A stretch of DNA of 64,000 bases from Planotetraspora kaengkrachanensis (lineage in GTDB: Bacteria; Actinomycetota; Actinomycetes; Streptosporangiales; Streptosporangiaceae), in the NCBI RefSeq assembly GCF_016862895.1, contig NZ_BONV01000053.1:1-64000 (forward strand), in the 5' to 3' direction. This document shows positions 1 to 64,000 of the stretch, in pieces. The notes under the pieces are model-generated. The model was not told the DNA's origin. It saw only the letters and a program-made list of their open reading frames with translations, and made no database searches. The position numbers were made by a program, and so were the translations under genes. Position 1 is the first letter of the stretch; each line of letters begins with the position of its first letter.

Positions 1-29
1 CGCGGCGCGCCGCCGTACCTCCGGCCCTC

Positions 30-66
30 CGCCCGCCGTCCGGGCGTGCGACCTGGGGGCCGGTCC
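30..66 (+). repeat. partial copy of dispersed intergenic repeat
   Basis: This G+C-rich stretch aligns, with about five differences, to 16426-16466, which lies just downstream of the 103-bp repeat copy at 16312-16414. It suggests that a third, window-truncated copy of the same dispersed element starts left of base 1. The function is unknown. Confidence 0.35.
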
Positions 67-270
67 CGGACGGCGGCGGGACACCGGGCCGGGCACGCAC
101 GCCGGCCCCGCCGCACTTCCCGAACGCGCCGACCGGGGTTGCCGCGCCGCCGCACAGATGCAGCCCTACGATCGCCACTGCATGGCTGGACGCCGCACAT
201 GGTTGGGGGCGATAGATGATCCAGGGTTCGTTCCTCACCCTGGCTCACCGAGGAACGTGGCTGATCACTG

Positions 271-429
271 CGTGCAGTCGCCCGGCTCAGCCCGCTGGGC
301 CACGCCCACGTGAATTTCCTGGGTCGCTATGCCATCGCTTCGTCCGGGCCTTCCGAGGGACTGCGCGAGCTCGGCAAGATCCCCGATCTTCCCGAGATCA
401 ACAGCGGCGCGGTGCGAAGGGAGAGCTGA
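271..429 (+). pseudogene. C-terminal remnant of a Tn3-family-like transposase
   Basis: An open frame from 271 to the TGA at 427-429 reads RAVARLSPLGHAHVNFLGRY and continues about 30 residues. The ARLSPLGxAHVNxLGRY pattern resembles the extreme C-terminus of Tn3-family DDE transposases in actinomycetes, where 'SPL/YxxxHINxxGxY' is usual. An in-frame TGA lies three codons upstream of 271, so nothing longer survives. I infer a decayed transposon end. The family call is from memory of the motif, and no terminal inverted repeat was identified. Confidence 0.45.
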
Positions 430-499
430 CGGACAGCCTTCCCCGTGGGAGCCGATCAGCGAGTCAGGTCTGTGTCGCGTTCAACGAGGTAGACGTTCG

Positions 500-934
500 T
501 CAGCCCAGGCAGAACTCGTTGCCCTCAATGTCCTGCATCACGAGGCACGATTCGTTTTCTTCATCGGCGGGCAGGAGTCGCACGCGTTTCGCGCCGAGAG
601 GGATCAATCGTGCGCATTCGGCCTCGAGGGTTGCCAGGCGCTCTGCACCGACGAGTCCGGTGCCGACCCGCACGTCAAGGTGCAGCCGATTCTTGGCGAC
701 CTTGCCTTCGGGGACGCGCTGGAAGTACAGCCGCGGACCGACACCCGAGGGGTCGCTGCAAGCGAACCATGAGTCCCGCTGCTCGGGCGGCAGCGTGCGA
801 TTGAAGTCGTCCCAACTGGCGAACCCCTCAGGCGGTGCCGGCGCGACATACCCCAACACCTCGCACCAGAAGCGACCGACACGCTCAGGTGAAGCGCAAT
901 CGAAGGCGACTTGAATCTGCTTAACGGATACCAT
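500..934 (-). CDS. VOC-family (glyoxalase/bleomycin-resistance-like) protein
   Basis: A protein of about 144 residues beginning MVSVKQIQVAFDCASPERVGRFW, the usual first beta-alpha element of VOC domains. It ends with an 'MQDIEGNEFCLG' strand carrying the conserved Glu metal-ligand position. The family comprises glyoxalases, dioxygenases and drug-binding proteins; this short two-module form is the common actinobacterial type of unknown substrate. The ATG at 934 is preferred to the upstream in-frame start at 979 because the alignable domain begins right there. It stands alone, with decayed mobile-element sequence on both sides. Confidence 0.85.
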   Translation of the reverse strand: MVSVKQIQVAFDCASPERVGRFWCEVLGYVAPAPPEGFASWDDFNRTLPPEQRDSWFACSDPSGVGPRLYFQRVPEGKVAKNRLHLDVRVGTGLVGAERLATLEAECARLIPLGAKRVRLLPADEENESCLVMQDIEGNEFCLG

Positions 935-1303
935 GGGAAAATACTCCCATAGATCACTATGCATACCGTAATCGCCCACTGTGCACCCCGGCCGGATTGG
1001 CGAAGTTCTTCGCGATCACATCTACATGGTTGGCGAGCACTTCGCTGCGGGTGTGCCTATCGAGCAGTTCGCCCCGGAGGACGAGAGGCGACTAGCAGAG
1101 TCATGTGTGATCTCGACAAGGCGATCGGGGGCCGCGGATGCGTGGCGTGCGCCATGGGTGGCTTGTGTCATTAGCTCTGCACCGGCCGAGGCGATCGGCG
1201 TGCCATTAGCGTGCCATTAGGCGGCGTCAGAGGTGGCCACCGGGGGAGGGGTCGGCTAGGTAGACCCGCAGGTCAGCGCCCCGCAAAGTAGCGCTCTCGG
1301 CTC
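935..1303. other. intergenic, no gene supported
   Basis: No convincing reading frame was found. The only structure noted is an 11-bp unit, cgtgccattag, repeated twice in tandem at 1199-1220, about 80 bp from the tRNA fragment. Confidence 0.5.
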
Positions 1304-1348
1304 TTTACAAGCGAGGGGTCACTGGTTCGAACCCAGTACCGCCCACCA
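1304..1348 (+). pseudogene. 3' half of a tRNA-Val(TAC) gene, likely attachment-site scar
   Basis: From the anticodon loop (TTACAA, anticodon TAC) through a T arm (actgg-ttcgaac-ccagt) to the acceptor 3' strand ACCGCCC, discriminator A and CCA, the sequence reads as the 3' half of a tRNA. Upstream bases do not form the matching 5' half: GGGCGGT is absent and the anticodon stem does not pair. Site-specific integrases of actinomycete integrative elements recombine within tRNA 3' halves and leave such a copy at one end of the insert. The adjacent integrase tail at 1319-1504 supports that reading. Confidence 0.75.
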
Positions 1349-1504
1349 GGCAAAACGCACCTTCTCTGATCTTGTTTTCCCGGGCTGAGTGACGAACTGA
1401 GTGACTATGCCTCGAAGAGGCTGTTCATCTTTTGTGAGCGCCGGGCGGATCTGCTTGCGGTAGACGGTCTCGGTGGCCACGGTGTCCCGGTGGCTGGCGG
1501 GGCA
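1319..1504 (-). pseudogene. C-terminal remnant of a tyrosine-type site-specific integrase
   Basis: Minus-strand codons give HRDTVATETVYRKQIRP followed by about 40 residues that run into the tRNA fragment and end AWWAVLGSNQ. 'GHxDTxxTExVYRKxxRP' is the invariant tail of actinomycete phage/ICE integrases, with the catalytic Tyr in VYRK. The last residues are encoded by the reverse complement of the tRNA T arm, as is usual where the int gene abuts att. Upstream of about 1504 the integrase homology stops and gives way to the toxin fragment on the other strand, so at least 300 residues are missing. Confidence 0.75.
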
Positions 1505-1522
1505 TGAGGTGTGCCGATCTGA

Positions 1523-2101
1523 TGGGGCCACCCAACCGTCCACGACCTCACCATCGCCGACACCCACACCTACTACGTGCTCGCTGGCAACACCCCGGTA
1601 CTGGTTCACAACTGTGACCGGGTTCAATTCGCGCATGGGACTAGTAGGGCTTCTTCGGCAAATATTCGAGCTAACGGGCTAAGCCAGAGTGACGGGCTCG
1701 CCAATCTAAATTGCTCACAGCATCCTGGATCATTCTTCACTAGCCGACTGGATCCAATTGATGGAAATCCAGCTGTTAGCAATGCGGCGAGTTGGAGGGC
1801 TCGGGCTGCGCGAAGTGCTGGAGATGACGGCGTGAGTGTTATGGTGTTCAGCTTGCCGAAATCGATTGTTAGGCAACTAGAAGAAGCCGGTCACCTCACT
1901 GACCATCCTGCAATCTTCGAGCCAGTCTTCCATCCCGATGGGTTTGCCCTGTTCAACCGGCATGTTCGATGGGATGATGCGTTTGAGATTCCCTCGGGTA
2001 ACATCATGATATGGCAGGGTACTCCATGGATCGAATCAGGAAGATCGCTTTTCCTGTGCCGGTTCGGCGCGGAGCATGGTGGGTGCATTCGTGGACGGTG
2101 A
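1523..2101 (+). pseudogene. orphan polymorphic-toxin C-terminal tip with HINT end
   Basis: The frame opens after a TGA at 1520-1522 and reads TVHDLTIADTHTYYVLAG, then NTPVLVHNC. This is the terminal block of the pretoxin HINT (intein-like autoprotease) domain that precedes toxin tips of Rhs/WapA-type proteins. After the Asn-Cys junction come about 160 residues of the tip, starting DRVQFAHGTSRASSANIRANGL. The HGTs..A..I..GL pattern followed by FFTS recalls ADP-ribosyltransferase-like folds, but I cannot assign the toxin. No start codon, signal or repeat region precedes it, so it is a displaced cassette rather than an expressed full toxin. Lower G+C than its neighbours also points to transfer. 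Confidence 0.65.
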
Positions 2102-2361
2102 CAGTCCCGATTGGGTTTTCCCTCGATGGCTGTACCATTCCGGAGCCACTACAAGACAGTGAAGGGGGGATGGTTGTTCTGGTCGTTTCGGCGGCTCAGG
2201 GAGCAATTCGGTTGGATTGCTTCGAGAAGAACGAGATCATCTCCCCGGCGGCTCTGATCTATGTATCGCAGATTGTTCATGCAGTCAGGTCGGATGCCGG
2301 CAACGGCGTGTTGGTCGATGGCGATGCTGATCACCCTCTCTTTTTCGTAGTCAGAGGCTGA
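2011..2361 (+). CDS. putative immunity protein for the toxin tip
   Basis: A frame of 116 codons starting inside the 3' end of the toxin fragment (ATG at 2011, alternative ATG at 2026) and running past it to 2361. No known domain is recognised. Size, immediate downstream position and matching low G+C fit an immunity gene of a polymorphic-toxin cassette. The product is acidic toward its C-terminus and has no signal peptide or membrane segment. The assignment rests on context only; the overlap of up to 91 bp with the toxin frame is longer than usual and the true start may be internal. Confidence 0.4.
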   Translation: MAGYSMDRIRKIAFPVPVRRGAWWVHSWTVTVPIGFSLDGCTIPEPLQDSEGGMVVLVVSAAQGAIRLDCFEKNEIISPAALIYVSQIVHAVRSDAGNGVLVDGDADHPLFFVVRG

Positions 2362-2377
2362 TGGTGTCGCTGATCAC

Positions 2378-2458
2378 TCAACGTGTCTCTCCGCAGGGTG
2401 ACGCATCATCTTCATCGAATGCGCCCCCAGGATGCTCACGCCAGTCGTGGCCACCGCC
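2378..2458 (-). pseudogene. fragment of a small zinc-ribbon peptide gene
   Basis: Minus-strand codons read GHDWREHPG and end at a TGA (2378-2380). Twenty identical bases (2433-2452) recur at 43336-43355, inside an intact 36-residue CPACGHDW zinc-ribbon peptide. Here the CxxC half is lost, so this is a remnant. Confidence 0.4.
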
Positions 2459-2521
2459 GCCGCCTCCCGCCGAGCCAGCTCCAGGTCACCACTCCCTCAA
2501 GGTGACGCACCCGGTAATCCG

Positions 2522-4837
2522 CTACTGATTCGACGACGCCGTCCAGACGGCGATCTGCGTGCGCGAGTTAAACCCGAGCTTGTTCAGGATGTTGCGGACG
2601 TGGCTGTCGACGGTGTGCTCGGATATAAACAGGCGCGCGCCGATCTGCTTGTTGCTCAGGCCGTCGGCGACCAGCCGCGCGACTTCTGCTTCCCGCTTCC
2701 CGAGTGGTGCCGCAGCCGCGTCGTCCGAAGCCGCAGCGGCGGCGTGAGCGGGCTCGCCAAGTGCCAGACCGACCGCGGCATCTCGGCTCAGGCGTTTTCC
2801 GGCCTTGTACTCGGCCTCGAACTCGGGTGCCCCCAGCGTCGCTGTCACCGACTCCTCGGCCTGGGTCAGTAGTGGAGCGAGAAATGACATGACGCTTGCG
2901 CCGACGCCCTTTCGCACGGTTTCGGCCGCCCCGAGCAGCCGCGCCGCGAGCCGCGTATGGCCGGAACTTGCGGCGTGGCAGCCCAAGGCGTCGAGCAGGC
3001 AGTACTGTGCCACCCGGTCGTCGATCCGGTGAGCGATCCTCAATGCCTCTGCGAACAGCGGCTTCGACTCATCAAGATCACCGGCGATCAGCGTGGCGAA
3101 ACCCAGGTTCATCAGCATCATGCCGAGGCTGTAGAGGTCACCTGCTTCGCGGCTGAGACGCGCGCCCTCTGACGACGCGGATCTGACCGCGTCGAGATCG
3201 CCGTCGAACAGACCGTTGAGTGCTCGCGACTGGAGCAACATGAGCGTGGCCGGGAGGTCGTCAAGACCCGTTGTGACGGCTTGGGCGTCATCGACCAGGC
3301 GCCTAGTCCTGGTGCGATCACCGGCCATGTTCGCGGCGATCGATGCCAGGGAGAGCGATTGCGACAGCAGACTGAGCTGTCCCGCCTCTTCAGCCGCCGT
3401 CACCGCTCTTTCAAGCGCCGGCCTGGCAGCCGACGGATCGGACTGCAGCACAGCCAGGAATCCACGCATGAAGTAGGCCTGGGCGTGCGCCCGTGGATTG
3501 CCGTCTCCATCCGCGAGTAGCTCATCGAACCACCGAATGCCTTCGCTGGTCGCGCGGGTCATCCAATACCAGCCGAGGGAGTGGGCGAGGGCGATTCCGC
3601 CTGGAAAGTCCTTATGGGTCAGGCATCGCCGAAGGACTGATCGGACGTTGTCGATCTCCAGGTCCATCCATTCGAGCCATTCGGCAAGCCGATATCGAGC
3701 TTCGGCTGCGGATCGCTGACACCTCGATCTGTAGTACTCGGCGCATCGCCGTTGGATGGACTCCTCCTCGCCGGCCTCCCGCAGCTTGAGGCCGGCGTAC
3801 TCGCGCATCGTCTCGTGCAGTCGGTAGCAGGCCAGGCTCTTGGCGTCTTCTTTCATCACCAGGGACTTGTCGACAAGCGACGTCAGCACGTCCAGTGCGC
3901 GCGTCGGAGGCACGTCGTCGGAGGTGCACACCGACTCGATGTCTTCGAGGGTGAACCTGCCGGCGAACACACACAACCGCCTCAGCAGCGTCTGCTCGCC
4001 CGCCGCCAGCAGGTCGTGGCTCCAGTCGATGGTGGTGCGCAGCGTTTGGTGACGAGGTAGCGCGGCGCGGCCTCCCCCGGTAAGCAGCCCGAACCGGTCG
4101 GTCAGGCGATCGAGGATCTGCTCGACGGTGAGGACCCGTGTCCTGACGGCCGCCAGTTCGATCGCCAGCGGCAGCCCGTCGAGGCGACGGCACAGATCGA
4201 CCACGGCCGCCTGGTTCGCGGCGGTCAGCTGGAACCTGCCCGATCCGGCCGCGGCCCGTTCCGCGAACAGCATGACCGCCTCGTTCTCTCGTAACCGCGC
4301 GAGAGACGCGGCCGCGTGAGCCGAAGGCAGTTCCAGAGGTGGGACGGGGACCACATGCTCGCCCGGCACCGACAGCGGCTCCCGGCTGGTGGCGATCACG
4401 CGTACACTCGGTGCGGCCCTCATGATCTCCGTCATGAGCCGAGCGGCCGCTTCGAGCAGGTGCTCGCAATTGTCCATCACCAACAGCAGCTTCTTGTCCC
4501 GCAGGTACGCCCGCAGATGGGCCAAGGGTTCGGTCGCGGCCTGGTCTCGCAGGTCCAGGGCCGCCGTGACGACGTCGCCGACCCGTGCGGGATCGCGGAC
4601 CTCGGCGAGCTCGACCAACCACGCGCCGCCGGGGAACCCGCGTCCGAGATCGGTCGCCATCCGGAGCGCGAGGCGTGTCTTGCCCACCCCACCGGGCCCG
4701 ATGAGGCTGACCAGGCGGGCCTGGGTGAGCTTCTTCCTGACTTCTGCCAGCTCGCGGCGGCGGCCGATGAAGCTGGTCACTTCGGCCGGCAGGTTGCCGG
4801 AGGGGCGTGGGGGTCTGGCCATCGTTGCCATGGACAC
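2522..4837 (-). CDS. AAA-ATPase / LuxR-type transcriptional regulator
   Basis: A protein of 771 residues. After a short N-terminus ending NLPAEVTSFIGRRREL comes an NTPase module with P-loop GPGGVGKT (residues 47-54) and Walker B LLLVMDN (117-123). A helical, TPR-like middle follows, then a C-terminal LuxR helix-turn-helix (about 705-771) with KREAEVARLVADGLSNKQIG and SEHTVDSHV. This is the common actinomycete ATP-dependent LuxR regulator architecture. GTG 4837 is the first start; ATGs at 4831 and 4822 are alternatives. It is divergent from the oxidoreductase at 4961 with about 120 bp between them, so that gene is the likely target. Inducer unknown. Confidence 0.9.
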   Translation of the reverse strand: MSMATMARPPRPSGNLPAEVTSFIGRRRELAEVRKKLTQARLVSLIGPGGVGKTRLALRMATDLGRGFPGGAWLVELAEVRDPARVGDVVTAALDLRDQAATEPLAHLRAYLRDKKLLLVMDNCEHLLEAAARLMTEIMRAAPSVRVIATSREPLSVPGEHVVPVPPLELPSAHAAASLARLRENEAVMLFAERAAAGSGRFQLTAANQAAVVDLCRRLDGLPLAIELAAVRTRVLTVEQILDRLTDRFGLLTGGGRAALPRHQTLRTTIDWSHDLLAAGEQTLLRRLCVFAGRFTLEDIESVCTSDDVPPTRALDVLTSLVDKSLVMKEDAKSLACYRLHETMREYAGLKLREAGEEESIQRRCAEYYRSRCQRSAAEARYRLAEWLEWMDLEIDNVRSVLRRCLTHKDFPGGIALAHSLGWYWMTRATSEGIRWFDELLADGDGNPRAHAQAYFMRGFLAVLQSDPSAARPALERAVTAAEEAGQLSLLSQSLSLASIAANMAGDRTRTRRLVDDAQAVTTGLDDLPATLMLLQSRALNGLFDGDLDAVRSASSEGARLSREAGDLYSLGMMLMNLGFATLIAGDLDESKPLFAEALRIAHRIDDRVAQYCLLDALGCHAASSGHTRLAARLLGAAETVRKGVGASVMSFLAPLLTQAEESVTATLGAPEFEAEYKAGKRLSRDAAVGLALGEPAHAAAAASDDAAAAPLGKREAEVARLVADGLSNKQIGARLFISEHTVDSHVRNILNKLGFNSRTQIAVWTASSNQ

Positions 4838-4960
4838 TACTACCGCCGCGAGCCCGCGAGAAGGACACCGCCGCCGGCCGTGCTAGCCACCCAATCACGA
4901 ATTTCGGTGATTTCGTCCGTTCCGCGTGCCTCCTAGGCTGGCGATCACGACAGGAGGACG

Positions 4961-5989
4961 ATGATGGAACGGATCACGGAAAGCCCTGCCCCGACTGCCG
5001 GCAAGTTGAGCGACACCATGAAGGCGATTCGCTACTACCGGTATGGCTCGCCCGACGTCCTGAATATCCAGGACGTCGACCTGCCCGTTGTGGGCGACGA
5101 GGACATACTGATCCGGGTGAAGGCGGCCTCCGTCAACCCGCTCGATTTCCATTTCATGAGAGGTACGCCGTACGCCGTCCGCGTATCCGCCGGACTGTCC
5201 CGGCCCAAGGCCAACGGGCTGGGTACAGACATGGCGGGATGCGTTGAGGCGGTGGGCGAGAAAGTCACCAAGTTTCAGTCCGGGGATGAGGTGTTCGGCG
5301 CCCGCGGCGGGACCTTCGCCGAGTACGTCAGCATCCACCAGGATCGGGCGGTGCTGCGCAAGCCGGCCAACCTGACGTTCGAGCAGGCGGCGTCGGTACC
5401 CATAGCGGCATTCACCGCATTGCAGGCTCTTCGCGACAAGGGGCGCATCCAGCCAGGGCACAAGGTTCTCGTCAACGGCGCCGCCGGGGGTGTGGGCACG
5501 TTCGCGGTTCAGATCGCCAGGGCGTACGGCGCCGAGGTGACCGGCGTGTGCAGCACCAGGAACGTGGAGATGGTTCACTCGATCGGCGCCCACCACGTCG
5601 TCGACTACACCCGCGACGACATCGCCCGCATCGGTCTGCGCTACGACCTGATCGTCGACATGGCCGGTAACCACACCATGTTCGAGATCAGGCGCCTACT
5701 CACTCCAAAGGGCGTGCTCGTGGCGGTCGGAGGACCGGTCAAGGGGCAGTGGATCGCACCTTTTACGGGTCCGATCAAGCTACTCGCGCTCTCCCTGGTC
5801 GTGAGCCAGACGCTGGCCCCCGTCCTGGCGAAGCAGAGCATCGACGACCTCATCGTCCTGCGCGAGTTCATCGAAGCCGGAAAGGTCACCCCGGTCATCG
5901 ACCGGACGTACCCGCTCAGCGAGGTTCCCGACGCCATCCACTACCTCGAACAAGGACACGCCAGAGGAAAGGTCGTCATCACCGTATAA
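4961..5989 (+). CDS. NAD(P)-dependent zinc-less alcohol dehydrogenase / quinone oxidoreductase
   Basis: A medium-chain dehydrogenase of 342 residues. The N-terminal GroES-like domain contains ILIRVKAASVNPLDFHFM. The Rossmann part carries NGAAGGVGTFAVQIA, the AxGGVG nucleotide-binding loop typical of quinone-oxidoreductase-like members. The structural and catalytic zinc cysteines of classical ADHs are absent. The C-terminus (SEVPDAIHYLEQGHARGKVVITV) is standard. A strong AGGAGG lies 5-10 bases upstream of the tandem ATGs at 4961/4964. It resembles the paralogue at 45693-46673. Transcribed away from the AAA-LuxR regulator, it is probably controlled by it; substrate unknown. Confidence 0.9.
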   Translation: MMERITESPAPTAGKLSDTMKAIRYYRYGSPDVLNIQDVDLPVVGDEDILIRVKAASVNPLDFHFMRGTPYAVRVSAGLSRPKANGLGTDMAGCVEAVGEKVTKFQSGDEVFGARGGTFAEYVSIHQDRAVLRKPANLTFEQAASVPIAAFTALQALRDKGRIQPGHKVLVNGAAGGVGTFAVQIARAYGAEVTGVCSTRNVEMVHSIGAHHVVDYTRDDIARIGLRYDLIVDMAGNHTMFEIRRLLTPKGVLVAVGGPVKGQWIAPFTGPIKLLALSLVVSQTLAPVLAKQSIDDLIVLREFIEAGKVTPVIDRTYPLSEVPDAIHYLEQGHARGKVVITV

Positions 5990-6015
5990 GCCGATCGGTC
6001 TCACCTGGCGTCCCA

Positions 6016-6234
6016 CAGCGCGAACCACAAGAACAGATCGCGGCCCTCCCCGGGGATGCCTTGCGGTATCTGGCCGGAGTGCTGGACTTGATCGAGCTAG
6101 AGCCCTGGGCGGGTGGACCGCAAGCGCCGAGTAAGCCCGATGGCAACATGCGGGTCATGCCGTTCGGAGAACGTGGGCTCGTGACCTATCTGGTGCTGGA
6201 GCCTCAACGCGAGGTGTACATCGTCCGCGTGTAG
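6016..6234 (+). pseudogene. 5'-truncated ParE/RelE-like small gene, copy A
   Basis: The frame EQIAALPGDALRYLAGVLDL continues to GERGLVTYLVLEPQREVYIV and ends at TAG 6234. The pattern resembles small RelE/ParE-superfamily toxins of streptomycetes (alpha-helical start, then beta strands ending in a 'VYIVRV' strand). No start codon sits at the proper place: the frame simply runs back into the preceding dehydrogenase gene. A second copy at 11613-11778 keeps the start but loses the end, and the shared part is highly similar at DNA level. Neither copy can be functional as it stands. Confidence 0.6.
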
Positions 6235-6308
6235 TGGCTCTAGCTTGTCCCTGTACTGCGGCAGGGCTAGGTCACCGCCGCGTCGAGTGACATGAACCCG
6301 GTGTCACT

Positions 6309-6411
6309 GCTGACGAACGCCAACCGCGTACGTCAGGCATGTCCCGGGACAGGACAGCCAGGACAACGCCTGGTCTGCCGAATTGTGCTTATAAAGATCA
6401 AGGGCGGCGCT
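6309..6411 (+). repeat. 103-bp direct repeat, copy 1
   Basis: Identical but for one base to 16312-16414, with weaker similarity extending about 55 bp to the left in both copies. It ends in a GC-rich hairpin, GGCGGCGC at 6403-6410 with GCGCCGCC at 6414-6421. It carries no start/stop-bounded frame common to both flanks. A dispersed intergenic element, possibly a mobile miniature or transcribed repeat, is inferred. Confidence 0.8.
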
Positions 6412-6473
6412 CCGCGCCGCCTCGCGGCCCTACGCCCGCTCGCCGGCCAGCCGGTCCCGGCCGGCGGCAGCAT

Positions 6474-7898
6474 CTACCTCACGCTTCCTGCTCCGACTCC
6501 ATCCTGGGCAGCGGCATGGGGTCCTTGCTCGGAAGACGCCCTCTGATCCCGATGAGGTGGTCCAGCTGATGCAGGAGGAGGGTCTGGCGGGTTGCGCGGG
6601 CCGGGCGGTGGCGTGCTCTGCCGCCCTTCGGCAGCCGAGGTGTCAGTCGCCGGCTCGTCGATGGTGGCGATGTGACGCACCGGTGAGGTGAGTAGCCACA
6701 GTACGGCGAGGACACCGCCAAGTCCGGCGACGACCAGCGTCGGTCGCAGGCCGATGGTGGTGCCCAACCACCCGCCGACCAGCGCTCCAAGCGGCCTGAT
6801 CCCGTAGTTGACGGCGCTGTACGCGCCCGCCCGCCGTCCCCGCGCGTCGTCGGGCGTGACCGAGGTGAGCAGGGCGTTGAGGTTGACGTCCATCAGCATC
6901 ACGCCCACGCTGGAGACCATCTCGATAGCCGCGAGCGCCGCGATTCGGGCCCAGGTCGGGCCGGACACGAACGCTGTCAGTGCCAAGGGAGCAGGAAAGA
7001 GAATCACTCCGATTATCGCGGTGCGGCCCAGCCCGATGGTGCGGGATAACCGAGGTGCCAGTGCCGCACCGGCCAGCCCACCGACGGCGCCGACGCCGAA
7101 CGCGATGCCGATGGCGCCGGCCGACAGACCGAGCTCACGGCTTGCATACAGTACGAGCAGTGCGCTGGTCATGAGGGTGAAGAAGTTGACGGTGCTGGTG
7201 CAGCCGAGAACGGCGCGCATCACCGGATGACGCAGCACCAGGACGAGCCCGTCCCGGACCAGACCAAGAGTCGAGGACCGCGGTGGCGTCGGCCGGGCCT
7301 CGTCCACGGGAATTCGGCCGATCAACAGTGCGGAGCCGACGAAGGACATCGCGTCGACGAGGACCGCGACCGGGGCGGTGAGGGCCTGGATCAGACCGCC
7401 GCCAAGGGCCGGCCCAGCCGCGAACGAAGCTGCCCGGCTCAGACTCAGCTTGCTGTTCGCCTCTACATATGCCGACGGCGGGACCAGAGCGACGAAGAAC
7501 GCCTGGCGCGCCATGCCGAACAGGACCGCAGCGGCCCCGGTGAGCAGGGCGACCAAATAGAGATGAGTCAGCGTGACTGCGTTCAGCAGGTAGGCCACCG
7601 GAAGGCTGAGCAGCACCGCCGCGCGGACGAGGTCGGCCACGATCAGCAGGCGGCGTTTGCGGGTCCGTTGGTCCACCCATGCGCCGACGAACATGCCCAG
7701 TAAGTTGGGTAGCCAGATCAGTGCGGTGAGGATGCTGACCTGTGCGGGCGTCGCGGCGAGTACGGTGACAGCGATCAGCGGCAGGGCCAGCTCGCTGATT
7801 CGGTCGCCGAACTGGGAAATGCTTTCCCCGACCCAGAAAGTTCGAAAACGCCGATTGTCGCGCAGGATCGACGGGGGCCTCGTGCCGGCGGCGATCAT
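6474..7898 (-). CDS. MFS efflux transporter
   Basis: A membrane protein of 474 residues starting MIAAGTRPPSILRDNRRFRTFW, with about 12 hydrophobic segments. It has the MFS loop signature GAWVDQRTRKRRLLIVAD between helices 2 and 3. The 'FRxFWxGExISxxGDR' opening is typical of the enterobactin-exporter/macrolide-efflux-like subfamily. A hydrophilic proline-rich C-terminal tail of about 55 residues follows the last helix. Its ATG overlaps the stop of the ArsR-type regulator by four bases (ATGA), so the two are translationally coupled. Probable role: regulated export of a toxic compound. Confidence 0.9.
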   Translation of the reverse strand: MIAAGTRPPSILRDNRRFRTFWVGESISQFGDRISELALPLIAVTVLAATPAQVSILTALIWLPNLLGMFVGAWVDQRTRKRRLLIVADLVRAAVLLSLPVAYLLNAVTLTHLYLVALLTGAAAVLFGMARQAFFVALVPPSAYVEANSKLSLSRAASFAAGPALGGGLIQALTAPVAVLVDAMSFVGSALLIGRIPVDEARPTPPRSSTLGLVRDGLVLVLRHPVMRAVLGCTSTVNFFTLMTSALLVLYASRELGLSAGAIGIAFGVGAVGGLAGAALAPRLSRTIGLGRTAIIGVILFPAPLALTAFVSGPTWARIAALAAIEMVSSVGVMLMDVNLNALLTSVTPDDARGRRAGAYSAVNYGIRPLGALVGGWLGTTIGLRPTLVVAGLGGVLAVLWLLTSPVRHIATIDEPATDTSAAEGRQSTPPPGPRNPPDPPPASAGPPHRDQRASSEQGPHAAAQDGVGAGSVR

Positions 7899-8488
7899 GA
7901 GGCGGCCGGGTCGTCGCCGGGCTCAGGCAGCAGATAGCGCAGCATCCGGACGAGCCGCGCACCGTCCGGCAACTGGCCGCCCTTACGCCGGACGTACGGC
8001 GCGAGCAGTGCCTCGATCGCTTCTTCGAGCTGCCGCAACTCTTCTGCAGTAACGGCGAACCGGGTATCGGCCAGCCCCGCCAGGGCTTGCCACTCCGGAT
8101 CCAGCCGCGGCTCGTCGCGCAGCGACCACTGCACGGGCGCCTCCGCGGATCGGGCGAACATCGCGGCGCGCAGCTGCCGCGCCGCGTCCTGACCCTCTGC
8201 ATCGTCGGGCATGGTGAACCGGAAGCCCTTACCCGCAGCCTGCCACCACCGCTCTCGCTTACTCGTCGCCCCGTCCCAGTCGGTGACGAGACCGAAGGAA
8301 GCGAGGTGCCTCAGGTGCCAGCTGACGACCGATGGTGTGGCACCAACGTGCGGTGCAAGCTGGGTGGCCGTCGCGGGGCCGTGTCGTTGTAGCCGATCAA
8401 GCAAAGCCAGCCGTACCGGATGAGCCAACGCCCGCAGCGCCTGCGGAGAAGTCAGCTCCATATCTCCGTACGGATTCGTGAGAGACAT
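7895..8488 (-). CDS. ArsR-like winged-helix regulator (MFS partner)
   Basis: About 197 residues from ATG 8488 (MSLTNPYGDMELTSPQALRA). The winged helix lies in the first 80 residues: ALAHPVRLALLDRLQRHGPA, then ATQLAPHVGATPSVVSWHLRHL as the recognition region. The C-terminal half is the effector domain found in actinobacterial HTH_20 proteins. The upstream in-frame start at 8572 is rejected because homology begins at MSLTN. It is the first gene of a two-gene unit with the MFS transporter. A palindrome covers its start codon, suggesting autorepression. Confidence 0.88.
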   Translation of the reverse strand: MSLTNPYGDMELTSPQALRALAHPVRLALLDRLQRHGPATATQLAPHVGATPSVVSWHLRHLASFGLVTDWDGATSKRERWWQAAGKGFRFTMPDDAEGQDAARQLRAAMFARSAEAPVQWSLRDEPRLDPEWQALAGLADTRFAVTAEELRQLEEAIEALLAPYVRRKGGQLPDGARLVRMLRYLLPEPGDDPAAS

Positions 8489-8493
8489 GTCTC
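8482..8493. promoter_or_regulatory. 12-bp palindrome over the regulator start codon
   Basis: GAGACATGTCTC is a perfect inverted repeat containing the ATG complement of the ArsR-type gene, followed 10 bp on by a further gtctctc. Winged-helix repressors often bind such sites in their own promoters; autoregulation is inferred. Confidence 0.4.
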
Positions 8494-8741
8494 GAAAGTA
8501 GTCTCTCAGATCGACGCGATCAAGCCCGCCCGTCACGCTGGTTGAGTGTCCCGGCCGTGCCCACCGAGTCAAGGGCGCCTGCGGCGTCGCTTCGCGATCA
8601 GCTTCGCTGACCCTTGACGCGGCGATCCCGGCCTGGGGATCGGCAGCTACGAGGAGGACGGGGGAGACCAGGGGACGGACCGCTCAAGGCATCTCGCCGC
8701 AGGTCCGAGTGTGATCGCCGGGCCATAAGCCGGATTGGTCG

Positions 8742-9128
8742 ATGCTCAGCGACGCCTGCGGTTCGGCAGAGCATATTCCGGCACTTCTCGACCGGTTCAG
8801 GGACGATCCGAGCGGCGTATGGCCGGAACTGATGGATCATCTATGCCTGCAATTGGACCAGGCCTTCTCCGCGAGCTATGCCACTTTGCCCCGGCTGGCC
8901 GAGCTTGCGTCAGGCTGCGCCCCGGATGATCGGGTGTGGATACTGCAGGCGGCCGGAGCGATCATGGCCTGCGCCCACACCGGCGACGACATGTTCCAGA
9001 CGTCCGCGGATTCAATTGCCGACCTGCATCGGCTCACTGATCAGTGCCTGGGCGAGATCAGGGATCCAGAAAGCTATGTCCATCTGCTGCAAGCCCTGTT
9101 GTCGTTCTGGCATACCGCAGGTGCTTAG
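8742..9128 (+). CDS. hypothetical protein, helical (HEAT-like) fragment
   Basis: 128 residues beginning MLSDACGSAEHIPALLDRFRDD, with PSGVWPELMDHLCLQLDQAF and SASYATLPRLAELA. This matches my memory of a larger actinobacterial family of helical-repeat proteins that are usually well over 200 residues, so this one may be truncated at its 3' end, where it overlaps the next, convergent gene by four bases. Function unknown. No clear ribosome-binding site was seen. Confidence 0.55.
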   Translation: MLSDACGSAEHIPALLDRFRDDPSGVWPELMDHLCLQLDQAFSASYATLPRLAELASGCAPDDRVWILQAAGAIMACAHTGDDMFQTSADSIADLHRLTDQCLGEIRDPESYVHLLQALLSFWHTAGA

Positions 9129-10210
9129 CGCAGGACGGCCGCCAGCAGGTCTGTGCCCAGCGTCGTCATCTCGGGCAGGTTGAGGGTGTAGTGGACGTAG
9201 CGCCCGCGCCGCCGGGTTGTGAGCAGGCCCGCGCGGCGCAGGACGGCGAGGTGGCGGGAGACCTCCGGGGAAGAGAGCTCCCAGGCGTGTGCCAGTTCGC
9301 CGGTGGTGTGCGGGCCGCGGGCCAGGGTGCGCAGCAGACGCATTCGTACCGGATGTGCGAGTGCCTCCAGCCGGAGGGTGACCGTTTCCAGCGATACCGG
9401 CTCTGACGGACTCGGCTCGGCCACGGGGTACTGCACCACCGGCTGCCATCCAGGCGCGTGGATCACCACCAGGTGCGGGCGGCCGAAGCCACTGGGGATG
9501 AAGGTGACCCCGGTGCCGTGTGCGGCGGTTGCGTTGTCCTGCAGCTTGTCCACGATGATGCAGTCGCCGTCCGGTGCCAAGGTGACAGCGCCGGAGACCG
9601 AGGAGAGTGCCGCCCCGATGCCCTGGCGCTTCAGCAGGTCGTTCTTGAGACGCAGGTCGGTGGCCAGTTGCGCGGCGGCGCGCGTCCAGGCGGCGTCGAA
9701 GAACGCCTCTGCGCACTGTTCGAGGGTGTGGCGCACCCGCGCCCGCACCGCGGCCGGGTCCGCGAGCAGCCGCTCCGCGAATGCTTCTTGGAGTGCGCCG
9801 CGGGCCTGGGCCAGGTCCAGGGCCCGCTCACGCGCGGTTGCGTCAGAGAGCGGCGACGGCGCGCCGAAGTGGACCCGATTGCTGCCGCACGTGGTGGTGA
9901 GCGCGGCGGTCACGTAGGTCTCGTCGTCGATCCGGTCCACATCGTCCAACTCCTCGGCGAGGGTCTGCCGAGGTCGGGCGGGGACCAGGAAATCGGCTCG
10001 TGAGGAACGCCAGAGGAACTCCGCCTCCCGCAACCGCTCGGCCAGCTCCGGCCGCAGCTCGGACCAGACTTCCCCGGCCCAGCCGGCCAGCCGCGGGTGA
10101 TGCCCGGGTTCGGCCAGGACGTGCAACATCGCGGTCAGCTCGGCCAGCGGGGAGGCGGCGAACCGCAGCCGCTCGGCCGGCAGCCCGGTGATGTCGATGC
10201 GCAGCGTCAT
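9125..10210 (-). CDS. DUF5937-type ArsR-family transcriptional regulator
   Basis: 361 residues. The large N-terminal domain (TLRIDITGLPAERLRFAASP) is the DUF5937 type. It is followed by a C-terminal ArsR winged helix at about 275-361 (LEALAHPVRMRLLRTLARG, then SSPEVSRHLAVLRRAGLLTT and the RRGRYVHYTL wing). This order, with the ligand domain first, is characteristic of the family. It is divergent from the MFS gene at 10311; a perfect 12-bp inverted repeat in the 100-bp gap is the likely operator for both. Presumed role: ligand-relieved repression of the exporter. Confidence 0.85.
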   Translation of the reverse strand: MTLRIDITGLPAERLRFAASPLAELTAMLHVLAEPGHHPRLAGWAGEVWSELRPELAERLREAEFLWRSSRADFLVPARPRQTLAEELDDVDRIDDETYVTAALTTTCGSNRVHFGAPSPLSDATARERALDLAQARGALQEAFAERLLADPAAVRARVRHTLEQCAEAFFDAAWTRAAAQLATDLRLKNDLLKRQGIGAALSSVSGAVTLAPDGDCIIVDKLQDNATAAHGTGVTFIPSGFGRPHLVVIHAPGWQPVVQYPVAEPSPSEPVSLETVTLRLEALAHPVRMRLLRTLARGPHTTGELAHAWELSSPEVSRHLAVLRRAGLLTTRRRGRYVHYTLNLPEMTTLGTDLLAAVLR

Positions 10211-10245
10211 CCCCCCATCATTGCTGGTCGGGCGGTTGGCGGCGG

Positions 10246-10274
10246 CGTCGGTTGACGATGTCCGTCAACCGACG
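10246..10274. promoter_or_regulatory. operator: 12-bp perfect inverted repeat, 5-bp spacer
   Basis: CGTCGGTTGACG (10246-10257) and CGTCAACCGACG (10263-10274) are exact reverse complements separated by atgtc. The element sits in the 100-bp gap between the divergent DUF5937/ArsR regulator and MFS genes. The inner TTGAC could double as a -35. I infer binding of the regulator dimer and control of both promoters. Confidence 0.7.
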
Positions 10275-10310
10275 TGCCGCATCCGGCCGCCCGACACAAC
10301 CGTAGGCGCC

Positions 10311-11495
10311 ATGGCAACCACCACCAGAATCCAGCCCCGCGCCCTCCTCCATGCCTCCGGAGGCCCCCGCTACGCCGTTGCCCTGGCCGTGGACGCGCTC
10401 GGCACCGGTCTGCTGCGGCCCTTTCTGCTGCTCTACGGAGTAACGGTGCTGAGGCTGTCCACGCCGGTCACCGGCACCGCCATGACGGCCGGCGTCGTCG
10501 CGGGCCTGGTGTGCATGCCTGTGGTGGGCCGATGGCTGGACCGGGGCGCACGCAGCACGGTTGTGGCGGCATCGATGCTGGTGCGGGTGCTGGGCGTGGC
10601 GCTGCTGCTGGCAGCCCCGAGCGGGAACGTCTGGCTGTTCGCGACAGCGGCGCTCTTCCTCGGCATCGGCAACCAGGCATGGCCGGCCGCCCACGCCGCC
10701 CTCGTGGCCACGGTCGCCCACGGCCGGGAACGCGACGTCGCACTCGCAGGGGGCCGTGCCCTGCGCAACGCCGGCCTGGGTGCTGGTGGACTCGTCGCCA
10801 CCGCCTGCCTGGCGGGCGGAACCACCGCATTGAGAACGTTGGCAGGCGTGACCGGGCTCGCTTACCTCGCCGCGGCGGCCTTGGCGTGGTCGGTCCACGT
10901 GCACGCGCACCCGGCCGCTGCCGCGGCCAAGGACAGGGACGACGAGCCGACACCCCGGATGCGCGCGCTGCTGGCCGCCAACGTGATCTACGTCTTCTGC
11001 CTCAACGTCCCCGAAGTCGCCCTCCCTCTGGTCCTGGTGACGCAGATGCACGCCTCCCCGGTGTGGTCGGCGGCCATCTTCGTGGCCAACACGGTGCTGG
11101 TGGTCACCCTGCAGGTTCCGGTCACCGTCCTGACGTCACGCTTCCCCCGCCGGTCCGTACTGGCATTCGCCGGCTTGGTGCTCACCGCGTCCTACCTCGG
11201 CTTCCTCGCCGCCACCTCACTGGGACACGGCTGGGCTGCCCCGGCCATCGCCGCGGTGTCCGTGGTCTGCACCCTCGGCGAGATCATCTATGCAGGCAGC
11301 GCCACCGCGCTCGTCACCGCCCTCGCCCCGGCCCCTGCCCTGGGAGGCGCTCTCGCCCGCTTCCAGCTCTCCACGGGTTTCGGCCTCGCCGTCTCCCCAG
11401 CGGTCATCACCGCTCTCGCACCGCAGGGCCCGGCTGCCCTCTGGGGCAGCCTCGCCGCCGTGACTCTTCTCTCCGCCTCCGCCGTTAAACGCTGA
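10311..11495 (+). CDS. MFS transporter
   Basis: 394 residues from ATG 10311 (MATTTRIQPRALLHASGGPRY), with about 12 membrane segments and the loop VVGRWLDRGARSTVVAASML after helix 2. The longer frame back to 10188 would cover the operator and part of the divergent gene, so it is rejected. It is the partner of the divergent DUF5937/ArsR regulator, so a regulated efflux role is likely; the substrate cannot be told from sequence. Confidence 0.88.
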   Translation: MATTTRIQPRALLHASGGPRYAVALAVDALGTGLLRPFLLLYGVTVLRLSTPVTGTAMTAGVVAGLVCMPVVGRWLDRGARSTVVAASMLVRVLGVALLLAAPSGNVWLFATAALFLGIGNQAWPAAHAALVATVAHGRERDVALAGGRALRNAGLGAGGLVATACLAGGTTALRTLAGVTGLAYLAAAALAWSVHVHAHPAAAAAKDRDDEPTPRMRALLAANVIYVFCLNVPEVALPLVLVTQMHASPVWSAAIFVANTVLVVTLQVPVTVLTSRFPRRSVLAFAGLVLTASYLGFLAATSLGHGWAAPAIAAVSVVCTLGEIIYAGSATALVTALAPAPALGGALARFQLSTGFGLAVSPAVITALAPQGPAALWGSLAAVTLLSASAVKR

Positions 11496-11612
11496 GCATG
11501 GCTCGAGCATGATGCGCCACGGAACGGCCGCTACCGCCGAGAAGGAGCAAGGATCCCGCGGGGCGACAAGACCTGGCGTCAACTACTCGCTGATCGCGGG
11601 ATCGAGCGGTAG

Positions 11613-11778
11613 GTGCACTCGATTGTCGAGCCCGATCCTGTCGCCCAAGACCAGATCGCAGCCCGCCCCGAGGATGCCTTGCGGTATCTGGTCGGAGTGC
11701 TGGACCTGATTGGGTTGGAGCCGTGGGCCGACGGACCGCAAGCGCCGAGTAAGCCCGATGGCAACATGCGGGTCATGC
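11613..11778 (+). pseudogene. 3'-truncated ParE/RelE-like small gene, copy B
   Basis: A GTG start at 11613 gives HSIVEPDPVAQDQIAARPED, then matches copy A (6016-6234) to the bases gggtcatgc at about 11778, where similarity stops abruptly. The beginning resembles RelE/ParE-type toxins. Copies A and B together would make one complete gene of about 75-80 residues, so they may be products of recombination between two loci. Confidence 0.6.
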
Positions 11779-11809
11779 AACCAGGGGCCTCAGGGCTCTT
11801 GATTCAGCC

Positions 11810-12328
11810 TCATCCGCCGTCGAAGGGCGGCAGCTCAGCCAGGTTCAGAATGGCTGCTGGCGGGAAGTCCGGCCATGAGCTCGGCGGGTCTTGGTTCAGA
11901 TTGCGCAGGTGCTTGTCGATGAAGCGCTGAGCATTGCGCAACACCCTGACTGTGGTGGCGGTATCGATGGTGCCGACCTCCAGTGCGTCAGCAAGCTCAT
12001 CGAGATCCAGGACTTCGTAGCGCAGACTGACCGGGGGCACGAGGATGTCCGCGTAGAGGTCGTGGACAATCAGCTGCTTCGGGCCCGCTTCCTCCAGTTC
12101 GACCAGGTCGATGTACCAACCGCCTTCGAGTGCGTCGATGAAGGTGACCGGCTTTCTGATCTGTATCCCTTCGTCGGCGATTATGAAGCAGCGATCGGTC
12201 GTGGGTCGGCCGGGAACTCGCCACGGGGCAAGGATCTCAACGTCGTAGGCCACGATGTTGTCGCCGGTTCGGACACCAGAGCACCATTGCCCAGTGCGGT
12301 GGTGGACACGTACCTCTTCAACGATCAT
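11810..12328 (-). CDS. DUF402-domain protein
   Basis: 172 residues. The segment VTFIDALEGGWYIDLVELEE resembles the DUF402 beta-barrel, and the C-terminus VRVLRNAQRFIDKHLRNL is the usual terminal helix. DUF402 proteins include nucleoside di/triphosphate phosphatases, but several catalytic Asp/Glu positions of that fold cannot be verified by eye. It stands alone, about 90 bp beyond the 3' end of the phosphatase gene that starts at 13059. Confidence 0.65.
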   Translation of the reverse strand: MIVEEVRVHHRTGQWCSGVRTGDNIVAYDVEILAPWRVPGRPTTDRCFIIADEGIQIRKPVTFIDALEGGWYIDLVELEEAGPKQLIVHDLYADILVPPVSLRYEVLDLDELADALEVGTIDTATTVRVLRNAQRFIDKHLRNLNQDPPSSWPDFPPAAILNLAELPPFDGG

Positions 12329-12417
12329 GAATCGCAGTATGAATGCGGCGGACGCTTCGCGGTGGGTCGGTGCCAGACGGGATGGACAGGGATAGACGTA
12401 CGCGAAGCACGGGCGTA

Positions 12418-13059
12418 TCAGCCGGCTTTGGCGAAGTCGAGATGGCGGGTGTCACCGAGGTTGACGACCGTGCGGTTGTGGAAGAAGTCGTCTTCGTGCA
12501 GCGTGGTGATGCTGCCGGATGGCACCCGGAAACTGGCATGGCCGACCGCCGTGATCGGCATCTTGATCCATGACGTCACGACGAACGTCAGGGAGCCACC
12601 GTGCGTCACGATGATCTGGTGTTCGCAGGGGCGCCGCAAGATCTCGTCCATGGCCGCGTAGATGCGCTGCGCCAACGCCGCCTTGGTCTCGGCACCCTCC
12701 ACGCCCTCGTCGTGTTCCAACCGCTCCCCGGCAGCCGGCGGCGGGACGAATCGTTGGTCCAGCCATTCCTGTGGCCTTCCCCCCGCCTCTCCGTAAGATT
12801 TCTCCCGCAGTCTGTGGTCCAGGAGCGATTTCACGCCGAACAGTTCGGCCACCTTCTCGGCCGTTTGCCGGGTGCGCCGCAGATCCGAGGAGAACAGCTC
12901 CACATCGACGCCGCCTGGGATCTGGGCCCGTAGCGCCTGGGCAATGGAGGCCGCCGCGCTGAGGCCGGCTGGTGTCAGCTGCGAATCATGCCAGCCGCCG
13001 ACAACCCTCTCGACGTGGTGCGTCGCCTCTGGATGGGTGACGGCGTAAATGGTGCGCAT
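12418..13059 (-). CDS. histidine-phosphatase-superfamily protein with altered RHG motif
   Basis: 213 residues from ATG 13059 (MRTIYAVTHPEATHHVERVV). The overall pattern is phosphoglycerate-mutase-like: SSDLRRTRQTAEKVAE supplies the second Arg and IIVTHGGSLTFV the second His. The canonical first motif RHGE is replaced by THPE (residues 8-11), losing the first phosphate-binding Arg but keeping the nucleophilic His. I recall THPE-type homologues in other actinomycetes, so this may be a subfamily rather than decay. Upstream starts to 13137 are rejected because homology begins at MRTIYAV. Confidence 0.8.
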   Translation of the reverse strand: MRTIYAVTHPEATHHVERVVGGWHDSQLTPAGLSAAASIAQALRAQIPGGVDVELFSSDLRRTRQTAEKVAELFGVKSLLDHRLREKSYGEAGGRPQEWLDQRFVPPPAAGERLEHDEGVEGAETKAALAQRIYAAMDEILRRPCEHQIIVTHGGSLTFVVTSWIKMPITAVGHASFRVPSGSITTLHEDDFFHNRTVVNLGDTRHLDFAKAG

Positions 13060-13199
13060 GAGTGAGCTCTTTCTGTGGGGGCTGGTTTCGAGTGATCTTA
13101 AGAGTGGTCCACGAGCTTTTTGAATTTGGATGATCATGCTCTGTCGCTGATCGTGGTATCGATACAGGCGCGTGACCAGCGTCGCGGCAGGCTAGGCGA

Positions 13200-13611
13200 T
13201 CACGTATGAACGGGGTGCGGATGGTGCCGCCGGCCTCTTGGTATCCCTTGTCGGCGAACGCCTTCATGTTGCTGCTGGTGAGTGCGTCGATGAGGCCGAG
13301 CGTCGAGAAGCTCGGACGGCGGCAGCGTGTAAGTCGTCAGCGAGGGCTGCCAGGAGGTCGACCGACTCCCGCACATAGCGCCAGGCTGTCGTGGTGCCGA
13401 TGCCGAACCCAGCGGCCAGGCGGGCGTAGGTGTCCCCGTTGCGCAGGTGGGCCAGAACCAGCAGCGCTTGCCGGCCCGGATCCAGGCGCCGCCACCGGCA
13501 TCGACGTTGGGCACGCTGAGCGCGGATGAGATCAGCCAGGCGGACGAGCGTGCGGTTCGGCAGCGGAATCGCGGCAGGGTACGACAGCAACGAGGCTCCC
13601 GGTCGGGGCAT
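13200..13611 (-). pseudogene. IS5-type transposase remnant
   Basis: From 13611 the minus strand encodes a helix-turn-helix N-terminal part (LVHLRN-like ALLVLAHLRNGDTYARLAAG, then GIGTTTAWRYVRESVDLLAA). Near 13265-13200, in another frame, come FADKGYQEAGGTIRTPF, the conserved DDE C-terminal block. Roughly 100 central residues are missing and the frame is broken. Remnant of an IS5-group insertion sequence; no intact terminal repeats seen. Confidence 0.7.
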
Positions 13612-13817
13612 CGGATCTTGGTCGACTGCTGTCTTACCGGGGGCCTCCCCTCACCCCGTATCTGGCCTCACTCCCATCACCGTGACCAGCATGATCACGA
13701 TGGAAAAGGCTCACTTGGAAGTGGCCGCCGGAGTGACGGCGACGATCTCGCGTCACTCCGGCGGGGGCATGGGCGTTGGCGGACACCGAGGTCACCCTGC
13801 GGGGGACCGATCGTGGG

Positions 13818-14222
13818 TCAGCCGACGAGCTGCTGCCGCAGTGCGTCGACGTCCATCATGTACCACATGACCTTGAATCGGCCGTCCACGACCTCGTAAA
13901 ACGCGGTCTCGGCGACGGAGATGCTCGCTCCGTTGGGGGCCAGACCGTTCCACTCCGCCACCGGCGTTCCGGTGTCGAGCGCGCGAGCAGCGATGTGACC
14001 GCCCTCCACGAGAAGTTCCTGGACCTCCCAGTGGATGTCCGGGACGGCATCGGTGTGCTTGCGGAACTCGGTGATGATGGCTTCACGGGCAACCGGAGTG
14101 CCGCCCAGGATGACCTCGTCGTGAAGGAGCTCGCGCATCCCGTCGAAGTCACGCGTGTTCGCCATCTCCACGTACCGCCCGTAGAACTCGCGCAGCTCCT
14201 CCGCAGACATGCCTGTACTCAT
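13818..14222 (-). CDS. SnoaL/NTF2-like polyketide-cyclase-fold protein
   Basis: 134 residues from ATG 14222 (MSTGMSAEELREFYGRYVEM). The pattern fits the NTF2-like fold: an N-terminal helix, a 'FDGMRELLHDEVILGGTPV' helix-loop, and late strands GASISVAETAFYEVVDGRFK. Members are small-molecule cyclases, isomerases or binding proteins. The frame upstream of 14222 runs through the divergent regulator and is not coding. It is paired back to back with the XRE regulator at 14399, its likely controller. Confidence 0.8.
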   Translation of the reverse strand: MSTGMSAEELREFYGRYVEMANTRDFDGMRELLHDEVILGGTPVAREAIITEFRKHTDAVPDIHWEVQELLVEGGHIAARALDTGTPVAEWNGLAPNGASISVAETAFYEVVDGRFKVMWYMMDVDALRQQLVG

Positions 14223-14398
14223 CGTCAATCTCTCCACTCTGTTGGTAGCCACACCCGTGGTGACGGGTTGATCCGGCCGGCCCCAGAACGGGGCCGCGAT
14301 CCGATACTTACCTGTCCGCACACCAGGCGAAATGGACCTGCCGAGCCTCGTACTGGCAGGGCGACCCTGTGCCTGCCGCGCGGACCTAGAGTGAGGTT

Positions 14399-15244
14399 GT
14401 GGTTTCAGATTCGAACGAGCTCGCGTGCAGCCTGCGCCTCTGGCGCGGCCGAGTGTCACCCGCCGAGGTAGGCCTTCCGGAGGGCGGCCGGCGCCGCGTG
14501 CTCGGCCTGCGCCGGCAGGAGGTCGCCCAGCTTTCCGGGTTGTCGGTCGAATACCTCGCCCGCCTGGAGCAGGGCCGCGCGATCCACCCGTCGCCGTCGG
14601 TGCTCATGTCGCTCGCCCGGGTGCTGCGGCTTTCTGACCAGGAGCGCGCACATCTCTTCCGCGTCGCGGATCAGGCCGAGCCGGCCCACGGGAGCATCAA
14701 GCGTCACATCACGCCGAGCGTGCAGCGGATCCTGGACCGCCTGACCGACCTGCCCGTCCAGGTCGTCGACGCCTCGTGGCAGTGCATCACGTCCAACCCG
14801 CTCGCGTATGCCCTGGCCGGCGACACGTCGGCACTGCCGATGCGTGAGCGGAACCTCGCCTGGACCGTCTTCACCGGCGCTCCAACACGCTATATCCGCA
14901 CCGAGGCCGAGGAACGCCTGCTCCGCCTGGAACTGGTCTCCGATCTGCGCGAGGCTCGAAGCCGCTATCCGAAGGACAAGCTGCTCGGCGACCTCATCGA
15001 CGATCTGCTGGAAGTCAGCACAGACTTCGCCGACCTGTGGGAGCAGCGCCTGGCCGCCCCCCAGCCCGGCTTGAGCAGTCGGACGTTCCTGCACCCCGAG
15101 GTCGGACCGATCACAATGGACAGCGACTTCCTCACTGTACGTGACACCGACCTCCGGTTGATCGTCTACACCAGCGCGCAGGACAGCGAGGCGGCCGGGC
15201 AGCTCGACCTGCTGGCGACGATCGGCCTGCAGCCGTTCAGCTGA
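14399..15244 (+). CDS. XRE-family regulator with MmyB-like ligand domain
   Basis: 281 residues, GTG start. The N-terminal HTH has the actinobacterial form GRRRVLGLRRQEVAQLSGLS plus VEYLARLEQGR. The C-terminal MmyB-like domain (about 100-281) includes VQVVDASWQCITSNPLAYAL. These one-gene regulators usually control an adjacent divergent enzyme gene; here that is the SnoaL-like gene starting at 14222, 176 bp away. Ligand unknown. Confidence 0.87.
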   Translation: MVSDSNELACSLRLWRGRVSPAEVGLPEGGRRRVLGLRRQEVAQLSGLSVEYLARLEQGRAIHPSPSVLMSLARVLRLSDQERAHLFRVADQAEPAHGSIKRHITPSVQRILDRLTDLPVQVVDASWQCITSNPLAYALAGDTSALPMRERNLAWTVFTGAPTRYIRTEAEERLLRLELVSDLREARSRYPKDKLLGDLIDDLLEVSTDFADLWEQRLAAPQPGLSSRTFLHPEVGPITMDSDFLTVRDTDLRLIVYTSAQDSEAAGQLDLLATIGLQPFS

Positions 15245-15544
15245 CCGGGTTGGGTGATCAGGTTCTGTCGTCTGCGCTGCGCGAGGTTCAGGTTCAGTGT
15301 TCGTTCGTAACAAGGATGATCAGCACCTGGACTGGATCCCTCGGCAACGCCAGATCGTCCTCCTGATGACCAAATGTCGGCATTAGCACGATGAATAGAA
15401 CTTCAGATACGACAACCCCCTGAGTGTAACTGTTGGTAGCAGATCGCCACTTTCGGTAGCAATTTCGGGTGCTCCCTGTCAGGAGGGTTTCGCTCTCAGG
15501 TGGTCGCAACGCGCGCAATCACACCGTGAGATAGTGTCCCGCGA
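15245..15544. other. intergenic, no gene supported
   Basis: 300 bp without a convincing frame. A 74-codon minus-strand frame (15294-15518) lacks any ribosome-binding site or recognisable motif. Base composition is less G+C-rich than its neighbours. Confidence 0.4.
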
Positions 15545-16135
15545 ATGGGTGAATTGATCTTGATCCGGCACGGTGAAACCGCATGGAGCAGGACGGGCCA
15601 GTACGCCGGCCGCACCGACCTTCCGATGACCGACGCGGGTGTCGCCGCGGCCAAAGCACTCGCCCCGGCAATGGCCCGCCGCCAACTGGTCGCGGTGTTC
15701 AGCAGCCCGCTGAGCCGCGCCATGCAGACGGCCGAACTAGCGGGCCTGACCGACGTCGAACCCGATCCAGACCTGCTGGAGTGGGACTACGGCGGCTACG
15801 AGGGCATGACCGAAGCGCAAATCCGGGAAATCAAGCCAGGCTGGCACTTGTGGCGGGACGGCGTCATCCCCGGCGACGCCAACCATCCCGGCGAGCAGCT
15901 GCACCAGGTCGCCACGCGCACGGACGCAGTGCTCGACCGGGTCCGGCCGTTACTGCACGATGGCGACGTTGCCCTCATCGCTCACGGTCACCTGCAGCGA
16001 GTGCTCACCGCACGCTGGCTCGGCCTCGACCCCTCAGCCGCTCGGCTGTTTCGCCACCCACATCCGGGCACCCTCAGCGCCTTGGGCACCGAGCATGAAC
16101 AGCCAGTCATCTCCGCCTGGAACAACGTCCCGTAG
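15545..16135 (+). CDS. histidine phosphatase (phosphoglycerate-mutase-like)
   Basis: 196 residues starting MGELILIRHGETAWSRTGQY, with the canonical RHGE at residues 8-11, FSSPLSRAMQTAELAG (second Arg) and ALIAHGHLQRVLTARW (second His). It has the size and pattern of single-domain acid phosphatases/PGM-like enzymes; the substrate cannot be told. It is unrelated in position and detail to the THPE-type protein at 12418-13059. It stands alone, with an extended untranslated region before it. Confidence 0.88.
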   Translation: MGELILIRHGETAWSRTGQYAGRTDLPMTDAGVAAAKALAPAMARRQLVAVFSSPLSRAMQTAELAGLTDVEPDPDLLEWDYGGYEGMTEAQIREIKPGWHLWRDGVIPGDANHPGEQLHQVATRTDAVLDRVRPLLHDGDVALIAHGHLQRVLTARWLGLDPSAARLFRHPHPGTLSALGTEHEQPVISAWNNVP

Positions 16136-16230
16136 CTGCAGCCCGCAGGCGCGCCCAGTTCCGTTCCAGTTTCCGTCCTAGAAGCAGTCATGGATGGTGT
16201 GCGTGCTGATCCCGCCCCCTTCTCGGTTGA

Positions 16231-16245
16231 CTTACAAGCGAGGGG
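16231..16245 (+). repeat. short copy of tRNA-Val(TAC) anticodon-loop/variable-loop sequence
   Basis: cttacaagcgagggg matches the tRNA fragment at 1304-1318 in the same orientation (14 identical bases, plus the C expected in an intact tRNA). It is then followed by accctggtactgc, which could be a deleted T arm. Possibly a second attachment-site scar; chance similarity cannot be excluded. Confidence 0.3.
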
Positions 16246-16311
16246 ACCCTGGTACTGCGGCGAGCTGAGTCACCGGCGCATCGATGCCACGTACTGGGTG
16301 TCACTGGAGAT

Positions 16312-16414
16312 GCTGACGAACGCCAACCGCGTACGTCAGGCATGTCCCGGGACAGGACAACCAGGACAACGCCTGGTCTGCCGAATTGTGCTTATAAAGA
16401 TCAAGGGCGGCGCT
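16312..16414 (+). repeat. 103-bp direct repeat, copy 2
   Basis: One mismatch to 6309-6411, same orientation. Looser similarity extends left to about 16250 and right to about 16466, where it resembles bases 30-66. The terminal hairpin of copy 1 is degraded here. Confidence 0.8.
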
Positions 16415-16540
16415 TCGCGGCCTCACGCCCGCTCGGCGGCCGGGCATGCGGCCTGGGGACCGGTCCTTGCCGCCGTCGGCGACTCGGGCCGCCGACTCAA
16501 GACGGACCAGGTCCTAGGAGACGCCGGAAGCCACGCACCC

Positions 16541-17461
16541 CTAGCCGACGAGTCGTCTGCGCCAGTCCAGCGGTGTGATCGTGATGGCCTGCCGGGGGTC
16601 CCCATTCCACTCCACCGACAGCCCGCTCTCCTCAAGCGCCGCCACGACCTCCCGGCCGATAGTTGCCGTCGTCTCCGGCGAACCGTCGAACCCGCCGTAC
16701 AAGAGCGCCAGTCCATGGCCGCCCGCAGCCGCGTCTGTGCACTGGGAGTGGAAGTAGACAAAGCCACGGGCGTCCGAAGGGCCCACTCCGCCGATCTCCG
16801 CCTGACCACACGAACGGCAACAGGTGAAGTCCTCCCGTGCCGTGACGCCGGCCGTCTCCAGCGCCGTGAAAGCCCGGGTGAGCCGCTCCGGGTCCGTCTC
16901 GCCCTCCCAGGCGGCTTGTTCCTCAACGCGCTCCAGCCACATCCGGTCGGCCAATTGCCGCGCCTGCTCGGGCGAGACCGGCCGGTAGTCTCCAGAGACG
17001 AGATAGTCCTGCGCGATCTCGGAAAGTTGTGCTCGCGTGACATAGCCGCCAACCAGCACCTCACGGACGCGTTTTTCAAGCTGCTCGCGCTCGCCCTCGT
17101 CGAGATCAAGCGGGGGCACCGGATCCGGCGCCGGCCCCAGGTCCACCGGCACCCAGTCCAACCCAGAGTTCCAGCCGCGGTCCGCGCGAGCCCAGCCGGT
17201 CATCGCCGCGATCACCGGCTCTGGTCCGTCGAGCATCACCTCGAAGTGCCGGTCGGGCGCGCCGTCGCGGTACTCCAGCGTGTAGACGGCCCCTGCCTGG
17301 TGCCACACCTGGATGAAGACATCGGGCAGATCGGGGATCCGCTGAACAACGAGGAACTTGTCGTCCTCGGCCCCAATCCGGCGGACGAGACCGGCCAACT
17401 CCTGTGCGGCTATCCGGACGTGCCGCTGCCCGTCCTCAGTCTCTACCGTGATCGCAAGCAT
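16541..17461 (-). CDS. DUF6891-like protein
   Basis: 306 residues from ATG 17461 (MLAITVETEDGQRHVRIAAQ). The N-terminal half is an alpha/beta domain. The C-terminal half contains ARAFTALE-like TRAFTALETAGVTAREDFTC and a C-C-x2-C cluster (FTCCRSCGQAEIGG), then GFVYFHSQCTDAAAGGHGLAL. I recall this C-terminal block as DUF6891 in actinobacteria. Function unknown; such proteins often occur among immunity-like genes. It is transcribed convergently with the preceding phosphatase. Confidence 0.7.
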   Translation of the reverse strand: MLAITVETEDGQRHVRIAAQELAGLVRRIGAEDDKFLVVQRIPDLPDVFIQVWHQAGAVYTLEYRDGAPDRHFEVMLDGPEPVIAAMTGWARADRGWNSGLDWVPVDLGPAPDPVPPLDLDEGEREQLEKRVREVLVGGYVTRAQLSEIAQDYLVSGDYRPVSPEQARQLADRMWLERVEEQAAWEGETDPERLTRAFTALETAGVTAREDFTCCRSCGQAEIGGVGPSDARGFVYFHSQCTDAAAGGHGLALLYGGFDGSPETTATIGREVVAALEESGLSVEWNGDPRQAITITPLDWRRRLVG

Positions 17462-17554
17462 GCTGCTCACTCTGACATAGGCGACCAACAACGCAGGGCG
17501 GCGCCCTCCCCGTCGAGGTCGGTGCCGCGTGACCAACGCGAGATGCTCGTCAAA

Positions 17555-17947
17555 TCATGACGTGGCCCTGCTCTGGATGTTCGCCGCCTTGACGCTAAGA
17601 ACCGTGTCGAGGTAGCCGGCGATTGCGTCTCTGTTGCGGGTCAGGGACTCGATGCGTTCGGACAGCCGAGCTTGTTCGCACTGCAGTGTGGCGATCATTT
17701 CGGGTGTCACGTTGGGGACGTAGATGGTCTGCGGCTTGTCCAGGCACGGCAGGAGCTGCTGAATGATTCGGGTCGGCAGTCCGGCATCGAGCAGTCCCTT
17801 GATCTGCAGCACGACGTCCACATGTGACTCTTTGTACTCACGGTAACCATTGAGAGCGCGGCTGGATGTGATCAGCCCCTGCTCCTCGTAGTAGCGCAGT
17901 AGCCGGCGGGATACGCCGGTACGCTCCGCGAGCTTTCCGATTCTCAT
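17555..17947 (-). CDS. MerR-family regulator
   Basis: 130 residues starting MRIGKLAERTGVSRRLLRYY, the invariant MerR winged-helix opening, then EEQGLITSSRALNGYREY. A coiled-coil follows (about 78-125). There is a Cys in LLPCLDK but no paired metal-binding cysteines, so it is probably a small-molecule or redox type. Divergent from the LLM oxidoreductase at 18117 with an overspaced promoter between. Closely similar in organisation to the MerR at 29620-30036. Confidence 0.9.
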   Translation of the reverse strand: MRIGKLAERTGVSRRLLRYYEEQGLITSSRALNGYREYKESHVDVVLQIKGLLDAGLPTRIIQQLLPCLDKPQTIYVPNVTPEMIATLQCEQARLSERIESLTRNRDAIAGYLDTVLSVKAANIQSRATS

Positions 17948-17964
17948 GTGCTCAAGCCTACGCC

Positions 17965-17995
17965 TTGACCTTCACATCAATGTGAGTGTTTAAGA
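17965..17995 (+). promoter_or_regulatory. MerR-type overspaced promoter for the LLM gene
   Basis: -35 TTGACC (17965-17970), 19-bp spacer containing the dyad TTCACATCAATGTGA, then -10-like TTAAGA (17990-17995). A 19-20 bp spacer with a central dyad is the hallmark of MerR-controlled promoters. The same arrangement occurs at 30114-30144. Confidence 0.65.
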
Positions 17996-18116
17996 CTCGC
18001 TGGGTGGACCGGGAACAGCCGAAATCTGCCCTCCGCTGGGAAAACGGGGGTGGGTGTGAGGCTCGGCTCAGTTCCTGCGGCGGCCACGACATTCACGACT
18101 ACATCGGAGGCCTCAA

Positions 18117-19052
18117 ATGAGACTCGGACTTCGTCTGCCCCAGAGATTGGGAGTGGACCTACAACACGACGTGGTCGAAGCGGCCAGAACGGCCGAAGCG
18201 GCCGGGTACGCCAGTTTGTGGACTTACGAACGGCTGATCTTCCCGGAGACACCCGCCGAACCATATGCCCCGCCGAACGTGCCGTGGCCGGAAACCCAGC
18301 GGCAGGCCGCCGACCCCCTGGCAGTCCTCACGGCAGCGGCGGTGGCGACCGAACAGGTCCGCCTCGGTACTTCTGTTCTGATCGCTGCACTCCACACACC
18401 CGTCCAGCTGGCGAAGGCGCTGGCCACGATCGATCAGATCAGCGGCGGGCGCATGATCGCAGGCCTGGGCACCGGCTGGTCCAGCGACGAATTCCGGGCC
18501 ACTGGCGCCACTCGAGCGGATCGCGGCCGCTTCCTCGACGAGACGCTGGACGTCTTCGATGCCGTGTGGGGGCCGGACCCGGTGAACTTCCGGAGTCCTC
18601 GCGTAGTCATCGACAAGGCCTCGGTCCTGCCCAAGCCCGTTGCGAAAATCCCCGTGATGCTCGGCGGCGGTGGCAGCGCCAAGGCCCTGCAGCGCATCGC
18701 CAAGCGCGCAGACGGCTGGCTGCCGTTCCTGGCCACGCCAGGCCCGGACGGAGCCGCACAACTGCGCGCAAGCTGGGACCGTATCCGGGAAATGGCTTCT
18801 GAGTATGGCCGGGACGCAAGCCGGATGGAGATGGTCGTGGTGGGGAACGTCACCTTCACCGACCGTCCGCCAGGACCTGACCGATCGCCGTTCGTCGGCA
18901 CTCTCGACCAGATTATGGACGACATCCACACGGCCGCAGAGGCCGGCGCAGACGAGCTCATCGTGGATCTGAATCTGCAGGACTGGTTCACCAGCACTCG
19001 GCAGATGCTTGAGACGGCGGTGGAGATCCGCGAACGGGCCGCAGCCTCATGA
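18117..19052 (+). CDS. LLM-class (F420-dependent) oxidoreductase
   Basis: 311 residues starting MRLGLRLPQRLGVDLQHDVV, a luciferase-like monooxygenase barrel. Characteristic elements are EAAGYASLWTYERLIFPETP, the ISGGRMIAGLGTGWSSDEF loop, and PVMLGGGGSAKALQRIAKRA in the C-terminal part. Members use F420 or FMN. A ribosome-binding GGAGG lies 7-11 bases before the ATG. Under probable control of the divergent MerR; a detoxifying reductase role is inferred from that pairing. Confidence 0.9.
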   Translation: MRLGLRLPQRLGVDLQHDVVEAARTAEAAGYASLWTYERLIFPETPAEPYAPPNVPWPETQRQAADPLAVLTAAAVATEQVRLGTSVLIAALHTPVQLAKALATIDQISGGRMIAGLGTGWSSDEFRATGATRADRGRFLDETLDVFDAVWGPDPVNFRSPRVVIDKASVLPKPVAKIPVMLGGGGSAKALQRIAKRADGWLPFLATPGPDGAAQLRASWDRIREMASEYGRDASRMEMVVVGNVTFTDRPPGPDRSPFVGTLDQIMDDIHTAAEAGADELIVDLNLQDWFTSTRQMLETAVEIRERAAAS

Positions 19053-19141
19053 CCGTTGAAGGAGGTGCGATAAACGGGCGTCGACGGTGGTGCGGCGGCT
19101 CCGGGTAGCTCTTGTCGGGGGCCCTAGCAGCGGGAGGCTCC

Positions 19142-19540
19142 CTACAATTCCCAAGCTGGCAGCGCGCTACGCCGGAAGTCGGTATCCCAGTGGTATGTGA
19201 GGTGTTCGGGCGGTACTTCCCAAGCTCGCAGTCGGACACGTAGGTCCGCCTCGTCAGTCGCGACGGTTCGCTTGATCTCGCTGCTTCCGATGTCGTAGTC
19301 CCAGCCGTCGAGATGCTCGGTGAGGAACTCGCGATGCGTCAGCCGAAAGCTGCGTCGAGCGTCGCTACGTGTCCAGTGTTCCCGCTGAGCGGCACTGTCG
19401 GCATCCGTAAGTAGCGGGTGAACCGCCACCCACGCTCGACATTCGGGCCGGCTCGCCATCACCTCGGCGACGAGGAGTCGCCCGAGCCGGAGGGCGTTCA
19501 GTGTGCCCACGGGGAAGACCCCGTCCAAGTCATGGGACAC
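19142..19540 (-). CDS. hypothetical protein
   Basis: 132 residues starting MSHDLDGVFPVGTLNALRLG. No domain recognised; it has mixed alpha/beta character, is rich in Trp/Arg, and has no signal or membrane segment. It follows the next gene (19577-19939) on the same strand after 36 bp, so the two probably form a transcription unit. Codon bias is typical of the region, which supports coding. Confidence 0.6.
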   Translation of the reverse strand: MSHDLDGVFPVGTLNALRLGRLLVAEVMASRPECRAWVAVHPLLTDADSAAQREHWTRSDARRSFRLTHREFLTEHLDGWDYDIGSSEIKRTVATDEADLRVRLRAWEVPPEHLTYHWDTDFRRSALPAWEL

Positions 19541-19576
19541 GACGAATCAGTCGCAGCACTGCGGTTCGCGCCGGTT

Positions 19577-19939
19577 TCAACGCCTGGTCTCGGAGTCCTG
19601 TTCGCTGCCTCGATCGGGCTGGTCCCGGGTGGACCGGCGGATCAGGATCATGCTGGTTTGGCTAAGCCGGTGCTCAATCTCCTCCGGCCGCCTTGTCCCT
19701 TCCATTTGGACGAGAGTGAGCGCATCGGGGTAATCCGGTTCGGCGAGTTCATCTATTTCCACGTTTCGCTGGACCGACGTTCTCTCGTCCCCGAACTCGC
19801 CGATGGAAAGAAGGTACTCACCGCCGCGATACCAACTCTCGCGCCACTCGAGGGTCACTCCCAGTGCCAACGCCACCTCGGCCGCGACCGACTGTAGGTC
19901 GTCATTGCTCACAAAGACGAGGTCGGTGTAAGTCGCCAC
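19577..19939 (-). CDS. hypothetical protein, immunity-like
   Basis: 120 residues starting MATYTDLVFVSNDDLQSVAA; early strand-helix-strand (VALALGVTLEWRESWYRGGE) and an acidic middle (VEIDELAEPDYPDALTLVQM). Small, cytosolic, and in a cluster of small unknowns, it looks like contact-toxin immunity proteins, but no family was recognised. First gene of the presumed pair with 19142-19540. Confidence 0.6.
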   Translation of the reverse strand: MATYTDLVFVSNDDLQSVAAEVALALGVTLEWRESWYRGGEYLLSIGEFGDERTSVQRNVEIDELAEPDYPDALTLVQMEGTRRPEEIEHRLSQTSMILIRRSTRDQPDRGSEQDSETRR

Positions 19940-20193
19940 TCCGCCATCGTGCCAGGCCCCGCCTGGGCGTGCCCGCGGATAAGGCCGGCCTCCGGCGGGG
20001 CCTCCGACTCCGATACGAATACACAGCCGTCGGGACCGTAAGGGGCTGAGGCAGGAGCCTGATCAATCCCGCCCAACCATCGACCCGGGACAAGCCGAGC
20101 AGACCAAGGCCGAATGATCAGCCGCGGAGGGTGCGCGCCGCGTCGAAAAGACCACGCGACAGACCGACCGTCGTGTGCCCTGCCGCGGTTCCG

Positions 20194-20628
20194 TCAGTCC
20201 CCCTCGAAGCCCCGGAACATGCCGGACTCATTGGTGGCGTCGGCGAAGTCGGCGAAGTCGGCGAAGTCCAGGTTCGCGATGGACAGGTTGGCGGAGACCT
20301 CGTCGTACCAGCGGAGCGGCACCCGGAAGATGCGACCGGGCTCGTCGTAGAGGTCGACGGCGAGCAGTGGGTGTTCGTCGTCGGCCATGGTGGTCGCGTC
20401 AGCGAGGAACAGGTAGGTCAGCTTGTCCTCGTCGTCCGCCTCGGCATCCGCTTGGACCAGGGCCTCAATGCTCACCCCGGCATACTGAGCGTCACTGACG
20501 AAGGTCGCGTTGGGGTAAGGATCTGCAGTGATGAGGGCGGCTTTCAGGGCGTCCCACGCCGTGTTGTCGGTGAAGTCGGTACGCAGGACCAACGATGTGA
20601 GGTCGTCGGGTTGGGGCAGAGGGGTCAC
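20194..20628 (-). CDS. DUF6924-like protein
   Basis: 144 residues starting MTPLPQPDDLTSLVLRTDFT, with DNTAWDALKAALITAD and a late strand GRIFRVPLRWYDEVSANLSI, a pattern I remember as DUF6924 in actinomycetes. Near the end the triplet Asp-Phe-Ala is repeated three times (DFADFADFADA), encoded by a 9-bp tandem repeat at about 20236-20265, a slippage-prone site. Function unknown. Confidence 0.7.
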   Translation of the reverse strand: MTPLPQPDDLTSLVLRTDFTDNTAWDALKAALITADPYPNATFVSDAQYAGVSIEALVQADAEADDEDKLTYLFLADATTMADDEHPLLAVDLYDEPGRIFRVPLRWYDEVSANLSIANLDFADFADFADATNESGMFRGFEGD

Positions 20629-20940
20629 GACGAGAATCCTCCCAGTCCATCGCCGCCTCTGAGATCCTGCACAGCTCCGTCTGCCGGTCGAATCAATCGA
20701 GAAGGACGGCTCAGAGCTACGTTCGCCGGGCCATTAGCGGCCATTGGCCAGGGTGACGAGGGGGCAACAACGGTCGCTCAGGACCGGCCCGAAGCCCAGC
20801 TCAGCGCCCCCACGAGGTGTGATCCATGCACTTCCCAAGCTGACAACGTCGCTTCCGTCTCTTCACAGCGCGTCAGGGGCACGGATGCCGCTAAAGTAGC
20901 AATCTTCGGATGTGTGACCTTCCGGAGTCTTTGAAGGCGA
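20629..20940. other. intergenic, no gene supported
   Basis: About 310 bp between divergently oriented genes. No frame with support; gccattagcggccattgg near 20731-20748 is a partial dyad of unknown meaning. Confidence 0.4.
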
Positions 20941-21705
20941 ATGCCCACGATGAACCTCGCCCAGACGCCCGCGCGATTCCGTCTCGACGCCGCGTTGAAC
21001 CACATGGCGATCACTTTCCGCGGCATGACCGCCCATCCTGACGAGCAAAACTGTGTGTGCCACTGGGGAAGCGCAGAAGAGCTCGCGCAGTTGAAGGTGC
21101 CGGACGTGGAGTTGGACCTTGATCTCCTGCGTCGCACTTGGCCCAGCGACTGGAATGACCATGCATCCGTGTTGCGCCGCATTCTGCCCCAGTTGTCGAG
21201 GGCTCTCATCATCGGCCTCATCGAGCCTCTCTTCGGCATGGATGAGGTCGGACGCGCATTCGCTCGCGGCGACTGGCAGCAGTGGCCTACCGAGCAAGCC
21301 GCAGCGGTGCGGGAATTCCTGAGCGCCTGGTGGGCCAACACTCTCATCGACCCGGATCCCACTGTGCCCACGCACGAAGTCCTTGCTCTATGCACCGAAG
21401 CCTCCGCCGCAATCGGCCCGTGGCTGCACGTCTGGGAAGCACAGACGGGCACCGTCTCTGACCACCACCTGGCCAAAGCGGTGTCGCACTGGGAGTACGA
21501 CTTACTGGGAGACCAACTCCCCTGGGAAAGCTGGAACGACAAGGAAGAGACGCGTATCGAGTTGACGTCCTGGCTGATCCGCCATGCCCCTGCCCGGCTC
21601 CATGCTCGGAACGCCCCCGTAGAGCTACTCCACCGGATCCGACTGCTCGGCCTTGCCGGCCCGGCCCGCTGGGATGACCCCCACTGGCCTGGCCACCGCT
21701 ACTAA
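20941..21705 (+). CDS. hypothetical protein
   Basis: 254 residues; ATG at 20941 or 20950 (MNLAQTPARFRLDAALNHMA). Largely helical, with AITFRGMTAHPDEQNCVCHW and GSAEELAQLKVPDVELDLDL. I believe similar unnamed proteins occur in streptomycetes, but I know no function. No signal peptide or membrane segment. It stands alone. Confidence 0.65.
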   Translation: MPTMNLAQTPARFRLDAALNHMAITFRGMTAHPDEQNCVCHWGSAEELAQLKVPDVELDLDLLRRTWPSDWNDHASVLRRILPQLSRALIIGLIEPLFGMDEVGRAFARGDWQQWPTEQAAAVREFLSAWWANTLIDPDPTVPTHEVLALCTEASAAIGPWLHVWEAQTGTVSDHHLAKAVSHWEYDLLGDQLPWESWNDKEETRIELTSWLIRHAPARLHARNAPVELLHRIRLLGLAGPARWDDPHWPGHRY

Positions 21706-21769
21706 GAGCGATCACGTGCAGGTCAGCGTCCCTGTTCGCGAAGGGCGATCCACTGGTGATGTTGTTGTT

Positions 21770-22054
21770 TCATCGGGTTTGGCCGGCCAGTAGGGAGTTC
21801 CAGATTGTCCAGCCTTGGTGTATCGGCCAGCGGTGGCTTTCTGAGATTTGTGGTGCGCCGTCGCACTGTATGGTTCGTCGGATGAATGCCATGCCTCCGG
21901 ACTGGCAGAGTTCGTAGAACTTCGCCCGGCAATCGCATGTCCACGCCAGGACCAGCACCCGCTGCGTCGGCCATGGTTGTCCCCAGGCCAGAGGACGGCA
22001 CTCGTGTTGCGGCAGTGGGATATGCGGGCTGTGGAGACGATCAGAGAGGTTCAC
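21770..22054 (-). CDS. small hypothetical protein
   Basis: 94 residues with GTG start at 22054 overlapping the upstream stop by four bases (GTGA), which indicates translational coupling with the gene at 22051-22392 and supports coding. A central block VLVLAWTCDCRAKFYELCQS contains a CxC and a third Cys; GGMAFIRRT and SESHRWPIHQGWTIWNSLLA follow. No known family; the cysteines could bind metal. Confidence 0.55.
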   Translation of the reverse strand: MNLSDRLHSPHIPLPQHECRPLAWGQPWPTQRVLVLAWTCDCRAKFYELCQSGGMAFIRRTIQCDGAPQISESHRWPIHQGWTIWNSLLAGQTR

Positions 22055-22392
22055 GACTCTTCACCGAGGAAGTGGGGCGAACACGGGTGGTTGCGTCGTA
22101 GTTCGTTGTAGCGGTCGGCGATTCGGCGTGCCGCGGTGACGACGTCGAGGGCTGGGGTGAAGGAGTAGACGGGGCGTCCGCTGATCGACGTGCGGCCTGA
22201 ACTCCACCGGAACCAGCGTCCGTCGGTCCAGACGACCAACTCAATCCAGACCGACACCAAGGCAAGGCCGTATCCCTCGTGTACGTCGGCCTCCACGCCG
22301 TGCCGCTCCAGCTGGATGCGCAATCGCTCCGCACAGCGAGCGGGGGTGATCGTCGGACGCGGTCGTGCCGCAATGAGGCGATCAGTATCCAT
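22051..22392 (-). CDS. small hypothetical protein
   Basis: About 113 residues from ATG 22392 (MDTDRLIAARPRPTITPARC). The rest contains AERLRIQLERHGVEADVHEG and YGLALVSVWIELVVWTDGRW, an alpha-beta-beta pattern. The longer frame to 22470 adds an Arg-rich stretch without support. It overlaps the next gene by four bases on the same strand, forming a two-gene unit of unknown role. Confidence 0.55.
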   Translation of the reverse strand: MDTDRLIAARPRPTITPARCAERLRIQLERHGVEADVHEGYGLALVSVWIELVVWTDGRWFRWSSGRTSISGRPVYSFTPALDVVTAARRIADRYNELRRNHPCSPHFLGEES

Positions 22393-22674
22393 CACACCGC
22401 CACTGGCAAGCCGGAACCTGAGCATTCGTAGCCGCCCGCGACCGGGTCGAAGGCTACGTCGTGAAGCCACTGCTCAGGACCAACCGATGTCCCGCGAACG
22501 AATCGCAGGTCCTTCCCTGGACAGCCGCGCGTCTTCGTCTCCGCAATCATGGATTAAGGGTCGTATGCGCGGGCCTTCGCAGCCCATCCCCGTGCGGCAT
22601 CCCTCGGCGGGATGGATGATGACCGCGTAGTAGTGAAGACACTCTCTGTCGCCCGTGTGAAGGGAGGGCCGCGG

Positions 22675-24105
22675 ATGCAGCCAGGCTCCGCCCGGCCATA
22701 CGAGGTCCCCGCCTCGATATGGCAGCGTCCGGACATGCTCGCCGCGCTGACGGTCCGCGACATCGGCGTGGTCTTCCGACTGGTCCGTCAGTATGGTGGG
22801 CTGAGCCAGACGGTGATTGGCAGCATGACTGGTTTCAGCCAGGGCAAGGTCAGCGCCATCATGAACGGAAGCCAGCAGGTCACAGCTCTAGAGGTGTTCG
22901 AGCGCCTCGCCGATGGCCTCAACCTGCCCGACCCGGCACGAATGGCTCTGGGGCTGGCCCCCAAGGGCGTCTTCATCCCACGGCAGGATGCCGTTGCGGG
23001 ATTCATCACCCCAAACGCGCCCCGTACCGTGGATCTCGTCCAACGAGGGGAGGACGTGACCGGCGTGCGACGACGCGACTTCGTGGGGCTTGCGGGGGCC
23101 GCCTTGTTCAGCGCAGTAATAGCGCAACCTCTGACCGACAACGAGCAGCTTGCTGGCATCGACGACCTTGCCGCAGCACTCACCGAATACCCCATAGCCG
23201 CGGGAGACCTTCCGGACCTGGGGCAGTTGGCCACCACCGTGGCGCAGGCGAAGCGTACGTACCAGGCATGCCGATACTCCGAGGTCGCCGCATCGCTGCC
23301 GTCCCTGATTCGTGCTCTGCGCATCGCCTCCGATTCCGTGGAAGGCGACGCCCGAATCAGAGCGCATGCTCTGTCCGCCGAGGCGCATCACGTGGCAGCA
23401 TCCATCCTGCTAAAGCAGGAGGACAAAGGCCTTGCTTGGCTCGCCGCTGACCGCAGCGTCCAATCCGCTCATGCCAGCAGCAACCCGCTGATGATCGGCT
23501 CAAGTGCCAGGATCATCACCCATGCCCTCATGGACGGCGGCCACCACCGCGTAGCGACTGACATGGCGAGTACAGCCGCCAAACGCCTGAATGCCGCCCT
23601 GACCCAGCCGTCCCCAAACGACCTGTCCGTGTACGGCACGCTCCTTCTACGTGGAGCCGTCGCCGCCGCACAGTTCGGCAACCGGCACACCGCCGCGGAA
23701 CTCCTTGACGAAGCCGAGGATGCCGGCCGCCGGCTCGGCTACGACGGTAACCACATGTGGACCGCGTTCGGGCCGAACAACGTCCTGTGCCACCGTGTGA
23801 GCATCGCACTCGTTCTCGGCGACGCAGGCACCGCGATCAAGAACGCCCGAAGGATCGACCTCGATGCCCTACCGATCAACGAGCGCAAGGCAACCGTCCT
23901 GCTTGACACCTCCCGCGCCTTTCTCGCTTGGGGCAAGCATGATCGCGCTCTTCACATCCTGCGGGCCGCCGGCGAGATCGCCCCCGAGGAGATCACCAGT
24001 CGCCCGGCAACGCACCGGCTTATCCACGACATCCTCACCACCGCGCCCATCAGCGTGCGGCGCGAAGCACGCGAATACGCCGAATCCTTGGGAGTGACCG
24101 CGTGA
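22675..24105 (+). CDS. XRE-family regulator with TPR domain
   Basis: About 476 residues from ATG 22675 (MQPGSARPYEVPASIWQRPD), chosen because GGGAGGG sits 9-15 bases upstream; 22612 is an alternative. The HTH (TVRDIGVVFRLVRQYGGLSQ, TVIGSMTGFSQGKVSAIMNG) is followed by a helical TPR-like domain (about 170-476). This architecture is abundant in actinomycetes, often next to a flavoprotein. Its stop overlaps the GTG of the flavoprotein gene by four bases, so the two are co-translated. Confidence 0.85.
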   Translation: MQPGSARPYEVPASIWQRPDMLAALTVRDIGVVFRLVRQYGGLSQTVIGSMTGFSQGKVSAIMNGSQQVTALEVFERLADGLNLPDPARMALGLAPKGVFIPRQDAVAGFITPNAPRTVDLVQRGEDVTGVRRRDFVGLAGAALFSAVIAQPLTDNEQLAGIDDLAAALTEYPIAAGDLPDLGQLATTVAQAKRTYQACRYSEVAASLPSLIRALRIASDSVEGDARIRAHALSAEAHHVAASILLKQEDKGLAWLAADRSVQSAHASSNPLMIGSSARIITHALMDGGHHRVATDMASTAAKRLNAALTQPSPNDLSVYGTLLLRGAVAAAQFGNRHTAAELLDEAEDAGRRLGYDGNHMWTAFGPNNVLCHRVSIALVLGDAGTAIKNARRIDLDALPINERKATVLLDTSRAFLAWGKHDRALHILRAAGEIAPEEITSRPATHRLIHDILTTAPISVRREAREYAESLGVTA

Positions 24106-24668
24106 CCAAGTCCGGCAAGGTTCTCTACGTGATTGTTTGCGCTGCCGGACCGGCCAGCGATGTCGGCCGCCTGGTCACCATGGCCCAAAACGACGGCTGG
24201 ACCGTCCAGATCGTCGCTACCTCACCGGCGCTTGACTTCATTGACGTCCCAGCGCTGGAGAAGCAGACCGGCCGCCCCGTCCGAAGTCAATATCGCAAAC
24301 CCGATGAACCGAAGCAGCCAAGAGCTGATGCGATCATCGTCGCCCCCGCGACCTACAACACCATCAACAAATTCGCCCAAGGCGTCGCCGACACGTATGC
24401 GCTCGGGCTTCTCGCTGAAGCACCAGGACTCGGCATTCCCGTGGTGGTATTACCCTTCGTCAACAGCGCCCTAGCTACTCGCGCACCGTTCCGGGAGGCT
24501 GTCAAACTGCTCCGCGCTGAAGGCGTTCGAATCCTCATTGGTCCTGGCCAGTTCGAGCCGCACCCCCCGAGCACTGGGGCCGACCGCCTCGATACGTATC
24601 CATGGCGGCGATCGTTGGATGATCTCAATGGTCTACTTCATCAGCGCGATAATCGCCGTCACGCCTGA
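24102..24668 (+). CDS. flavoprotein (phosphopantothenoylcysteine-decarboxylase-like fold)
   Basis: 188 residues, GTG start. It opens GKVLYVIVCAAGPASDVGRL. The middle ADAIIVAPATYNTINKFAQG has the FMN-binding APATxNTxxKxAxG motif of the flavoprotein superfamily. Translationally coupled to the XRE-TPR regulator. A close paralogue lies at 38163-38702 without the regulator. Function of this stand-alone actinobacterial class is unknown; decarboxylase activity is not implied. Confidence 0.88.
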   Translation: MTKSGKVLYVIVCAAGPASDVGRLVTMAQNDGWTVQIVATSPALDFIDVPALEKQTGRPVRSQYRKPDEPKQPRADAIIVAPATYNTINKFAQGVADTYALGLLAEAPGLGIPVVVLPFVNSALATRAPFREAVKLLRAEGVRILIGPGQFEPHPPSTGADRLDTYPWRRSLDDLNGLLHQRDNRRHA

Positions 24669-24933
24669 GGCGGTAGTGGCGAAACCTCCGAGATTCGCGA
24701 TGCAGCCCCGAGGTTGAATTCAGAGCCCACGGTTGGCTTGTGCCACGAAGACCTTCGTGCGAGGGGCATCCGCTCTCGCGATCATTGACGCGAAAGGTTG
24801 CGCGAGATACCAGCAGCGATCGTTGTGGTCAACAACCAGCCGACTATGACGAGGGACCGCAACCCATTGAGCCCCCACCGGGATTGGAATCTCAACGGTG
24901 CAGATGCGCGTCCTGCTCGTGCGGGAGCAATTG

Positions 24934-25638
24934 TCAAATCCTGTGTATCGATGAGTGTGCTCGGACTTCCCAGGTCGGCCGTTGGAGCTGATCGTTGTAC
25001 ACGATGATGTCGGCGTGATCGGTTGGGCGGGCTGTGGCGAAGTAGAGCTGTTGGGAGGGGATATAGCGGTTGCGCCAGGACCGTTCGATTTCGGCGGTGT
25101 CGGCGGTGGATCCGGCCGGCGCTGTGCCTCGGTCCCGGGCGCGATCTACCGTCTGCTCGAATGGGACGGACACGAAGATGCGCAGGTCCCACCGGTCGAT
25201 GAGTTCTGGGCGCAGGAGGAAGACGCCGTCGAAGAGCAGTACGGCGTCTACGGGGGCGGTCGTGGCCGGCGGGGACGATGGGGTATCGGTGTCTCTGTCG
25301 TAGACCGCGTGTTGGAACCTTCGGTCTCCGCCTGGGCCCAGCGGATCGAGCAGGACCCGGCGCAGCGCGGCGTGGTCGTGGGCGTCGAAGTAGCAGCCTT
25401 CGGCCGAGTACTGGCCGCGTCGGTAGCGCTGTGCACGGGGGAAGAGGAAGTCGTCGATGGTCGCGCGGATGACGTCGCGGTCCTGCGCGCGCAGGACGAC
25501 GGCGAGCTCGTCGGCCAGCGTGGTCTTGCCGGCGGCGGGCGGCCCGTCGATGGCGACCCGCAGCGGGTGCGCGGTCGTGACGGACCTGATCGCCTCGGCC
25601 AGCCGACTGATGAGCTCGCCGCGGGTGCCTTGGTCCAT
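24934..25638 (-). CDS. uridine-kinase-like P-loop kinase
   Basis: 234 residues from ATG 25638 (MDQGTRGELISRLAEAIRSV). The P-loop GPPAAGKT is at residues 32-39. ATIDDFLFPRAQRYRRGQYS is the conserved acidic/arginine loop of uridine-kinase-family proteins, and AVLLFDGVFLLRPELIDRWD the Walker-B-like strand. Substrate could be a nucleoside or a small alcohol. It stands alone between low-information intergenic stretches. Confidence 0.88.
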   Translation of the reverse strand: MDQGTRGELISRLAEAIRSVTTAHPLRVAIDGPPAAGKTTLADELAVVLRAQDRDVIRATIDDFLFPRAQRYRRGQYSAEGCYFDAHDHAALRRVLLDPLGPGGDRRFQHAVYDRDTDTPSSPPATTAPVDAVLLFDGVFLLRPELIDRWDLRIFVSVPFEQTVDRARDRGTAPAGSTADTAEIERSWRNRYIPSQQLYFATARPTDHADIIVYNDQLQRPTWEVRAHSSIHRI

Positions 25639-25886
25639 TGCTGCCTCTCTCACGGTGTCTCTGTTTAGCACCGCACGTCAGGCTGCGGTCGCCGATGGGC
25701 AGGTAGGAGTTGCGCGAGGCGGACGGCGTTGGCGAGCGGCTGATGCCCCTAATGTCTCGATCCAAATACTTCGCCCTAGTCGCCCGAATTATTAGTGGTT
25801 GGGTGTCGTCGTTGCCCGTAGCATGCCGATGCGAAATTTCACTGCCGCCGCCGATCTGGCGGACCCGGCCGCTGCGGGGAGAACAC

Positions 25887-26333
25887 ATGAAGCAGAAGCT
25901 GCACGATGCCCTGGTCACTATTGCCACCCCATTGCTCAACCCCGGTGAGACGCCGGCCGCGACCGGTAGGGCCCGGGTGGGCAAGGTCTCGATTGCCCGC
26001 AACGCCGCCCTGGCCGCCGCCTCGATGGTGCTCTCTGGCGGCACGGTCGGCATGTATGCCATGAACAAGGCTTACTACGTCCTGTTGACCAGCGAGCGGC
26101 TGCTGCTGCTCGAGGCGCACTGGCTGACCGCCCGCCCCACCGCAAAGATCGTCGGCGACATCCCCCGTGCGCTCTTGTCGATCGAGGACGTCAAGCGCGC
26201 CGTCATGACGTCCGTGACACTGTCCATCAGCGGTGAGGACAAGGGGCTGCTGCTCAAGTATCCGACGTTCGACAGGGAAGGCGCCGAGTTGCTGCTCAAG
26301 GCGTTCGGGGTGGCCCCCAGCCTGACCAACTAG
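25887..26333 (+). CDS. PH-like domain protein
   Basis: 148 residues from ATG 25887 (MKQKLHDALVTIATPLLNPG). After a hydrophobic stretch (ALAAASMVLSGGTVGMYAMN) it has AYYVLLTSERLLLLEAHWLT, the usual beta-strand pair of bacterial PH-like domains. An acidic/hydrophobic end AELLLKAFGVAP follows. Probably a cytosolic or membrane-associated housekeeping protein. A strong hairpin with T-run follows at 26363. It converges with the RNA array. Confidence 0.75.
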   Translation: MKQKLHDALVTIATPLLNPGETPAATGRARVGKVSIARNAALAAASMVLSGGTVGMYAMNKAYYVLLTSERLLLLEAHWLTARPTAKIVGDIPRALLSIEDVKRAVMTSVTLSISGEDKGLLLKYPTFDREGAELLLKAFGVAPSLTN

Positions 26334-26362
26334 GGCCTTGGTGTTGCATTTCGACGTGAGAA

Positions 26363-26400
26363 CGGGCCCCTTCCCCATGTGGTGGGAGGAGCCCGCTTTT
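26363..26400 (+). terminator. rho-independent terminator of the PH-like gene
   Basis: CGGGCcCCTTCCCCA pairs imperfectly with TGGGAGGAGCCCG around a short loop and is followed by CTTTT, 30 bp after the stop codon. It also separates the PH-like gene from the convergent RNA array. Confidence 0.75.
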
Positions 26401-26407
26401 CAGAGGG

Positions 26408-26548
26408 TGCGCCCGAGGTCAGAAGCGACGAAGGAAACATAGGCGCTCTATCCAACTGAGCTACAGGGACCAGTGGCCCCCGGCGGGATTCGAACCCGCG
26501 ACCTCCCCATTAACAGTGGAAGTAGCCCTCATCTGCGCACCGGGCACG
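26408..26548 (-). ncRNA. permuted tRNA-Asn(GTT)-like RNA, array unit 4
   Basis: On the minus strand the order is: 5' flank GCCCGGTGCG; anticodon arm TTCCA-CTGTTAA-TGGGG (anticodon GTT); variable AGGTC; T arm GCGGG-TTCGAAT-CCCGC; acceptor 3' strand CGGGGGC(C); loop ACT; acceptor 5' strand (G)GTCCCTG; TA; D arm GCTC-AGTTGGATA-GAGC; then a 3' flank containing CGGGC. The acceptor strands pair fully (wobbles included), so this is a tRNA broken between positions 26 and 27 and closed at the acceptor end. Flanks GCCCG and CGGGC pair across the unit and differ from the other units in a compensatory way. Plus-strand positions: flank pair 26411-26415 / 26541-26545. Confidence 0.65.
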
Positions 26549-26563
26549 TTCTGAAGTTGTGTT

Positions 26564-26706
26564 CCTCCCGAGATCAAGGTGACGGCGGTCGATTTCGATC
26601 GGCCGAAGCCGATTGCTCGCCATGAGCGGCTGGGGACTCTTCGGCGGAGTCGGCCCAGCGGGAATCGAACCCGTGTTGAAGTAACCGCTGTCGTCGCACC
26701 GGGAGG
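26564..26706 (-). ncRNA. tRNA-like RNA lacking the anticodon arm, array unit 3
   Basis: 5' flank CCTCCCGGTGCG. No anticodon arm. A T arm with loop TTCGATT; a long acceptor-like stem CTGGG..GACTC / GAGTC CCCAG closed by a 7-base loop; a D-arm-like GCTC-ATGGC-GAGC. Then comes an extra hairpin ATCGGC-TTCG-GCCGAT, a 3' flank with GTCACCTTGATCT, and CGGGAGG, which pairs with the 5' flank. It has the same order of parts as units 1 and 4 (T arm before D arm). The lack of an anticodon arm argues for a mimic rather than a functional tRNA. Confidence 0.55.
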
Positions 26707-26723
26707 TGCATATGTAGTTGTGA

Positions 26724-26799
26724 CTCCCCGAGTTCGGGAGCGGCACCGGCGTTGTCTTTTTACAGAAAGAGAAGTAGCCGGGGCCTTCGCACCGGGGAG
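26724..26799 (-). ncRNA. shortened tRNA-like RNA, array unit 2
   Basis: 5' flank CTCCCCGGTGCGAAGG, then CTACTTC and a hairpin with anticodon-loop-like CTGTAAA (GTA, Tyr type), and a 3' flank CTCGGGGAG. The flank pair CTCCCCG/CGGGGAG is perfect and carries one more G-C pair than units 1 and 3, a compensatory difference. No T arm or D arm is visible, so it is either deleted or a minimal form. Confidence 0.45.
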
Positions 26800-26816
26800 C
26801 GCATATCAAGTTGTGG

Positions 26817-26952
26817 CCTCCCGAGGTCATGGCGGCGACGGTGACGTAGCGTCCTGGGCCACTAGACGACACCGGCCGAAGCCGGCGGCGGGATTCGAAC
26901 CCGCGTTACCGCTTTGAGAGAGCGAAGCATCCGTTGCCTGCGCACCGGGAGG
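26817..26952 (-). ncRNA. permuted tRNA-Glu(CTC)-like RNA, array unit 1
   Basis: Minus-strand order: 5' flank CCTCCCGGTGCG; anticodon arm TCGCT-CTCTCAA-AGCGG (anticodon CTC, with T33); TAAC; T arm GCGGG-TTCGAAT-CCCGC; acceptor 3' strand CGCCGGC; tetraloop TTCG; acceptor 5' strand GCCGGTG; TC; Glu-type D arm GTCT-..-GGAC; 3' flank with GTCACC and CGGGAGG. All seven acceptor pairs form, capped by a UUCG loop. The D arm is of the Glu type, matching the Glu anticodon, which argues that the two halves belong together. It lies directly downstream of the SMI1/KNR4 gene on the same strand, so read-through transcription is possible. Confidence 0.65.
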
Positions 26953-26992
26953 TACAAAAGAGACGGTAGCGGAGCGATATTCCGCGCGCATT

Positions 26993-27595
26993 CTAATTTC
27001 GAGGGCGATCGCCATCTGAGACCAACGGCGTAGCCACTTTCGGGTCCCCGAGATGGTGCTGGTACGGATCGAAGGGATCGATGGAGTCCTCAGCGAGTGC
27101 TGCGGTGATCAACGTCCGCATGAACTCGTCGAGATTGGCTGCCACTGGTCCGAAGCCTGCGACGTCGGCATCGTAGACGCCGTTCTGGATTGCACTGTTC
27201 GGTAGCGCCAGGATCGGACGGCCATCAGGTAGGGGGACCGCGTAGAGCACTCCGCCACCGCACGAAGCGATGATCATCACTTCGTGGGTCGTGGTGCCAT
27301 GGCGGATGAACCTCGGTTCTCGGGAACGGTGCAGCTCGGCGATCCAGCTCGGGGGTCCGATGAAGTAGCCGTTCCACAGGTCCGGAAGACTCGCCTCTTC
27401 TACGGCGCCAAAGAAGGCCGAGATGTCAGCTGGAAGAGGAGCTCCTAGCTGCTGCGACAAGGCGCGAAGCTCTTCGTCTCCATCGGCCGGTACCAGGGCG
27501 TTGGTGTCTGGCGGGTAGCCGTACCTGATCTCGAAGTCCGTCAGGAGAACGCGGACGACGTCGTGGAGTTGCTTGATGACGCTATCGACGTCCAT
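26993..27595 (-). CDS. SMI1/KNR4-family protein
   Basis: 200 residues from ATG 27595 (MDVDSVIKQLHDVVRVLLTD), preceded by GGGAGAGG. EELRALSQQLGAPLPADISA and FFGAVEEASLPDLWNGYFIG are the SMI1/KNR4 signature (a helix ending 'LPxDhxxFh', then the first strands). The superfamily supplies many immunity proteins of polymorphic-toxin systems; no toxin is adjacent. It is upstream of, and co-oriented with, the tRNA-like RNA array, 40 bp away. Confidence 0.8.
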   Translation of the reverse strand: MDVDSVIKQLHDVVRVLLTDFEIRYGYPPDTNALVPADGDEELRALSQQLGAPLPADISAFFGAVEEASLPDLWNGYFIGPPSWIAELHRSREPRFIRHGTTTHEVMIIASCGGGVLYAVPLPDGRPILALPNSAIQNGVYDADVAGFGPVAANLDEFMRTLITAALAEDSIDPFDPYQHHLGDPKVATPLVSDGDRPRN

Positions 27596-27670
27596 TGCCT
27601 CTCCCGTGGCTCCTGTCGTTGGCGGGCGGAGCGGATCAGGACGGCGGCCGCCGACCCGCTGCGGTGCCCA

Positions 27671-27695
27671 GCCTCCCTGGCACCGCCAGGGAGGC
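27671..27695 (-). terminator. hairpin after the secreted-protein gene
   Basis: GCCTCCCTGGC and GCCAGGGAGGC form a perfect 11-bp stem with a 3-base loop, 30 bp past the stop at 27725. No clear U-tract follows, as is common for actinomycete terminators. Confidence 0.65.
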
Positions 27696-27724
27696 TGAAT
27701 CACGGGATCATCTCACCATTCCCG

Positions 27725-28180
27725 CTACATGAACGGTGTGGTCGGCAGCGCGGAAGCAGATCTTGCCCTGGAGTTCTGCCATGGGTTGGCCTGATTGCGG
27801 TTCGTCTGGAAGGGCGACACCTGAAGGGTGAAGTCCCGCATCAGGTGCTGACTTTGGTGTTCGTGTTGGCGTGCATGCTGGGATTGGTGGTTCGAGTTCC
27901 GGTTGTGGTTCCCGCGGCCGCCGCCCCAGCCCCAGCCGCCGCCACATCCGCCGCCGCCACATCCGCGGCCACAACTGCTGCCGCGACTGCAACTGCTGCT
28001 GCTGCAGCCGCTGCTGCGCCCGCAATTGCTGCTGCCCGAGCCGCGGTCGGAATCGCCCCAGCCGGAGATGACGCCGGCATTCGCGGCGCTCGCGGTGAAG
28101 GCAGTTGCGACGGTGAGGGTGCCGCCGGTCAGCGCGGTGCCGATTGCGAGAGTCCCGACGATGCTTTTCAAGTTGGGCAT
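27725..28180 (-). CDS. secreted Cys/Ser/Gly-rich protein, paralogue family A
   Basis: 151 residues. Signal peptide MPNLKSIVGTLAIGTALTGG to about residue 35 (AANAG). A mature low-complexity region rich in Ser/Cys/Gly (about 40-88) follows, then Asn/His/Gln/Arg-rich residues (GNHNRNSNHQSQH), and a conserved-looking segment HLMRDFTLQVSPFQTN. The last part matches HLLHDINVTLTPSQTS in the secreted protein at 56497-57396, and both have Arg/Asn-rich sequence before it. Their upstream leaders are also similar. No known family; a surface or spore-coat role is only a guess. Confidence 0.75.
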   Translation of the reverse strand: MPNLKSIVGTLAIGTALTGGTLTVATAFTASAANAGVISGWGDSDRGSGSSNCGRSSGCSSSSCSRGSSCGRGCGGGGCGGGWGWGGGRGNHNRNSNHQSQHARQHEHQSQHLMRDFTLQVSPFQTNRNQANPWQNSRARSASALPTTPFM

Positions 28181-28274
28181 TCATTCCCCCTTGAACGGGC
28201 TTGCGCCCCGTGTTCTATTTCGCCAAATGGTCACGAAGTGTTGATCGCGAGCTATTGCCGAATTGTCTGTGTAA

Positions 28275-28325
28275 TGCGTTGTTTTCCATGTCTCTTAAGC
28301 AACAAACGGCGATTGGTCGCTTTTG
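28275..28325 (-). promoter_or_regulatory. conserved leader block upstream of family A secreted gene
   Basis: Begins tgcgttgttttcc and ends CAAACGGCGATTGGTCGCTTTTG on the plus strand. The paralogue at 56497-57396 has the same two blocks at 57491-57545, with the second at nearly the same distance from its start codon (123 versus 127 bp). It may be a promoter, an operator or a structured leader. Confidence 0.5.
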
Positions 28326-29022
28326 TGTATCACTTACCTAGTTATTGAACCTCTTAGCCCCATATTAGCTATTCTGGCATGAAATAATCTATTATGCCCT
28401 GATATGTCATGTCTGCGATGGTGCGATATTCCGGTCGGACGAGGCGCCGCGTGAGTGCCACGCGCCTTGCGCTCGTACGGCCGGACCTGTGGTCGCGATC
28501 GGACGAACTGGCTGAATCACCTCGGCGACCGGCAGGATCAGCAGTTATGGAGGCCTTCCTCCGGCCCCTGGAACCCTGTGTCGGCCGGGCGCCGGGCGGT
28601 CCTGCAGGATGTCGCCGCGTGTCCGCGCCAGCGCCTCGGTGGTAGAGCACCACGAGACGGCCGACCTGGTAGTCCGCTCGGGCCGCCTGGCGCGCCATGC
28701 TGGCCGGCGACGCACTCACCTCATCGACCGCCGAGACGGCGCGACCCTTCCCACGGATGTCGCGCTTCCACTGGAGCACTACATCGATGAAGAAACGATC
28801 TCGGTCCGACCGGTGACGGGATCGTCGACTTGATCGTCGTTCAATTGGCGTGCAATTAGACAGGGGTTCGATTCTGGGTAGCCCCTGACGGCGGCGGCAA
28901 GGGGTTCCCGGTTTCGAAAGTTGGGTGCCGTGCACCTGCCGACAAATACGTGAGGCGTCGCATTAGGCCATATCAACGGCATGATCACGTGTCAGATGGG
29001 GGGTGCGATTAGTATCGTCAAC
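28326..29022. other. intergenic, no gene supported
   Basis: About 700 bp. The first 100 bp are unusually A+T-rich for this window and form the far upstream region of the secreted gene. The rest holds only overlapping frames without motifs. Confidence 0.4.
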
Positions 29023-29220
29023 ATGAGCGAACCCCAGACCGTCACGCTTCCACACGGCGACAATTTGAGCTGTGACACATGCCAGAACGAGCTCTTCGAA
29101 TACCATCAGTGGAAGCTCCAGACCACGGGCATGACATTCATGAACCTCGACTGGGCGAACCGTGACGCGACCTGCTTCGTGTGCACCACGTGCCGCCGCA
29201 TCCATTGGTTCCATTTGTGA
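29023..29220 (+). CDS. small zinc-ribbon-like protein
   Basis: 65 residues from ATG 29023 (MSEPQTVTLPHGDNLSCDTC). Two CxxC pairs (SCDTCQ and FVCTTCRR) about 35 residues apart could bind one zinc. The interior FEYHQWKLQTTGMTFMNLDW resembles small uncharacterised zinc-ribbon proteins of actinomycetes. The in-frame ATG at 28981 is less likely, since homology-like sequence starts after 29023. It stands alone. Confidence 0.6.
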   Translation: MSEPQTVTLPHGDNLSCDTCQNELFEYHQWKLQTTGMTFMNLDWANRDATCFVCTTCRRIHWFHL

Positions 29221-29396
29221 TCAAGGGTGTGCCCTGGCGTACAGCCCGATGATCAGATAGTCCACGCAGTGGCTCTGCATTATGGGCGCACAGTCGTCAC
29301 GATCTGCCGTCGCGGAGGACGCCCCAATGATCGTCGCGACGCCCGGCACGCGCACGGCAAACTGACCGTATCGAGGAAAGAACCGTTCGGTGTGCG

Positions 29397-29609
29397 CTAC
29401 TGCAGGTTGTCCGCGGCCTCTCCAGGTACGGAGAAAGGCGTGTAGCCGGGCGGCAGTTCGCTCACGTCCAAGCCGGAAAATACCAGTGACAGGTCATGTG
29501 CATTGGTCTGGATACGCACCTCGTGGAATTCAATCCCGATGGCTGCGGCCCACGAATCAGCCGTCGTCGATTCGGCCATGACCGTCGCCCCGGGATAGAG
29601 GTTCGGCAT
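29397..29609 (-). CDS. small hypothetical protein
   Basis: About 70 residues from 29609 (MPNLYPGATVMAESTTADSW) or 29579. It starts 10 bp after the stop of the MerR gene on the same strand, so it is probably co-transcribed. It contains AAAIGIEFHEVRIQTNAHDL and LSLVFSGLDVSELPPGYTPF. No known family. Confidence 0.5.
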   Translation of the reverse strand: MPNLYPGATVMAESTTADSWAAAIGIEFHEVRIQTNAHDLSLVFSGLDVSELPPGYTPFSVPGEAADNLQ

Positions 29610-29619
29610 GTCGCCGCGA

Positions 29620-30036
29620 TCACTCCACAACCAGGTCCGGGACCCTATCGGAGGCTGTAGGGGTGGCGGCCGCGGCGTCCTCGCAGGCGCGCAGATATGT
29701 CTCGATCGCGTGCCGGTTGCGCTGCAGCACGTCGATGCGTCGTTCGATGCTGACGAGTTGGCGTCGCAGTCCGTCCAGGTCCTTTATTGCCGGGCACACC
29801 GGGGCCTTCGCTTCTTCCTTCGCGGCATCGAGACAGGGGAGAACCTCGCGGATCATCTCCGTCGTGAAACCGGCTTCGAGAAGTTCGCGAATTTGCAGTA
29901 CACGATCGATGGCAGGCTCGCCGTAGGTGCGATATCCGTTGCCGCTCCGGAACGGGTGCAGGATGCCGACCTCTTCGTAGTAACGAAGCAGTCGCGGCGC
30001 GACCCCCGTCTTCGCGGCCAGGTCTCCGATCTTCAA
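29620..30036 (-). CDS. MerR-family regulator
   Basis: 138 residues: MKIGDLAAKTGVAPRLLRYY is the canonical winged helix, then EEVGILHPFRSGNGYRTYGE and a coiled coil (about 85-120). Cysteines occur at LPCLD, PVCPA and RACED, but not in a CxnC pattern typical of metal sensors. Divergent from the SDR gene at 30256. The intervening promoter has MerR spacing and shares the bases CTTGACCTTCACATNAATG with the site at 17963-17981. Confidence 0.9.
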   Translation of the reverse strand: MKIGDLAAKTGVAPRLLRYYEEVGILHPFRSGNGYRTYGEPAIDRVLQIRELLEAGFTTEMIREVLPCLDAAKEEAKAPVCPAIKDLDGLRRQLVSIERRIDVLQRNRHAIETYLRACEDAAAATPTASDRVPDLVVE

Positions 30037-30113
30037 ATCGCTCTCCTCAATTAGGCATCCGCGCAGACGGCGCGCCTCGCCGTCGCACCGGTACGCGACC
30101 TCGCGGTCGGCGC

Positions 30114-30144
30114 TTGACCTTCACATTAATGGAAAGGTTTAGCT
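30114..30144 (+). promoter_or_regulatory. MerR-type overspaced promoter for the SDR gene
   Basis: -35 TTGACC (30114-30119), 19-bp spacer, -10 TTAGCT (30139-30144). The left part is nearly identical to the site at 17965, while the right half of the dyad is weaker. Confidence 0.6.
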
Positions 30145-30255
30145 TCTCCACATTCCCAGACCTGCTGAAGCGGGTTGATCAAGGCCGCGTATCCGGGGCC
30201 GGCCATCGCGTTGGACAGCCGCGGCGCGCGCCAGCAAAGAATGTGAGATCAAGAG

Positions 30256-31212
30256 ATGACGACGGGTTCCAGGACGAACGCAAGCAAGCCGGACGGTGGG
30301 GGATGGACCGCGGACCGAATGGCCGAACAGAAGGGCCGCACCTTCGTCGTGACGGGTGCGACCAGCGGTCTCGGTCTCGTGACGGCGCGCGAGCTCGCGG
30401 CGCACGGCGGCCGGGTGCTGCTCGCTGTTCGTGACGCGGCACGGGGAGAAGAGGTGGCGTCCTCGCTCCGCAGGGCGTATCCCGGGGCCGAGGTGGAGGT
30501 GCGTCAAATCGATCTGCTGAATTTGAACTCGATTCGCCGGGCCGCGGAGCAAATCGGCGCGGAGGAGTCCGTCGACGTACTGGTCAACAACGCGGGCATC
30601 TCCATGGTCGAGCACTCCGTGACCGCGCTGGGCGCAGAGCGCCATCTCGCTGCGAATCACCTCGGCCACTTCGCGCTCACGGCGTTGCTGGAACCGGCGC
30701 TGCGCCGGTCGCCTGCGCCGCGGGTGGTCACCGTGACGTCGTACATGCATGAGAAGGGCGAACTTGATCTGGACGATGTCGCGTGGTCGCGGAAGTACTC
30801 GCCTATCGCCGCCTACTCGGCATCGAAGCTGGCCAACGCGGTCTTCGCCGTGGAGCTCGCCCGGCGCGAGCAGTCGTCATCGTCGCCGATCACCAGCATT
30901 CTTGCGCACCCGGGCTACAGCAACACGCCGATGCAGAGCAAAGGCACCGGGATCACGGGGATCGCCATGCGCGTTCTCGGCAGGCTCTTCGCGCAGAGTC
31001 CGGAGATGGGAGCTCTGCCGCAGCTTTTCGCGGCGACCGAGCCCGATCTCGCCGGCGGCTCCTACATCGGACCTGACGGCCGGGGCGGACGGTCTGGACA
31101 TCCCATACCCGTGCAGCCGTCGGCGGCAGCCCAAGATCCAGAACTCGGCCGTCGCCTGTGGGAGCGCTCGCAGCAACTGACCGGCATCGGCTGGCACACC
31201 CCCGAATCCTGA
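30256..31212 (+). CDS. short-chain dehydrogenase/reductase (retinol-dehydrogenase-like)
   Basis: 318 residues. TGATSGLG (33-40) is the cofactor loop, NNAG 111-114, and YSASK (Tyr187, Lys191) the catalytic pair. Length and the AANHLGHFALTALLEPALRR region fit the long 'retinol dehydrogenase-like' SDR group. The start at 30256 has a weak ribosome-binding site; ATG 30316, right before the Rossmann strand, is an alternative. Likely induced through the divergent MerR. Confidence 0.88.
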   Translation: MTTGSRTNASKPDGGGWTADRMAEQKGRTFVVTGATSGLGLVTARELAAHGGRVLLAVRDAARGEEVASSLRRAYPGAEVEVRQIDLLNLNSIRRAAEQIGAEESVDVLVNNAGISMVEHSVTALGAERHLAANHLGHFALTALLEPALRRSPAPRVVTVTSYMHEKGELDLDDVAWSRKYSPIAAYSASKLANAVFAVELARREQSSSSPITSILAHPGYSNTPMQSKGTGITGIAMRVLGRLFAQSPEMGALPQLFAATEPDLAGGSYIGPDGRGGRSGHPIPVQPSAAAQDPELGRRLWERSQQLTGIGWHTPES

Positions 31213-31602
31213 CCGCGTCGCCCGCGGACGAGGATGATCGGGCCGCCGACCTGCTGGTCGGCGGTGATGAAAAGAACCCCCGTTGCGCACTCGCGGTTGC
31301 CGTGGCAAAGTTGGCCCCGCTTTGCGGCACTCATATATACGGCAGAAGGATTGAAGTCCATGGTCTCGGCGTCCCTCAGCGGCCGCCGTCGGCACTGACC
31401 GGTCTCCAGTACCGGCATCGTCAGTGCCACGTTCGTCTCCTCACGGCGGCCCTACGCGCGGTGTCTGACACACCGCCTCGCCTCCCTGTACAGGGAGGTC
31501 CCGGCTCAGCGCCGGGTCTGACAAGTCTGCGCGGCTCACCGATCCGCCCCGGTGCGGCGGGATCGCGCTCCACCATGTCATACACGTGAGGTCAACATCA
31601 TC
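31213..31602. other. intergenic with two palindromes, no gene supported
   Basis: No frame is supported. GCGGTGT/ACACCGC (31458-31476) and the perfect palindrome CCTCCCTGTACAGGGAGG (31481-31498) could be a terminator for the SDR gene or operators for the GNAT gene. Confidence 0.45.
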
Positions 31603-32361
31603 ATGGACTCCAACGTCCAGAGCTTTGCCGTCGCCAACCTTCGTCGCCGCCCCGTGGTCGTCCAGGCAGGTGGCTTCGTCGCAGGGTTCGATCCCAGCAC
31701 CACCAGCCCGTACATCAACTACGCGACCCCTGAGCCCGGCGCTCGGCCGACGAGCCGGGATGTCGCAGCGCTGATCGAGGCGTTCCGCGATCGCGGTCTC
31801 AAGCCCAGGCTCGAGTTCGCGCCGGACGCCGCGCCCGACGTGGAGCCCGCACTGCGCGCGGCGGGATTCACCGTGGAGGAGGTACACGAGTACCTGGTCT
31901 GCACTCCGGCCACGCTGACGATGCCTCCAGCCACGGCAGCCCCCCTCCTTGTGGAGACCCCGTCCACGGACGAGGACTACGCGTCGATCGACGGTGCCTT
32001 GGCCGAGGCGTTCTCCGGCGAGTTCGCCTCCTCCCCTGAAGGTGTGGCCCGGCTGCGCCGCACCCAGGAGAACGGCGGCGCGGTGCGGTTCGTCCGGGCG
32101 CCCGGGGGCGGCTGCGCCGGTGGGGCCTCCTGCTCCGCGCCGGCCGTGGGCACTTCGGAGTTGGCAGGTGTGGGTACTCGACCCGCCTTCCGCGGCCGCG
32201 GCATCGCCGCCTCGGTCACAGCCGCGCTGACGGAGACCATGTTCGCCCAGGGGGCGCAGTCGGTGTGGCTGGAGTACTCGGGCGAGGGATCACGCCGCGT
32301 CTATGAACGCGTCGGCTACAAGCCGCAAGGCACCCGCCTGTACATGGCGCTCGAAGGGTGA
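31603..32361 (+). CDS. GNAT-family N-acetyltransferase
   Basis: 252 residues from ATG 31603 (MDSNVQSFAVANLRRRPVVV). The C-terminal GNAT domain has LAGVGTRPAFRGRGIAASVT, with the acetyl-CoA pyrophosphate-binding RGRGIA, followed by QSVWLEYSGEGSRRVYERVG and a final YKPQGTRLYMALEG. The N-terminal half is likely a degenerate GNAT repeat. Substrate unknown. Confidence 0.85.
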   Translation: MDSNVQSFAVANLRRRPVVVQAGGFVAGFDPSTTSPYINYATPEPGARPTSRDVAALIEAFRDRGLKPRLEFAPDAAPDVEPALRAAGFTVEEVHEYLVCTPATLTMPPATAAPLLVETPSTDEDYASIDGALAEAFSGEFASSPEGVARLRRTQENGGAVRFVRAPGGGCAGGASCSAPAVGTSELAGVGTRPAFRGRGIAASVTAALTETMFAQGAQSVWLEYSGEGSRRVYERVGYKPQGTRLYMALEG

Positions 32362-32476
32362 CGTGCGGGGCGGGGACGGTCCAGGGCCCGTCCCCGCCCT
32401 CAGCCCGTACGTCTATCGGAAACGACCAGTAGGCGGTGATGTCCCGCCTCGGGGCGTACAAGTCGAGGCGTCCGAC

Positions 32477-32866
32477 TCATCGGGCGTCGAATTCGGTCCT
32501 CGATTCGAGGATGCCGGCGCAGTTGTCCTCCGCCCATCCGCCCAGGGAGCGGAGGATCCCGAGCAAGCTGAGCCCGCGAGCAGTCAGGGCGTAGTCGACT
32601 CGTGGGGGTTTGGTGTCGTGGACGGTCCGCGTCACCAGGCCGTCCCGTTCCAGCCCCCGCAGTGTCGCGCTGAGCATGCGCTGGGTGATGGGCTCGCTCA
32701 TCCGGCGCAGCTCGTTGAACCGCCGGGTGGTGTCGCCGAGCTGGCAGATGACCACCACCGACCACTTGTCGCCGACCCGTTCGAGCACGTCGCGGATGAG
32801 GGCGAGGCGGGCCTGCTCGCACAACTCGGACGTGGTGTCGTCCACCTCCGGGATCGGGTGTGCCAT
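32477..32866 (-). CDS. HxlR-family regulator
   Basis: About 129 residues from ATG 32866 (MAHPIPEVDDTTSELCEQAR). VLERVGDKWSVVVICQLGDT and RRFNELRRMSEPITQRMLSA are the diagnostic HxlR winged-helix elements. A single Cys near the N-terminus fits redox-sensing members. Divergent from the SDR at 33021, with repeated TACCTGGT motifs between them; likely controls that gene. Confidence 0.9.
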   Translation of the reverse strand: MAHPIPEVDDTTSELCEQARLALIRDVLERVGDKWSVVVICQLGDTTRRFNELRRMSEPITQRMLSATLRGLERDGLVTRTVHDTKPPRVDYALTARGLSLLGILRSLGGWAEDNCAGILESRTEFDAR

Positions 32867-32886
32867 GCCCGCAGTATACGAGAGGT

Positions 32887-32992
32887 ACCTGGTTCCCATA
32901 GGGGTGGTTCTCCCGGTGATACCTGGTCACGTTGAAGTGCTCTCTTGCCGCGTTCCCGCAGCGCTGCAAAGGTACGGATTACGCACCTGGTA
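32887..32992. promoter_or_regulatory. repeated TACCTGGT elements between HxlR and SDR genes
   Basis: TACCTGGTT at 32887-32895, TACCTGGTC at 32921-32929 and ACCTGGTAT at 32984-32992. The outer copies extend to GATACC/GGTATC half-dyads. Probable HxlR binding sites. Confidence 0.5.
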
Positions 32993-33020
32993 TCCAATGA
33001 GAACCATCTAGGGGGAAATC

Positions 33021-33785
33021 GTGTCCACGCGGTTTGTAGAGAAAGTCATCCTGATCACCGGTGCCACCTCCGGCATGGGCCGTGCCGCGGCCGAACGGAT
33101 CGCGGCCGAGGGCGCGAAAGTCGTCCTCGCAGCACGTGGCAAGGAGGCAGGCGACGCGCTGGTGGCGGACCTCCGCGCCGCCGGAAGAGAGGCCACCTTC
33201 ATCCCGGCCGATGTGACGGTGGAGGCCGAGGCGGCGGAGCTGGTCCGCCAGGCGGTGAGTCGGTACGGCCGGCTCGACGGCGTGTTCAACAACGTCGGCG
33301 CCGCCACGGCGGTCGGCCCGCTGACCGAGATCGAGGGCGACGCCTGGCGCGCCGAGCTGGCGCTCAACCTCAGCAGCGTCTTCTACGGCCTGAAGCACCA
33401 GATTCCGGTGCTACTGGCGAACGGCGGAGGCGCGATCCTGAACAACGCCTCGGCCAACGGCGTCACCGGGCAAGCGGGCGCGGCCTCCTACAGCGCCGCC
33501 AAGCACGGCGTGGTCGGCCTCACCCGGTCGGCGGCACTCGAAACGGCCGCGGCCGGCATTCGGATCAACGCCCTGATCACCGGCGGCGTCGACACCCCGC
33601 TGCTGCGTGCCAACATGGGCCCGACACCGGAGGAGGCCCTGCGCGCAGCCGGGGCGATGCACCCGATCGGGCGGGTCGCCCAGCCGGACGAGATCGCGGC
33701 GTTCGTCGCGTTCCTGCTGAGCGACGAAGCCAGGTTCATCACCGGAGCCGCGCTGGCGATCGATGGCGGGATGACCGCGGACTGA
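33021..33785 (+). CDS. SDR-family oxidoreductase
   Basis: 254 residues, GTG start preceded by AGGGGGAAATC. TGATSGMG at 13-20, NNVG at 90-93 (usual NNAG), and catalytic Tyr157/Lys161 in ASYSAAKHG. The C-terminal PIGRVAQPDEIAAFVAFLLS and GAALAIDGGMTAD are typical of classical, glucose-1-dehydrogenase-like SDRs. Probably under the divergent HxlR regulator. Confidence 0.92.
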   Translation: MSTRFVEKVILITGATSGMGRAAAERIAAEGAKVVLAARGKEAGDALVADLRAAGREATFIPADVTVEAEAAELVRQAVSRYGRLDGVFNNVGAATAVGPLTEIEGDAWRAELALNLSSVFYGLKHQIPVLLANGGGAILNNASANGVTGQAGAASYSAAKHGVVGLTRSAALETAAAGIRINALITGGVDTPLLRANMGPTPEEALRAAGAMHPIGRVAQPDEIAAFVAFLLSDEARFITGAALAIDGGMTAD

Positions 33786-34012
33786 CGAGGGGACTTCGCG
33801 GGCGGCCTGCCTCCCGTGCAAGGTTGATCCGCTGAGCGCTCGGCAAGCCGTCCCCCCAACAGGACGCGGCCGGCAGCGACACTCGCACGAGCAGGAGATC
33901 TGAGTAGCCGGACGCCCCGCCCATTCCTTTGTCACAACGGCGGGCGGGGCGTCTCGGGCCTGTTCAGAGAGTTCGCAGTGCTCAAATCGCGCGGTATCGC
34001 GGTCCCCGCCGG

Positions 34013-34438
34013 TCAGTAGTAGGGAACCGCCCGATTCTCGCGCACCCAGAGCCGTTCGGCTTCACTGCCCTCGGGAGGAGGCCGTAGCCCGTCGATCATC
34101 CACAGATCCCGGGGAGTCTCGTCGACATGGAACTCGCAGTACAGGCCCCGGTCCCGAGTGTGGGGGGCCAGCAGGTGGCTCAACTCCTCGGCGATCCGGT
34201 TTCGCGCGGCGGGATCCCGCGGTTGGCGAGCGAGGTGCTCGATCACCACTCGCACGGCGCTGTCCGACGGTTCGCCGCCGATGAGGAACGAGGATTCCGG
34301 CACTTCGTGGAAGAGGGTGATGACGTAGAACTTCGGCAGACCGGCACCTACGTAGTGCTGCGCGACGTCTGCAGCGAATTCCTCCTTCTGCCGCGCGGTG
34401 TAGGTGCCGACCGGATGGTAGACGTGCCAAAGGGGCAT
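34013..34438 (-). CDS. tautomerase-superfamily protein
   Basis: 141 residues from ATG 34438 (MPLWHVYHPVGTYTARQKEE). The Pro right after the initiator Met would be the catalytic N-terminal Pro. FYVITLFHEVPESSFLIGGE and CEFHVDETPRDLWMIDGLRP resemble the cis-CaaD-like/Tautomerase_3 group. The frame upstream to 34531 is discarded because it would mask the Pro. Confidence 0.8.
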   Translation of the reverse strand: MPLWHVYHPVGTYTARQKEEFAADVAQHYVGAGLPKFYVITLFHEVPESSFLIGGEPSDSAVRVVIEHLARQPRDPAARNRIAEELSHLLAPHTRDRGLYCEFHVDETPRDLWMIDGLRPPPEGSEAERLWVRENRAVPYY

Positions 34439-34622
34439 CACAGTGTCCTTCGCGAGCGACGGTGCCGGCCGGGCTGAGTAACTGGTCGACTTACACCACG
34501 CCAGAAGGCCCTCACCCATTTCAAAGACCATCGACAGCGTGTCGCTGATCCCACTCCACCGTCACTGACGTCCATGGTCAGTACAGCCCAGGCGCGAGCG
34601 GCACGAGCGTGAGCGCGAATCC

Positions 34623-35294
34623 CTATTTGTCGTGCTGCCGGCGCACCATCTCGGTGATCCAGATGGGCGCGAACGGAGAGGTGCAGCCCGGGGGAGTCGG
34701 GTAGTCCTTGAGCACTTCGAGGCGCTCACCGATGTCGACGGCACGGGCGCGGTGCTCGGTGTGCTCGATCCCGATCTGAGCCAGGCAGTGGTTCATCGCC
34801 CACTGCAGGCGATCCGGGGCGTCCTTCATCTCCGTCTCGATGACGTCGAGCAGTCCGGCGAGGTCGAGGCCTTCGGGCTTCTTCGCGACGCGTTCGGTGG
34901 TCAGCGCCCAGCCGGCACTCGCGACCACGGGATCCGGATCGGCTGACCAGGCCAGGCGCAACTCTCCGGAGTGCGGATTCTTCTTCACCACGTAGTTCAC
35001 GAGCCAGTCGTGCACCTTGGGTGTGCGCGCTTCGCGCAACATAACGTCCAACTCGTCACGCTCGAACGCCTTCGGACGGCAGATCAGGATCGCCAGCAGT
35101 CGCGCCGCGGTGTCATCGGTCTCCCAGAGCCGGCACGCGAGTTCCTGCTGCGTCTTCAGCCGCTTCGCGAGCGCGCGCAGCTTGCTGAGATTCACACCGT
35201 GATCGTCACCGTGCTTCTCGTTGACCTCGCGTGTCCTCGGGTCCTCGAGGTCGGCCAGTTCGGCCATCACCTCGGCCACCGTGGTCTCGGCCAC
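34623..35294 (-). CDS. DNA-alkylation-repair (AlkD-like HEAT) protein
   Basis: 223 residues: MAETTVAEVMAELADLEDPR then VNLSKLRALAKRLKTQQELA, characteristic of the AlkD-like HEAT-repeat fold. RPKAFERDELDVMLREARTP and DWLVNYVVKKNPHSGELRLA follow. AlkD is a DNA glycosylase for bulky alkyl adducts; many actinobacterial relatives are uncharacterised. It stands alone. Confidence 0.82.
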   Translation of the reverse strand: MAETTVAEVMAELADLEDPRTREVNEKHGDDHGVNLSKLRALAKRLKTQQELACRLWETDDTAARLLAILICRPKAFERDELDVMLREARTPKVHDWLVNYVVKKNPHSGELRLAWSADPDPVVASAGWALTTERVAKKPEGLDLAGLLDVIETEMKDAPDRLQWAMNHCLAQIGIEHTEHRARAVDIGERLEVLKDYPTPPGCTSPFAPIWITEMVRRQHDK

Positions 35295-35375
35295 CTCGCC
35301 TCCCGTTCATCACGTGCGAGGTTCAGCCTACGACGGAAGCCGGTGATGAGAAGAAGGAGTTGCTGGGCCGCGATC

Positions 35376-35552
35376 GGAGTCGTGTTCACGCTGACCTACA
35401 CTCACGACCGCACCGGGCGCGATCTCACCATGACGGGCATCAAGTCCTACCGCCTCCATGCCGGACGGATAGTCGAATTCTGGGGTGAAACCGATCTGCA
35501 TGGCCTGCTCCGGCAGGCCGGCCTGGTGCCGGAGCAGATCCCGCCCTTCTGA
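35376..35552 (+). pseudogene. C-terminal remnant of an NTF2-like/SnoaL protein
   Basis: The frame GVVFTLTYTHDRTGRDLTMT then GIKSYRLHAGRIVEFWGETD ends at TGA 35552. These are the last strands of a SnoaL-type ester-cyclase-like domain. There is no start and no N-terminal half, since the divergent AlkD-like gene begins only 80 bp upstream. Confidence 0.6.
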
Positions 35553-35583
35553 GAAGTGGGCGAATGGAAGCCGGCGGTGTCTC

Positions 35584-36690
35584 CTAGAGAGTGCCGACTT
35601 GGGAGTCCTCCTTGATGCGGGTGAGGAAGAAGTCCCGGACGTCCTCGGCGAGCAGTTCCGGCACCTCCATCGCGGCGAAGTGGCCGCCGCGCTCGAACTC
35701 CGACCAGTGCCTGATGTCGTACAGCCGCTCGGCCAGTGGCCGCACCGACTGCGTGATGTCGTGCGCGAACACCGCCACGCCAACCGGTACCGGGCACGGC
35801 TCGGTCCGCCGCGGAGTCTCGCGGTGCAGCCGCGCCGAGGAGGCCGCGGTGGCGGTCAGCCAGTACAGCGAGATGCCGGTCAGCATCCGCTCGTCACTGA
35901 TCTGCGAACGGGGGTCCGTCCACTGTGCGAAGCGCTCGGCGATCCAGGCCAGCTGGCCGACCGGAGAGTCGGTCAGCGCATAGCCGATGGTCTGCGGGGT
36001 GGTGGCCTGCAGAGCCTGGTACGGCGGACGATTCGCCATCAGTTGCCGGACCTGGTCCAGCCGAGCTTCGTCCGTTTCTGACAGCTCGATGTCGGCGTCC
36101 GGTATCGGCCGGGTCGGCAGGTAGTTGACGTGCACCCCGACGACCTGCTCGGGCGCCACCGCGCCGAGCGCCGTCGAGATGCCCGAGCCGAAGTCGCCGC
36201 CCTGCGCGCCATAGCGCTCGTACCCGAGACGGCGCATCAGCTCGGCCCAGGCCCGTGCGACCCGGACGATGTCCCAGCCGCGGTCGTGGGTCGGCCCGGA
36301 GAAGCCGTAACCCGGGATGGACGGGATCACCACGTGGAAGTCGCGCGACAGCGGCTCGATCACGTCGAGGAACTCCAGAAACGAACCGGGCCAGCCGTGG
36401 GTGAGGATCAGCGCGAGCGCGTCCGGTTTCGAAGACCGGACGTGGACGAAGTGGATGTTCTGGCCGTCGATCTCGGTGGTGAAGTGCGGAAGCTCGTTGA
36501 GCCTGGCCTCGTGCTCGCGCCAGTCGTAACCGGTGCGCCAATATTCGGCCAGTTCCTTGAGCCGCGTCAGCGGGAAACCGTAGTCCCATCCGGCGTCGGC
36601 GACCTCGTTGGGCCAGCGGGTGCGGGAGAGCCGGTCGGTCAGGTCGTCGAGGTCGGCCTGCGGGATGTCGATGCGGAACGGCTTGATCAT
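35584..36690 (-). CDS. epoxide hydrolase (EHN-type alpha/beta hydrolase)
   Basis: 368 residues from ATG 36690 (MIKPFRIDIPQADLDDLTDR). The N-terminal EHN domain includes WDYGFPLTRLKELAEYWRTG. The hydrolase core has oxyanion HGWPGS, nucleophile GGDFGSG (Asp) and late catalytic His in RGGHFAAMEVPELL. This is the usual actinobacterial epoxide-hydrolase organisation. Divergent from the MarR gene at 36804 with AACG-type repeats in the gap. Confidence 0.9.
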   Translation of the reverse strand: MIKPFRIDIPQADLDDLTDRLSRTRWPNEVADAGWDYGFPLTRLKELAEYWRTGYDWREHEARLNELPHFTTEIDGQNIHFVHVRSSKPDALALILTHGWPGSFLEFLDVIEPLSRDFHVVIPSIPGYGFSGPTHDRGWDIVRVARAWAELMRRLGYERYGAQGGDFGSGISTALGAVAPEQVVGVHVNYLPTRPIPDADIELSETDEARLDQVRQLMANRPPYQALQATTPQTIGYALTDSPVGQLAWIAERFAQWTDPRSQISDERMLTGISLYWLTATAASSARLHRETPRRTEPCPVPVGVAVFAHDITQSVRPLAERLYDIRHWSEFERGGHFAAMEVPELLAEDVRDFFLTRIKEDSQVGTL

Positions 36691-36724
36691 GGTCCTGACT
36701 CCGGGGGGATTCGTTTGGGCATGA

Positions 36725-36792
36725 AACGTTTGTGCGCCTAACGTTTGGCGTCCGAACGATATCACAATCATTGGTGCTCCCAACGATTCGTT
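36725..36792. promoter_or_regulatory. AACG-type repeats in the MarR/epoxide-hydrolase gap
   Basis: AACGTTT at 36725 and 36740, GAACGAT at 36754, and the near palindrome AACGATTCGTT at 36782-36792, 12 bp before the MarR start. Likely MarR operators controlling both genes. Confidence 0.5.
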
Positions 36793-36803
36793 AGGCTTGC
36801 CAC

Positions 36804-37283
36804 ATGGAGAACCCGTCCGACAAGCCGCCCGCCGGGTGGGAGAGCCTGCCGAGCTGGCTGCTCACCCAGACCGCCAACCACGCGCACCGCCTGGTGGCCG
36901 ACGGGTTCTCGTCCGTCAGCGCCCGCGGCTATCACTACCGCCTGCTGGCGACCCTGGAGGAGTTCGGCCCGGCCAGCCAGGCCACGCTGGGCCGCCGTAG
37001 CGGCATCCACGTCAGCGACATGGTCGCGACGATCAACGAGCTGGCCGAGCGCAACCTGGTCGAGCGCGCCCCGGACCCCTCCGATCGGCGGCGCAACATC
37101 ATCTCGCTGACGCCCGAGGGCGAGCTGCAGCTGCGGCGACTGGAGAAGCGGCTGGCGGAAACCCAGGACGAACTGCTGGCTCCACTCTCATCCGAGGATC
37201 GAGAGCGGTTCGCCGAGCTGCTGTCCAGGCTGTTGGACCACCACAACCGGCGAACCGGCACCTCAGAAGAGCCGCGGCACTGA
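36804..37283 (+). CDS. MarR-family regulator
   Basis: 159 residues starting MENPSDKPPAGWESLPSWLL. The winged helix ATLGRRSGIHVSDMVATINE is followed by LAERNLVERAPDPSDRRRNI, the conserved DxRxR wing region, and ISLTPEGELQLRRLEKRLAE as dimer helices. Typical length. Probably represses the divergent epoxide hydrolase. Confidence 0.92.
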   Translation: MENPSDKPPAGWESLPSWLLTQTANHAHRLVADGFSSVSARGYHYRLLATLEEFGPASQATLGRRSGIHVSDMVATINELAERNLVERAPDPSDRRRNIISLTPEGELQLRRLEKRLAETQDELLAPLSSEDRERFAELLSRLLDHHNRRTGTSEEPRH

Positions 37284-37503
37284 CTGGCAACGCGCCCAGG
37301 AACTCCTCCGACCAGGGGAGATCTCAGGCCCGGCGGTAGACCACGGTTGCGCCGCCGGTGAGCCAGGTGAGGCCGGTGAGTTCGAGTATGTGGGCCTCGG
37401 AGGTGCCGGCCGTAGCCTGTGACGCCCGCTGACGCCTCGCATGTGGCGCCATCGGGACCCCTCAACGGGTGGCGGGGGCAGAGACGCGACTAACGTGAGG
37501 TTC

Positions 37504-38124
37504 ATGGGAGGGGCCGGCCGCGAAGTCGGGCTCGAGCCGAACGTGATGCGGGAGCGCATCATCGAGAAGGCCACCCGGCTCTTCGCGTCTCTCGGGTACG
37601 ACGGAACTCCGATCCAGATGATCGCCGACGCCGCCGGACTCGACCAGGATGCCGTCACCGACCTCGTGGGTGACAAACGCGAGATCTACCTCACGGTGAT
37701 GCGTGAGACCTACCTCCACACGCGGGCGATGTACGACTCCGCGTTCGCCGCGTTCACACCTGATCGAGCGGGTGTCCTCCTGGTCGTCGACCGCTATCTG
37801 GACTTCTACATCGACCACCCGGAGGTGCCCGAGCTGTGGATCCACCGATGGCTGTCCGACGCCGCCGACATCACCGAGGTCGAGGCTCTGTACCTCAAAC
37901 CACTTCGGGACCGGGTCAAGGACGTTTTTCGCCCCATAGTCAGACCTGGCGTGGACCTGGACGTCACCCTCGAGATCATCGTCTGGTGCGTACGCGGCTT
38001 CGTGGTGGGCGGCATGCTCACCCCCAGCGGCGAGCTCCGTGGGCCGCGCAACACCGTGTACCTGCAGCGGTTCCGTGCGTACCTGCACCAGCTGGTCACC
38101 AGGTTGCTCGGGCTGGACGGCTGA
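37504..38124 (+). CDS. TetR-family regulator
   Basis: 206 residues from ATG 37504, preceded by GTGAGG. The N-terminal HTH (RERIIEKATRLFASLGYDGT, PIQMIADAAGLDQDAVTDLV) is followed by an all-helical ligand domain. It lies 38 bp upstream of the flavoprotein gene on the same strand; they may be co-transcribed. Ligand unknown. Confidence 0.88.
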   Translation: MGGAGREVGLEPNVMRERIIEKATRLFASLGYDGTPIQMIADAAGLDQDAVTDLVGDKREIYLTVMRETYLHTRAMYDSAFAAFTPDRAGVLLVVDRYLDFYIDHPEVPELWIHRWLSDAADITEVEALYLKPLRDRVKDVFRPIVRPGVDLDVTLEIIVWCVRGFVVGGMLTPSGELRGPRNTVYLQRFRAYLHQLVTRLLGLDG

Positions 38125-38162
38125 CGGCCGCAGACTCGGGATGAGCGCGGTATCTTCACCGC

Positions 38163-38702
38163 GTGACCCAGCCTGACAAGGTCCTCTATGTGATCGTCTG
38201 CGCCGCAGGCCCGGCCGGCGACGTCGGCCGCCTGGTCACCATGGCCCAGGACGAAGGGTGGACCGTCCAGATCGTCGCCACCCCTCCCGCGCTCGACTTC
38301 ATCGACGTCGCGGCGCTGGAGCAGCAGACCGGCCGTCCCGTCCGCAGCCGGTACCGCAAGCCAGGCGATCCCAAGCCGCCACGGGCGGACGCGTTCATCG
38401 TCGCCCCCGCGACCTTCAACACGATCAACAAGGTCGCCCTGGGCATCACGGACACCTATGCCCTGGGCCTCCTGGCCGAAGCGCCCGGACTCGGCATCCC
38501 CGTCGTCGTGCTGCCCTTTGTGAACAGCGCGCTGGCCGGCCGAGAGCCCTTTCACCGAAGCGTTGAGACGCTTCGTGCCGAGGGAGTCCGCGTCCTCCTC
38601 GGTCCCGGTGAATTCGAACCGCACGCTCTCGACTCCGGAGCCGACGCGTTCCAGTCATACCCCTGGCATCTCGCGGTCTCGGAGCTGGGAAAGCTCGGCT
38701 GA
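38163..38702 (+). CDS. flavoprotein, paralogue of 24102-24668
   Basis: 179 residues, GTG start. Nearly the same sequence pattern as the protein at 24102-24668: KVLYVIVCAAGPAGDVGRLV and ADAFIVAPATFNTINKVALG with the FMN-binding APATxNT motif. Here the neighbour is a TetR regulator instead of XRE-TPR. The absence of the XRE partner suggests duplication and re-wiring. Confidence 0.88.
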   Translation: MTQPDKVLYVIVCAAGPAGDVGRLVTMAQDEGWTVQIVATPPALDFIDVAALEQQTGRPVRSRYRKPGDPKPPRADAFIVAPATFNTINKVALGITDTYALGLLAEAPGLGIPVVVLPFVNSALAGREPFHRSVETLRAEGVRVLLGPGEFEPHALDSGADAFQSYPWHLAVSELGKLG

Positions 38703-38871
38703 CTCGCACACTCGGCGATGCCGGAAGGCGCCCGCGGACGGCTCGGTGTTCCCTCTCGTAGTACTTCGGAGCTACGCGGGAGATGCACTCTCCAGCGGGA
38801 GGCCGACTACGGGGTGTGATGCGTAGCTTCGGTGCCGTCAGCCTCCGAAGCCGTACAGAAGGGCCTCACCT

Positions 38872-39837
38872 GTGGCCTTCCCCCCACGTATGAGCCGTCT
38901 GCGCCGCGCCCTGCTCTCCGCAGTCGTCACCCTCTCGATCGCCGGACCGGTGTCGGGAGCGGCCCGCCCCGCGGCCGTCCAGGCACCCGTCCCGCCCGCC
39001 CTCGCCCCCTTGCGGACGTTCACCCCGGCCGCGCTCGCCGAGCGGTACGCCGCCACCCGCGACGCGATCCAGGCGGCCGGGCGAACGGCCGCCGCCCACG
39101 CTGACCGGTGGCGGGCCGCGATGTTGCGCACCATGGCCGACCGGACGCGGCGTTTCCTGTTCTTCGACGGCCGTGACGGCGGCCGTGCCGTGGAGGTCTT
39201 CGGCGATCTCGCTCAGGCCGAGCGGATCGCCGTGCTCGTTCCGGGCTCCGATACCAACCTCGACGAGTACGGACTCCTGCGCGGTGGCGCGATGAGGCTG
39301 CAGCAGGCGCTCGGTGACCGATCCGCCGTGATCGGCTGGCTCGGGTATGAGACGCCGAGCACGGTGAGCGCCGAGGTGCTGACCACCGGCCGTGCCGACC
39401 GGGCCGCCCCGGCCCTGAGCGCCTTCGTGCGGGAGTTGGCCGTCGCCGAGCCCGCCGCCCGGCTCTCGCTCGTGTGTCACTCGTACGGCACCGTGGTCTG
39501 CGGGCGGGCGGCGTCCGGGCTGGACGTCGCCGACGTCGTCCTGGTCGGCAGTGCCGGAATCGGTGTCGACGACGTCGGCGCGCTGCACACCCGCGCCACC
39601 GTCTGGGCCGGCCGGAGCGCCGGCGACTGGATCGGCGATGTGCCGCACACGCGGCTCAGGTTGCCGTTCATCACGGTCGGGCTGGGCGCCGACCCGGTGT
39701 CGCCCTCGTTCGGCGCCAGGGTCTTCGTGGCAGGTGACGGCGGACACAGCGACTACCTCAGGCCAGGGGCGGCCCTGTCGAACATCGCCAGGATCGTCTC
39801 GGGGCAGGCGCCGTGCGAGGAGGACCCTCGTGCGTGA
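38872..39837 (+). CDS. secreted alpha/beta hydrolase (DUF1023-like)
   Basis: 321 residues; GTG 38872 or ATG 38890 (MSRLRRALLSAVVTLSIAGP). Signal peptide to about residue 30. The hydrolase part has RIAVLVPGSDTNLDEYGLLR and the nucleophile elbow VCHSYGTVVCGR (Ser in HSYG), with a late His in GDGGHSDYLRPGAA. DUF1023 hydrolases are abundant, substrate-unknown actinobacterial proteins. First of a four-gene overlapping operon. Confidence 0.85.
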   Translation: MAFPPRMSRLRRALLSAVVTLSIAGPVSGAARPAAVQAPVPPALAPLRTFTPAALAERYAATRDAIQAAGRTAAAHADRWRAAMLRTMADRTRRFLFFDGRDGGRAVEVFGDLAQAERIAVLVPGSDTNLDEYGLLRGGAMRLQQALGDRSAVIGWLGYETPSTVSAEVLTTGRADRAAPALSAFVRELAVAEPAARLSLVCHSYGTVVCGRAASGLDVADVVLVGSAGIGVDDVGALHTRATVWAGRSAGDWIGDVPHTRLRLPFITVGLGADPVSPSFGARVFVAGDGGHSDYLRPGAALSNIARIVSGQAPCEEDPRA

Positions 39838-41032
39838 CCTCGTCCTGCGGATCGACGCGGCGACCCCACCCGGCCGTGATCGCGCCGTCGACGCGTTGCG
39901 CGCGCTGGCCATCCTCGGCGTGGTGCTCGGCCATTGGCTCGTGAGCGCTCTTGTCGTCGACAGCGGAACGATGCACGTCGCCAGCCCGCTTCGCGCCATG
40001 CCGCACCTCGCTCCTGTGTCCTGGCTGCTCCAGACGCTGGCGGTCTTCTTCCTGGTGGGCGGCTTGGCCGGCGCGAAGAGCCTTGCCGCCGCCCGCGCCC
40101 GCGACGTGACGTACTTCCGGTGGCTCGGCGCCCGGATGTCCCGGCTGTTCCGGCCGGTCGCCGCCGTGCTCGCGGTGTGGGCCGTGGCGGCGGTCGCGAT
40201 GCTCGCCTTCGGGACCGACTCGGGGACGGTGCGCGCGCTGGTCAAGCTCGTCGTGTCCCCTCTGTGGTTCCTGCTGGTCTTCGCGGCGCTGACCGCGGGC
40301 ACCCCGCTGGCCGCCCGGCTGCACCCGCTCGTGCCGCTCGCCGTCGTCGCGCTCGTCGACCTCGTCCGGTACGGCCTGGGCGGCCCCGCCTGGCTCGGCT
40401 GGGTCAACGTGGCTGCCGGCTGGCTGGTGCCGTACTGCCTGGGGGCGGCCTGGACCCGGGGCGCGATGCGGAGCCGGGGGACCGGATGGGCGCTTGTAGT
40501 CGGCGGGGTCACCGCCACCGCCGGGCTCGTCCTGCTGGCGGGCTACCCCGCCGACATGGTCGGGGTGCCCGGCGCCGCCGTCTCGAACCTCGACCCGCCC
40601 ACTATCGCGGCCGTAACCTTCGGTCTCGCCCAGTGCGGGGTGGCCCTGCTGCTGCTCGGCCGGCTGCGGCGGATACTGCGCCGCAGGATCACGTGGGCCG
40701 CGGTCGCCCTGGTGAACCTGTCGGCCATGACGATCTTCCTCTGGCATCAGACCGCGATGATGGCCGTTTCCGCCATCGGCCTGCTGGGGGGTGAGCCCCT
40801 CCCCGGCCTGCACACCGTCCCCGACGGCCCCGGCTGGGTGCTCGCCCGGCTGGCCTGGCTGCCGGCGTTCGCGGCGGCGCTGCTCGTGTGCTCGGCCGCG
40901 TTCCGCACGTACGAGCGGGGAACGCCGGGAAATCGCGGCAGTGCCGAGGGCGAAGGTCCTGCATCCGCCCTAAGGTGGACGTCGCCGATCAAAGACTCGA
41001 AGGTGGCAAACGGCGCGTGGGGCGAGAGCTGA
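39830..41032 (+). CDS. membrane acyltransferase (Acyl_transf_3)
   Basis: 400 residues from GTG 39830, overlapping the hydrolase stop by 8 bp, with GAGGAGG upstream. The opening RDRAVDALRALAILGVVLGH is the acyltransferase-3 signature, followed by about 10 membrane helices. The C-terminal NLSAMTIFLWHQTAMMAV is a typical late helix. It probably transfers an acyl group to a surface polymer or small molecule. Its stop overlaps the histidine-kinase start by one base. Confidence 0.85.
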   Translation: MRDLVLRIDAATPPGRDRAVDALRALAILGVVLGHWLVSALVVDSGTMHVASPLRAMPHLAPVSWLLQTLAVFFLVGGLAGAKSLAAARARDVTYFRWLGARMSRLFRPVAAVLAVWAVAAVAMLAFGTDSGTVRALVKLVVSPLWFLLVFAALTAGTPLAARLHPLVPLAVVALVDLVRYGLGGPAWLGWVNVAAGWLVPYCLGAAWTRGAMRSRGTGWALVVGGVTATAGLVLLAGYPADMVGVPGAAVSNLDPPTIAAVTFGLAQCGVALLLLGRLRRILRRRITWAAVALVNLSAMTIFLWHQTAMMAVSAIGLLGGEPLPGLHTVPDGPGWVLARLAWLPAFAAALLVCSAAFRTYERGTPGNRGSAEGEGPASALRWTSPIKDSKVANGAWGES

Positions 41033-42330
41033 TGAGGGTGCTGCCGACGCTGCCGCGTGTTCTGCGCACGGACCTGTTGACGTGGGTCTACGATCCGCTT
41101 CCGCCCATGGTGGGGCCCCGTTGGCTGGCCCGGCTGCCGCACGTCGTGGTGGTGGTCTTCGCGGTCACCGGCGCCATCGAGGGCTCCGGTCCGGATCCGC
41201 GGGTCTCGACACTGACCATGGTGCAGGCGGGGTTGCTCGTCGCCGCGATGTTCCGCCCGATGCCGGCCTGGTGGGCGTCGACGGTCGTCCTGGTCGTCGC
41301 CGCGAGGATTGTCGAACCTCCCGCCGCGTCCTGGGACGTCCCGGGAGGTGCCGCGCTCCGCGTGATGTCGATCCCCTGGTCGGTTCAGCTGATCGCGCTC
41401 CAGGTGGGGGTGCTGTACCTGGTGGCGCTGCGGGTCCGTCCCCGGGTCGTGGGCGAGACGCTGGCGATCAGCGTCCTGACCGGCGTGGCCTGCCTGACGT
41501 TCGTCAACCCGGGCATCGGTCCCGCTCAGATCGTGGTGACGCCTCCCTTCTTCGTGTCGGTGACGGCGGTCGGCGCCGTGGTGGGCATCGGTGCGGTACT
41601 CCGTGGCGAACGCGTGGCCCGCGCCCGGCTGTTCTCACAGAAGGAGCTCACGGCCGAGGAGCGGGCCAGACGCACGGTGCTCGAGGAGCGCAACCGGATC
41701 GCCAGGGAACTGCACGACGTGGTCGCCCACCACATGTCGTTGATCTCCATTCAGGCGCAGGTCGCGCCCCACCTGGTCAAGGACCCGCCGGAAGAGCTGA
41801 AGGAGAACCTCGCGGGCATCCGTCAGAGCGCCGTGGAGGCTCTCACGGAACTGCGGCGGGTCCTGGGCGTGCTGCGGTCGGAGGACGCGCCGGCGGACGA
41901 GGCCCGCCATGCGCCGCAGCCCACCCTGGAACGGCTGGGCGAACTCGCCGAGACGGTGCGGGGTGCGGGTCTCACGCTCTCCATCGAGACCACGGGCGAG
42001 CCGCGCCGGTTGCCGCCGGGCGTAGAACTTTCCGCGTTCCGCATCATCCAGGAGGCGCTGTCCAACGCCATGCGGCACGCCCCCGGCGCCGCGGTGCGCG
42101 TGCAGCTCGGGTATCGGGCCGACGCGCTGACCGTCCGCGTCGTCAACGCCGTACCGGACCGGCCGGCAGCGCCCTCCTCCGAGCCGCGGCACGGGCTGCT
42201 GGGCATGCGCGAGCGTACGGTGATGCTGGGAGGCGAGCTGGTGGCCGGCCCTACATCCGACGGCGGTTACGAGGTGCGCGCGACCCTGCCCGCCGGTGCA
42301 GGGGGACCGCATGCGGAGGACACAGCATGA
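41032..42330 (+). CDS. two-component sensor histidine kinase (HisKA_3 type)
   Basis: 432 residues from ATG 41032. About five membrane helices (residues 35-195), then a short linker and the dimerisation box EERNRIARELHDVVAHHMSL with phospho-His228. An HATPase domain has FRIIQEALSNAMRHAPGAAV and HGLLGMRERTVMLGG. This is the NarL-type kinase group. Its gene overlaps the response regulator by four bases (ATGA). It probably senses an envelope signal related to the two upstream genes. Confidence 0.93.
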   Translation: MRVLPTLPRVLRTDLLTWVYDPLPPMVGPRWLARLPHVVVVVFAVTGAIEGSGPDPRVSTLTMVQAGLLVAAMFRPMPAWWASTVVLVVAARIVEPPAASWDVPGGAALRVMSIPWSVQLIALQVGVLYLVALRVRPRVVGETLAISVLTGVACLTFVNPGIGPAQIVVTPPFFVSVTAVGAVVGIGAVLRGERVARARLFSQKELTAEERARRTVLEERNRIARELHDVVAHHMSLISIQAQVAPHLVKDPPEELKENLAGIRQSAVEALTELRRVLGVLRSEDAPADEARHAPQPTLERLGELAETVRGAGLTLSIETTGEPRRLPPGVELSAFRIIQEALSNAMRHAPGAAVRVQLGYRADALTVRVVNAVPDRPAAPSSEPRHGLLGMRERTVMLGGELVAGPTSDGGYEVRATLPAGAGGPHAEDTA

Positions 42331-43001
42331 CGCCCATCCGGGTGCTGATCGCCGACGACCAGGTGATGGTGCGTCAGGGCTTCACGGTCCTGCTGAACGC
42401 CGAGCCCGGAATCGAGGTCGTCGGCCAGGCCGTCAACGGTCTCGACGCCGTCGCCAAGGCCGCCGAACTCGCACCGGACGTCGTGCTGATGGACATCCGG
42501 ATGCCCGAACTCGGCGGCATCGAGGCGACCCGCCGCATCACCACGACGGCCGGGACCGTCGTCAAGGTCCTGGTGCTGACGACGTTCGACCTCGACGAGT
42601 ACGTGTACGAGGCGCTGCGCGCGGGAGCGTCCGGATTCCTGCTGAAGGACGCGTCGGCCGCCGAGCTCGCCCACGCCGTACGGGTGGTGGCGGCGGGTGA
42701 GGCGCTGCTCGCCCCGGCCGTCACCAAACGCCTCATCGCGGAGTTCTCACGGATGACCGCCGCCCCCCGGGCCCCGCTCAAGGAGCGCGTCGGCGACCTG
42801 ACCGAACGTGAGACCGAGGTACTGAGCCTCATCGCGCAGGGCCTGTCCAACGCGGAGATCGCCGCCCGCCTGGTGGTGGCGGAGCAGACGGTGAAAACCC
42901 ATGTGAGCCGGATACTGGTCAAGCTGGGGCTGCGCGACAGAACCCAGGCCGCCGTCTACGCGTACGAGACGGGCCTGGTCCGCCCGGCCGGGTACCAATA
43001 G
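42327..43001 (+). CDS. NarL/LuxR-type response regulator
   Basis: 224 residues. The receiver domain (1-120) has Asp10/Asp11 and phospho-Asp56 in VVLMDIRMPELGG, and Lys in FLLKDASAAEL. The LuxR helix-turn-helix (about 160-215) has LTERETEVLSLIAQGLSNAE and VAEQTVKTHVSRIL. Cognate partner of the kinase encoded just upstream. Confidence 0.95.
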   Translation: MTPIRVLIADDQVMVRQGFTVLLNAEPGIEVVGQAVNGLDAVAKAAELAPDVVLMDIRMPELGGIEATRRITTTAGTVVKVLVLTTFDLDEYVYEALRAGASGFLLKDASAAELAHAVRVVAAGEALLAPAVTKRLIAEFSRMTAAPRAPLKERVGDLTERETEVLSLIAQGLSNAEIAARLVVAEQTVKTHVSRILVKLGLRDRTQAAVYAYETGLVRPAGYQ

Positions 43002-43019
43002 AGCTTGGCAGAGGTTCCG

Positions 43020-43274
43020 TCACACCCTGTCCACGAACGAGCGTGCCGCGTCTTCGCTGAAGCCGGTTTCACCCCGGACGAGGAAAACGGCCTGCTCGTA
43101 CCGTCCCTGGCTTTTCAGCCCCCGGACCTTCGTCGCCAGGTCGGCAGGACCGCCAGAACCAACGCTGCGACCCACACTGCGCGCTCTCGCGCCCCTTACA
43201 GCCACGAGAACGACGACGATGAGCGCGCAGATGAAGATCAGGGGGAGAAAGGTTCCGACAGGATTGCTTCCCAT
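43020..43274 (-). CDS. small membrane protein
   Basis: 84 residues: MGSNPVGTFLPLIFICALIV continues a single membrane helix (about 8-27), then a basic stretch, then a helical tail ATKVRGLKSQGRYEQAVFLV that resembles short SHOCT-like or ribosomal-L7/L12-fold tails seen in actinobacterial membrane peptides. Convergent with the response regulator. Confidence 0.6.
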   Translation of the reverse strand: MGSNPVGTFLPLIFICALIVVVLVAVRGARARSVGRSVGSGGPADLATKVRGLKSQGRYEQAVFLVRGETGFSEDAARSFVDRV

Positions 43275-43304
43275 GCCGTGATCGTAGTGTTTTCTCCAGG
43301 CGGC

Positions 43305-43415
43305 TCAGAAGGGCCAGGTGGGTGGCTGGCCAGGGTGCTCACGCCAGTCGTGGCCGCATGCGGGGCAATCGCCATGGAAACGGATGCGACCCCGCCGACG
43401 TCGGAAGATGTTCAC
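43305..43415 (-). CDS. 36-residue zinc-ribbon peptide
   Basis: GTG at 43413-43415 begins VNIFRRRRGRIRF, then HGDCPACGHDWREHPGQPPT, ending at TGA 43305. One CxxC plus two histidines (HxD and HEHP-type positions) could bind a metal. Twenty bases of it are shared exactly with the remnant at 2433-2452. It lies between two minus-strand genes, where it would be missed by length filters. No good Shine-Dalgarno was seen. Confidence 0.45.
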   Translation of the reverse strand: MNIFRRRRGRIRFHGDCPACGHDWREHPGQPPTWPF

Positions 43416-43462
43416 CGCAACACGATGTCACCCGGCCCTGTGACTCCGGGTCACTGCAAGAT

Positions 43463-44146
43463 TCATGGCTGTCTGCCGCTCCAGAAGGCGAGCCATTCGT
43501 CCCATTGAGGGGCAGCCGCGGCGTCGTGGGCCCGTCCGGACGAGGCCATCACGCGGAGACCCGCGAGCAACGGCTCCAGCAGCCTCCGGGTGTACCTGGC
43601 CACCGTGGCCGGATCGCCCGGAAGAGCCCCCCGGAGATGAACGATGATCACCACGATGTCGGTCGGTCCGTAGTCCTCCGGGATCTGCTTGTACTCCCGA
43701 GCCACGTCGACCACGCGTTGCAGAGCGTCGCGCATGCGGTCCGCCGCGGCGAGTACCTCAGGGGGGTCGGCCACGCGGCCTCCGAGAACGGAGACGAGGG
43801 GCCCGAAGGAATCGGCCAGGTAGCGATCCAGAAATCTCGCGAAGACCTGTTCCGCCGGGACCTGCTCGATGGAGTCCTCCGCGATCTCGCAGATCTGGTC
43901 CATCGCCGCGATCCGCAGCGCCTGCGCCAGGGCCTCCTTGCTCGGATAGCGACGGTAGAGGCTGCCGACGCCCACTCCCGCACGTTCGGCGATGGCCGAC
44001 ATCGGGGCCGACAAACCGCGCTCGGCGAAGATCTCCTTCGCGGCGATGAGGACGGACAGGTCGTTGGCCCGGGCCTCGCGGACGCGGCCGGGTGCCGGAC
44101 GGTCGGGCTCGGCCTGACGTGCGGCGAGAGACGGATTGACACCCAT
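43463..44146 (-). CDS. TetR-family regulator of the adjacent MFS pump
   Basis: 227 residues starting MGVNPSLAARQAEPDRPAPG. The HTH is LIAAKEIFAERGLSAPMSAI, AERAGVGVGSLYRRYPSKEA. The ligand domain follows. Divergent from the MFS gene at 44208; the 61-bp gap contains a 29-bp perfect palindrome (44166-44194), surely its operator. Confidence 0.92.
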   Translation of the reverse strand: MGVNPSLAARQAEPDRPAPGRVREARANDLSVLIAAKEIFAERGLSAPMSAIAERAGVGVGSLYRRYPSKEALAQALRIAAMDQICEIAEDSIEQVPAEQVFARFLDRYLADSFGPLVSVLGGRVADPPEVLAAADRMRDALQRVVDVAREYKQIPEDYGPTDIVVIIVHLRGALPGDPATVARYTRRLLEPLLAGLRVMASSGRAHDAAAAPQWDEWLAFWSGRQP

Positions 44147-44165
44147 GCGGCGACGCTATCAGAAT

Positions 44166-44194
44166 CAATCGGAACGGAAATTCCGTTCCGATTG
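44166..44194. promoter_or_regulatory. TetR operator: 14-bp perfect arms, 1-bp centre
   Basis: CAATCGGAACGGAA, central A, TTCCGTTCCGATTG. The arms are exact reverse complements. It ends directly at the ribosome-binding GAAGGAGG of the MFS gene and 20 bp from the TetR start, so repressor binding would block both genes. Confidence 0.85.
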
Positions 44195-44207
44195 AAGGAG
44201 GAAACAA

Positions 44208-45647
44208 ATGTCCCACCCGACTGCGGGGACGCCAGAGACGGCCGTCCTGACACCCGCCCGCGGCGCCCCCGCCGCGGCGAAGAACGGCCGCATGGTGTCA
44301 GCGCTCGTCTTCGTCGTGCTCGTGTACGCGCTGATGCAGACGATGCTCGTGCCGGCCCTGCCGGTTCTCGGTTCGGACCTCCATGCGGGGCTCGGTGCGA
44401 GCGGGTGGGTGCTCACGTCCTACCTGCTAACGGGCTCGGTTCTCGCTCCCATTGCGGGATCCTTCGGAGACCGGCTCGGCCACAGACGGGTGCTCGTGGT
44501 GGTCCTCGTGGTCTTCGCGATCGCGACGTTCGCGGCGGCGTTCGCGTCCACCATCGGTGTCCTGATCGCATGTCGCGCGGTGCAGGGGATCAGCACCGCG
44601 GCCTTCCCTCTGGCGCTGGCGATCGTCCGCCGCCATTCGACCGGCAAGGCGATGAACACGGCGATCGGCTGGATCTCCGGAGTGCTCGGGCTCGGCGCCG
44701 GCGCCGCTCTCGTCATCGGCGGCGCCATCCTCAAGGTCACCAGCTGGCAGGGGATGTTCGTCTTCACGGGAGTGCTGATCGTCATCAGCCTCGTGTTCGT
44801 GGTCGCCTGGGTGCCGCACACTCACCGAACCGGGCAGGCGAGCCGGACCGACTGGGTGGGCGCCGTGCTGCTGACCGTGGCGCTCGTCAGCCTTCTGCTG
44901 GGCGTCACCCAGGCGCCCTCCTGGGGCTGGACGGCAGGGCCCACCCTGCTCCTGTTCTGCGGAGCGGTCGCGGCCTTCGCCGTCCTCGTCATCGTCGAGC
45001 ACCGTGTGGCGACACCGCTGGTCGACGTGAGGTCGCTCACCAGGCCGTCCCTGGCCATCGCCAACGTGCTCGTCCTGGTGAACGGCTTCGTCTCCTACAT
45101 CATCTACGTCTGCCTGCCGAGCATCCTCGAAGCCGATCCCGGCACCGGTTACGGGTACGGCTACGACGTCCTGCGTACCGGTCTCGTTCTTCTCCCGTCC
45201 GCGGTCTGCGTGTTCGTCGGCGGCCGGGCGGCTCCCGCTCTGCTCGGACGCGTCGGTCACCGTCCGAGCATGGTCATCGCGATGGCGAGCATGGGCCTCG
45301 GCGCGCTCGGTCTGACGTTCTGGCCGGCGGCGATGTGGTCGATAATCGCGTCGTTCTGTGTGCTGAGCCTGGGCATCGGCGGGGGCGTCTCGGTGATCTA
45401 CCAGATCATCGCTCGCGTCGTACCCGTCGACGAGGTCGCCGCGGCCGGCGGACTGAACACGGTGATCCGGTCGGTGGGCTCCGCCGCGGGTTCCCCGGCG
45501 GCCGGCGCCATCCTGGCCGCGGGAGTCGGCGGCGCCACGACGACCGTCGCCCTCGCCAACTATCAGCACGCCTTCGCCCTCGCCGCGGTCCTGTCCGTCG
45601 CGGCGGCGGGCCTCGCACTCCTGCTCAGAATGCCCGCGAACCGCTGA
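44208..45647 (+). CDS. MFS drug-efflux transporter (DHA2, 14-helix)
   Basis: 479 residues, about 14 membrane segments. Motif A GSFGDRLGHRRVLVVVLVVF and motif C-like GISTAAFPLALAIVRRHSTG with GVLGLGAGAALVIGG place it in the DHA2 drug:H+ antiporter family. Ribosome-binding GAAGGAGG upstream of ATG 44208. Controlled by the divergent TetR through the palindrome at 44166. Confidence 0.92.
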   Translation: MSHPTAGTPETAVLTPARGAPAAAKNGRMVSALVFVVLVYALMQTMLVPALPVLGSDLHAGLGASGWVLTSYLLTGSVLAPIAGSFGDRLGHRRVLVVVLVVFAIATFAAAFASTIGVLIACRAVQGISTAAFPLALAIVRRHSTGKAMNTAIGWISGVLGLGAGAALVIGGAILKVTSWQGMFVFTGVLIVISLVFVVAWVPHTHRTGQASRTDWVGAVLLTVALVSLLLGVTQAPSWGWTAGPTLLLFCGAVAAFAVLVIVEHRVATPLVDVRSLTRPSLAIANVLVLVNGFVSYIIYVCLPSILEADPGTGYGYGYDVLRTGLVLLPSAVCVFVGGRAAPALLGRVGHRPSMVIAMASMGLGALGLTFWPAAMWSIIASFCVLSLGIGGGVSVIYQIIARVVPVDEVAAAGGLNTVIRSVGSAAGSPAAGAILAAGVGGATTTVALANYQHAFALAAVLSVAAAGLALLLRMPANR

Positions 45648-45692
45648 CGGCCGCGGCCGCCGCTTGGCGGCCGCGGTGGATCTGACGGACCG

Positions 45693-46673
45693 TCAGTCGT
45701 TCAGGGTGATGACGACCTTGCCCGCGGGGTGGCCTTGTGCGAGATATCTGATGGCGTCGGGGGTCTCGCCGAGGGGGTACGTGCGGTCGATGACCGGGGT
45801 GACCGTGCCCGCATCGATCAGCCGGCCCAGCTCCTCCAGTTCCTGCGCGCGTTCCTTGGACGCCAGGCCGCGCAGGTGCTGTCCGATGAACATGGAAACG
45901 AAGGGTGCGCGCAGCTGGCGGGTGTAGCCGCCGAGCAGTCCGCCGGCGTCGTGGCCGCCGCCGGCCAGCACCAGCGTCCCGCGTGGAGTCAGGGCGCGCC
46001 GCAGCAGCGACAGCGGCCGGCACCCCGCGGTGTCGATGATCACGTCGTGACGCGGGCCGTCGCGGTCGACTTCCTCACGGGTGTAGTCGATCACCTCCTC
46101 GGCGCCGAGCGACCGCACCAGTTCCACCTTGCCGGTGCTGCACACGCCGGTCACCCTCGCGCCGAACGCCTTGGCGATCTGCACCGCGTACGACCCGATG
46201 CCGCCGGCGGCGCCGACGACCATCACGTTCTGCCCCGGCTGGACCCGCCCGCCGTCGCGGACGGCCTCCAGCGCGGTCACCCCGGAGATGGGAACCGCGG
46301 CGGCCTGCTCGAACGACAGCTTGGCCGGCTTGGGAGCGAGCCGCTTGTGAGGGGCGGCCGCGTATTCGGCGTAGCTGCCGCTCGGGGTGGTGCCGTACAC
46401 CTCGTCGCCGGGCTGGAACCGCGTCACGCCGGAGCCGACCGCCGTCACCACCCCGGCCAGCGCCCGGCCCCGCACGGCGACCCTGGGCCGTGTCAGCCCG
46501 AACGCGACCCGCGCGCCGTACGGCCGGCCGGTCATGCAGACCCACACACCGGGGTCCACCCCGGCGGCGTGCACCTGGACCAGCACCTGGTCCTCTCCGA
46601 TCGGCGGCCGGTCGACCTCGCGTAATCGGAGCACGTCGGCCGAGCCGTACACGTCCTGGGCGATGGCTTTCAT
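45693..46673 (-). CDS. NAD(P)-dependent alcohol dehydrogenase / quinone oxidoreductase
   Basis: 326 residues starting MKAIAQDVYGSADVLRLREV. It has QVLVQVHAAGVDPGVWVCMT, then the nucleotide loop VVGAAGGIGSYAVQIAKAFG. No zinc-ligand cysteines. It resembles 4961-5989 throughout (both end in -PDAIxYLxQGHxxGKVVIT-). Its start overlaps the end of the XRE gene by four bases, so it belongs to the XRE/membrane-protein transcription unit. Confidence 0.9.
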   Translation of the reverse strand: MKAIAQDVYGSADVLRLREVDRPPIGEDQVLVQVHAAGVDPGVWVCMTGRPYGARVAFGLTRPRVAVRGRALAGVVTAVGSGVTRFQPGDEVYGTTPSGSYAEYAAAPHKRLAPKPAKLSFEQAAAVPISGVTALEAVRDGGRVQPGQNVMVVGAAGGIGSYAVQIAKAFGARVTGVCSTGKVELVRSLGAEEVIDYTREEVDRDGPRHDVIIDTAGCRPLSLLRRALTPRGTLVLAGGGHDAGGLLGGYTRQLRAPFVSMFIGQHLRGLASKERAQELEELGRLIDAGTVTPVIDRTYPLGETPDAIRYLAQGHPAGKVVITLND

Positions 46674-46903
46674 GTCGTCTCCTCCTGTGAGCCGGGGTAC
46701 TGGAACACCTCTTCGAGCGGAACCTTGAACACGTGGGCGATCTGGAAGGCGATCTCGAGGGACGGCGAGTACCGGCCCTGCTCGATGGCGATGACGGTCT
46801 GCCGGGTCACGCCGATGCGCTCGGCCAGCTCGGCCTGGGTCATCTCGTCGTGCGCGAACCGCAGAGCACGGATTCGGTTGGTCACACGGGTCGGCTTCAC
46901 CAT
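46670..46903 (-). CDS. XRE-family regulator (small, YgzD/YozG type)
   Basis: 77 residues from ATG 46903: MVKPTRVTNRIRALRFAHDE, then MTQAELAERIGVTRQTVIAI and EQGRYSPSLEIAFQIAHVFK. This compact HTH with FKVPLEEVFQY is the kind usually encoded with a small membrane protein. It overlaps both neighbours (upstream membrane gene by 7 bp, ADH by 4 bp), giving a three-gene coupled unit. Twin operators upstream at 47338-47405 are probably its targets. Confidence 0.88.
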   Translation of the reverse strand: MVKPTRVTNRIRALRFAHDEMTQAELAERIGVTRQTVIAIEQGRYSPSLEIAFQIAHVFKVPLEEVFQYPGSQEETT

Positions 46904-47325
46904 TGGGGGAAGTTCCCGCGGTACACGACGACCTTGGTGACGTTGCCGAGGACCGCCGACAGCGCGAAGCACAGGTAGATGACGTTGGCGATCCAGAACC
47001 GGTCCCAGCCGGCGACCGCCATGAGCATCGCCGCGACCGCGCCGATCGTCACGAACGACTGGCCGACGTAGTCACCCAGCCGCCCGATCTCCCGGTCCCG
47101 CACGTCCTTGGCCCGGGACGCCTTCGGGTTCACCGCTCCGGCCACGACCTCGGCCACGATCGCGGCGACGATGGCCGCGCCCACGCTCCACAGCAGCGCC
47201 GCGGCATAGGGGGCCTCGGCCGGCGGACGCCCCGCGGCCCGGCCCAGCACCACCACGACGTACCCGCCGTACGCGGCGACGGCCACCACCAGCCGGATCC
47301 ACGCCCGTTTCTCTTCGAGGGTCAT
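46897..47325 (-). CDS. membrane protein of the XRE unit
   Basis: About 142 residues from ATG 47325 (MTLEEKRAWIRLVVAVAAYG), chosen because GGAGAAGG lies 5-12 bases before it. Four membrane segments. This family is regularly encoded beside a YozG-like XRE regulator in actinomycetes and firmicutes; function unknown. It is the first gene of the unit. An alternative start at 47358 lies inside the first operator. Confidence 0.8.
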   Translation of the reverse strand: MTLEEKRAWIRLVVAVAAYGGYVVVVLGRAAGRPPAEAPYAAALLWSVGAAIVAAIVAEVVAGAVNPKASRAKDVRDREIGRLGDYVGQSFVTIGAVAAMLMAVAGWDRFWIANVIYLCFALSAVLGNVTKVVVYRGNFPQW

Positions 47326-47337
47326 GACCTTCTCCGT

Positions 47338-47405
47338 GATGTACAGAATCTTTGACATCTCGAAAGTAGCCAATCTTTGACCTCATGTCCAGAATTTTTT
47401 ACATC
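47338..47405. promoter_or_regulatory. twin dyad operators upstream of the XRE unit
   Basis: GATGTACAGAATCTTTGACATC-type dyads: one at 47338-47359 and a degenerate copy at 47384-47405, 46 bp apart, centre to centre about four helical turns. Each has GATGT and ACATC ends. Probable XRE binding sites, allowing looping or cooperative binding. Confidence 0.55.
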
Positions 47406-47493
47406 GCCGTACGGACTCCTGGTGACGGGACATTCGGTGAACGATCACGCGGACACGAGCGTGATCGCGCGACGGGCGGGTTCCGCGTCGCGG

Positions 47494-47907
47494 CTACGTG
47501 CCGAGGCCCTTGGTCTCCACGTGGCAGGAGTGGACCGAGTCGCCGGACTCGGCGACCGTCTTTCCGTCGACCTTGATCCGGCAGGTGATGGCGCCATCGG
47601 CGCCTGCGGCGTCCGCGTACAGCGACAACGCGTGGACGTCATCCGGCGCCGGCTCGGTCTTGGCGTAAGGGAGGGTGACGGGAGAGTCGTACGAGGTGCC
47701 GAATCCGACGCCGACCGAGACGTTCTGGGCCGTCTTCGTCCCGTTCGCGCCGACCACCTCGAACGTGACCTCGTGGTCATCCGAGCACCCACCCGTGACG
47801 AGCCCCGTCACCCCGAGGAGCAGACCGGCGACGGCCAGACGGGGCGAGTGGGACGGCGGTGCGGAGGGGCGAGCGTAGGGCCGGCGGGACGGGGGCTGCT
47901 CGGTCAT
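47494..47907 (-). CDS. MmpS-like lipoprotein
   Basis: 137 residues. After a Pro/Ser/Arg-rich N-terminus comes a membrane helix ending in the lipobox-like GLVTGGCSDD (Cys at about residue 41). The remainder, VTFEVVGANGTKTAQNVSVG and ITCRIKVDGKTVAESGDSVH, follows the MmpS beta-sandwich pattern. MmpS proteins assist MmpL/RND transport; no MmpL gene is nearby, so the partner is elsewhere. Confidence 0.75.
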   Translation of the reverse strand: MTEQPPSRRPYARPSAPPSHSPRLAVAGLLLGVTGLVTGGCSDDHEVTFEVVGANGTKTAQNVSVGVGFGTSYDSPVTLPYAKTEPAPDDVHALSLYADAAGADGAITCRIKVDGKTVAESGDSVHSCHVETKGLGT

Positions 47908-48087
47908 TCGACGCTCCGAAAGGGCGGCGACCCTGCGTGGGTGGTCGCCGGAGGGGACGCTCTCGAACCGATGATGATCGTACTGCGCCGTCGCCGGAAG
48001 ATCCGCCCAGCGCGGGACATTCCGGCGCCTTGGTAAACCTTCGGGAGTTTGCGGGGCTTTGACCTATTTCTTCATATTGTGTCCCTT

Positions 48088-48906
48088 ATGGGGAGCCCTC
48101 TTGGTGAGTTCCTTCGTGCCCGGCGAGAGGCCACGACCGTCGACCAGGTGGGGCTGCGGCGCGCCGACGACAACAGCCGGACGCCGGGGTTGCGCCGGGA
48201 CGAGGTGGCCATGCTGGCCGGCGTCAGCACCGACTACTACATGCGGCTCGAGCAGGGGCGCGAACGCCACCCGTCGGATCAGGTGATCGATTCCCTGGCC
48301 CGGGCGCTCCTCCTCGGCTCCGAGGCGACCGAGCATCTGCACCGCCTCGCCCGCGCGCGGGCGTCGCAGCGGCAGCCGGTCGACCATCCCGTCCCTGAGC
48401 TGCTCAGGCTCGTGGAGAACTGGGATTGCGGCCCCGCGTTCATCGTGAACCGCCGGTGGGACGTGCTCGTGCGGAACCCGCTGTCCATGGCCGTGTGCGG
48501 GTGGATGGAGCACAGCGACAACCTCCTGCGGCTGATCTTCCTCAATCCCGAGTCGCAGGAGTTCTTCTGGAAGGACTGGGAGCGGGAGGCGCACGCCTAC
48601 GTGGCGCACCTTCGCGTCCTGGCGGGCGGGGACGACGAGGACCCCTTCCTGCGCGAACTGGTCGATGAGCTCACGCGGTCGAGCGAGGCCTTCCGCCGGG
48701 TGTGGGCGCGCCACGACGTGTACGCGAGGACGCAGCAGTTCGTGCACATGCACCACCGTGAGTTCGGCGACCTGGCGATCCACTTCGAGGGGTTCAACGT
48801 CAACAGCGCCCCCGGCCAGATCCTCGTCGTCGGTCAGGCCGAGCCCGGCAGCCGGTCCGAGGACACGCTCATCACGCTGGGCCGGTCCCTGGTCGGCAGC
48901 ACGTGA
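48088..48906 (+). CDS. XRE-family regulator with MmyB-like ligand domain
   Basis: 272 residues from ATG 48088 (MGSPLGEFLRARREATTVDQ). The HTH has TPGLRRDEVAMLAGVSTDYY and MRLEQGRERHPSDQVIDSLA. The MmyB-like domain includes NRRWDVLVRNPLSMAVCGWM. This class typically regulates a neighbouring oxidoreductase, but none lies adjacent here. Confidence 0.87.
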   Translation: MGSPLGEFLRARREATTVDQVGLRRADDNSRTPGLRRDEVAMLAGVSTDYYMRLEQGRERHPSDQVIDSLARALLLGSEATEHLHRLARARASQRQPVDHPVPELLRLVENWDCGPAFIVNRRWDVLVRNPLSMAVCGWMEHSDNLLRLIFLNPESQEFFWKDWEREAHAYVAHLRVLAGGDDEDPFLRELVDELTRSSEAFRRVWARHDVYARTQQFVHMHHREFGDLAIHFEGFNVNSAPGQILVVGQAEPGSRSEDTLITLGRSLVGST

Positions 48907-48940
48907 GTCGAGCGTCCGGCTCCTCCCGCCGGTCGAGTGG

Positions 48941-49564
48941 CTAGCTCCTCCCGCCGACGAGCCGGCGGATCTCGGCCTCCTGTTCGCGGATCCGCACGAG
49001 GTCCGCGCCGTAGCCCGCGTCCAACTCGACCAGCGTCTCGTACGCGGAGACGGCCTCGGAGCCGAGCCTGCGCGCCTTGGCGGCGGAGCCCGGCGCGTTC
49101 GACAGGGCCAGAGCCGTCGCGAGTCTGCACTTGGCGTCGGCGGTCATCCCGGCCAGTTTGGCGAGCCCGCCGCGGGGGGTCGTCACGGGGCGGAACGAAT
49201 GGGCGAGGCTGAGCAGCCCGTCCATCATCATCGCGTCCCTGCTCACCTCGCCGCCGGTGAGTTCCAGGTAGCTGCTCACGCAGGAGCGGGCGGCGACCAG
49301 CGCCTCGTCGAAACGGCGGCCCTGGATGAGCATTCCCGCGTGGTTGTACAGCTTGCCCGCGAGCTGGGCGAGATGCTGGTCGCTCTCGGGCTCCTCCTGC
49401 CGGAGGCCGCGGATGATGTCGAGGGCCTTCTGGTTGCTCTGGACGGCCTGGTCCACGCTCCCCGTCCGCCAGTAGAGCAGCGCCTCCTGGGCATGGGCAT
49501 TGGAGGCGTCCTGGAGTTTCTGCAGCCGCCGCTCACGTCGCGCTTCGGAGTCGAATAAACCCAC
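48941..49564 (-). CDS. tetratricopeptide-like protein
   Basis: 207 residues from GTG 49564 (VGLFDSEARRERRLQKLQDA), with GGGAG before it. Two to three helical-pair repeats are visible: EALLYWRTGSVDQAVQSNQK, AGKLYNHAGMLIQGRRFDEA, and AKARRLGSEAVSAYETLVEL. Probably a protein-protein interaction scaffold. The neighbouring minus-strand gene at 49683-50630 is a larger protein of the same general kind. Confidence 0.65.
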   Translation of the reverse strand: MGLFDSEARRERRLQKLQDASNAHAQEALLYWRTGSVDQAVQSNQKALDIIRGLRQEEPESDQHLAQLAGKLYNHAGMLIQGRRFDEALVAARSCVSSYLELTGGEVSRDAMMMDGLLSLAHSFRPVTTPRGGLAKLAGMTADAKCRLATALALSNAPGSAAKARRLGSEAVSAYETLVELDAGYGADLVRIREQEAEIRRLVGGRS

Positions 49565-49682
49565 GTCAACTCCCGTCGGTCCCGGAAGATCCACTTTGAC
49601 CGGACGATAGCACCATGAAATGGACGGGTCGATCGGCGTTTTCGCGCCGCGGCGGCGGCCGCGTTTCATCGCCGGACGCGTG

Positions 49683-50630
49683 TCACCCGCGTTTACGGGC
49701 GGTCGCCCGCATCTTCCTGAACATCCCCACAGGATCGTCGAACAACTGCCATGGAGAAGGCGTCAGGGATCGCCCGATGACCTCGAAATGCTCCCGGGCC
49801 GCCGTGTGGTCACCCGCGAGGCTGAACGCGAGGGCGAACCAGTTGTGCGAAACCTGCCCGCCGAGTTTGGCCCGGTAGTCGGCATGCCGTACGGAGCGGT
49901 TCGCGGCGGCGTGCAACTCGGCCCGCACCTCCGAACGGGACAGGTGGTTGTCCTGCCCGTTGCCGGACCAGAACTCGATATGGGCCACGGCGACCAGATG
50001 GCCGAGCGGGTTTCCCTCCGGCGATTTCGTGACGGCCTTGCGGGCGAAGGAGAACATCTCCTTGTCGCTGCCGTACCACTTCGCGCACAGCCCCTGCAGC
50101 ATCTGCTCGTGCGCGTACACGTGCAGGGGATGACGGCTCGTCACCTCGTCGAAGCGCCGCCACGCCTCGGTCTTTCCCAGCTCGAGCCCCCGGGCGGTGG
50201 TGACGAGGCCGGACCAGGCGTCGACGTCGTCAGGATCCCGGCGGGCGACGTCACGCAGACTGTCCTCCGCGATTTTCAGCCGTCGATGGAACTCACGGAA
50301 CTGACGGGCCGTCGTGTGAGAAGCGCGCGCCCTCCCTCGTGCGTCCCACGCCCACTGGATGCCGTTCGTGCCCTGTACCAGGACGGGAAGCGTCACATCC
50401 GGCTCGGCCGCGACCCATTCGTCGATCCACTCCTGGACTCCCGGGGCCGCCTGGCAGATGCCCAGGTAGAAGGCGCGGTGGTCGGGGTCGGTGACCGAAT
50501 TCAAGAAATCGCCGGCCGACCGCCAGTCGCGTCGCTCCAGCGCGTCCCGGAGCCGTGACGCGTCCGGGTCGCCAAGGCATGCGTCGAGCATCGGTTTCCG
50601 GGAAATTTTGGATCGCAAAGCGGAGAACAC
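49683..50630 (-). CDS. DUF4034-like helical protein
   Basis: 315 residues starting MFSALRSKISRKPMLDACLG. The pattern RRDWRSAGDFLNSVTDPDHR, GTNGIQWAWDARGRARASHT and TARQFREFHRRLKIAEDSLR recalls DUF4034 proteins (TPR-like helices); GKTEAWRRFDEVTSRHPLHV also fits. Cytosolic; function unknown. It lies upstream of the TPR-like gene on the same strand, 118 bp apart. Confidence 0.7.
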   Translation of the reverse strand: MFSALRSKISRKPMLDACLGDPDASRLRDALERRDWRSAGDFLNSVTDPDHRAFYLGICQAAPGVQEWIDEWVAAEPDVTLPVLVQGTNGIQWAWDARGRARASHTTARQFREFHRRLKIAEDSLRDVARRDPDDVDAWSGLVTTARGLELGKTEAWRRFDEVTSRHPLHVYAHEQMLQGLCAKWYGSDKEMFSFARKAVTKSPEGNPLGHLVAVAHIEFWSGNGQDNHLSRSEVRAELHAAANRSVRHADYRAKLGGQVSHNWFALAFSLAGDHTAAREHFEVIGRSLTPSPWQLFDDPVGMFRKMRATARKRG

Positions 50631-50792
50631 GCCGATATGTTACATAAGTGCCCAATGTTGCTTTTGTGGCTGATGTAACAATAGTGCGTCCTTCGGTCGT
50701 CCAGCCGGTTAACACCGCTGCGGCTCGCGCCTAATCACGCCCCACTGCCGCAGAGCCGCTTCACCATTGCCGCGACCGAATACGGAGGAACA

Positions 50793-52466
50793 GTGAACAT
50801 CGAGCGTGCCGAGGTCGACGGGGTACCCGTCGTCTGGACGCCGTCGGGCGACAAGCTGACCGCAGGGCTGGCGTTCCGGGTGGGCCGCGCGGACGAGGTG
50901 CTCGCTCGCGGAGGCATCACCCATCTGACCGAGCACCTGACGCTCTATCGTGTCGGCCAGGCGGATTATCACTACAACGGCCAGGTCGACGCGACGACCA
51001 CACTGTTCGTCACGCACGGCGAGGCCGACGACATCGTGTCCTTCTTCGAGGTCGTCTGCGCGGCTCTGCGTGACCTGCCGCTGGAACGACTGCCGGTGGA
51101 ACGTGGCATTCTCCGCACAGAAGAGGCCGGACAGTCGCACGGGGTGATCGGCCGGTTCCTCATCTGGCGCTACGGAGCGCAGAAATTCGGTCTCCCGGCC
51201 TACGACCAGCTCGGCTTGGACGACATCACGCCCGACGAGCTGACCGAGTGGGCGAGGCGCTGGTTCACGCGCGGCAACGCGGTCTTCTGGATCGCCGGGG
51301 GCCCGCCGCCCGAGGGGCTGCGACTGGACCTGCCCGACGGCCCCCGCATGCCCACCCCCGTCGCGAGCGACCTGCTGATTCGCACGCCGTCGTACTTCCC
51401 CGGCCCCGCCGACGGCGTCGGCATGCACTCGGTGATCACCCGCTCGACCGCCTCGGCCGTCTACGGCAAGGCGCTGGAGCGGCGACTGACGCGCACGCTG
51501 CGGCACGATCGCGGGCTCACCTACACGCCCGCGATCGGCTACCACCCTCATAACGCCCACCGGGCCGAGCTGGTCGTCTGGGCGGACGGGCGGCCGGAGC
51601 AATTGCCCGATCTCGTCGAGGCGTTCCTGGCGGAGCTCGACAGACCTTTCACCGTGGAGGAGACGTCTGCAGCGGTGGACGCCGTCCGGGCCCAGCGCAA
51701 AGAACCCGGTGCCGAAGTCGGAACGGTCGCGACCGCGGCGTGGGACGTCCTGCACGGAAGGGAGTGGAGGGACGAGGAGGACCGCGCACGCGAACTGGAC
51801 GCGGTCACCGCCGACGCGCTCAACGCCGTGGCGAAGGAGGCGATGACCAACGCCCTGCTTCACGCGCCGCAGGGGCACCCGTTCCCCTACCAGCGCTTCG
51901 CCGCGGCACCGGCGAGCTCGCAACCATGGGTGGAGGGGGACAGGTACCTGCCGACGGATCACCCGGTCGACCGGTCACACCTGGTCATCGGGCCCAAGGG
52001 GATCTCGTTGTTCGGTCCCGACGACGAGTGGACCGTGCGGTTCAAGGCGGTCGCCGCGATGCTCAGCCGGCCGGACGGGGGGCGGACACTGATCGGTCTC
52101 GACGGCGTGAGCGTCGCGGTCGAACCGGGGCTGTGGCGGAAGTCGGCCGATCTCATCGAAAGGCTCGATGCCGCCGTGCCGGCCTCGCTCGTCGTCCACA
52201 TGCCCGCCCGGGAGGACAAGGAGATCCCGAAGCCGCACACCCGGTGGCATCAGCGCGCCTGGGCGCACGTGCGGGTCCTCACACGCCGGACCATCGGCGT
52301 TTTCACGCTCATCCGTCTCTCGGGGAGACCGCGCCGTGTCGCAGTGGGGTTGCTGGTCGCCGCCGCGCTCATCCTTGCGATGATCTTGTCGCCGAACCAT
52401 GCGCCCACCGTGCTCGCGATCTCCCTGGCGTCGCTCTTCGGTGCCTGGAGAAGCCGGCGCCTGTGA
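50793..52466 (+). CDS. M16-type zinc peptidase with C-terminal membrane anchor
   Basis: 557 residues. The inverted zinc motif HLTEH (44-48) and the downstream Glu in ERGILRTEEAGQ (about 103-111) match the M16 HxxEH...E ligand set. The core (to about 300) is one M16 repeat; residues 400-500 look like a partial second domain. Residues 520-555 form two hydrophobic segments (VGLLVAAALILAMIL), so the enzyme is probably membrane-tethered. Most M16 proteins are soluble or have paired subunits, so this anchored single-chain form is notable. GGAGGAAC precedes the ATG. Confidence 0.75.
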   Translation: MNIERAEVDGVPVVWTPSGDKLTAGLAFRVGRADEVLARGGITHLTEHLTLYRVGQADYHYNGQVDATTTLFVTHGEADDIVSFFEVVCAALRDLPLERLPVERGILRTEEAGQSHGVIGRFLIWRYGAQKFGLPAYDQLGLDDITPDELTEWARRWFTRGNAVFWIAGGPPPEGLRLDLPDGPRMPTPVASDLLIRTPSYFPGPADGVGMHSVITRSTASAVYGKALERRLTRTLRHDRGLTYTPAIGYHPHNAHRAELVVWADGRPEQLPDLVEAFLAELDRPFTVEETSAAVDAVRAQRKEPGAEVGTVATAAWDVLHGREWRDEEDRARELDAVTADALNAVAKEAMTNALLHAPQGHPFPYQRFAAAPASSQPWVEGDRYLPTDHPVDRSHLVIGPKGISLFGPDDEWTVRFKAVAAMLSRPDGGRTLIGLDGVSVAVEPGLWRKSADLIERLDAAVPASLVVHMPAREDKEIPKPHTRWHQRAWAHVRVLTRRTIGVFTLIRLSGRPRRVAVGLLVAAALILAMILSPNHAPTVLAISLASLFGAWRSRRL

Positions 52467-52483
52467 CCACGTCAGGTCACGGA

Positions 52484-53140
52484 TCAGGCCGGGAGCCAGC
52501 GCAGGAGACGGTCGACCAGATCCGTCCAGCCCGCCTCGATGCGTTCCACCGGCATCCCGCGCCGGGTGTGCAGGTGGTTGACGAGCGCCGGGTCGAGGTA
52601 GCCGAGCAGGGCCTCGACCAGCAACTCGATGTCACCCGTGACCCCGGCGGCCCGGAGCAGGGTCGTGAGATGCAGGGCATGGACGTCTCTGGGCGGGTGG
52701 TTGGCATAGCGGCGGGCCGGCTTCTGCTCGGCCGCCAGGTACAGGTCGCGGTAGCGGATCTCGTGGCGGATCGCCGCCGTGCCGAAGGCGTGGAGCCGTT
52801 CCCTCGGCGGGGCGCCGAGCCCGAGCGGGGGAGGGCCGGAGACGAACGCCTCCTGGAAGGTCCGTTCGGCGTGATCCAGCAGTGCGAGCATGAGGCCCGC
52901 GCGATCGCCGAACCGCCGGTAGACGGTTCCCTTGCCGACCGACGCGGCGGCGGCCACGGCGTCCATGGAGACGTGCTCCGCCCCGTGCCGTGCCACGAGG
53001 CGGGCGGCGGCGTCGAGCAGCCGGTTCCGATTGCGCGCTGCGTCCGCGCGCTCGTGTGGGGCCTGGCCGGCCAAAGGGAGCGAGGGCGTCGCGGGCCCGT
53101 CCGCGGCGATCCCGGCTCGAGGGGGCTGGTCATCGCGCAC
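52484..53140 (-). CDS. TetR-family regulator
   Basis: 218 residues. The HTH (RLLDAAARLVARHGAEHVSM, DAVAAAASVGKGTVYRRFGD) starts at about residue 39 after a Pro/Ala-rich N-terminus. The ligand domain has RYRDLYLAAEQKPARRYANH. Convergent with the M16 gene and 134 bp downstream of the DUF4352-like gene on the same strand. Target unknown. Confidence 0.9.
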   Translation of the reverse strand: MRDDQPPRAGIAADGPATPSLPLAGQAPHERADAARNRNRLLDAAARLVARHGAEHVSMDAVAAAASVGKGTVYRRFGDRAGLMLALLDHAERTFQEAFVSGPPPLGLGAPPRERLHAFGTAAIRHEIRYRDLYLAAEQKPARRYANHPPRDVHALHLTTLLRAAGVTGDIELLVEALLGYLDPALVNHLHTRRGMPVERIEAGWTDLVDRLLRWLPA

Positions 53141-53274
53141 GAAAAAGATCCTAGTCGCGGGATTCCCGCCGGGTCTCAGGGCCGGCGCCGGGCGCCCGCC
53201 TCGCGTCAGGAGCTCACGTCTCCTGAGGGAATGCGGGCGCTCGACCCGGCCTGCGCCGACCGGCCAGGCGCGCG

Positions 53275-53940
53275 TCAGTTCAGCACGACCGCGGCGCCGC
53301 CTGAGAGCGGCGAGTCGTGCAACTCGATCGAGGCCGCGTCCGTGCCCCTGGGCACATCGAACACGACGATGCCCTTCACCGAGTTCCCCGGGTTGATCTC
53401 CTCGTACAGCGACTTCGACGCCTGTCCCAGGTAGATCGCCGCCTCGGAGTCGGCGGAGAACTCCTTGCCCGTCGCGTCGAACAGCTTCTGCGCCTCACCC
53501 GTGAACGCCTGAGACCGCTCGCCGATGTTCTTCACCGTGACGTGGACGAGGACGAACTGACCCTGCGCGTCCTTGCCCAGATAGCGGTCGCCGACCCTCG
53601 ACGCGGTGCCGAGCTTGGTGACCTTGAAAGCGAAGTCTCCGTCCCGGACCTGTGTCCCGATTCCCGCGGTCGCCGTCTCGGCCCGCTGGGCTTCCCTCGA
53701 CGCGGTGCCGCCCGCCGGGGCGGGGGCGCCGGAGCCGTTGGACGCGAGAGCGCCGCACGCCGCGAACACGGCGAGGATCGCGCTGACGGCGAGAATCCAC
53801 GTGAGGCCGCGGCCCCCCTTCTTCGGTGGCGCCTGGAACGTTCCAGCCGGGCCGTACGGCCGACTGTACGGCTGCTGGTGTCGGGGATTCTGCGATGTCT
53901 GATGAATGGGATAGGCGGGCCCGCCGTCGGACTGGGTCAT
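53275..53940 (-). CDS. membrane-anchored DUF4352-like lipoprotein/telokin-fold protein
   Basis: 221 residues from ATG 53940. A Gln/Pro/Tyr-rich cytosolic N-terminus is followed by a membrane helix (GLTWILAVSAILAVFAACGA), an Ala/Pro linker, and then the Ig-like DUF4352 domain: VRDGDFAFKVTKLGTASRVG, QGQFVLVHVTVKNIGERSQA and VKGIVVFDVPRGTDAASIEL. Typical extracellular domain of unknown ligand. The frame upstream of 53940 is spurious. Confidence 0.85.
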   Translation of the reverse strand: MTQSDGGPAYPIHQTSQNPRHQQPYSRPYGPAGTFQAPPKKGGRGLTWILAVSAILAVFAACGALASNGSGAPAPAGGTASREAQRAETATAGIGTQVRDGDFAFKVTKLGTASRVGDRYLGKDAQGQFVLVHVTVKNIGERSQAFTGEAQKLFDATGKEFSADSEAAIYLGQASKSLYEEINPGNSVKGIVVFDVPRGTDAASIELHDSPLSGGAAVVLN

Positions 53941-54336
53941 GGCTGTGCTCCAGGAGTCGAGAGTGTCCAGCGAGGTGAGGACGCGCCTTTTCGCTGAACG
54001 GTTGCCGGGCGTTGCCGAAGCGTTAGCCCACCCGGTCTTTTGCCGCACGGCAACTTCGTAAATGCCCGACTTGCCTCATCGAACTTCTGAAGTAGAGGAG
54101 CCGGTCCGCGCCGCCTCGTTTCGCTGAGGGAGATGTCGTCCCGGCTGGAACGGAGCCATCGGCATGCAGGTTGTCGGGGCCGTGAAAGGCGCCTGCAAAT
54201 CTTGGTCAACTGTTCCGAACGCGGGCGCTCCATGAACATTCATTAAGCCCAGGCGTGTTTCCCTCATTGTCGGCGATGTCGACAGGCCATTCGCCACCGA
54301 CAGGACAAATGTCCATTTCTATGCAGAGGCGGCCCG
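53941..54336. other. intergenic, no gene supported
   Basis: About 400 bp between divergently oriented genes, containing A+T-rich patches and no supported frame; presumably the promoters of both neighbours. Confidence 0.45.
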
Positions 54337-55239
54337 ATGGGCTCTTTTTCGAGAATTCTCGGCGGCGTGGGCGCCGTCACGCTGGCGGGGATCACACTGG
54401 GCGCGGCCGCGTCGCCGGTTCAGGCGATGTCCCGTTCGGCGAACAGTGTGATCGTCCCGTGCGACGCGGCCACGCTCGTCACGGAGATCCAGGCGGCCAA
54501 CACGGCCGGAGTCGCCACGCTCCTTCTCGCGCCGAACTGCATCTACAACTACGCCACCGGGACCACCCCCAGCGACGCCCTCCCGATCATCACGGGCGAC
54601 GTCACTCTGGTGGGCGGGCTGAACACGACGATCAGGCGCGATCCGGCCGCACCCGGCTTCCGCATCCTGGAGGTGGCATCCGGGGCGACGCTCCGTGTCC
54701 GGAACGTCTCCATCCTGGGAGGAAGCACGTCGGGCCTCGGTGGTGGAATCCAGAACGCCGGCACCGTGGTCCTGGAGCACACCATCCTGGCCGGCAACCG
54801 GGCAATGAACGGTGGCGCGTTCGCGAATCTCGCGGGCGCCACCGCGATGATCTCGCACAGCGTGCTCAAGGAGAACACGGCCGCGAGCGTCGGGGGAGGT
54901 GCCGCCATCAACTTCGCCGGGACGCTGACGCTGTCCGACGTCATCCTGACCAGGAACAGTGCACCGATCAACGGAGGCGCACTGAACACCCAGCCGGGCG
55001 GCGTGTCGAACCTCGTCAAGAGCATCGTGCGGAACAACACATCCGGCAGTCCGGGAGGCGGCATCTCCAACCTGGGAACCCTCAACCTCGACGGCACCGT
55101 GGTCGGGCAGAACAGGGGGTCCGGCGGCGGGGGCATCGCCACCGCCAACGCGAATGTCACCCTCCGCAACTCAATTGTCAATGACAACTCCCCCGACAAC
55201 TGCAGTCCGCCGAACACCATCCCGGGCTGCGTCAACTAG
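54337..55239 (+). CDS. secreted right-handed beta-helix protein
   Basis: 300 residues. The signal peptide MGSFSRILGGVGAVTLAGIT ends near residue 30 (VQAMS). The mature part has repeated turns, about 20-24 residues each, with GGG and N-rich corners: LGGGIQNAGTVVLEHTILAG, NGGAFANLAGATAMISHSVL, GGGISNLGTLNLDGTVVGQN. This is typical of polymorphic-outer-membrane-like/right-handed parallel beta-helix repeats. A surface or substrate-binding role is likely. A strong terminator follows. Confidence 0.85.
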   Translation: MGSFSRILGGVGAVTLAGITLGAAASPVQAMSRSANSVIVPCDAATLVTEIQAANTAGVATLLLAPNCIYNYATGTTPSDALPIITGDVTLVGGLNTTIRRDPAAPGFRILEVASGATLRVRNVSILGGSTSGLGGGIQNAGTVVLEHTILAGNRAMNGGAFANLAGATAMISHSVLKENTAASVGGGAAINFAGTLTLSDVILTRNSAPINGGALNTQPGGVSNLVKSIVRNNTSGSPGGGISNLGTLNLDGTVVGQNRGSGGGGIATANANVTLRNSIVNDNSPDNCSPPNTIPGCVN

Positions 55240-55242
55240 CCG

Positions 55243-55289
55243 TCCGGTGGATCCTTGTCCGGGTGCACCACGAACAAGGATCCACCGGA
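55243..55289 (+). terminator. terminator of the beta-helix gene
   Basis: TCCGGTGGATCCTTGT (55243-55258) and its exact complement (55274-55289) form a 16-bp stem with a 15-base loop, 3 bp beyond the stop codon. Confidence 0.85.
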
Positions 55290-55410
55290 TACACCCAGAG
55301 CCGAATGACGTCCTGACCCGTTTCGAGCACCGGCTCCCCAGAAATTAACGCCGCGCCGAGACGTAAATGGAGTTGCGCCGTCCGGGGACGTCCTTGCTAG
55401 CGTGCCGGAC

Positions 55411-55449
55411 ATGTACTGCCCGTTCTTCATCAGGATCCGCCGCTCCTAG
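55411..55449 (+). CDS. Erm leader peptide (MYCPFFIRIRRS)
   Basis: A 12-codon frame, ATG 55411 to TAG 55449, 109 bp upstream of the Erm start. It ends in R-I-R-R-S. Macrolide-dependent ribosome stalling at Arg-x-Arg motifs in leader peptides (as in the ErmD-type leader) is established. A hairpin overlaps its last codons. I infer that macrolide-induced stalling here opens the Erm translation-initiation region. No other explanation for such a short frame at this position was evident. Confidence 0.6.
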   Translation: MYCPFFIRIRRS

Positions 55450-55455
55450 CGGCGG
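55437..55455 (+). promoter_or_regulatory. leader hairpin of the Erm attenuator
   Basis: CCGCCGCT and AGCGGCGG pair with a 3-base loop spanning the leader's stop codon. A second hairpin CCCGG/CCGGG lies at 55525-55540 directly ahead of the Erm ribosome-binding GGAG (55548-55551); ggctcc at 55528-55533 could mask that GGAG. Confidence 0.5.
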
Positions 55456-55558
55456 GCTGCTTCGCGTTTCACCTTCCCAGCTCCGCCGCCTTCGGTGTCC
55501 TCGCCGGTGCGGCTCCTCGTGCTGCCCGGCTCCATCCGGGTCCACGCGGAGCGCATCC

Positions 55559-56374
55559 ATGCATCACCCCTACCAGGGCGGACGGCACGAGCTCGGCCAG
55601 AATTTCCTGGTCGATCGGTCGGTGATCGCCACCATCGAAGGACTGGTCGCCCTGACGACCGGCCCGATCGTCGAGATCGGCCCGGGCGACGGCGCCCTGA
55701 CTCTGCCGCTGAGCGGCTCGGGCAGGCCGATAACCGCCGTCGAGGTCGACCCTCGGCGTGCGTCGCGGCTCGCCCGCCGGGCTGCCCGGAACGTCACCGT
55801 CGTCAACGCGGACATCCTGCGATACCGGTTCCCCCGGCACCCGCATGTGATCGTCGGAAACGTCCCGTTCCACCTGACGACCGCCATCCTGAGGAGGATC
55901 CTGCCCGCGTGCCACTGGCGGGAGGCGGTGCTGCTGGTGCAGTGGGAGGTCGCCCGCAGGCGGGCGGGGGTCGGCGGCGCCAGCATGCTGACGGCGGCCT
56001 GGTGGCCCTGGTACGAGTTCGGGCTGCGCCGCCGGGTGCCGGCCCGGGCGTTCCGCCCGATGCCGTCGGTCGACGGCGGGCTGCTGACGATGGAGCGCCG
56101 CGGCGTTCCACTTGTCGGAGAACGCGGGGAGTACCAGGAGTTCGTCCGGCAGGTGTTCACCGGACGTGGCCGCGGGATCGCCGAGATCCTCGGCAGGGTC
56201 ACACATGGCGACCGCGCGTCCGTACGCGACTGGCTGGGGCGGGAGAACGTCTCACCGCACCTGCTGCCGAAGGACCTGGCCGCGGACCAGTGGGCCTCGC
56301 TGTGGAACACGGTCGGCGGCCGCGACCCGCACACACGAGCGGCCCGTGTTCACCGCCGGCCCGGGCGGTCGTGA
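55559..56374 (+). CDS. erm: Erm-type 23S rRNA adenine-N6 methyltransferase
   Basis: 271 residues from ATG 55559. RHELGQNFLVDRSVIATIEG is the conserved Erm/KsgA opening. The SAM site is IVEIGPGDGALTLP (E39-G45). Motif IV NVPF (101-104) is Erm-like (KsgA has NLPY), and the basic tail (ARVHRRPGRS) is typical of actinomycete Erm proteins. Function: methylation of A2058, conferring macrolide-lincosamide-streptogramin B resistance. No macrolide biosynthesis genes lie in the window, so it is probably intrinsic resistance. The preceding leader peptide suggests inducibility. Confidence 0.9.
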   Translation: MHHPYQGGRHELGQNFLVDRSVIATIEGLVALTTGPIVEIGPGDGALTLPLSGSGRPITAVEVDPRRASRLARRAARNVTVVNADILRYRFPRHPHVIVGNVPFHLTTAILRRILPACHWREAVLLVQWEVARRRAGVGGASMLTAAWWPWYEFGLRRRVPARAFRPMPSVDGGLLTMERRGVPLVGERGEYQEFVRQVFTGRGRGIAEILGRVTHGDRASVRDWLGRENVSPHLLPKDLAADQWASLWNTVGGRDPHTRAARVHRRPGRS

Positions 56375-56396
56375 AATGGGGGAGGGGCCGCCCGCC

Positions 56397-56426
56397 GGAC
56401 GAGGTGCGGATGTTGCCACCTCGTCC
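56397..56426 (+). terminator. terminator between the erm gene and the convergent secreted gene
   Basis: GGACGAGGTG (56397-56406) pairs with CACCTCGTCC (56417-56426) around a 10-base loop. Confidence 0.75.
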
Positions 56427-56496
56427 TGCGGACGACCCCTCCTTGACCTTCTGCAGAGTGCCGAGCCCGAAGGCGCCGGCCTGCCGGTCCTCGTGC

Positions 56497-57396
56497 CTAG
56501 AGGACGACCCCGAGCCCGAGACCGAGAGCCAGGCGCAGCCGCAGGGCGAGCGCCAGGTTCACGTTCGCGTTGACGTCCGCGTTGACGTTGGCCGTCGCCG
56601 CGAGCGGGGTGTAGGTCGGCGCGGGCAAGAACGGCCTCGGCCTGACGAACACCGACGTCGTGGTCGGCCGCGGCGTGTAGTACACCGACGTGGTGGTCGT
56701 GGTCGGCCGCGGCGTGTACAGCACCGACGTGGTGGTGTTGGCCGTGGTCGGCACGGTCGTCACCGTGGTGGTGTTGTTCGTCGTGGCCGGCAGCGTCGTG
56801 TACGTGGTGGTGTTGTTGGTCGTGGCCGGCAGCGTCGTGTACGTGGTGGTGTTGTTGGTCGTGGCCGGCAGGGTGTTCACCACCGGCTGGTTGACCAGCG
56901 GCGCCGACGCGGGAGTGATCGCGCCGGTGCCGGCGTTGTTGATCGTCGTGGGGGCCGACGGGCCGTAGTACTTGGTCGACTTGGTCACATCGATCGACTT
57001 GGTCGACTCGGTCGACGCGGAAGACGTGGTATCGCCCGGGTCCAGGGTCTGGTCCGTGGTCGCGGTCGTGTCCGACGTCTGGGACGGCGTCAGCGTGACG
57101 TTGATGTCGTGCAGCAGGTGCTGACGCTCGCGCTGGTTGAGACTGCCACGCTGCCGCTGACGGTCGCGGTTGCGGTTGAAGTTGCGGTTGCGATTGCGGT
57201 GCTCGGAGTCCCAGCTGGCGTCGTCATCGTCGTCGTCGTCATCCGCGACGTGGCGGAGAAGCTGGCTCGGGACGTTGCTGAGCTTGCCGGCGGAGGCGCC
57301 GGCAGAAGAGGCGGTGACGGCGCCGACCACGAGGGCGCCGCTCGTCAGTGCGGTCGTGGTGGCGAGGACCGCGATGAGGCCATGAGCCTTGGGCAT
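56497..57396 (-). CDS. secreted Thr/Asn-repeat protein, paralogue family B
   Basis: 299 residues. The signal peptide MPKAHGLIAVLATTTALTSG runs to about residue 36. An Asp run (DDDDDDDD) is followed by Arg/Asn-rich NRNRNFNRNRDRQRQR, then HLLHDINVTLTPSQTS, matching the protein at 27725-28180. Tandem repeats TTLPATTNNTTTY (three-plus copies, about 39 bp each at DNA level) and TPRPTTT units follow, and a hydrophobic C-terminus LALALRLRLALGLGLGVVL that could be a membrane anchor or sorting tail. Repeats suggest a stalk. Surface exposure is inferred. Confidence 0.75.
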   Translation of the reverse strand: MPKAHGLIAVLATTTALTSGALVVGAVTASSAGASAGKLSNVPSQLLRHVADDDDDDDDASWDSEHRNRNRNFNRNRDRQRQRGSLNQRERQHLLHDINVTLTPSQTSDTTATTDQTLDPGDTTSSASTESTKSIDVTKSTKYYGPSAPTTINNAGTGAITPASAPLVNQPVVNTLPATTNNTTTYTTLPATTNNTTTYTTLPATTNNTTTVTTVPTTANTTTSVLYTPRPTTTTTSVYYTPRPTTTSVFVRPRPFLPAPTYTPLAATANVNADVNANVNLALALRLRLALGLGLGVVL

Positions 57397-57818
57397 GTGG
57401 TTTCTCTCCTAGAAAGGAATACTGCCCTGCACTGATATTTTTCAGAATCGGCTATAAATGCGATCTCTGAAAAACTATGCAGATCAACACTGCGTTGTCT
57501 TGTTTCCCGGCCATCCGTGACGCAAACGATGATCGGCGGCTTTTGCCTTTTGGCTGACATTTCATTGAAGAAGTCACGGGAATCTCGCGGGAAGGCAGGT
57601 CTAATATCCGTCCTGTCGTATTTTGTACACGCGCTCGGAGATGCCCGATCTGTCGGGCAAATATCGGTGCGTCCGGACGGCAGGAATTAGCAGCATAAAG
57701 ACGCCGAGAAAGGCAAGAGGATTGTTATGCCGTTTCGGCGGATGGCCGGAAAATATGGCGCAGAGGTGAGTTGTCGGACTCCGGGAACAACTGACTGCCC
57801 CGGGTGGTTCTCGCGGGC
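57397..57818. promoter_or_regulatory. long A+T-rich leader of the secreted gene
   Basis: Contains TTTTTCAGA...TCTGAAAAA (57438-57446/57466-57474), a 9-bp perfect stem with a 19-base loop close to the start codon. It also contains the block tgcgttgtcttg...CAAACGATGATCGG...CTTTTG (57491-57545) shared with the upstream region of 27725-28180. Beyond about 57600 nothing more is recognised. Confidence 0.5.
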
Positions 57819-58709
57819 ATGGGTGACTACGGGCGTGATGTCGAATTCGGATACTTCCTCGTGCCGAACGCCGGGGATCCCCTGCTGAAGACCGCGCAGG
57901 CGGCAGACAGGCTCGGGCTCGACCTGATCGGCGTTCAGGATCATCCGTATCAGCGGCGCTATGTCGACACGTGGACGCTTCTCAGCGTCATCGCGGCCGC
58001 GACCGAACGCATCAGGGTCTTTCCGGACGTCGCGAGTCTGCCTCTGCGGCCGCCGGCGGTGCTGGCCAAGTCCGCGGCGAGCCTGGACCTGCTCAGCGGC
58101 GGACGGGTCGAGCTGGGGCTCGGGGCGGGCGCCTTCTGGGACGCCATCGAGGCGTACGGCGGGCCGCGCCGTACGCCCAAGGAGGCGATCGACGCCCTGG
58201 AGGAGGCCGTCACGGTGATCCGCGCTGTGTGGGGCGGCGCGCCGGCCCTGCGCTTCGACGGCGGGCACTACCGGCTGAAGGGCGCGAAGCCGGGCCCGGC
58301 CCCGGCGCATCCCATCGAGATCTGGCTCGGCGTCCGCGGGCCGCGTGCGCTCGCGCTCACCGGCAGGCTGGCGGACGGCTGGCTTCCCTCGAGCACCTGG
58401 GCCCCGCCGAAGCGGCTGCCCGAGCTCAACGCCCGCATCGACGACGCCGCGGCGGCGGCCGGGCGCGAGCCGAAGGAGATCCGCAGGCTGTACAACGTCA
58501 ACGGCGCGATCACCGACGGCGCGTCCAGCGGTTTCCTCAACGGCCCCGCCGACCAGTGGGTCGAGGAGCTGACCGACATCGCGGTGGGCTACGGCATGGA
58601 CACCTTCGTCTTCTGGGGTGAGGGGGACCAGGAGGACCAGCTCCGCAGGTTCGCGGAGGAGGTCGTGCCGGCCGTACGGGAAAGGGTCGCGCAGGAGCGC
58701 GCGGGCTGA
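57819..58709 (+). CDS. LLM-class oxidoreductase
   Basis: 296 residues from ATG 57819 (MGDYGRDVEFGYFLVPNAGD). The LLM barrel has LDLIGVQDHPYQRRYVDTWT, then DLLSGGRVELGLGAGAFWDA, and IEIWLGVRGPRALALTGRLA. Probably F420- or FMN-dependent; substrate unknown. Convergent with the TMEM175-like gene at 58716, separated by 6 bp. Confidence 0.9.
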   Translation: MGDYGRDVEFGYFLVPNAGDPLLKTAQAADRLGLDLIGVQDHPYQRRYVDTWTLLSVIAAATERIRVFPDVASLPLRPPAVLAKSAASLDLLSGGRVELGLGAGAFWDAIEAYGGPRRTPKEAIDALEEAVTVIRAVWGGAPALRFDGGHYRLKGAKPGPAPAHPIEIWLGVRGPRALALTGRLADGWLPSSTWAPPKRLPELNARIDDAAAAAGREPKEIRRLYNVNGAITDGASSGFLNGPADQWVEELTDIAVGYGMDTFVFWGEGDQEDQLRRFAEEVVPAVRERVAQERAG

Positions 58710-58715
58710 CCGGCG

Positions 58716-59381
58716 TCAGGGAGTGAGGAGGCGGCGCCCGGCCCGGTGCCCGCCGAGGATGATGAGGGGCGTCAGCACCCAGAGGTAGGGGACGCCGTCC
58801 ATCACCCAGCTCAGCGCGGCCGTGACCAGCCAGAAGGCGCCGTTCACGGTCAGTGTCAGCGCCATGACCCGCAGGTGGAAGACGTCCGTGCCCGGCTTGG
58901 TGACCCCGCCGCGCACGGCGGCGACGTTCAGGCCGGCCTGGCAGAACAGCAGGCCGGCCTCCGCGATGGCGAAGAGGGTCACCGACAGCGGGTTCAGCGA
59001 GGCCTCGCCGATCAGGGCCGTCGGGTACGGCAGCAGCACCACGAGGATGAGCAACGGGATGTGGATGCGCAACATCCACCGGCTCATGCCGGTGATCTGG
59101 TCGAACAGCCGGTGATGCTGGCGCCAGGTCGCCCACAGCACCAGGAAGGCGATGAGGAACGCCAGGAAGATGCCGGCGTTCTCGCCGAGGAAGTGCCACA
59201 GCTCGCGGGCCATCGCCATGCGGTCGGCCTCGCCCCGGCGGGAGAGCCCCTCAGGGCGGGGGATCTCGATGACGAGCAGGGTCATGGCGATGGCGAAGAC
59301 CGCGTCGGTGAACATGCCCATCCGCTCATGGGTCAGCCCCGGCGGGACGGTGGTCGGGTCCGGCGATTCGGCGGCGGTCAT
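58716..59381 (-). CDS. TMEM175-type (DUF1211) potassium-channel-like protein
   Basis: 221 residues from ATG 59381. HERMGMFTDAVFAIAMTLLV is the family signature RxxxFxDxhfAIxxTLLh, in the first helix that lines the pore. About six membrane helices in all. Bacterial TMEM175 proteins are K+-leak channels. The long frame to 59543 lacks support. Confidence 0.85.
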   Translation of the reverse strand: MTAAESPDPTTVPPGLTHERMGMFTDAVFAIAMTLLVIEIPRPEGLSRRGEADRMAMARELWHFLGENAGIFLAFLIAFLVLWATWRQHHRLFDQITGMSRWMLRIHIPLLILVVLLPYPTALIGEASLNPLSVTLFAIAEAGLLFCQAGLNVAAVRGGVTKPGTDVFHLRVMALTLTVNGAFWLVTAALSWVMDGVPYLWVLTPLIILGGHRAGRRLLTP

Positions 59382-59674
59382 CGAGCTCCTCGGCGCAGGA
59401 TCGGCATTCGCGGCGAACGGGAGGATAGTCGCAAACGCCCCAACGCTGCAGGCCGTACAGGGCCGCACGAGGCCTGATGCCGGGCCGCCGTCAGAAGGGG
59501 CATTCCTCGGCCCGCGGAGTCGCACGACTCTCACAGCGGACATTCAGGTGATCTTCATTCATTCACCAGTCGGCCACCAGGTGACCCATCAGGTGTCATC
59601 GCGGTGTCGGGACTCATCCTTACCGTCCGAAAGGCCCCCAGTAACCACAAGTCAATAAGGGGAGGGCCTGGACG

Positions 59675-61084
59675 ATGTTGAGACGCAAGGCGGCGATCGC
59701 GACGTTCCTCGCGGCCGTCAGCGTGACAGCCGGCACCGCGGTCGCGGTGCTGGGTGACGCCACGGTCGCGTCGGCGGCGACCGCCACCTTCACCCCGGTC
59801 GCGGACACGTATGTCGACAACTCCGTGACCACCACCAACTACGGCACATCTGCTCAGCTCGGCGTGGACAACTCGCCCGTCAAGCGGATGTTCCTGAAAT
59901 TCACCGTGTCCGGCGTGAGCGGAACCGTCACCGGGGCCAAGCTGCGCGTCCACACCGACGACGTCTCCGGCGCTGAGAGCCCCAGCGGCGGCACCTACAA
60001 GGCGATGAGCAACACCACCTGGTCGGAGACCGGGGTGACGTGGGCCAACCAGCCCGCCGTCGACGGCGCGACCCTGGGCTCGATCGGGTCGGTCGTGCGC
60101 AACACCTGGTACGAGGTCGACGTGAGCTCGTACGTGAAGGGCAACGGCACCTACAGCATCGGGGTGACGTCGTCGAGCAGCGACGGCGCCGACTTCGACG
60201 CGCGTGAGACGGGATCGACCGCCCCGCAGCTGGTCATCACGACCGGCACGACCTCGACGCCCACCCCGACCCCCACCCCGACCTCGGGCGACCCCGTGCT
60301 CGTCGGCGCGGGTGACATCGCGAACTCCGGTTCGGGCGACACCGCCACCGCGGCCCTGCTCGACGGCATCCCCGGCACCGTCTTCACCGCCGGCGACGAC
60401 GCCTACGACAACGGCTCCACCGCGGACTTCAACAACTACTACGCACCCACCTGGGGCCGGCACAAGGCGCGCACGCGTCCGGTGGCCGGCAACCACGAGT
60501 ACAACACCTCGGGCGCCTCGGGGTACTTCGGCTACTTCGGCTCGGCCGCGGGCGAGCCCGGCAAGGGCTACTACTCCTACAACCTCGGCAACTGGCACAT
60601 CGTGGTGCTGAACTCCAACTGCTCCTCGATCGGCGGCTGCAACGCCGGTTCGGCGCAGGAGCAGTGGCTGCGCGCCGACCTGGCGGCCAACACCCGGTCG
60701 TGCACGCTCGCGATGTGGCACCACCCCCGCTTCACCTCGGGGTCCAACCACGCGCCGACGACCTCTGTCGGCCCGCTGGTGCAGGCGCTGTACGACAACG
60801 ACGCCGAGGTGGTCGTCACCGGTCACAACCACCAGTACGAGCGGTTCGCGCCGATGAACCCCAGCGGGCAACTCGACAACGCTCGTGGCATCCGGCACTT
60901 CGTCGTGGGAACCGGAGGTGCCGGCATGTACAACTTCGGCACGATCCAGCCCAACAGCGAAGTCCGTAACAACAACACCTTCGGCGTGCTGAAGTTCACC
61001 CTGCACTCCAACAGCTACACCTGGCAGTTCGTGCCTCAGTCGGGCAAGACCTTCACCGACGGCGGCACCAACTCCTGCCACTGA
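59675..61084 (+). CDS. secreted DNRLRE-domain metallophosphatase
   Basis: 469 residues. Signal peptide MLRRKAAIATFLAAVSVTAG to about residue 35. A DNRLRE domain follows (about 38-205; TFTPVADTYVDNSVTTTNYG, YVKGNGTYSIGVTSSSSDGA), a TPTPTPTPTS linker, then a calcineurin-like phosphoesterase: GAGDIANS, GDDAYDNGS, GNHEYN, HHPRF, GHNHQYERFA. All metal-ligand motifs (D, GDxxY, GNHE, H, GHxH) are present. Probably acts outside the cell on phosphate esters. A strong terminator follows. Confidence 0.9.
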   Translation: MLRRKAAIATFLAAVSVTAGTAVAVLGDATVASAATATFTPVADTYVDNSVTTTNYGTSAQLGVDNSPVKRMFLKFTVSGVSGTVTGAKLRVHTDDVSGAESPSGGTYKAMSNTTWSETGVTWANQPAVDGATLGSIGSVVRNTWYEVDVSSYVKGNGTYSIGVTSSSSDGADFDARETGSTAPQLVITTGTTSTPTPTPTPTSGDPVLVGAGDIANSGSGDTATAALLDGIPGTVFTAGDDAYDNGSTADFNNYYAPTWGRHKARTRPVAGNHEYNTSGASGYFGYFGSAAGEPGKGYYSYNLGNWHIVVLNSNCSSIGGCNAGSAQEQWLRADLAANTRSCTLAMWHHPRFTSGSNHAPTTSVGPLVQALYDNDAEVVVTGHNHQYERFAPMNPSGQLDNARGIRHFVVGTGGAGMYNFGTIQPNSEVRNNNTFGVLKFTLHSNSYTWQFVPQSGKTFTDGGTNSCH

Positions 61085-61099
61085 TCCCGGCCGTACGGC

Positions 61100-61136
61100 G
61101 CCGCGCCCGGTGTGCTCCCCGCACACCGGGCGCGGC
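61100..61136 (+). terminator. terminator of the metallophosphatase gene
   Basis: GCCGCGCCCGGTGTGC and its exact complement form a 16-bp stem with loop TCCCC, 16 bp beyond the stop. Confidence 0.85.
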
Positions 61137-61158
61137 ATCCCACCCCCAACTCGGGAAG

Positions 61159-62454
61159 GTGTGCACGCCCGTGTACCTGTCCACGATCGGCCGGCGGCGG
61201 CCGACCGCGCCCGGCGGCGGGATCGGCCGCCGCCGATGGACGGCCATCGGCGCCAACGTGTTCGCGCTCGGCACCGTCAGCCTCGTCACCGACATCTCCT
61301 CGGAGATGGTCACCGCGATCCTGCCCGTCTACCTCGTCGTCGGCCTGCAGTTCAGCCCCGCCGCCTACGGTGTCGTCGACGGGGCCTACACGGGCGCGAC
61401 GGTGTTGTTGCGGCTCGTCGGCGGATACCTGGCCGACCGGGTGCGACGGCGCAAGGCCGTCGCGGGCCTCGGATACGGCCTGTCCGCGGTCGCGAAGCTC
61501 GGCCTGATCGCGGCGGGCGGATCGGCCACCGCCATCGGCCTGGTGATCGCCGCGGACCGCGCAGGCAAGGGGCTGCGCACCGCTCCGCGTGACGCGCTGA
61601 TCACGCTGTCCGCTCCGCCTGACCAACTGGGCAGGGCGTTCGGCGTGCACCGGACGATGGACAGTGTGGGGGCGTTCCTCGGCCCCCTGGTCGCGCTCGC
61701 CGTACTCGCCATGGCCGGGCAGCGGTACGACGCCGTGTTCGTCACCAGCTTCTGCGTCGCCGCGTTCGCCGTGGTGGTCCTGGCGCTGTTCGTGCGTGAC
61801 CACAGAGGGCCGGCCGCCGCCCCGCAGCCGTCCGGGCCGGCGGTGTCGGTACGGCAGGCGGCCGGCCTGCTGCGCATCTCCGGTGTCCGCAGGCTCCTCG
61901 CCGCGGCGTGCCTGCTCGGTCTGGCCACGGTCGGAGACGGCTTCGTCTACCTGCTGCTCCAGCGCAGGGAGGACCTGTCGCTCGGCTGGTTCCCCCTGCT
62001 CGCCGTGGGGACGAGCCTGGCCTACCTGCTGCTCGCCGCCCCGCTGGGCGTCCTGGCCGACCGCGTGGGCCGGCTCCCCGTGACGCTCTGCGGCTACGGC
62101 GCCATGATCCTGGTGTACCTGGCGCTGCTCGGACCGGTCGGCGGGCCGGTGCTCGTCGTCGCCGTGCTCGGTCTCTACGGACTCTTCTACGCCGCCACCG
62201 ACGGCGTCCTGATGGCCCTCGCGGCGCCCCTGCTGCCCGAACGGCTGCGCACGACCGGGCTGGCGCTCGTGCAGACCGGCCAGGCCCTCGCCTACCTGGG
62301 GTCGTCCGTCGGCTTCGGCCTGGCCTGGCAGCTGTGGGGGACCGGCGTCGCGTGCCTGCTCGCCGTACTCGCCGTGGGGATCGCCGTCGCGGCGACGGCG
62401 ATTCTGCTGTCCGGGCACGCCCGGCGCCCGATCGGAACGGAGGCGACGTCATGA
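61159..62454 (+). CDS. MFS transporter
   Basis: 431 residues from GTG 61159 (GTG 61171 also possible). About 12 membrane segments; NVFALGTVSLVTDISSEMVT is the opening of a broad actinobacterial MFS family, and GGYLADRVRRRKAVAGLGYG is motif A. GATVLLRLVGG and HRTMDSVGAFLGPLVA are further typical blocks. Its stop overlaps the next start by four bases; substrate unknown. Confidence 0.88.
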   Translation: MCTPVYLSTIGRRRPTAPGGGIGRRRWTAIGANVFALGTVSLVTDISSEMVTAILPVYLVVGLQFSPAAYGVVDGAYTGATVLLRLVGGYLADRVRRRKAVAGLGYGLSAVAKLGLIAAGGSATAIGLVIAADRAGKGLRTAPRDALITLSAPPDQLGRAFGVHRTMDSVGAFLGPLVALAVLAMAGQRYDAVFVTSFCVAAFAVVVLALFVRDHRGPAAAPQPSGPAVSVRQAAGLLRISGVRRLLAAACLLGLATVGDGFVYLLLQRREDLSLGWFPLLAVGTSLAYLLLAAPLGVLADRVGRLPVTLCGYGAMILVYLALLGPVGGPVLVVAVLGLYGLFYAATDGVLMALAAPLLPERLRTTGLALVQTGQALAYLGSSVGFGLAWQLWGTGVACLLAVLAVGIAVAATAILLSGHARRPIGTEATS

Positions 62455-63509
62455 GTGAGCCGAGCGAGCCCCAAGGCGCCGGTGCGGCAGGCGGGGGCGG
62501 CGGGCTGAGCCTGCGCTCGAGACTGTCGATCGCGTCCGCCGTCGCCGTCCTCCTGGCGGCGGTGGCGATCGTCTCCATCGTCCTCGCCCCGTCCGGCACG
62601 CCCGCGGCCGCCGGACCGCGATCCCCGGGACGTGAAGCCGGCGGTCCCGGCCTCACCCGTGCGGACGGCCCCCAGTTGCGGATGCTCGACAACGGGATGC
62701 TGGCCGCCGTCCCGCTCGGCGATCCCGGCGGACCCCGGACCGTCACCTCGCAGCGCTGCGACCGCGCGTACGCCGCGGCGGGCACGGTGGCCTGCCTCCG
62801 GCCGGCGAGCGCCCTCGGGGCCACCCGGCTGTCCGTGCTCGACGACGGCATGCGCGAGCTGCGGTCGATCGAGCTGACCGGCTTCCCCAACCGTCTGCGC
62901 GTGTCCGACAGCGGACGGATGATCGCCTGGACGTTGTTCGTCAGCGGCGACTCCTACGCGGGCGGGGAGTTCTCCACGCGGGCCGGGATCCTCGACACCC
63001 GCACCGGCCGGCTGGCCACCTCGGTGGAGGAGTTCGCGGCCGTCGTCGACGGCCGGCCGTACCGGGCGGCGGACCTCAACGTGTGGGGCGTCACCTTCAC
63101 CCGCGACGACAACCGGTTCTACGCCACCGTGGCGACGGCCGGGCACCGTTACCTGGCCGAGGGCGACTTCGCGGCGCGGACGCTCAGGACCCTGGCGGAC
63201 GGCGTCGAGTGCCCCTCGCTCTCGCCGGACGGCACCCGGGTCGCGTTCAAGTCGGCCGTCGGAGGCGACCCGGCCAGGGGATGGCGGCTGTCGGTCCTCG
63301 ACCTGGCGAGCAAGAGGGTGACCGCGACGGGAGAGACCCGCAGTGTGGACGACCAGGCGATCTGGCTCGACGATCGCACCGTCGCCTACGGGCTGCAGCG
63401 CAGCGACGGAGTCAACGACGTGTGGGCCGTGCCCGCCGACGGGACGGGGACGCCGCGGCTGCTGGTCCCCGGCGCCAACTCCCCGTCGATCGACCTGCCT
63501 GGAGCGTGA
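62451..63509 (+). CDS. membrane-anchored beta-propeller (TolB-like) protein
   Basis: 352 residues. A Gly-rich N-terminus is followed by one membrane helix (SAVAVLLAAVAIVSIVLAPS). The extracytoplasmic part has blade-like repeats: LDNGMLAAVPLGDPGG, RLRVSDSGRMIAWTLFVSGD, VECPSLSPDGTRVAFKSAVG, DDQAIWLDDRTVAYGLQRSD. The SPDG-R-AF block is a TolB/WD40-like signature. Translationally coupled to the MFS gene; role unknown. Confidence 0.82.
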   Translation: MSEPSEPQGAGAAGGGGGLSLRSRLSIASAVAVLLAAVAIVSIVLAPSGTPAAAGPRSPGREAGGPGLTRADGPQLRMLDNGMLAAVPLGDPGGPRTVTSQRCDRAYAAAGTVACLRPASALGATRLSVLDDGMRELRSIELTGFPNRLRVSDSGRMIAWTLFVSGDSYAGGEFSTRAGILDTRTGRLATSVEEFAAVVDGRPYRAADLNVWGVTFTRDDNRFYATVATAGHRYLAEGDFAARTLRTLADGVECPSLSPDGTRVAFKSAVGGDPARGWRLSVLDLASKRVTATGETRSVDDQAIWLDDRTVAYGLQRSDGVNDVWAVPADGTGTPRLLVPGANSPSIDLPGA

Positions 63510-63722
63510 GCGACGACAGCCCATGCGATCAATCACCGTCTGAGCGCTATGCTGCCGCTCGGCATGCGTTGAGCACATATGTAGCAATAGGTGCTTGGAC
63601 CGCTCCCATCTCACTATCAACAGGTGATTGCACTGAGTGCATCCGATGCGGCGCCGGGTCGGGCGCCCGGCTTCGGCAGCCCGGTGGTTCCACAGGGAAA
63701 CGTCCTCGTGGACGGGCCGGTC

Positions 63723-64000
63723 ATGACATCCCCCGCTGTGCCGGCTGGGCACGCGGCTGAAGGGGAACCGCGGTCGAGCCGGTTCCGAGGCGACATCGAA
63801 GGTCTCCGTGCGGTCGCCGTCGGGCTGGTGTTGCTCTACCACGCCGGTCTGCCGTTCATCCACGGCGGATTCGTCGGGGTCGACGTGTTCTTCGTCATCT
63901 CGGGATTCCTGATCACCACCCAGCTCCTGTCCGAGGTGGACCGGACGGGCACCGTCTCACTCGTACGGTTCTACGCCCGGCGAGCCAAGCGGTTGTTGCC
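63723..64000 (+). CDS. OafA/YrhL-type acyltransferase, 5' part (cut by window end)
   Basis: At least 92 codons, open to the window end. From ATG 63723 (GTG 63624 in frame is an alternative): [20 protein letters not shown], then [20 protein letters not shown], the invariant acyltransferase-3 opening with the R-V-DVFFVxSGFLI motif. The usual length is 350-700 residues. Members O-acetylate cell-wall polysaccharides or antibiotics. Confidence 0.85.

Follow-up and report, generated by a model that had tools for sequence, protein, structure and literature searches.

Probable YrlA-like Y RNAs in a tandem array of permuted tRNA-like units from Planotetraspora kaengkrachanensis

Y RNAs are held by the Ro60 protein, the bacterial form of which is Rsr, and a review title reportedly words the Y RNA as a 'gate'. 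In the circularly permuted tRNA genes of algae and archaea the two halves are swapped, and the products are processed to real tRNAs that keep the anticodon. In the portions of the literature available to us, the Y RNA is presented as a circular permutation of a tRNA (PMC11472068); the arms of YrlA, its D/psi modification by tRNA enzymes and its contact with PNPase are described (PMC8394870); and some mycobacteria are predicted to carry yrlA (PMC9569102). Those portions, which do not take in the primary bacterial Y RNA papers, contain no description of actinobacterial Y RNA arrays or of an anticodon arm in them.

The window studied here is a 64,000-nt stretch of the P. kaengkrachanensis genome, and positions 26408-26952 of its minus strand comprise four tandem units (Table). 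Each starts with a CTCCCGG-like sequence and GGTGCG, each has a CTCGGG-like 3' end that pairs with this start, and a Ro60-type enclosing stem is present in all four. As a sequence-only reading of this DNA had proposed, units 1 and 4 carry the parts of a tRNA in permuted order: anticodon arm, T arm, acceptor 3' strand, cap loop, acceptor 5' strand, D arm. The arms could be parsed in both, and both acceptors pair at 7/7 positions (CGCCGGC/TTCG/GCCGGTG in unit 1, CGGGGGC/CACTG/GTCCCTG in unit 4). The break falls at the boundary between D arm and anticodon arm (26/27), where that reading had placed it, and this is the point at which the Y stem enters. The enclosing stem itself and a link with rsr had both been overlooked. 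In units of all types, including those that have no tRNA domain, a TACTTC-like motif follows the inner Ro stem, and it forms the 5' side of the anticodon arm where that arm is present. For the TACCGT box upstream of unit 1 we claim no generality, as a loose pattern detects one in just 18 of 79 arrays.

Table. Features of the window array and related phage units (R1, covariance model described in the text).
Feature	Coordinates	Strand	Remarks
TACCGT box 5' of unit 1, possible -10 element	26963..26968	minus
Unit 1, Y RNA with complete permuted tRNA-Glu-like domain	26817..26952	minus	R1 112.9 bits (unit is in R1)
Unit 1 outer Ro-type stem, CCTCCCGG...CTCGGGAGG		minus
Unit 1 anticodon arm TCGCT/CTCTCAA/AGCGG	26925-26909	minus
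Unit 1 T arm	26904-26888	minus
Unit 1 acceptor 3'	26887-26881	minus
Unit 1 cap TTCG	26880-26877	minus
Unit 1 acceptor 5'	26876-26870	minus
Unit 1 D arm	26869-26851	minus
Linear tRNA-Glu(ctc) called by ARAGORN	26881..26948	minus	Ro-stem strand plus half of permuted domain
Unit 2, short Y RNA, small hairpin closing Ro-type stem, no T/acceptor/D arms	26724..26799	minus	R1 44.3 bits
Unit 3, Y RNA, T-arm-like and extra hairpins, no anticodon arm	26564..26706	minus	R1 49.5 bits
Unit 4, Y RNA with complete permuted tRNA domain	26408..26547	minus	R1 128.8 bits (unit is in R1)
Unit 4 anticodon arm TTCCA/CTGTTAA/TGGGG	26521-26505	minus
Unit 4 T arm	26499-26483	minus
Unit 4 acceptor 3'	26482-26476	minus
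Unit 4 cap CACTG	26475-26471	minus
Unit 4 acceptor 5'	26470-26464	minus
Unit 4 D arm	26463-26445	minus
Remnant of rsr leader and first codons; hairpin gcgggctcctccc...ggaaggggcccg	26340..26396	minus	Compared with own C4 locus and four Planotetraspora loci
Gordonia phage VanLee unit, annotated tRNA-Arg	L280:1204-1275		R1 107 bits
Streptomyces phage GiJojo unit, annotated tRNA-Arg	L282:1269-1343		R1 58 bits
Xanthomonas phage 10KY502B unit, annotated tRNA-Thr	L285:2705-2772		R1 93 bits
Brevundimonas phage Kikimora unit, annotated tRNA-Ser	L286:2491-2565		R1 98 bits

One TROVE (Ro60) gene was found in the genome, on contig C4 (51.8 bits), and directly upstream of this rsr lies a paralogous four-unit array with the same unit order. 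The encoded Rsr is 85-89% identical to the Rsr of four Planotetraspora species. We examined 80 named actinobacterial rsr loci, the best-scoring of 338 found. Upstream units are present in 79 of them, and 71 carry two or more. The only locus with no unit, within 1997 nt upstream, is that of Microbispora hainanensis (L015); by eye, its positions 1300-2000 look like a group II intron-type reverse-transcriptase gene that ends just before rsr. In one locus (L060) the units stand 1.6-2.4 kb upstream of rsr. Together, the 79 named loci, C4 and the window contain 216 units in 81 arrays, with one to four units per array as cut by our segmenter; these counts exclude L092 and L093, whose units duplicate those of L032 and L014. 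The segmenter accepts doubtful segments (the first of L047 is 238 nt long) and required T.CTTC, which means that any unit without this motif would escape it. Neighboring units are closely spaced, with a median of 12 nt between segmenter-cut ends (132 gaps below 60 nt, L092 and L093 included). Longer arrays also occur: an array with no rsr beside it (L192) holds five motifs, and on a viral contig from IMG/VR (L277:937-1931) six R1 matches stand in a row before rsr.

The association extends to the family. In a set of 120 genomes, 49 contain a unit scoring 70 bits or more, and TROVE was found in 48 of these compared to 7 of the other 71 (Fisher test); conversely, such a unit was found in 48 of 55 genomes with TROVE against 1 of 65 that lacked it. 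Matches in this set were listed down to 2.8e-7, and those of at least 70 bits all lie above that level. When the 58 clusters of this set were read by hand, 49 lay within about 2.2 kb of a TROVE match and nine did not.

Two other features recur near these loci. In the leader that separates the final Y RNA from the start of rsr, the likely ribosome-binding site is covered by a hairpin (L008:5531-5580, with counterparts at this position in relatives). Such a hairpin, at least 8 bp long, was present in 46 of 74 leaders, compared to 23 of 74 shuffled ones; this is no more than suggestive, and rsr translation may be controlled in this way. In L046 (293-2430) and L056 (2221-2552) the Y RNA array and rsr directly follow ordinary tRNA genes, as they probably do in L033 (359-2033), where the model matches are partial.

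We next consider whether the proposed structure is real. Folded singly, units 2 and 3 were more stable than shuffled sequence (z = -3.00 and -3.62), and units 1 and 4, the two for which the sequence-only reading had described a tRNA order, were doubtful by its own comparison of fold energy with shuffles (z = -1.58 and -0.80). Single-sequence folding is thus not decisive, and the structure is settled instead by covariation in 60 units. These units were chosen by hand (alignment A1) and are the source of covariance model R1; A1 omits 14 of 59 TAGCTC-type and 9 of 22 Glu/Gln-type units of named loci, some of them with irregular anticodon arms, as well as the C4 units and L092/L093. Standard pairs fill 94.7% of the cells, compared to 39-50% when partners are slid, and two-sided changes number 341 cells compared to 47-73. 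By helix, pairing reaches 100% in the T stem, 99.6% in the D stem, 99.5% in the outer stem, 97.1% in the acceptor and 90.8% in the inner stem. Two-sided changes occur in the outer, inner, T, acceptor and D helices and at two of the five anticodon-arm pairs. The GGTGCG and CTC.G columns are invariant, and the Ro stem and internal-loop sequence are kept in every aligned unit. We take the conserved internal loop to be the Ro60-binding site, for which the support here is the link with rsr. Unit 1 keeps 30 of 31 core pairs and unit 4 all 31; the median of the 60 units is 30.

A genome search with R1 gave strong full-length matches (44-129 bits) at the window and C4 arrays alone; what came below them scored at most 33 bits and lay mostly at tRNA genes. 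The scores of the C4 copies, which are not in R1, are close to those of the window copies, which are (118.2 against 112.9 bits for unit 1, 128.8 against 128.8 for unit 4). R1 also matches 79 of the 80 rsr loci, 49 of which gave units to the model.

These data bear directly on the possibility that the array is merely what independent deletions have left of ordinary tRNA genes. ARAGORN, by calling a linear tRNA-Glu across unit 1, would seem to favor such an origin. However, a permuted tRNA domain with the same order of parts could be parsed in 133 of the 216 units across the 81 arrays, and this recurrence in homologs together with the two-sided changes across helices refutes it; we regard the probability that remains as negligible.

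The anticodon arm required separate treatment. RNAalifold, run on the 60 units, gave a consensus of 33 pairs in which this arm is unpaired, probably as a result of a shift of its register by one between unit types in the alignment. We call the arm on the strength of a per-unit test and pair counts rather than of RNAalifold. Of the 133 parsed units (not restricted to A1), 86 could be scored; the other 47 have a weaker acceptor or T helix or too short a linker, and mostly belong to the type that has no anticodon arm. An arm of 5 bp and a 7-nt loop, with at least four of the five pairs, was found in 74 of the 86, and among those 74 U33 occurs in 65 and A38 in 64, in a search slightly favoring U33. 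With this bonus removed and the two duplicate loci included, 78 of 90 units had the arm, compared to 39 +/- 5 in shuffled linkers; perfect arms numbered 58 compared to 7 +/- 3, U33 was present in 86% compared to 24%, and A38 in 87% compared to 23%. In the untouched 60-unit alignment 80-82% of anticodon-arm cells are paired, rising to 85% once a gap had been moved manually in some rows, whereas pairing the same strand with the 3' linker, as a continuous helix would demand, reached at best 48%. Pairs of the anticodon stem change on both sides (C-G/G-C, A-U/U-A).

Within this arm, the triplet at 34-36 is variable. GTT is found in 14 of 52 elongator-type units and the rest are scattered; the 12 Glu-type units have CTC (5), TTC (1) or other triplets (6); and unit 1 shows CTC, TTC and GCA within Planotetraspora. 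Because the triplet varies while the arm persists, we conclude that the arm is kept and the decoding identity is not.

The sequence-only reading had held that each D arm matches the amino-acid type of its anticodon. For unit 1 this stands: its D arm TCGTCTAGTGGCCCAGGACGC (21 nt) recurs unchanged in one tRNA-Glu(CTC) gene of the same genome, and its body is closest to tRNA-Glu. For unit 4, said to be Asn-type, it fails, as the best body matches are Arg and Thr tRNAs; Asn is the best body in none of the 14 GTT-loop units, among them that of the window, although this test is limited by its use of P. kaengkrachanensis's own tRNA set as the yardstick for all species. Beyond the window the match holds in part for Glu-type units with an anticodon arm, of which 11 of 12 have tRNA-Glu as best body and 6 of 12 a Glu anticodon, and not for the others, where body and anticodon agree in 6 of 62 compared to 4.6 expected (p = 0.31). 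Units with TGGTGTAA D arms are termed 'Gln-type', and the best match of their bodies is not the genome's tRNA-Gln. The D arm of unit 1 and the Glu-type bodies suggest that a genuine tRNA-Glu was either the ancestor or a template for correction. In a Xanthomonas phage, too, a Glu-type unit (CUC loop) and then an elongator-type unit (GUU loop) precede a Ro60-like gene. The window's pair is therefore not unique, and this recurrence is the best point in favor of the earlier view of unit 4.

Could the units be permuted tRNA genes that are circularized and spliced into working tRNAs, as the sequence-only reading had offered as one option? When units are de-permuted, ARAGORN does call a tRNA in 79 of 137 parsed (L092/L093 duplicates included), and the genome encodes two RtcB homologs. 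However, both RtcB genes map to other contigs, C50 and C12, and so lie beside neither array, and ordinary Glu and Asn tRNAs are present. A conserved anticodon matching the body, as in a functional permuted tRNA gene, was found only in part, in the Glu-type units mentioned above. Moreover, anticodons drift within the genus, and the units carry a conserved Ro-type stem and internal loop of their own. We therefore consider splicing into tRNAs very improbable. The other option of that reading, tRNA mimics, agrees with YrlA-like Y RNAs that carry a permuted tRNA as their effector domain, and its statement that the molecules cannot be charged follows from their closed acceptor end.

Nor do standard tRNA searches see only broken halves here, as had been expected; ARAGORN instead reports the linear tRNA-Glu listed in the Table, which is false on the present reading. 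The Rfam tRNA family scores 29.1 bits at 26880-26949, against a gathering score of 29. ARAGORN calls a tRNA in 30 of 80 regions of 700 nt upstream of rsr, among which at least those of L046 and L056 also contain real tRNA genes. Elsewhere in the window (53183-53261) it calls a tRNA-Val(cac) that is absent from a covariance search of the genome and is probably false.

The window array differs from its C4 paralog in having no rsr. Downstream of unit 4, resemblance to rsr loci ends after a mutated first few codons; the start codon has become ACG (26357-26355) and the gene body is missing. Judged by its sequence, the array formerly had an rsr, of which the leader and the mutated start remain. It is 74-79% identical to the rsr arrays of Planotetraspora, which are 84-96% identical among themselves, and it is about equally close to those of Microbispora (74-76%). 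Thus, it is either an old copy or one acquired from a relative. Its flanks match different places in congeners, on contigs other than those of the congeners' arrays, and no array match was found beside those places.

Eight further loci of at least 70 bits in the family likewise have no nearby TROVE match. Counting the window, eight of these nine orphan loci belong to genomes that carry TROVE at another place, and in the ninth, L198, the rsr is truncated. With six Rsr proteins as queries, tblastn detected the rsr start in L198 and weak matches in the other orphans, the best in L195 (73 residues, E 0.001); the contigs of L192 and L199 end within 1.6 kb of the array. This pattern fits a supply of Y RNAs in trans, although it does not prove it. 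A possible new partner gene 3' of one orphan pair (L194, 591 aa) was rejected: it belongs to no family, has no notable solved relative and reads as a membrane protein.

An array that has lost its rsr may instead have fallen out of use, being not yet decayed or not transcribed. The destroyed start codon, the lack of an array match beside the flank-matching places in congeners, and the truncated rsr of L198 are all in keeping with such a relic. However, at 74-79% identity units 1 and 4 still keep 30-31 of 31 core pairs, indicating that structure was conserved over most of the divergence, and we consider a relic unlikely.

Units of the same kind are found in phages. Four phage units are annotated as tRNA genes (Table). 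The gene that follows bears a Ro-like or RNA-binding label in three of these phages and is called hypothetical in 10KY502B. In GiJojo, the Ro-like gene lies inside the phage tRNA cluster. A fifth phage, Xanthomonas phage Olaya, has a three-unit array (L284:2252-2871) before a 439-aa 'hypothetical' gene (2910-4229) that matches TROVE and vWA_Ro60; the host of Olaya is a proteobacterium.

A refinement of the Y RNA reading is that Rsr-held RNAs absorb or report tRNA-cleaving enzymes of host or phage, acting as decoys or sensors of anticodon nucleases. The frequent anticodon arm would suit this role, similar arms are seen in alignments of units from the Gordonia, Xanthomonas and Brevundimonas phages, and a competitive-inhibitor role for YrlA has been suggested by others in the accessible text of PMC7790460. 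Against it, the free variation of the triplet means that no single nuclease specificity is kept, the RNAalifold consensus leaves the arm unpaired, and the same text reports that the tRNA-like domain of Salmonella YrlA is not cut by an anticodon nuclease. We hold this idea as tentative, with the odds against it. In a broader and similarly speculative form, a branch of Y RNAs that copies the whole tRNA, anticodon arm included, would provide exchangeable Rsr-held baits, with arrays traded with phages and orphan arrays adding baits in trans. It is likewise doubtful, if conceivable, that the units offer different faces (Glu-type, elongator-type, anticodon-arm-only, T-arm-only) to tRNA-cutting or tRNA-modifying enzymes.

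Taking the evidence together, we believe with good confidence that the array consists of four YrlA-like Y RNAs built to be bound by Rsr, and that the window copy probably supplies the C4-encoded Rsr in trans. Direct support comes from sequence, structure by covariation, association with rsr and the rsr remnant; we infer transcription, processing, Rsr binding, docking and action in trans. Because the spacers are short, the four Y RNAs are probably made as one transcript and then cut into single RNAs. The Rsr ring would bind each unit through the conserved stem and the internal loop GGUGCG.AG ... UGAYCUCGGG. What lies beyond the stem would be an exchangeable effector module: a permuted tRNA in units 1 and 4, a T-arm module in unit 3 and a bare hairpin in unit 2. 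If published YrlA is a guide, this tRNA-like part may dock on PNPase, be recognized by tRNA-binding enzymes and help to gate the ring. That the window array most likely serves the C4-encoded Rsr is made probable by its having lost rsr while keeping the RNA structure. Against the Y RNA reading as a whole it counts that the Rfam YrlA threshold is missed, that units 1 and 4 by themselves fold no better than shuffles, and that the array's own rsr is lost, leaving room for an undecayed relic.

Such arrays fall into an annotation gap, since those scanned miss the Rfam cut-off, four phage records list units as tRNA genes, and ARAGORN calls tRNAs in some of the regions upstream of rsr. The modular, multi-unit form beside nearly every actinobacterial rsr examined would provide a natural set of variants for studying the roles of the arms and action in trans.

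The closest described relative is YrlA (RF02553; Salmonella RNA in 6CU1), which shares the Ro-type stem and the permuted T, acceptor and D arms with a closed acceptor. YrlA is the best Rfam match of unit 4, at 43.7 bits against a gathering score of 69; the C4 copy reaches 46.1 and the best relative 57.9, reported matches span 32-58, and the cut-off was missed in all 19 array-bearing sources scanned. The array units differ from YrlA in having a separate anticodon arm rather than the continuous helix of the Rfam model, which has no anticodon hairpin, and in coming in tandem with different modules. With the algal and archaeal permuted tRNA genes they share the order of swapped halves, but they are not expected to become tRNAs. 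The RNA repair operon rsr-yrlBA-rtcBA of Salmonella, as far as the available text of PMC7790460 describes it, likewise has tandem Y RNA genes beside rsr; by contrast, the actinobacterial units precede rsr and usually number one to four, RtcB is here on other contigs, and the window copy has no rsr. The likely mode of action is that of the Deinococcus Rsr-Y RNA-PNPase complex (RYPER), described in the accessible parts of PMC8394870 and PMC7790460, with the Y RNA as tether and, in the word of the review title, as gate, although the modules differ and the role of PNPase was worked out in Deinococcus rather than in actinobacteria. Set beside these systems, the tandem array, the kept anticodon arm and the lost partner rsr look like new variations on a known type of Y RNA.
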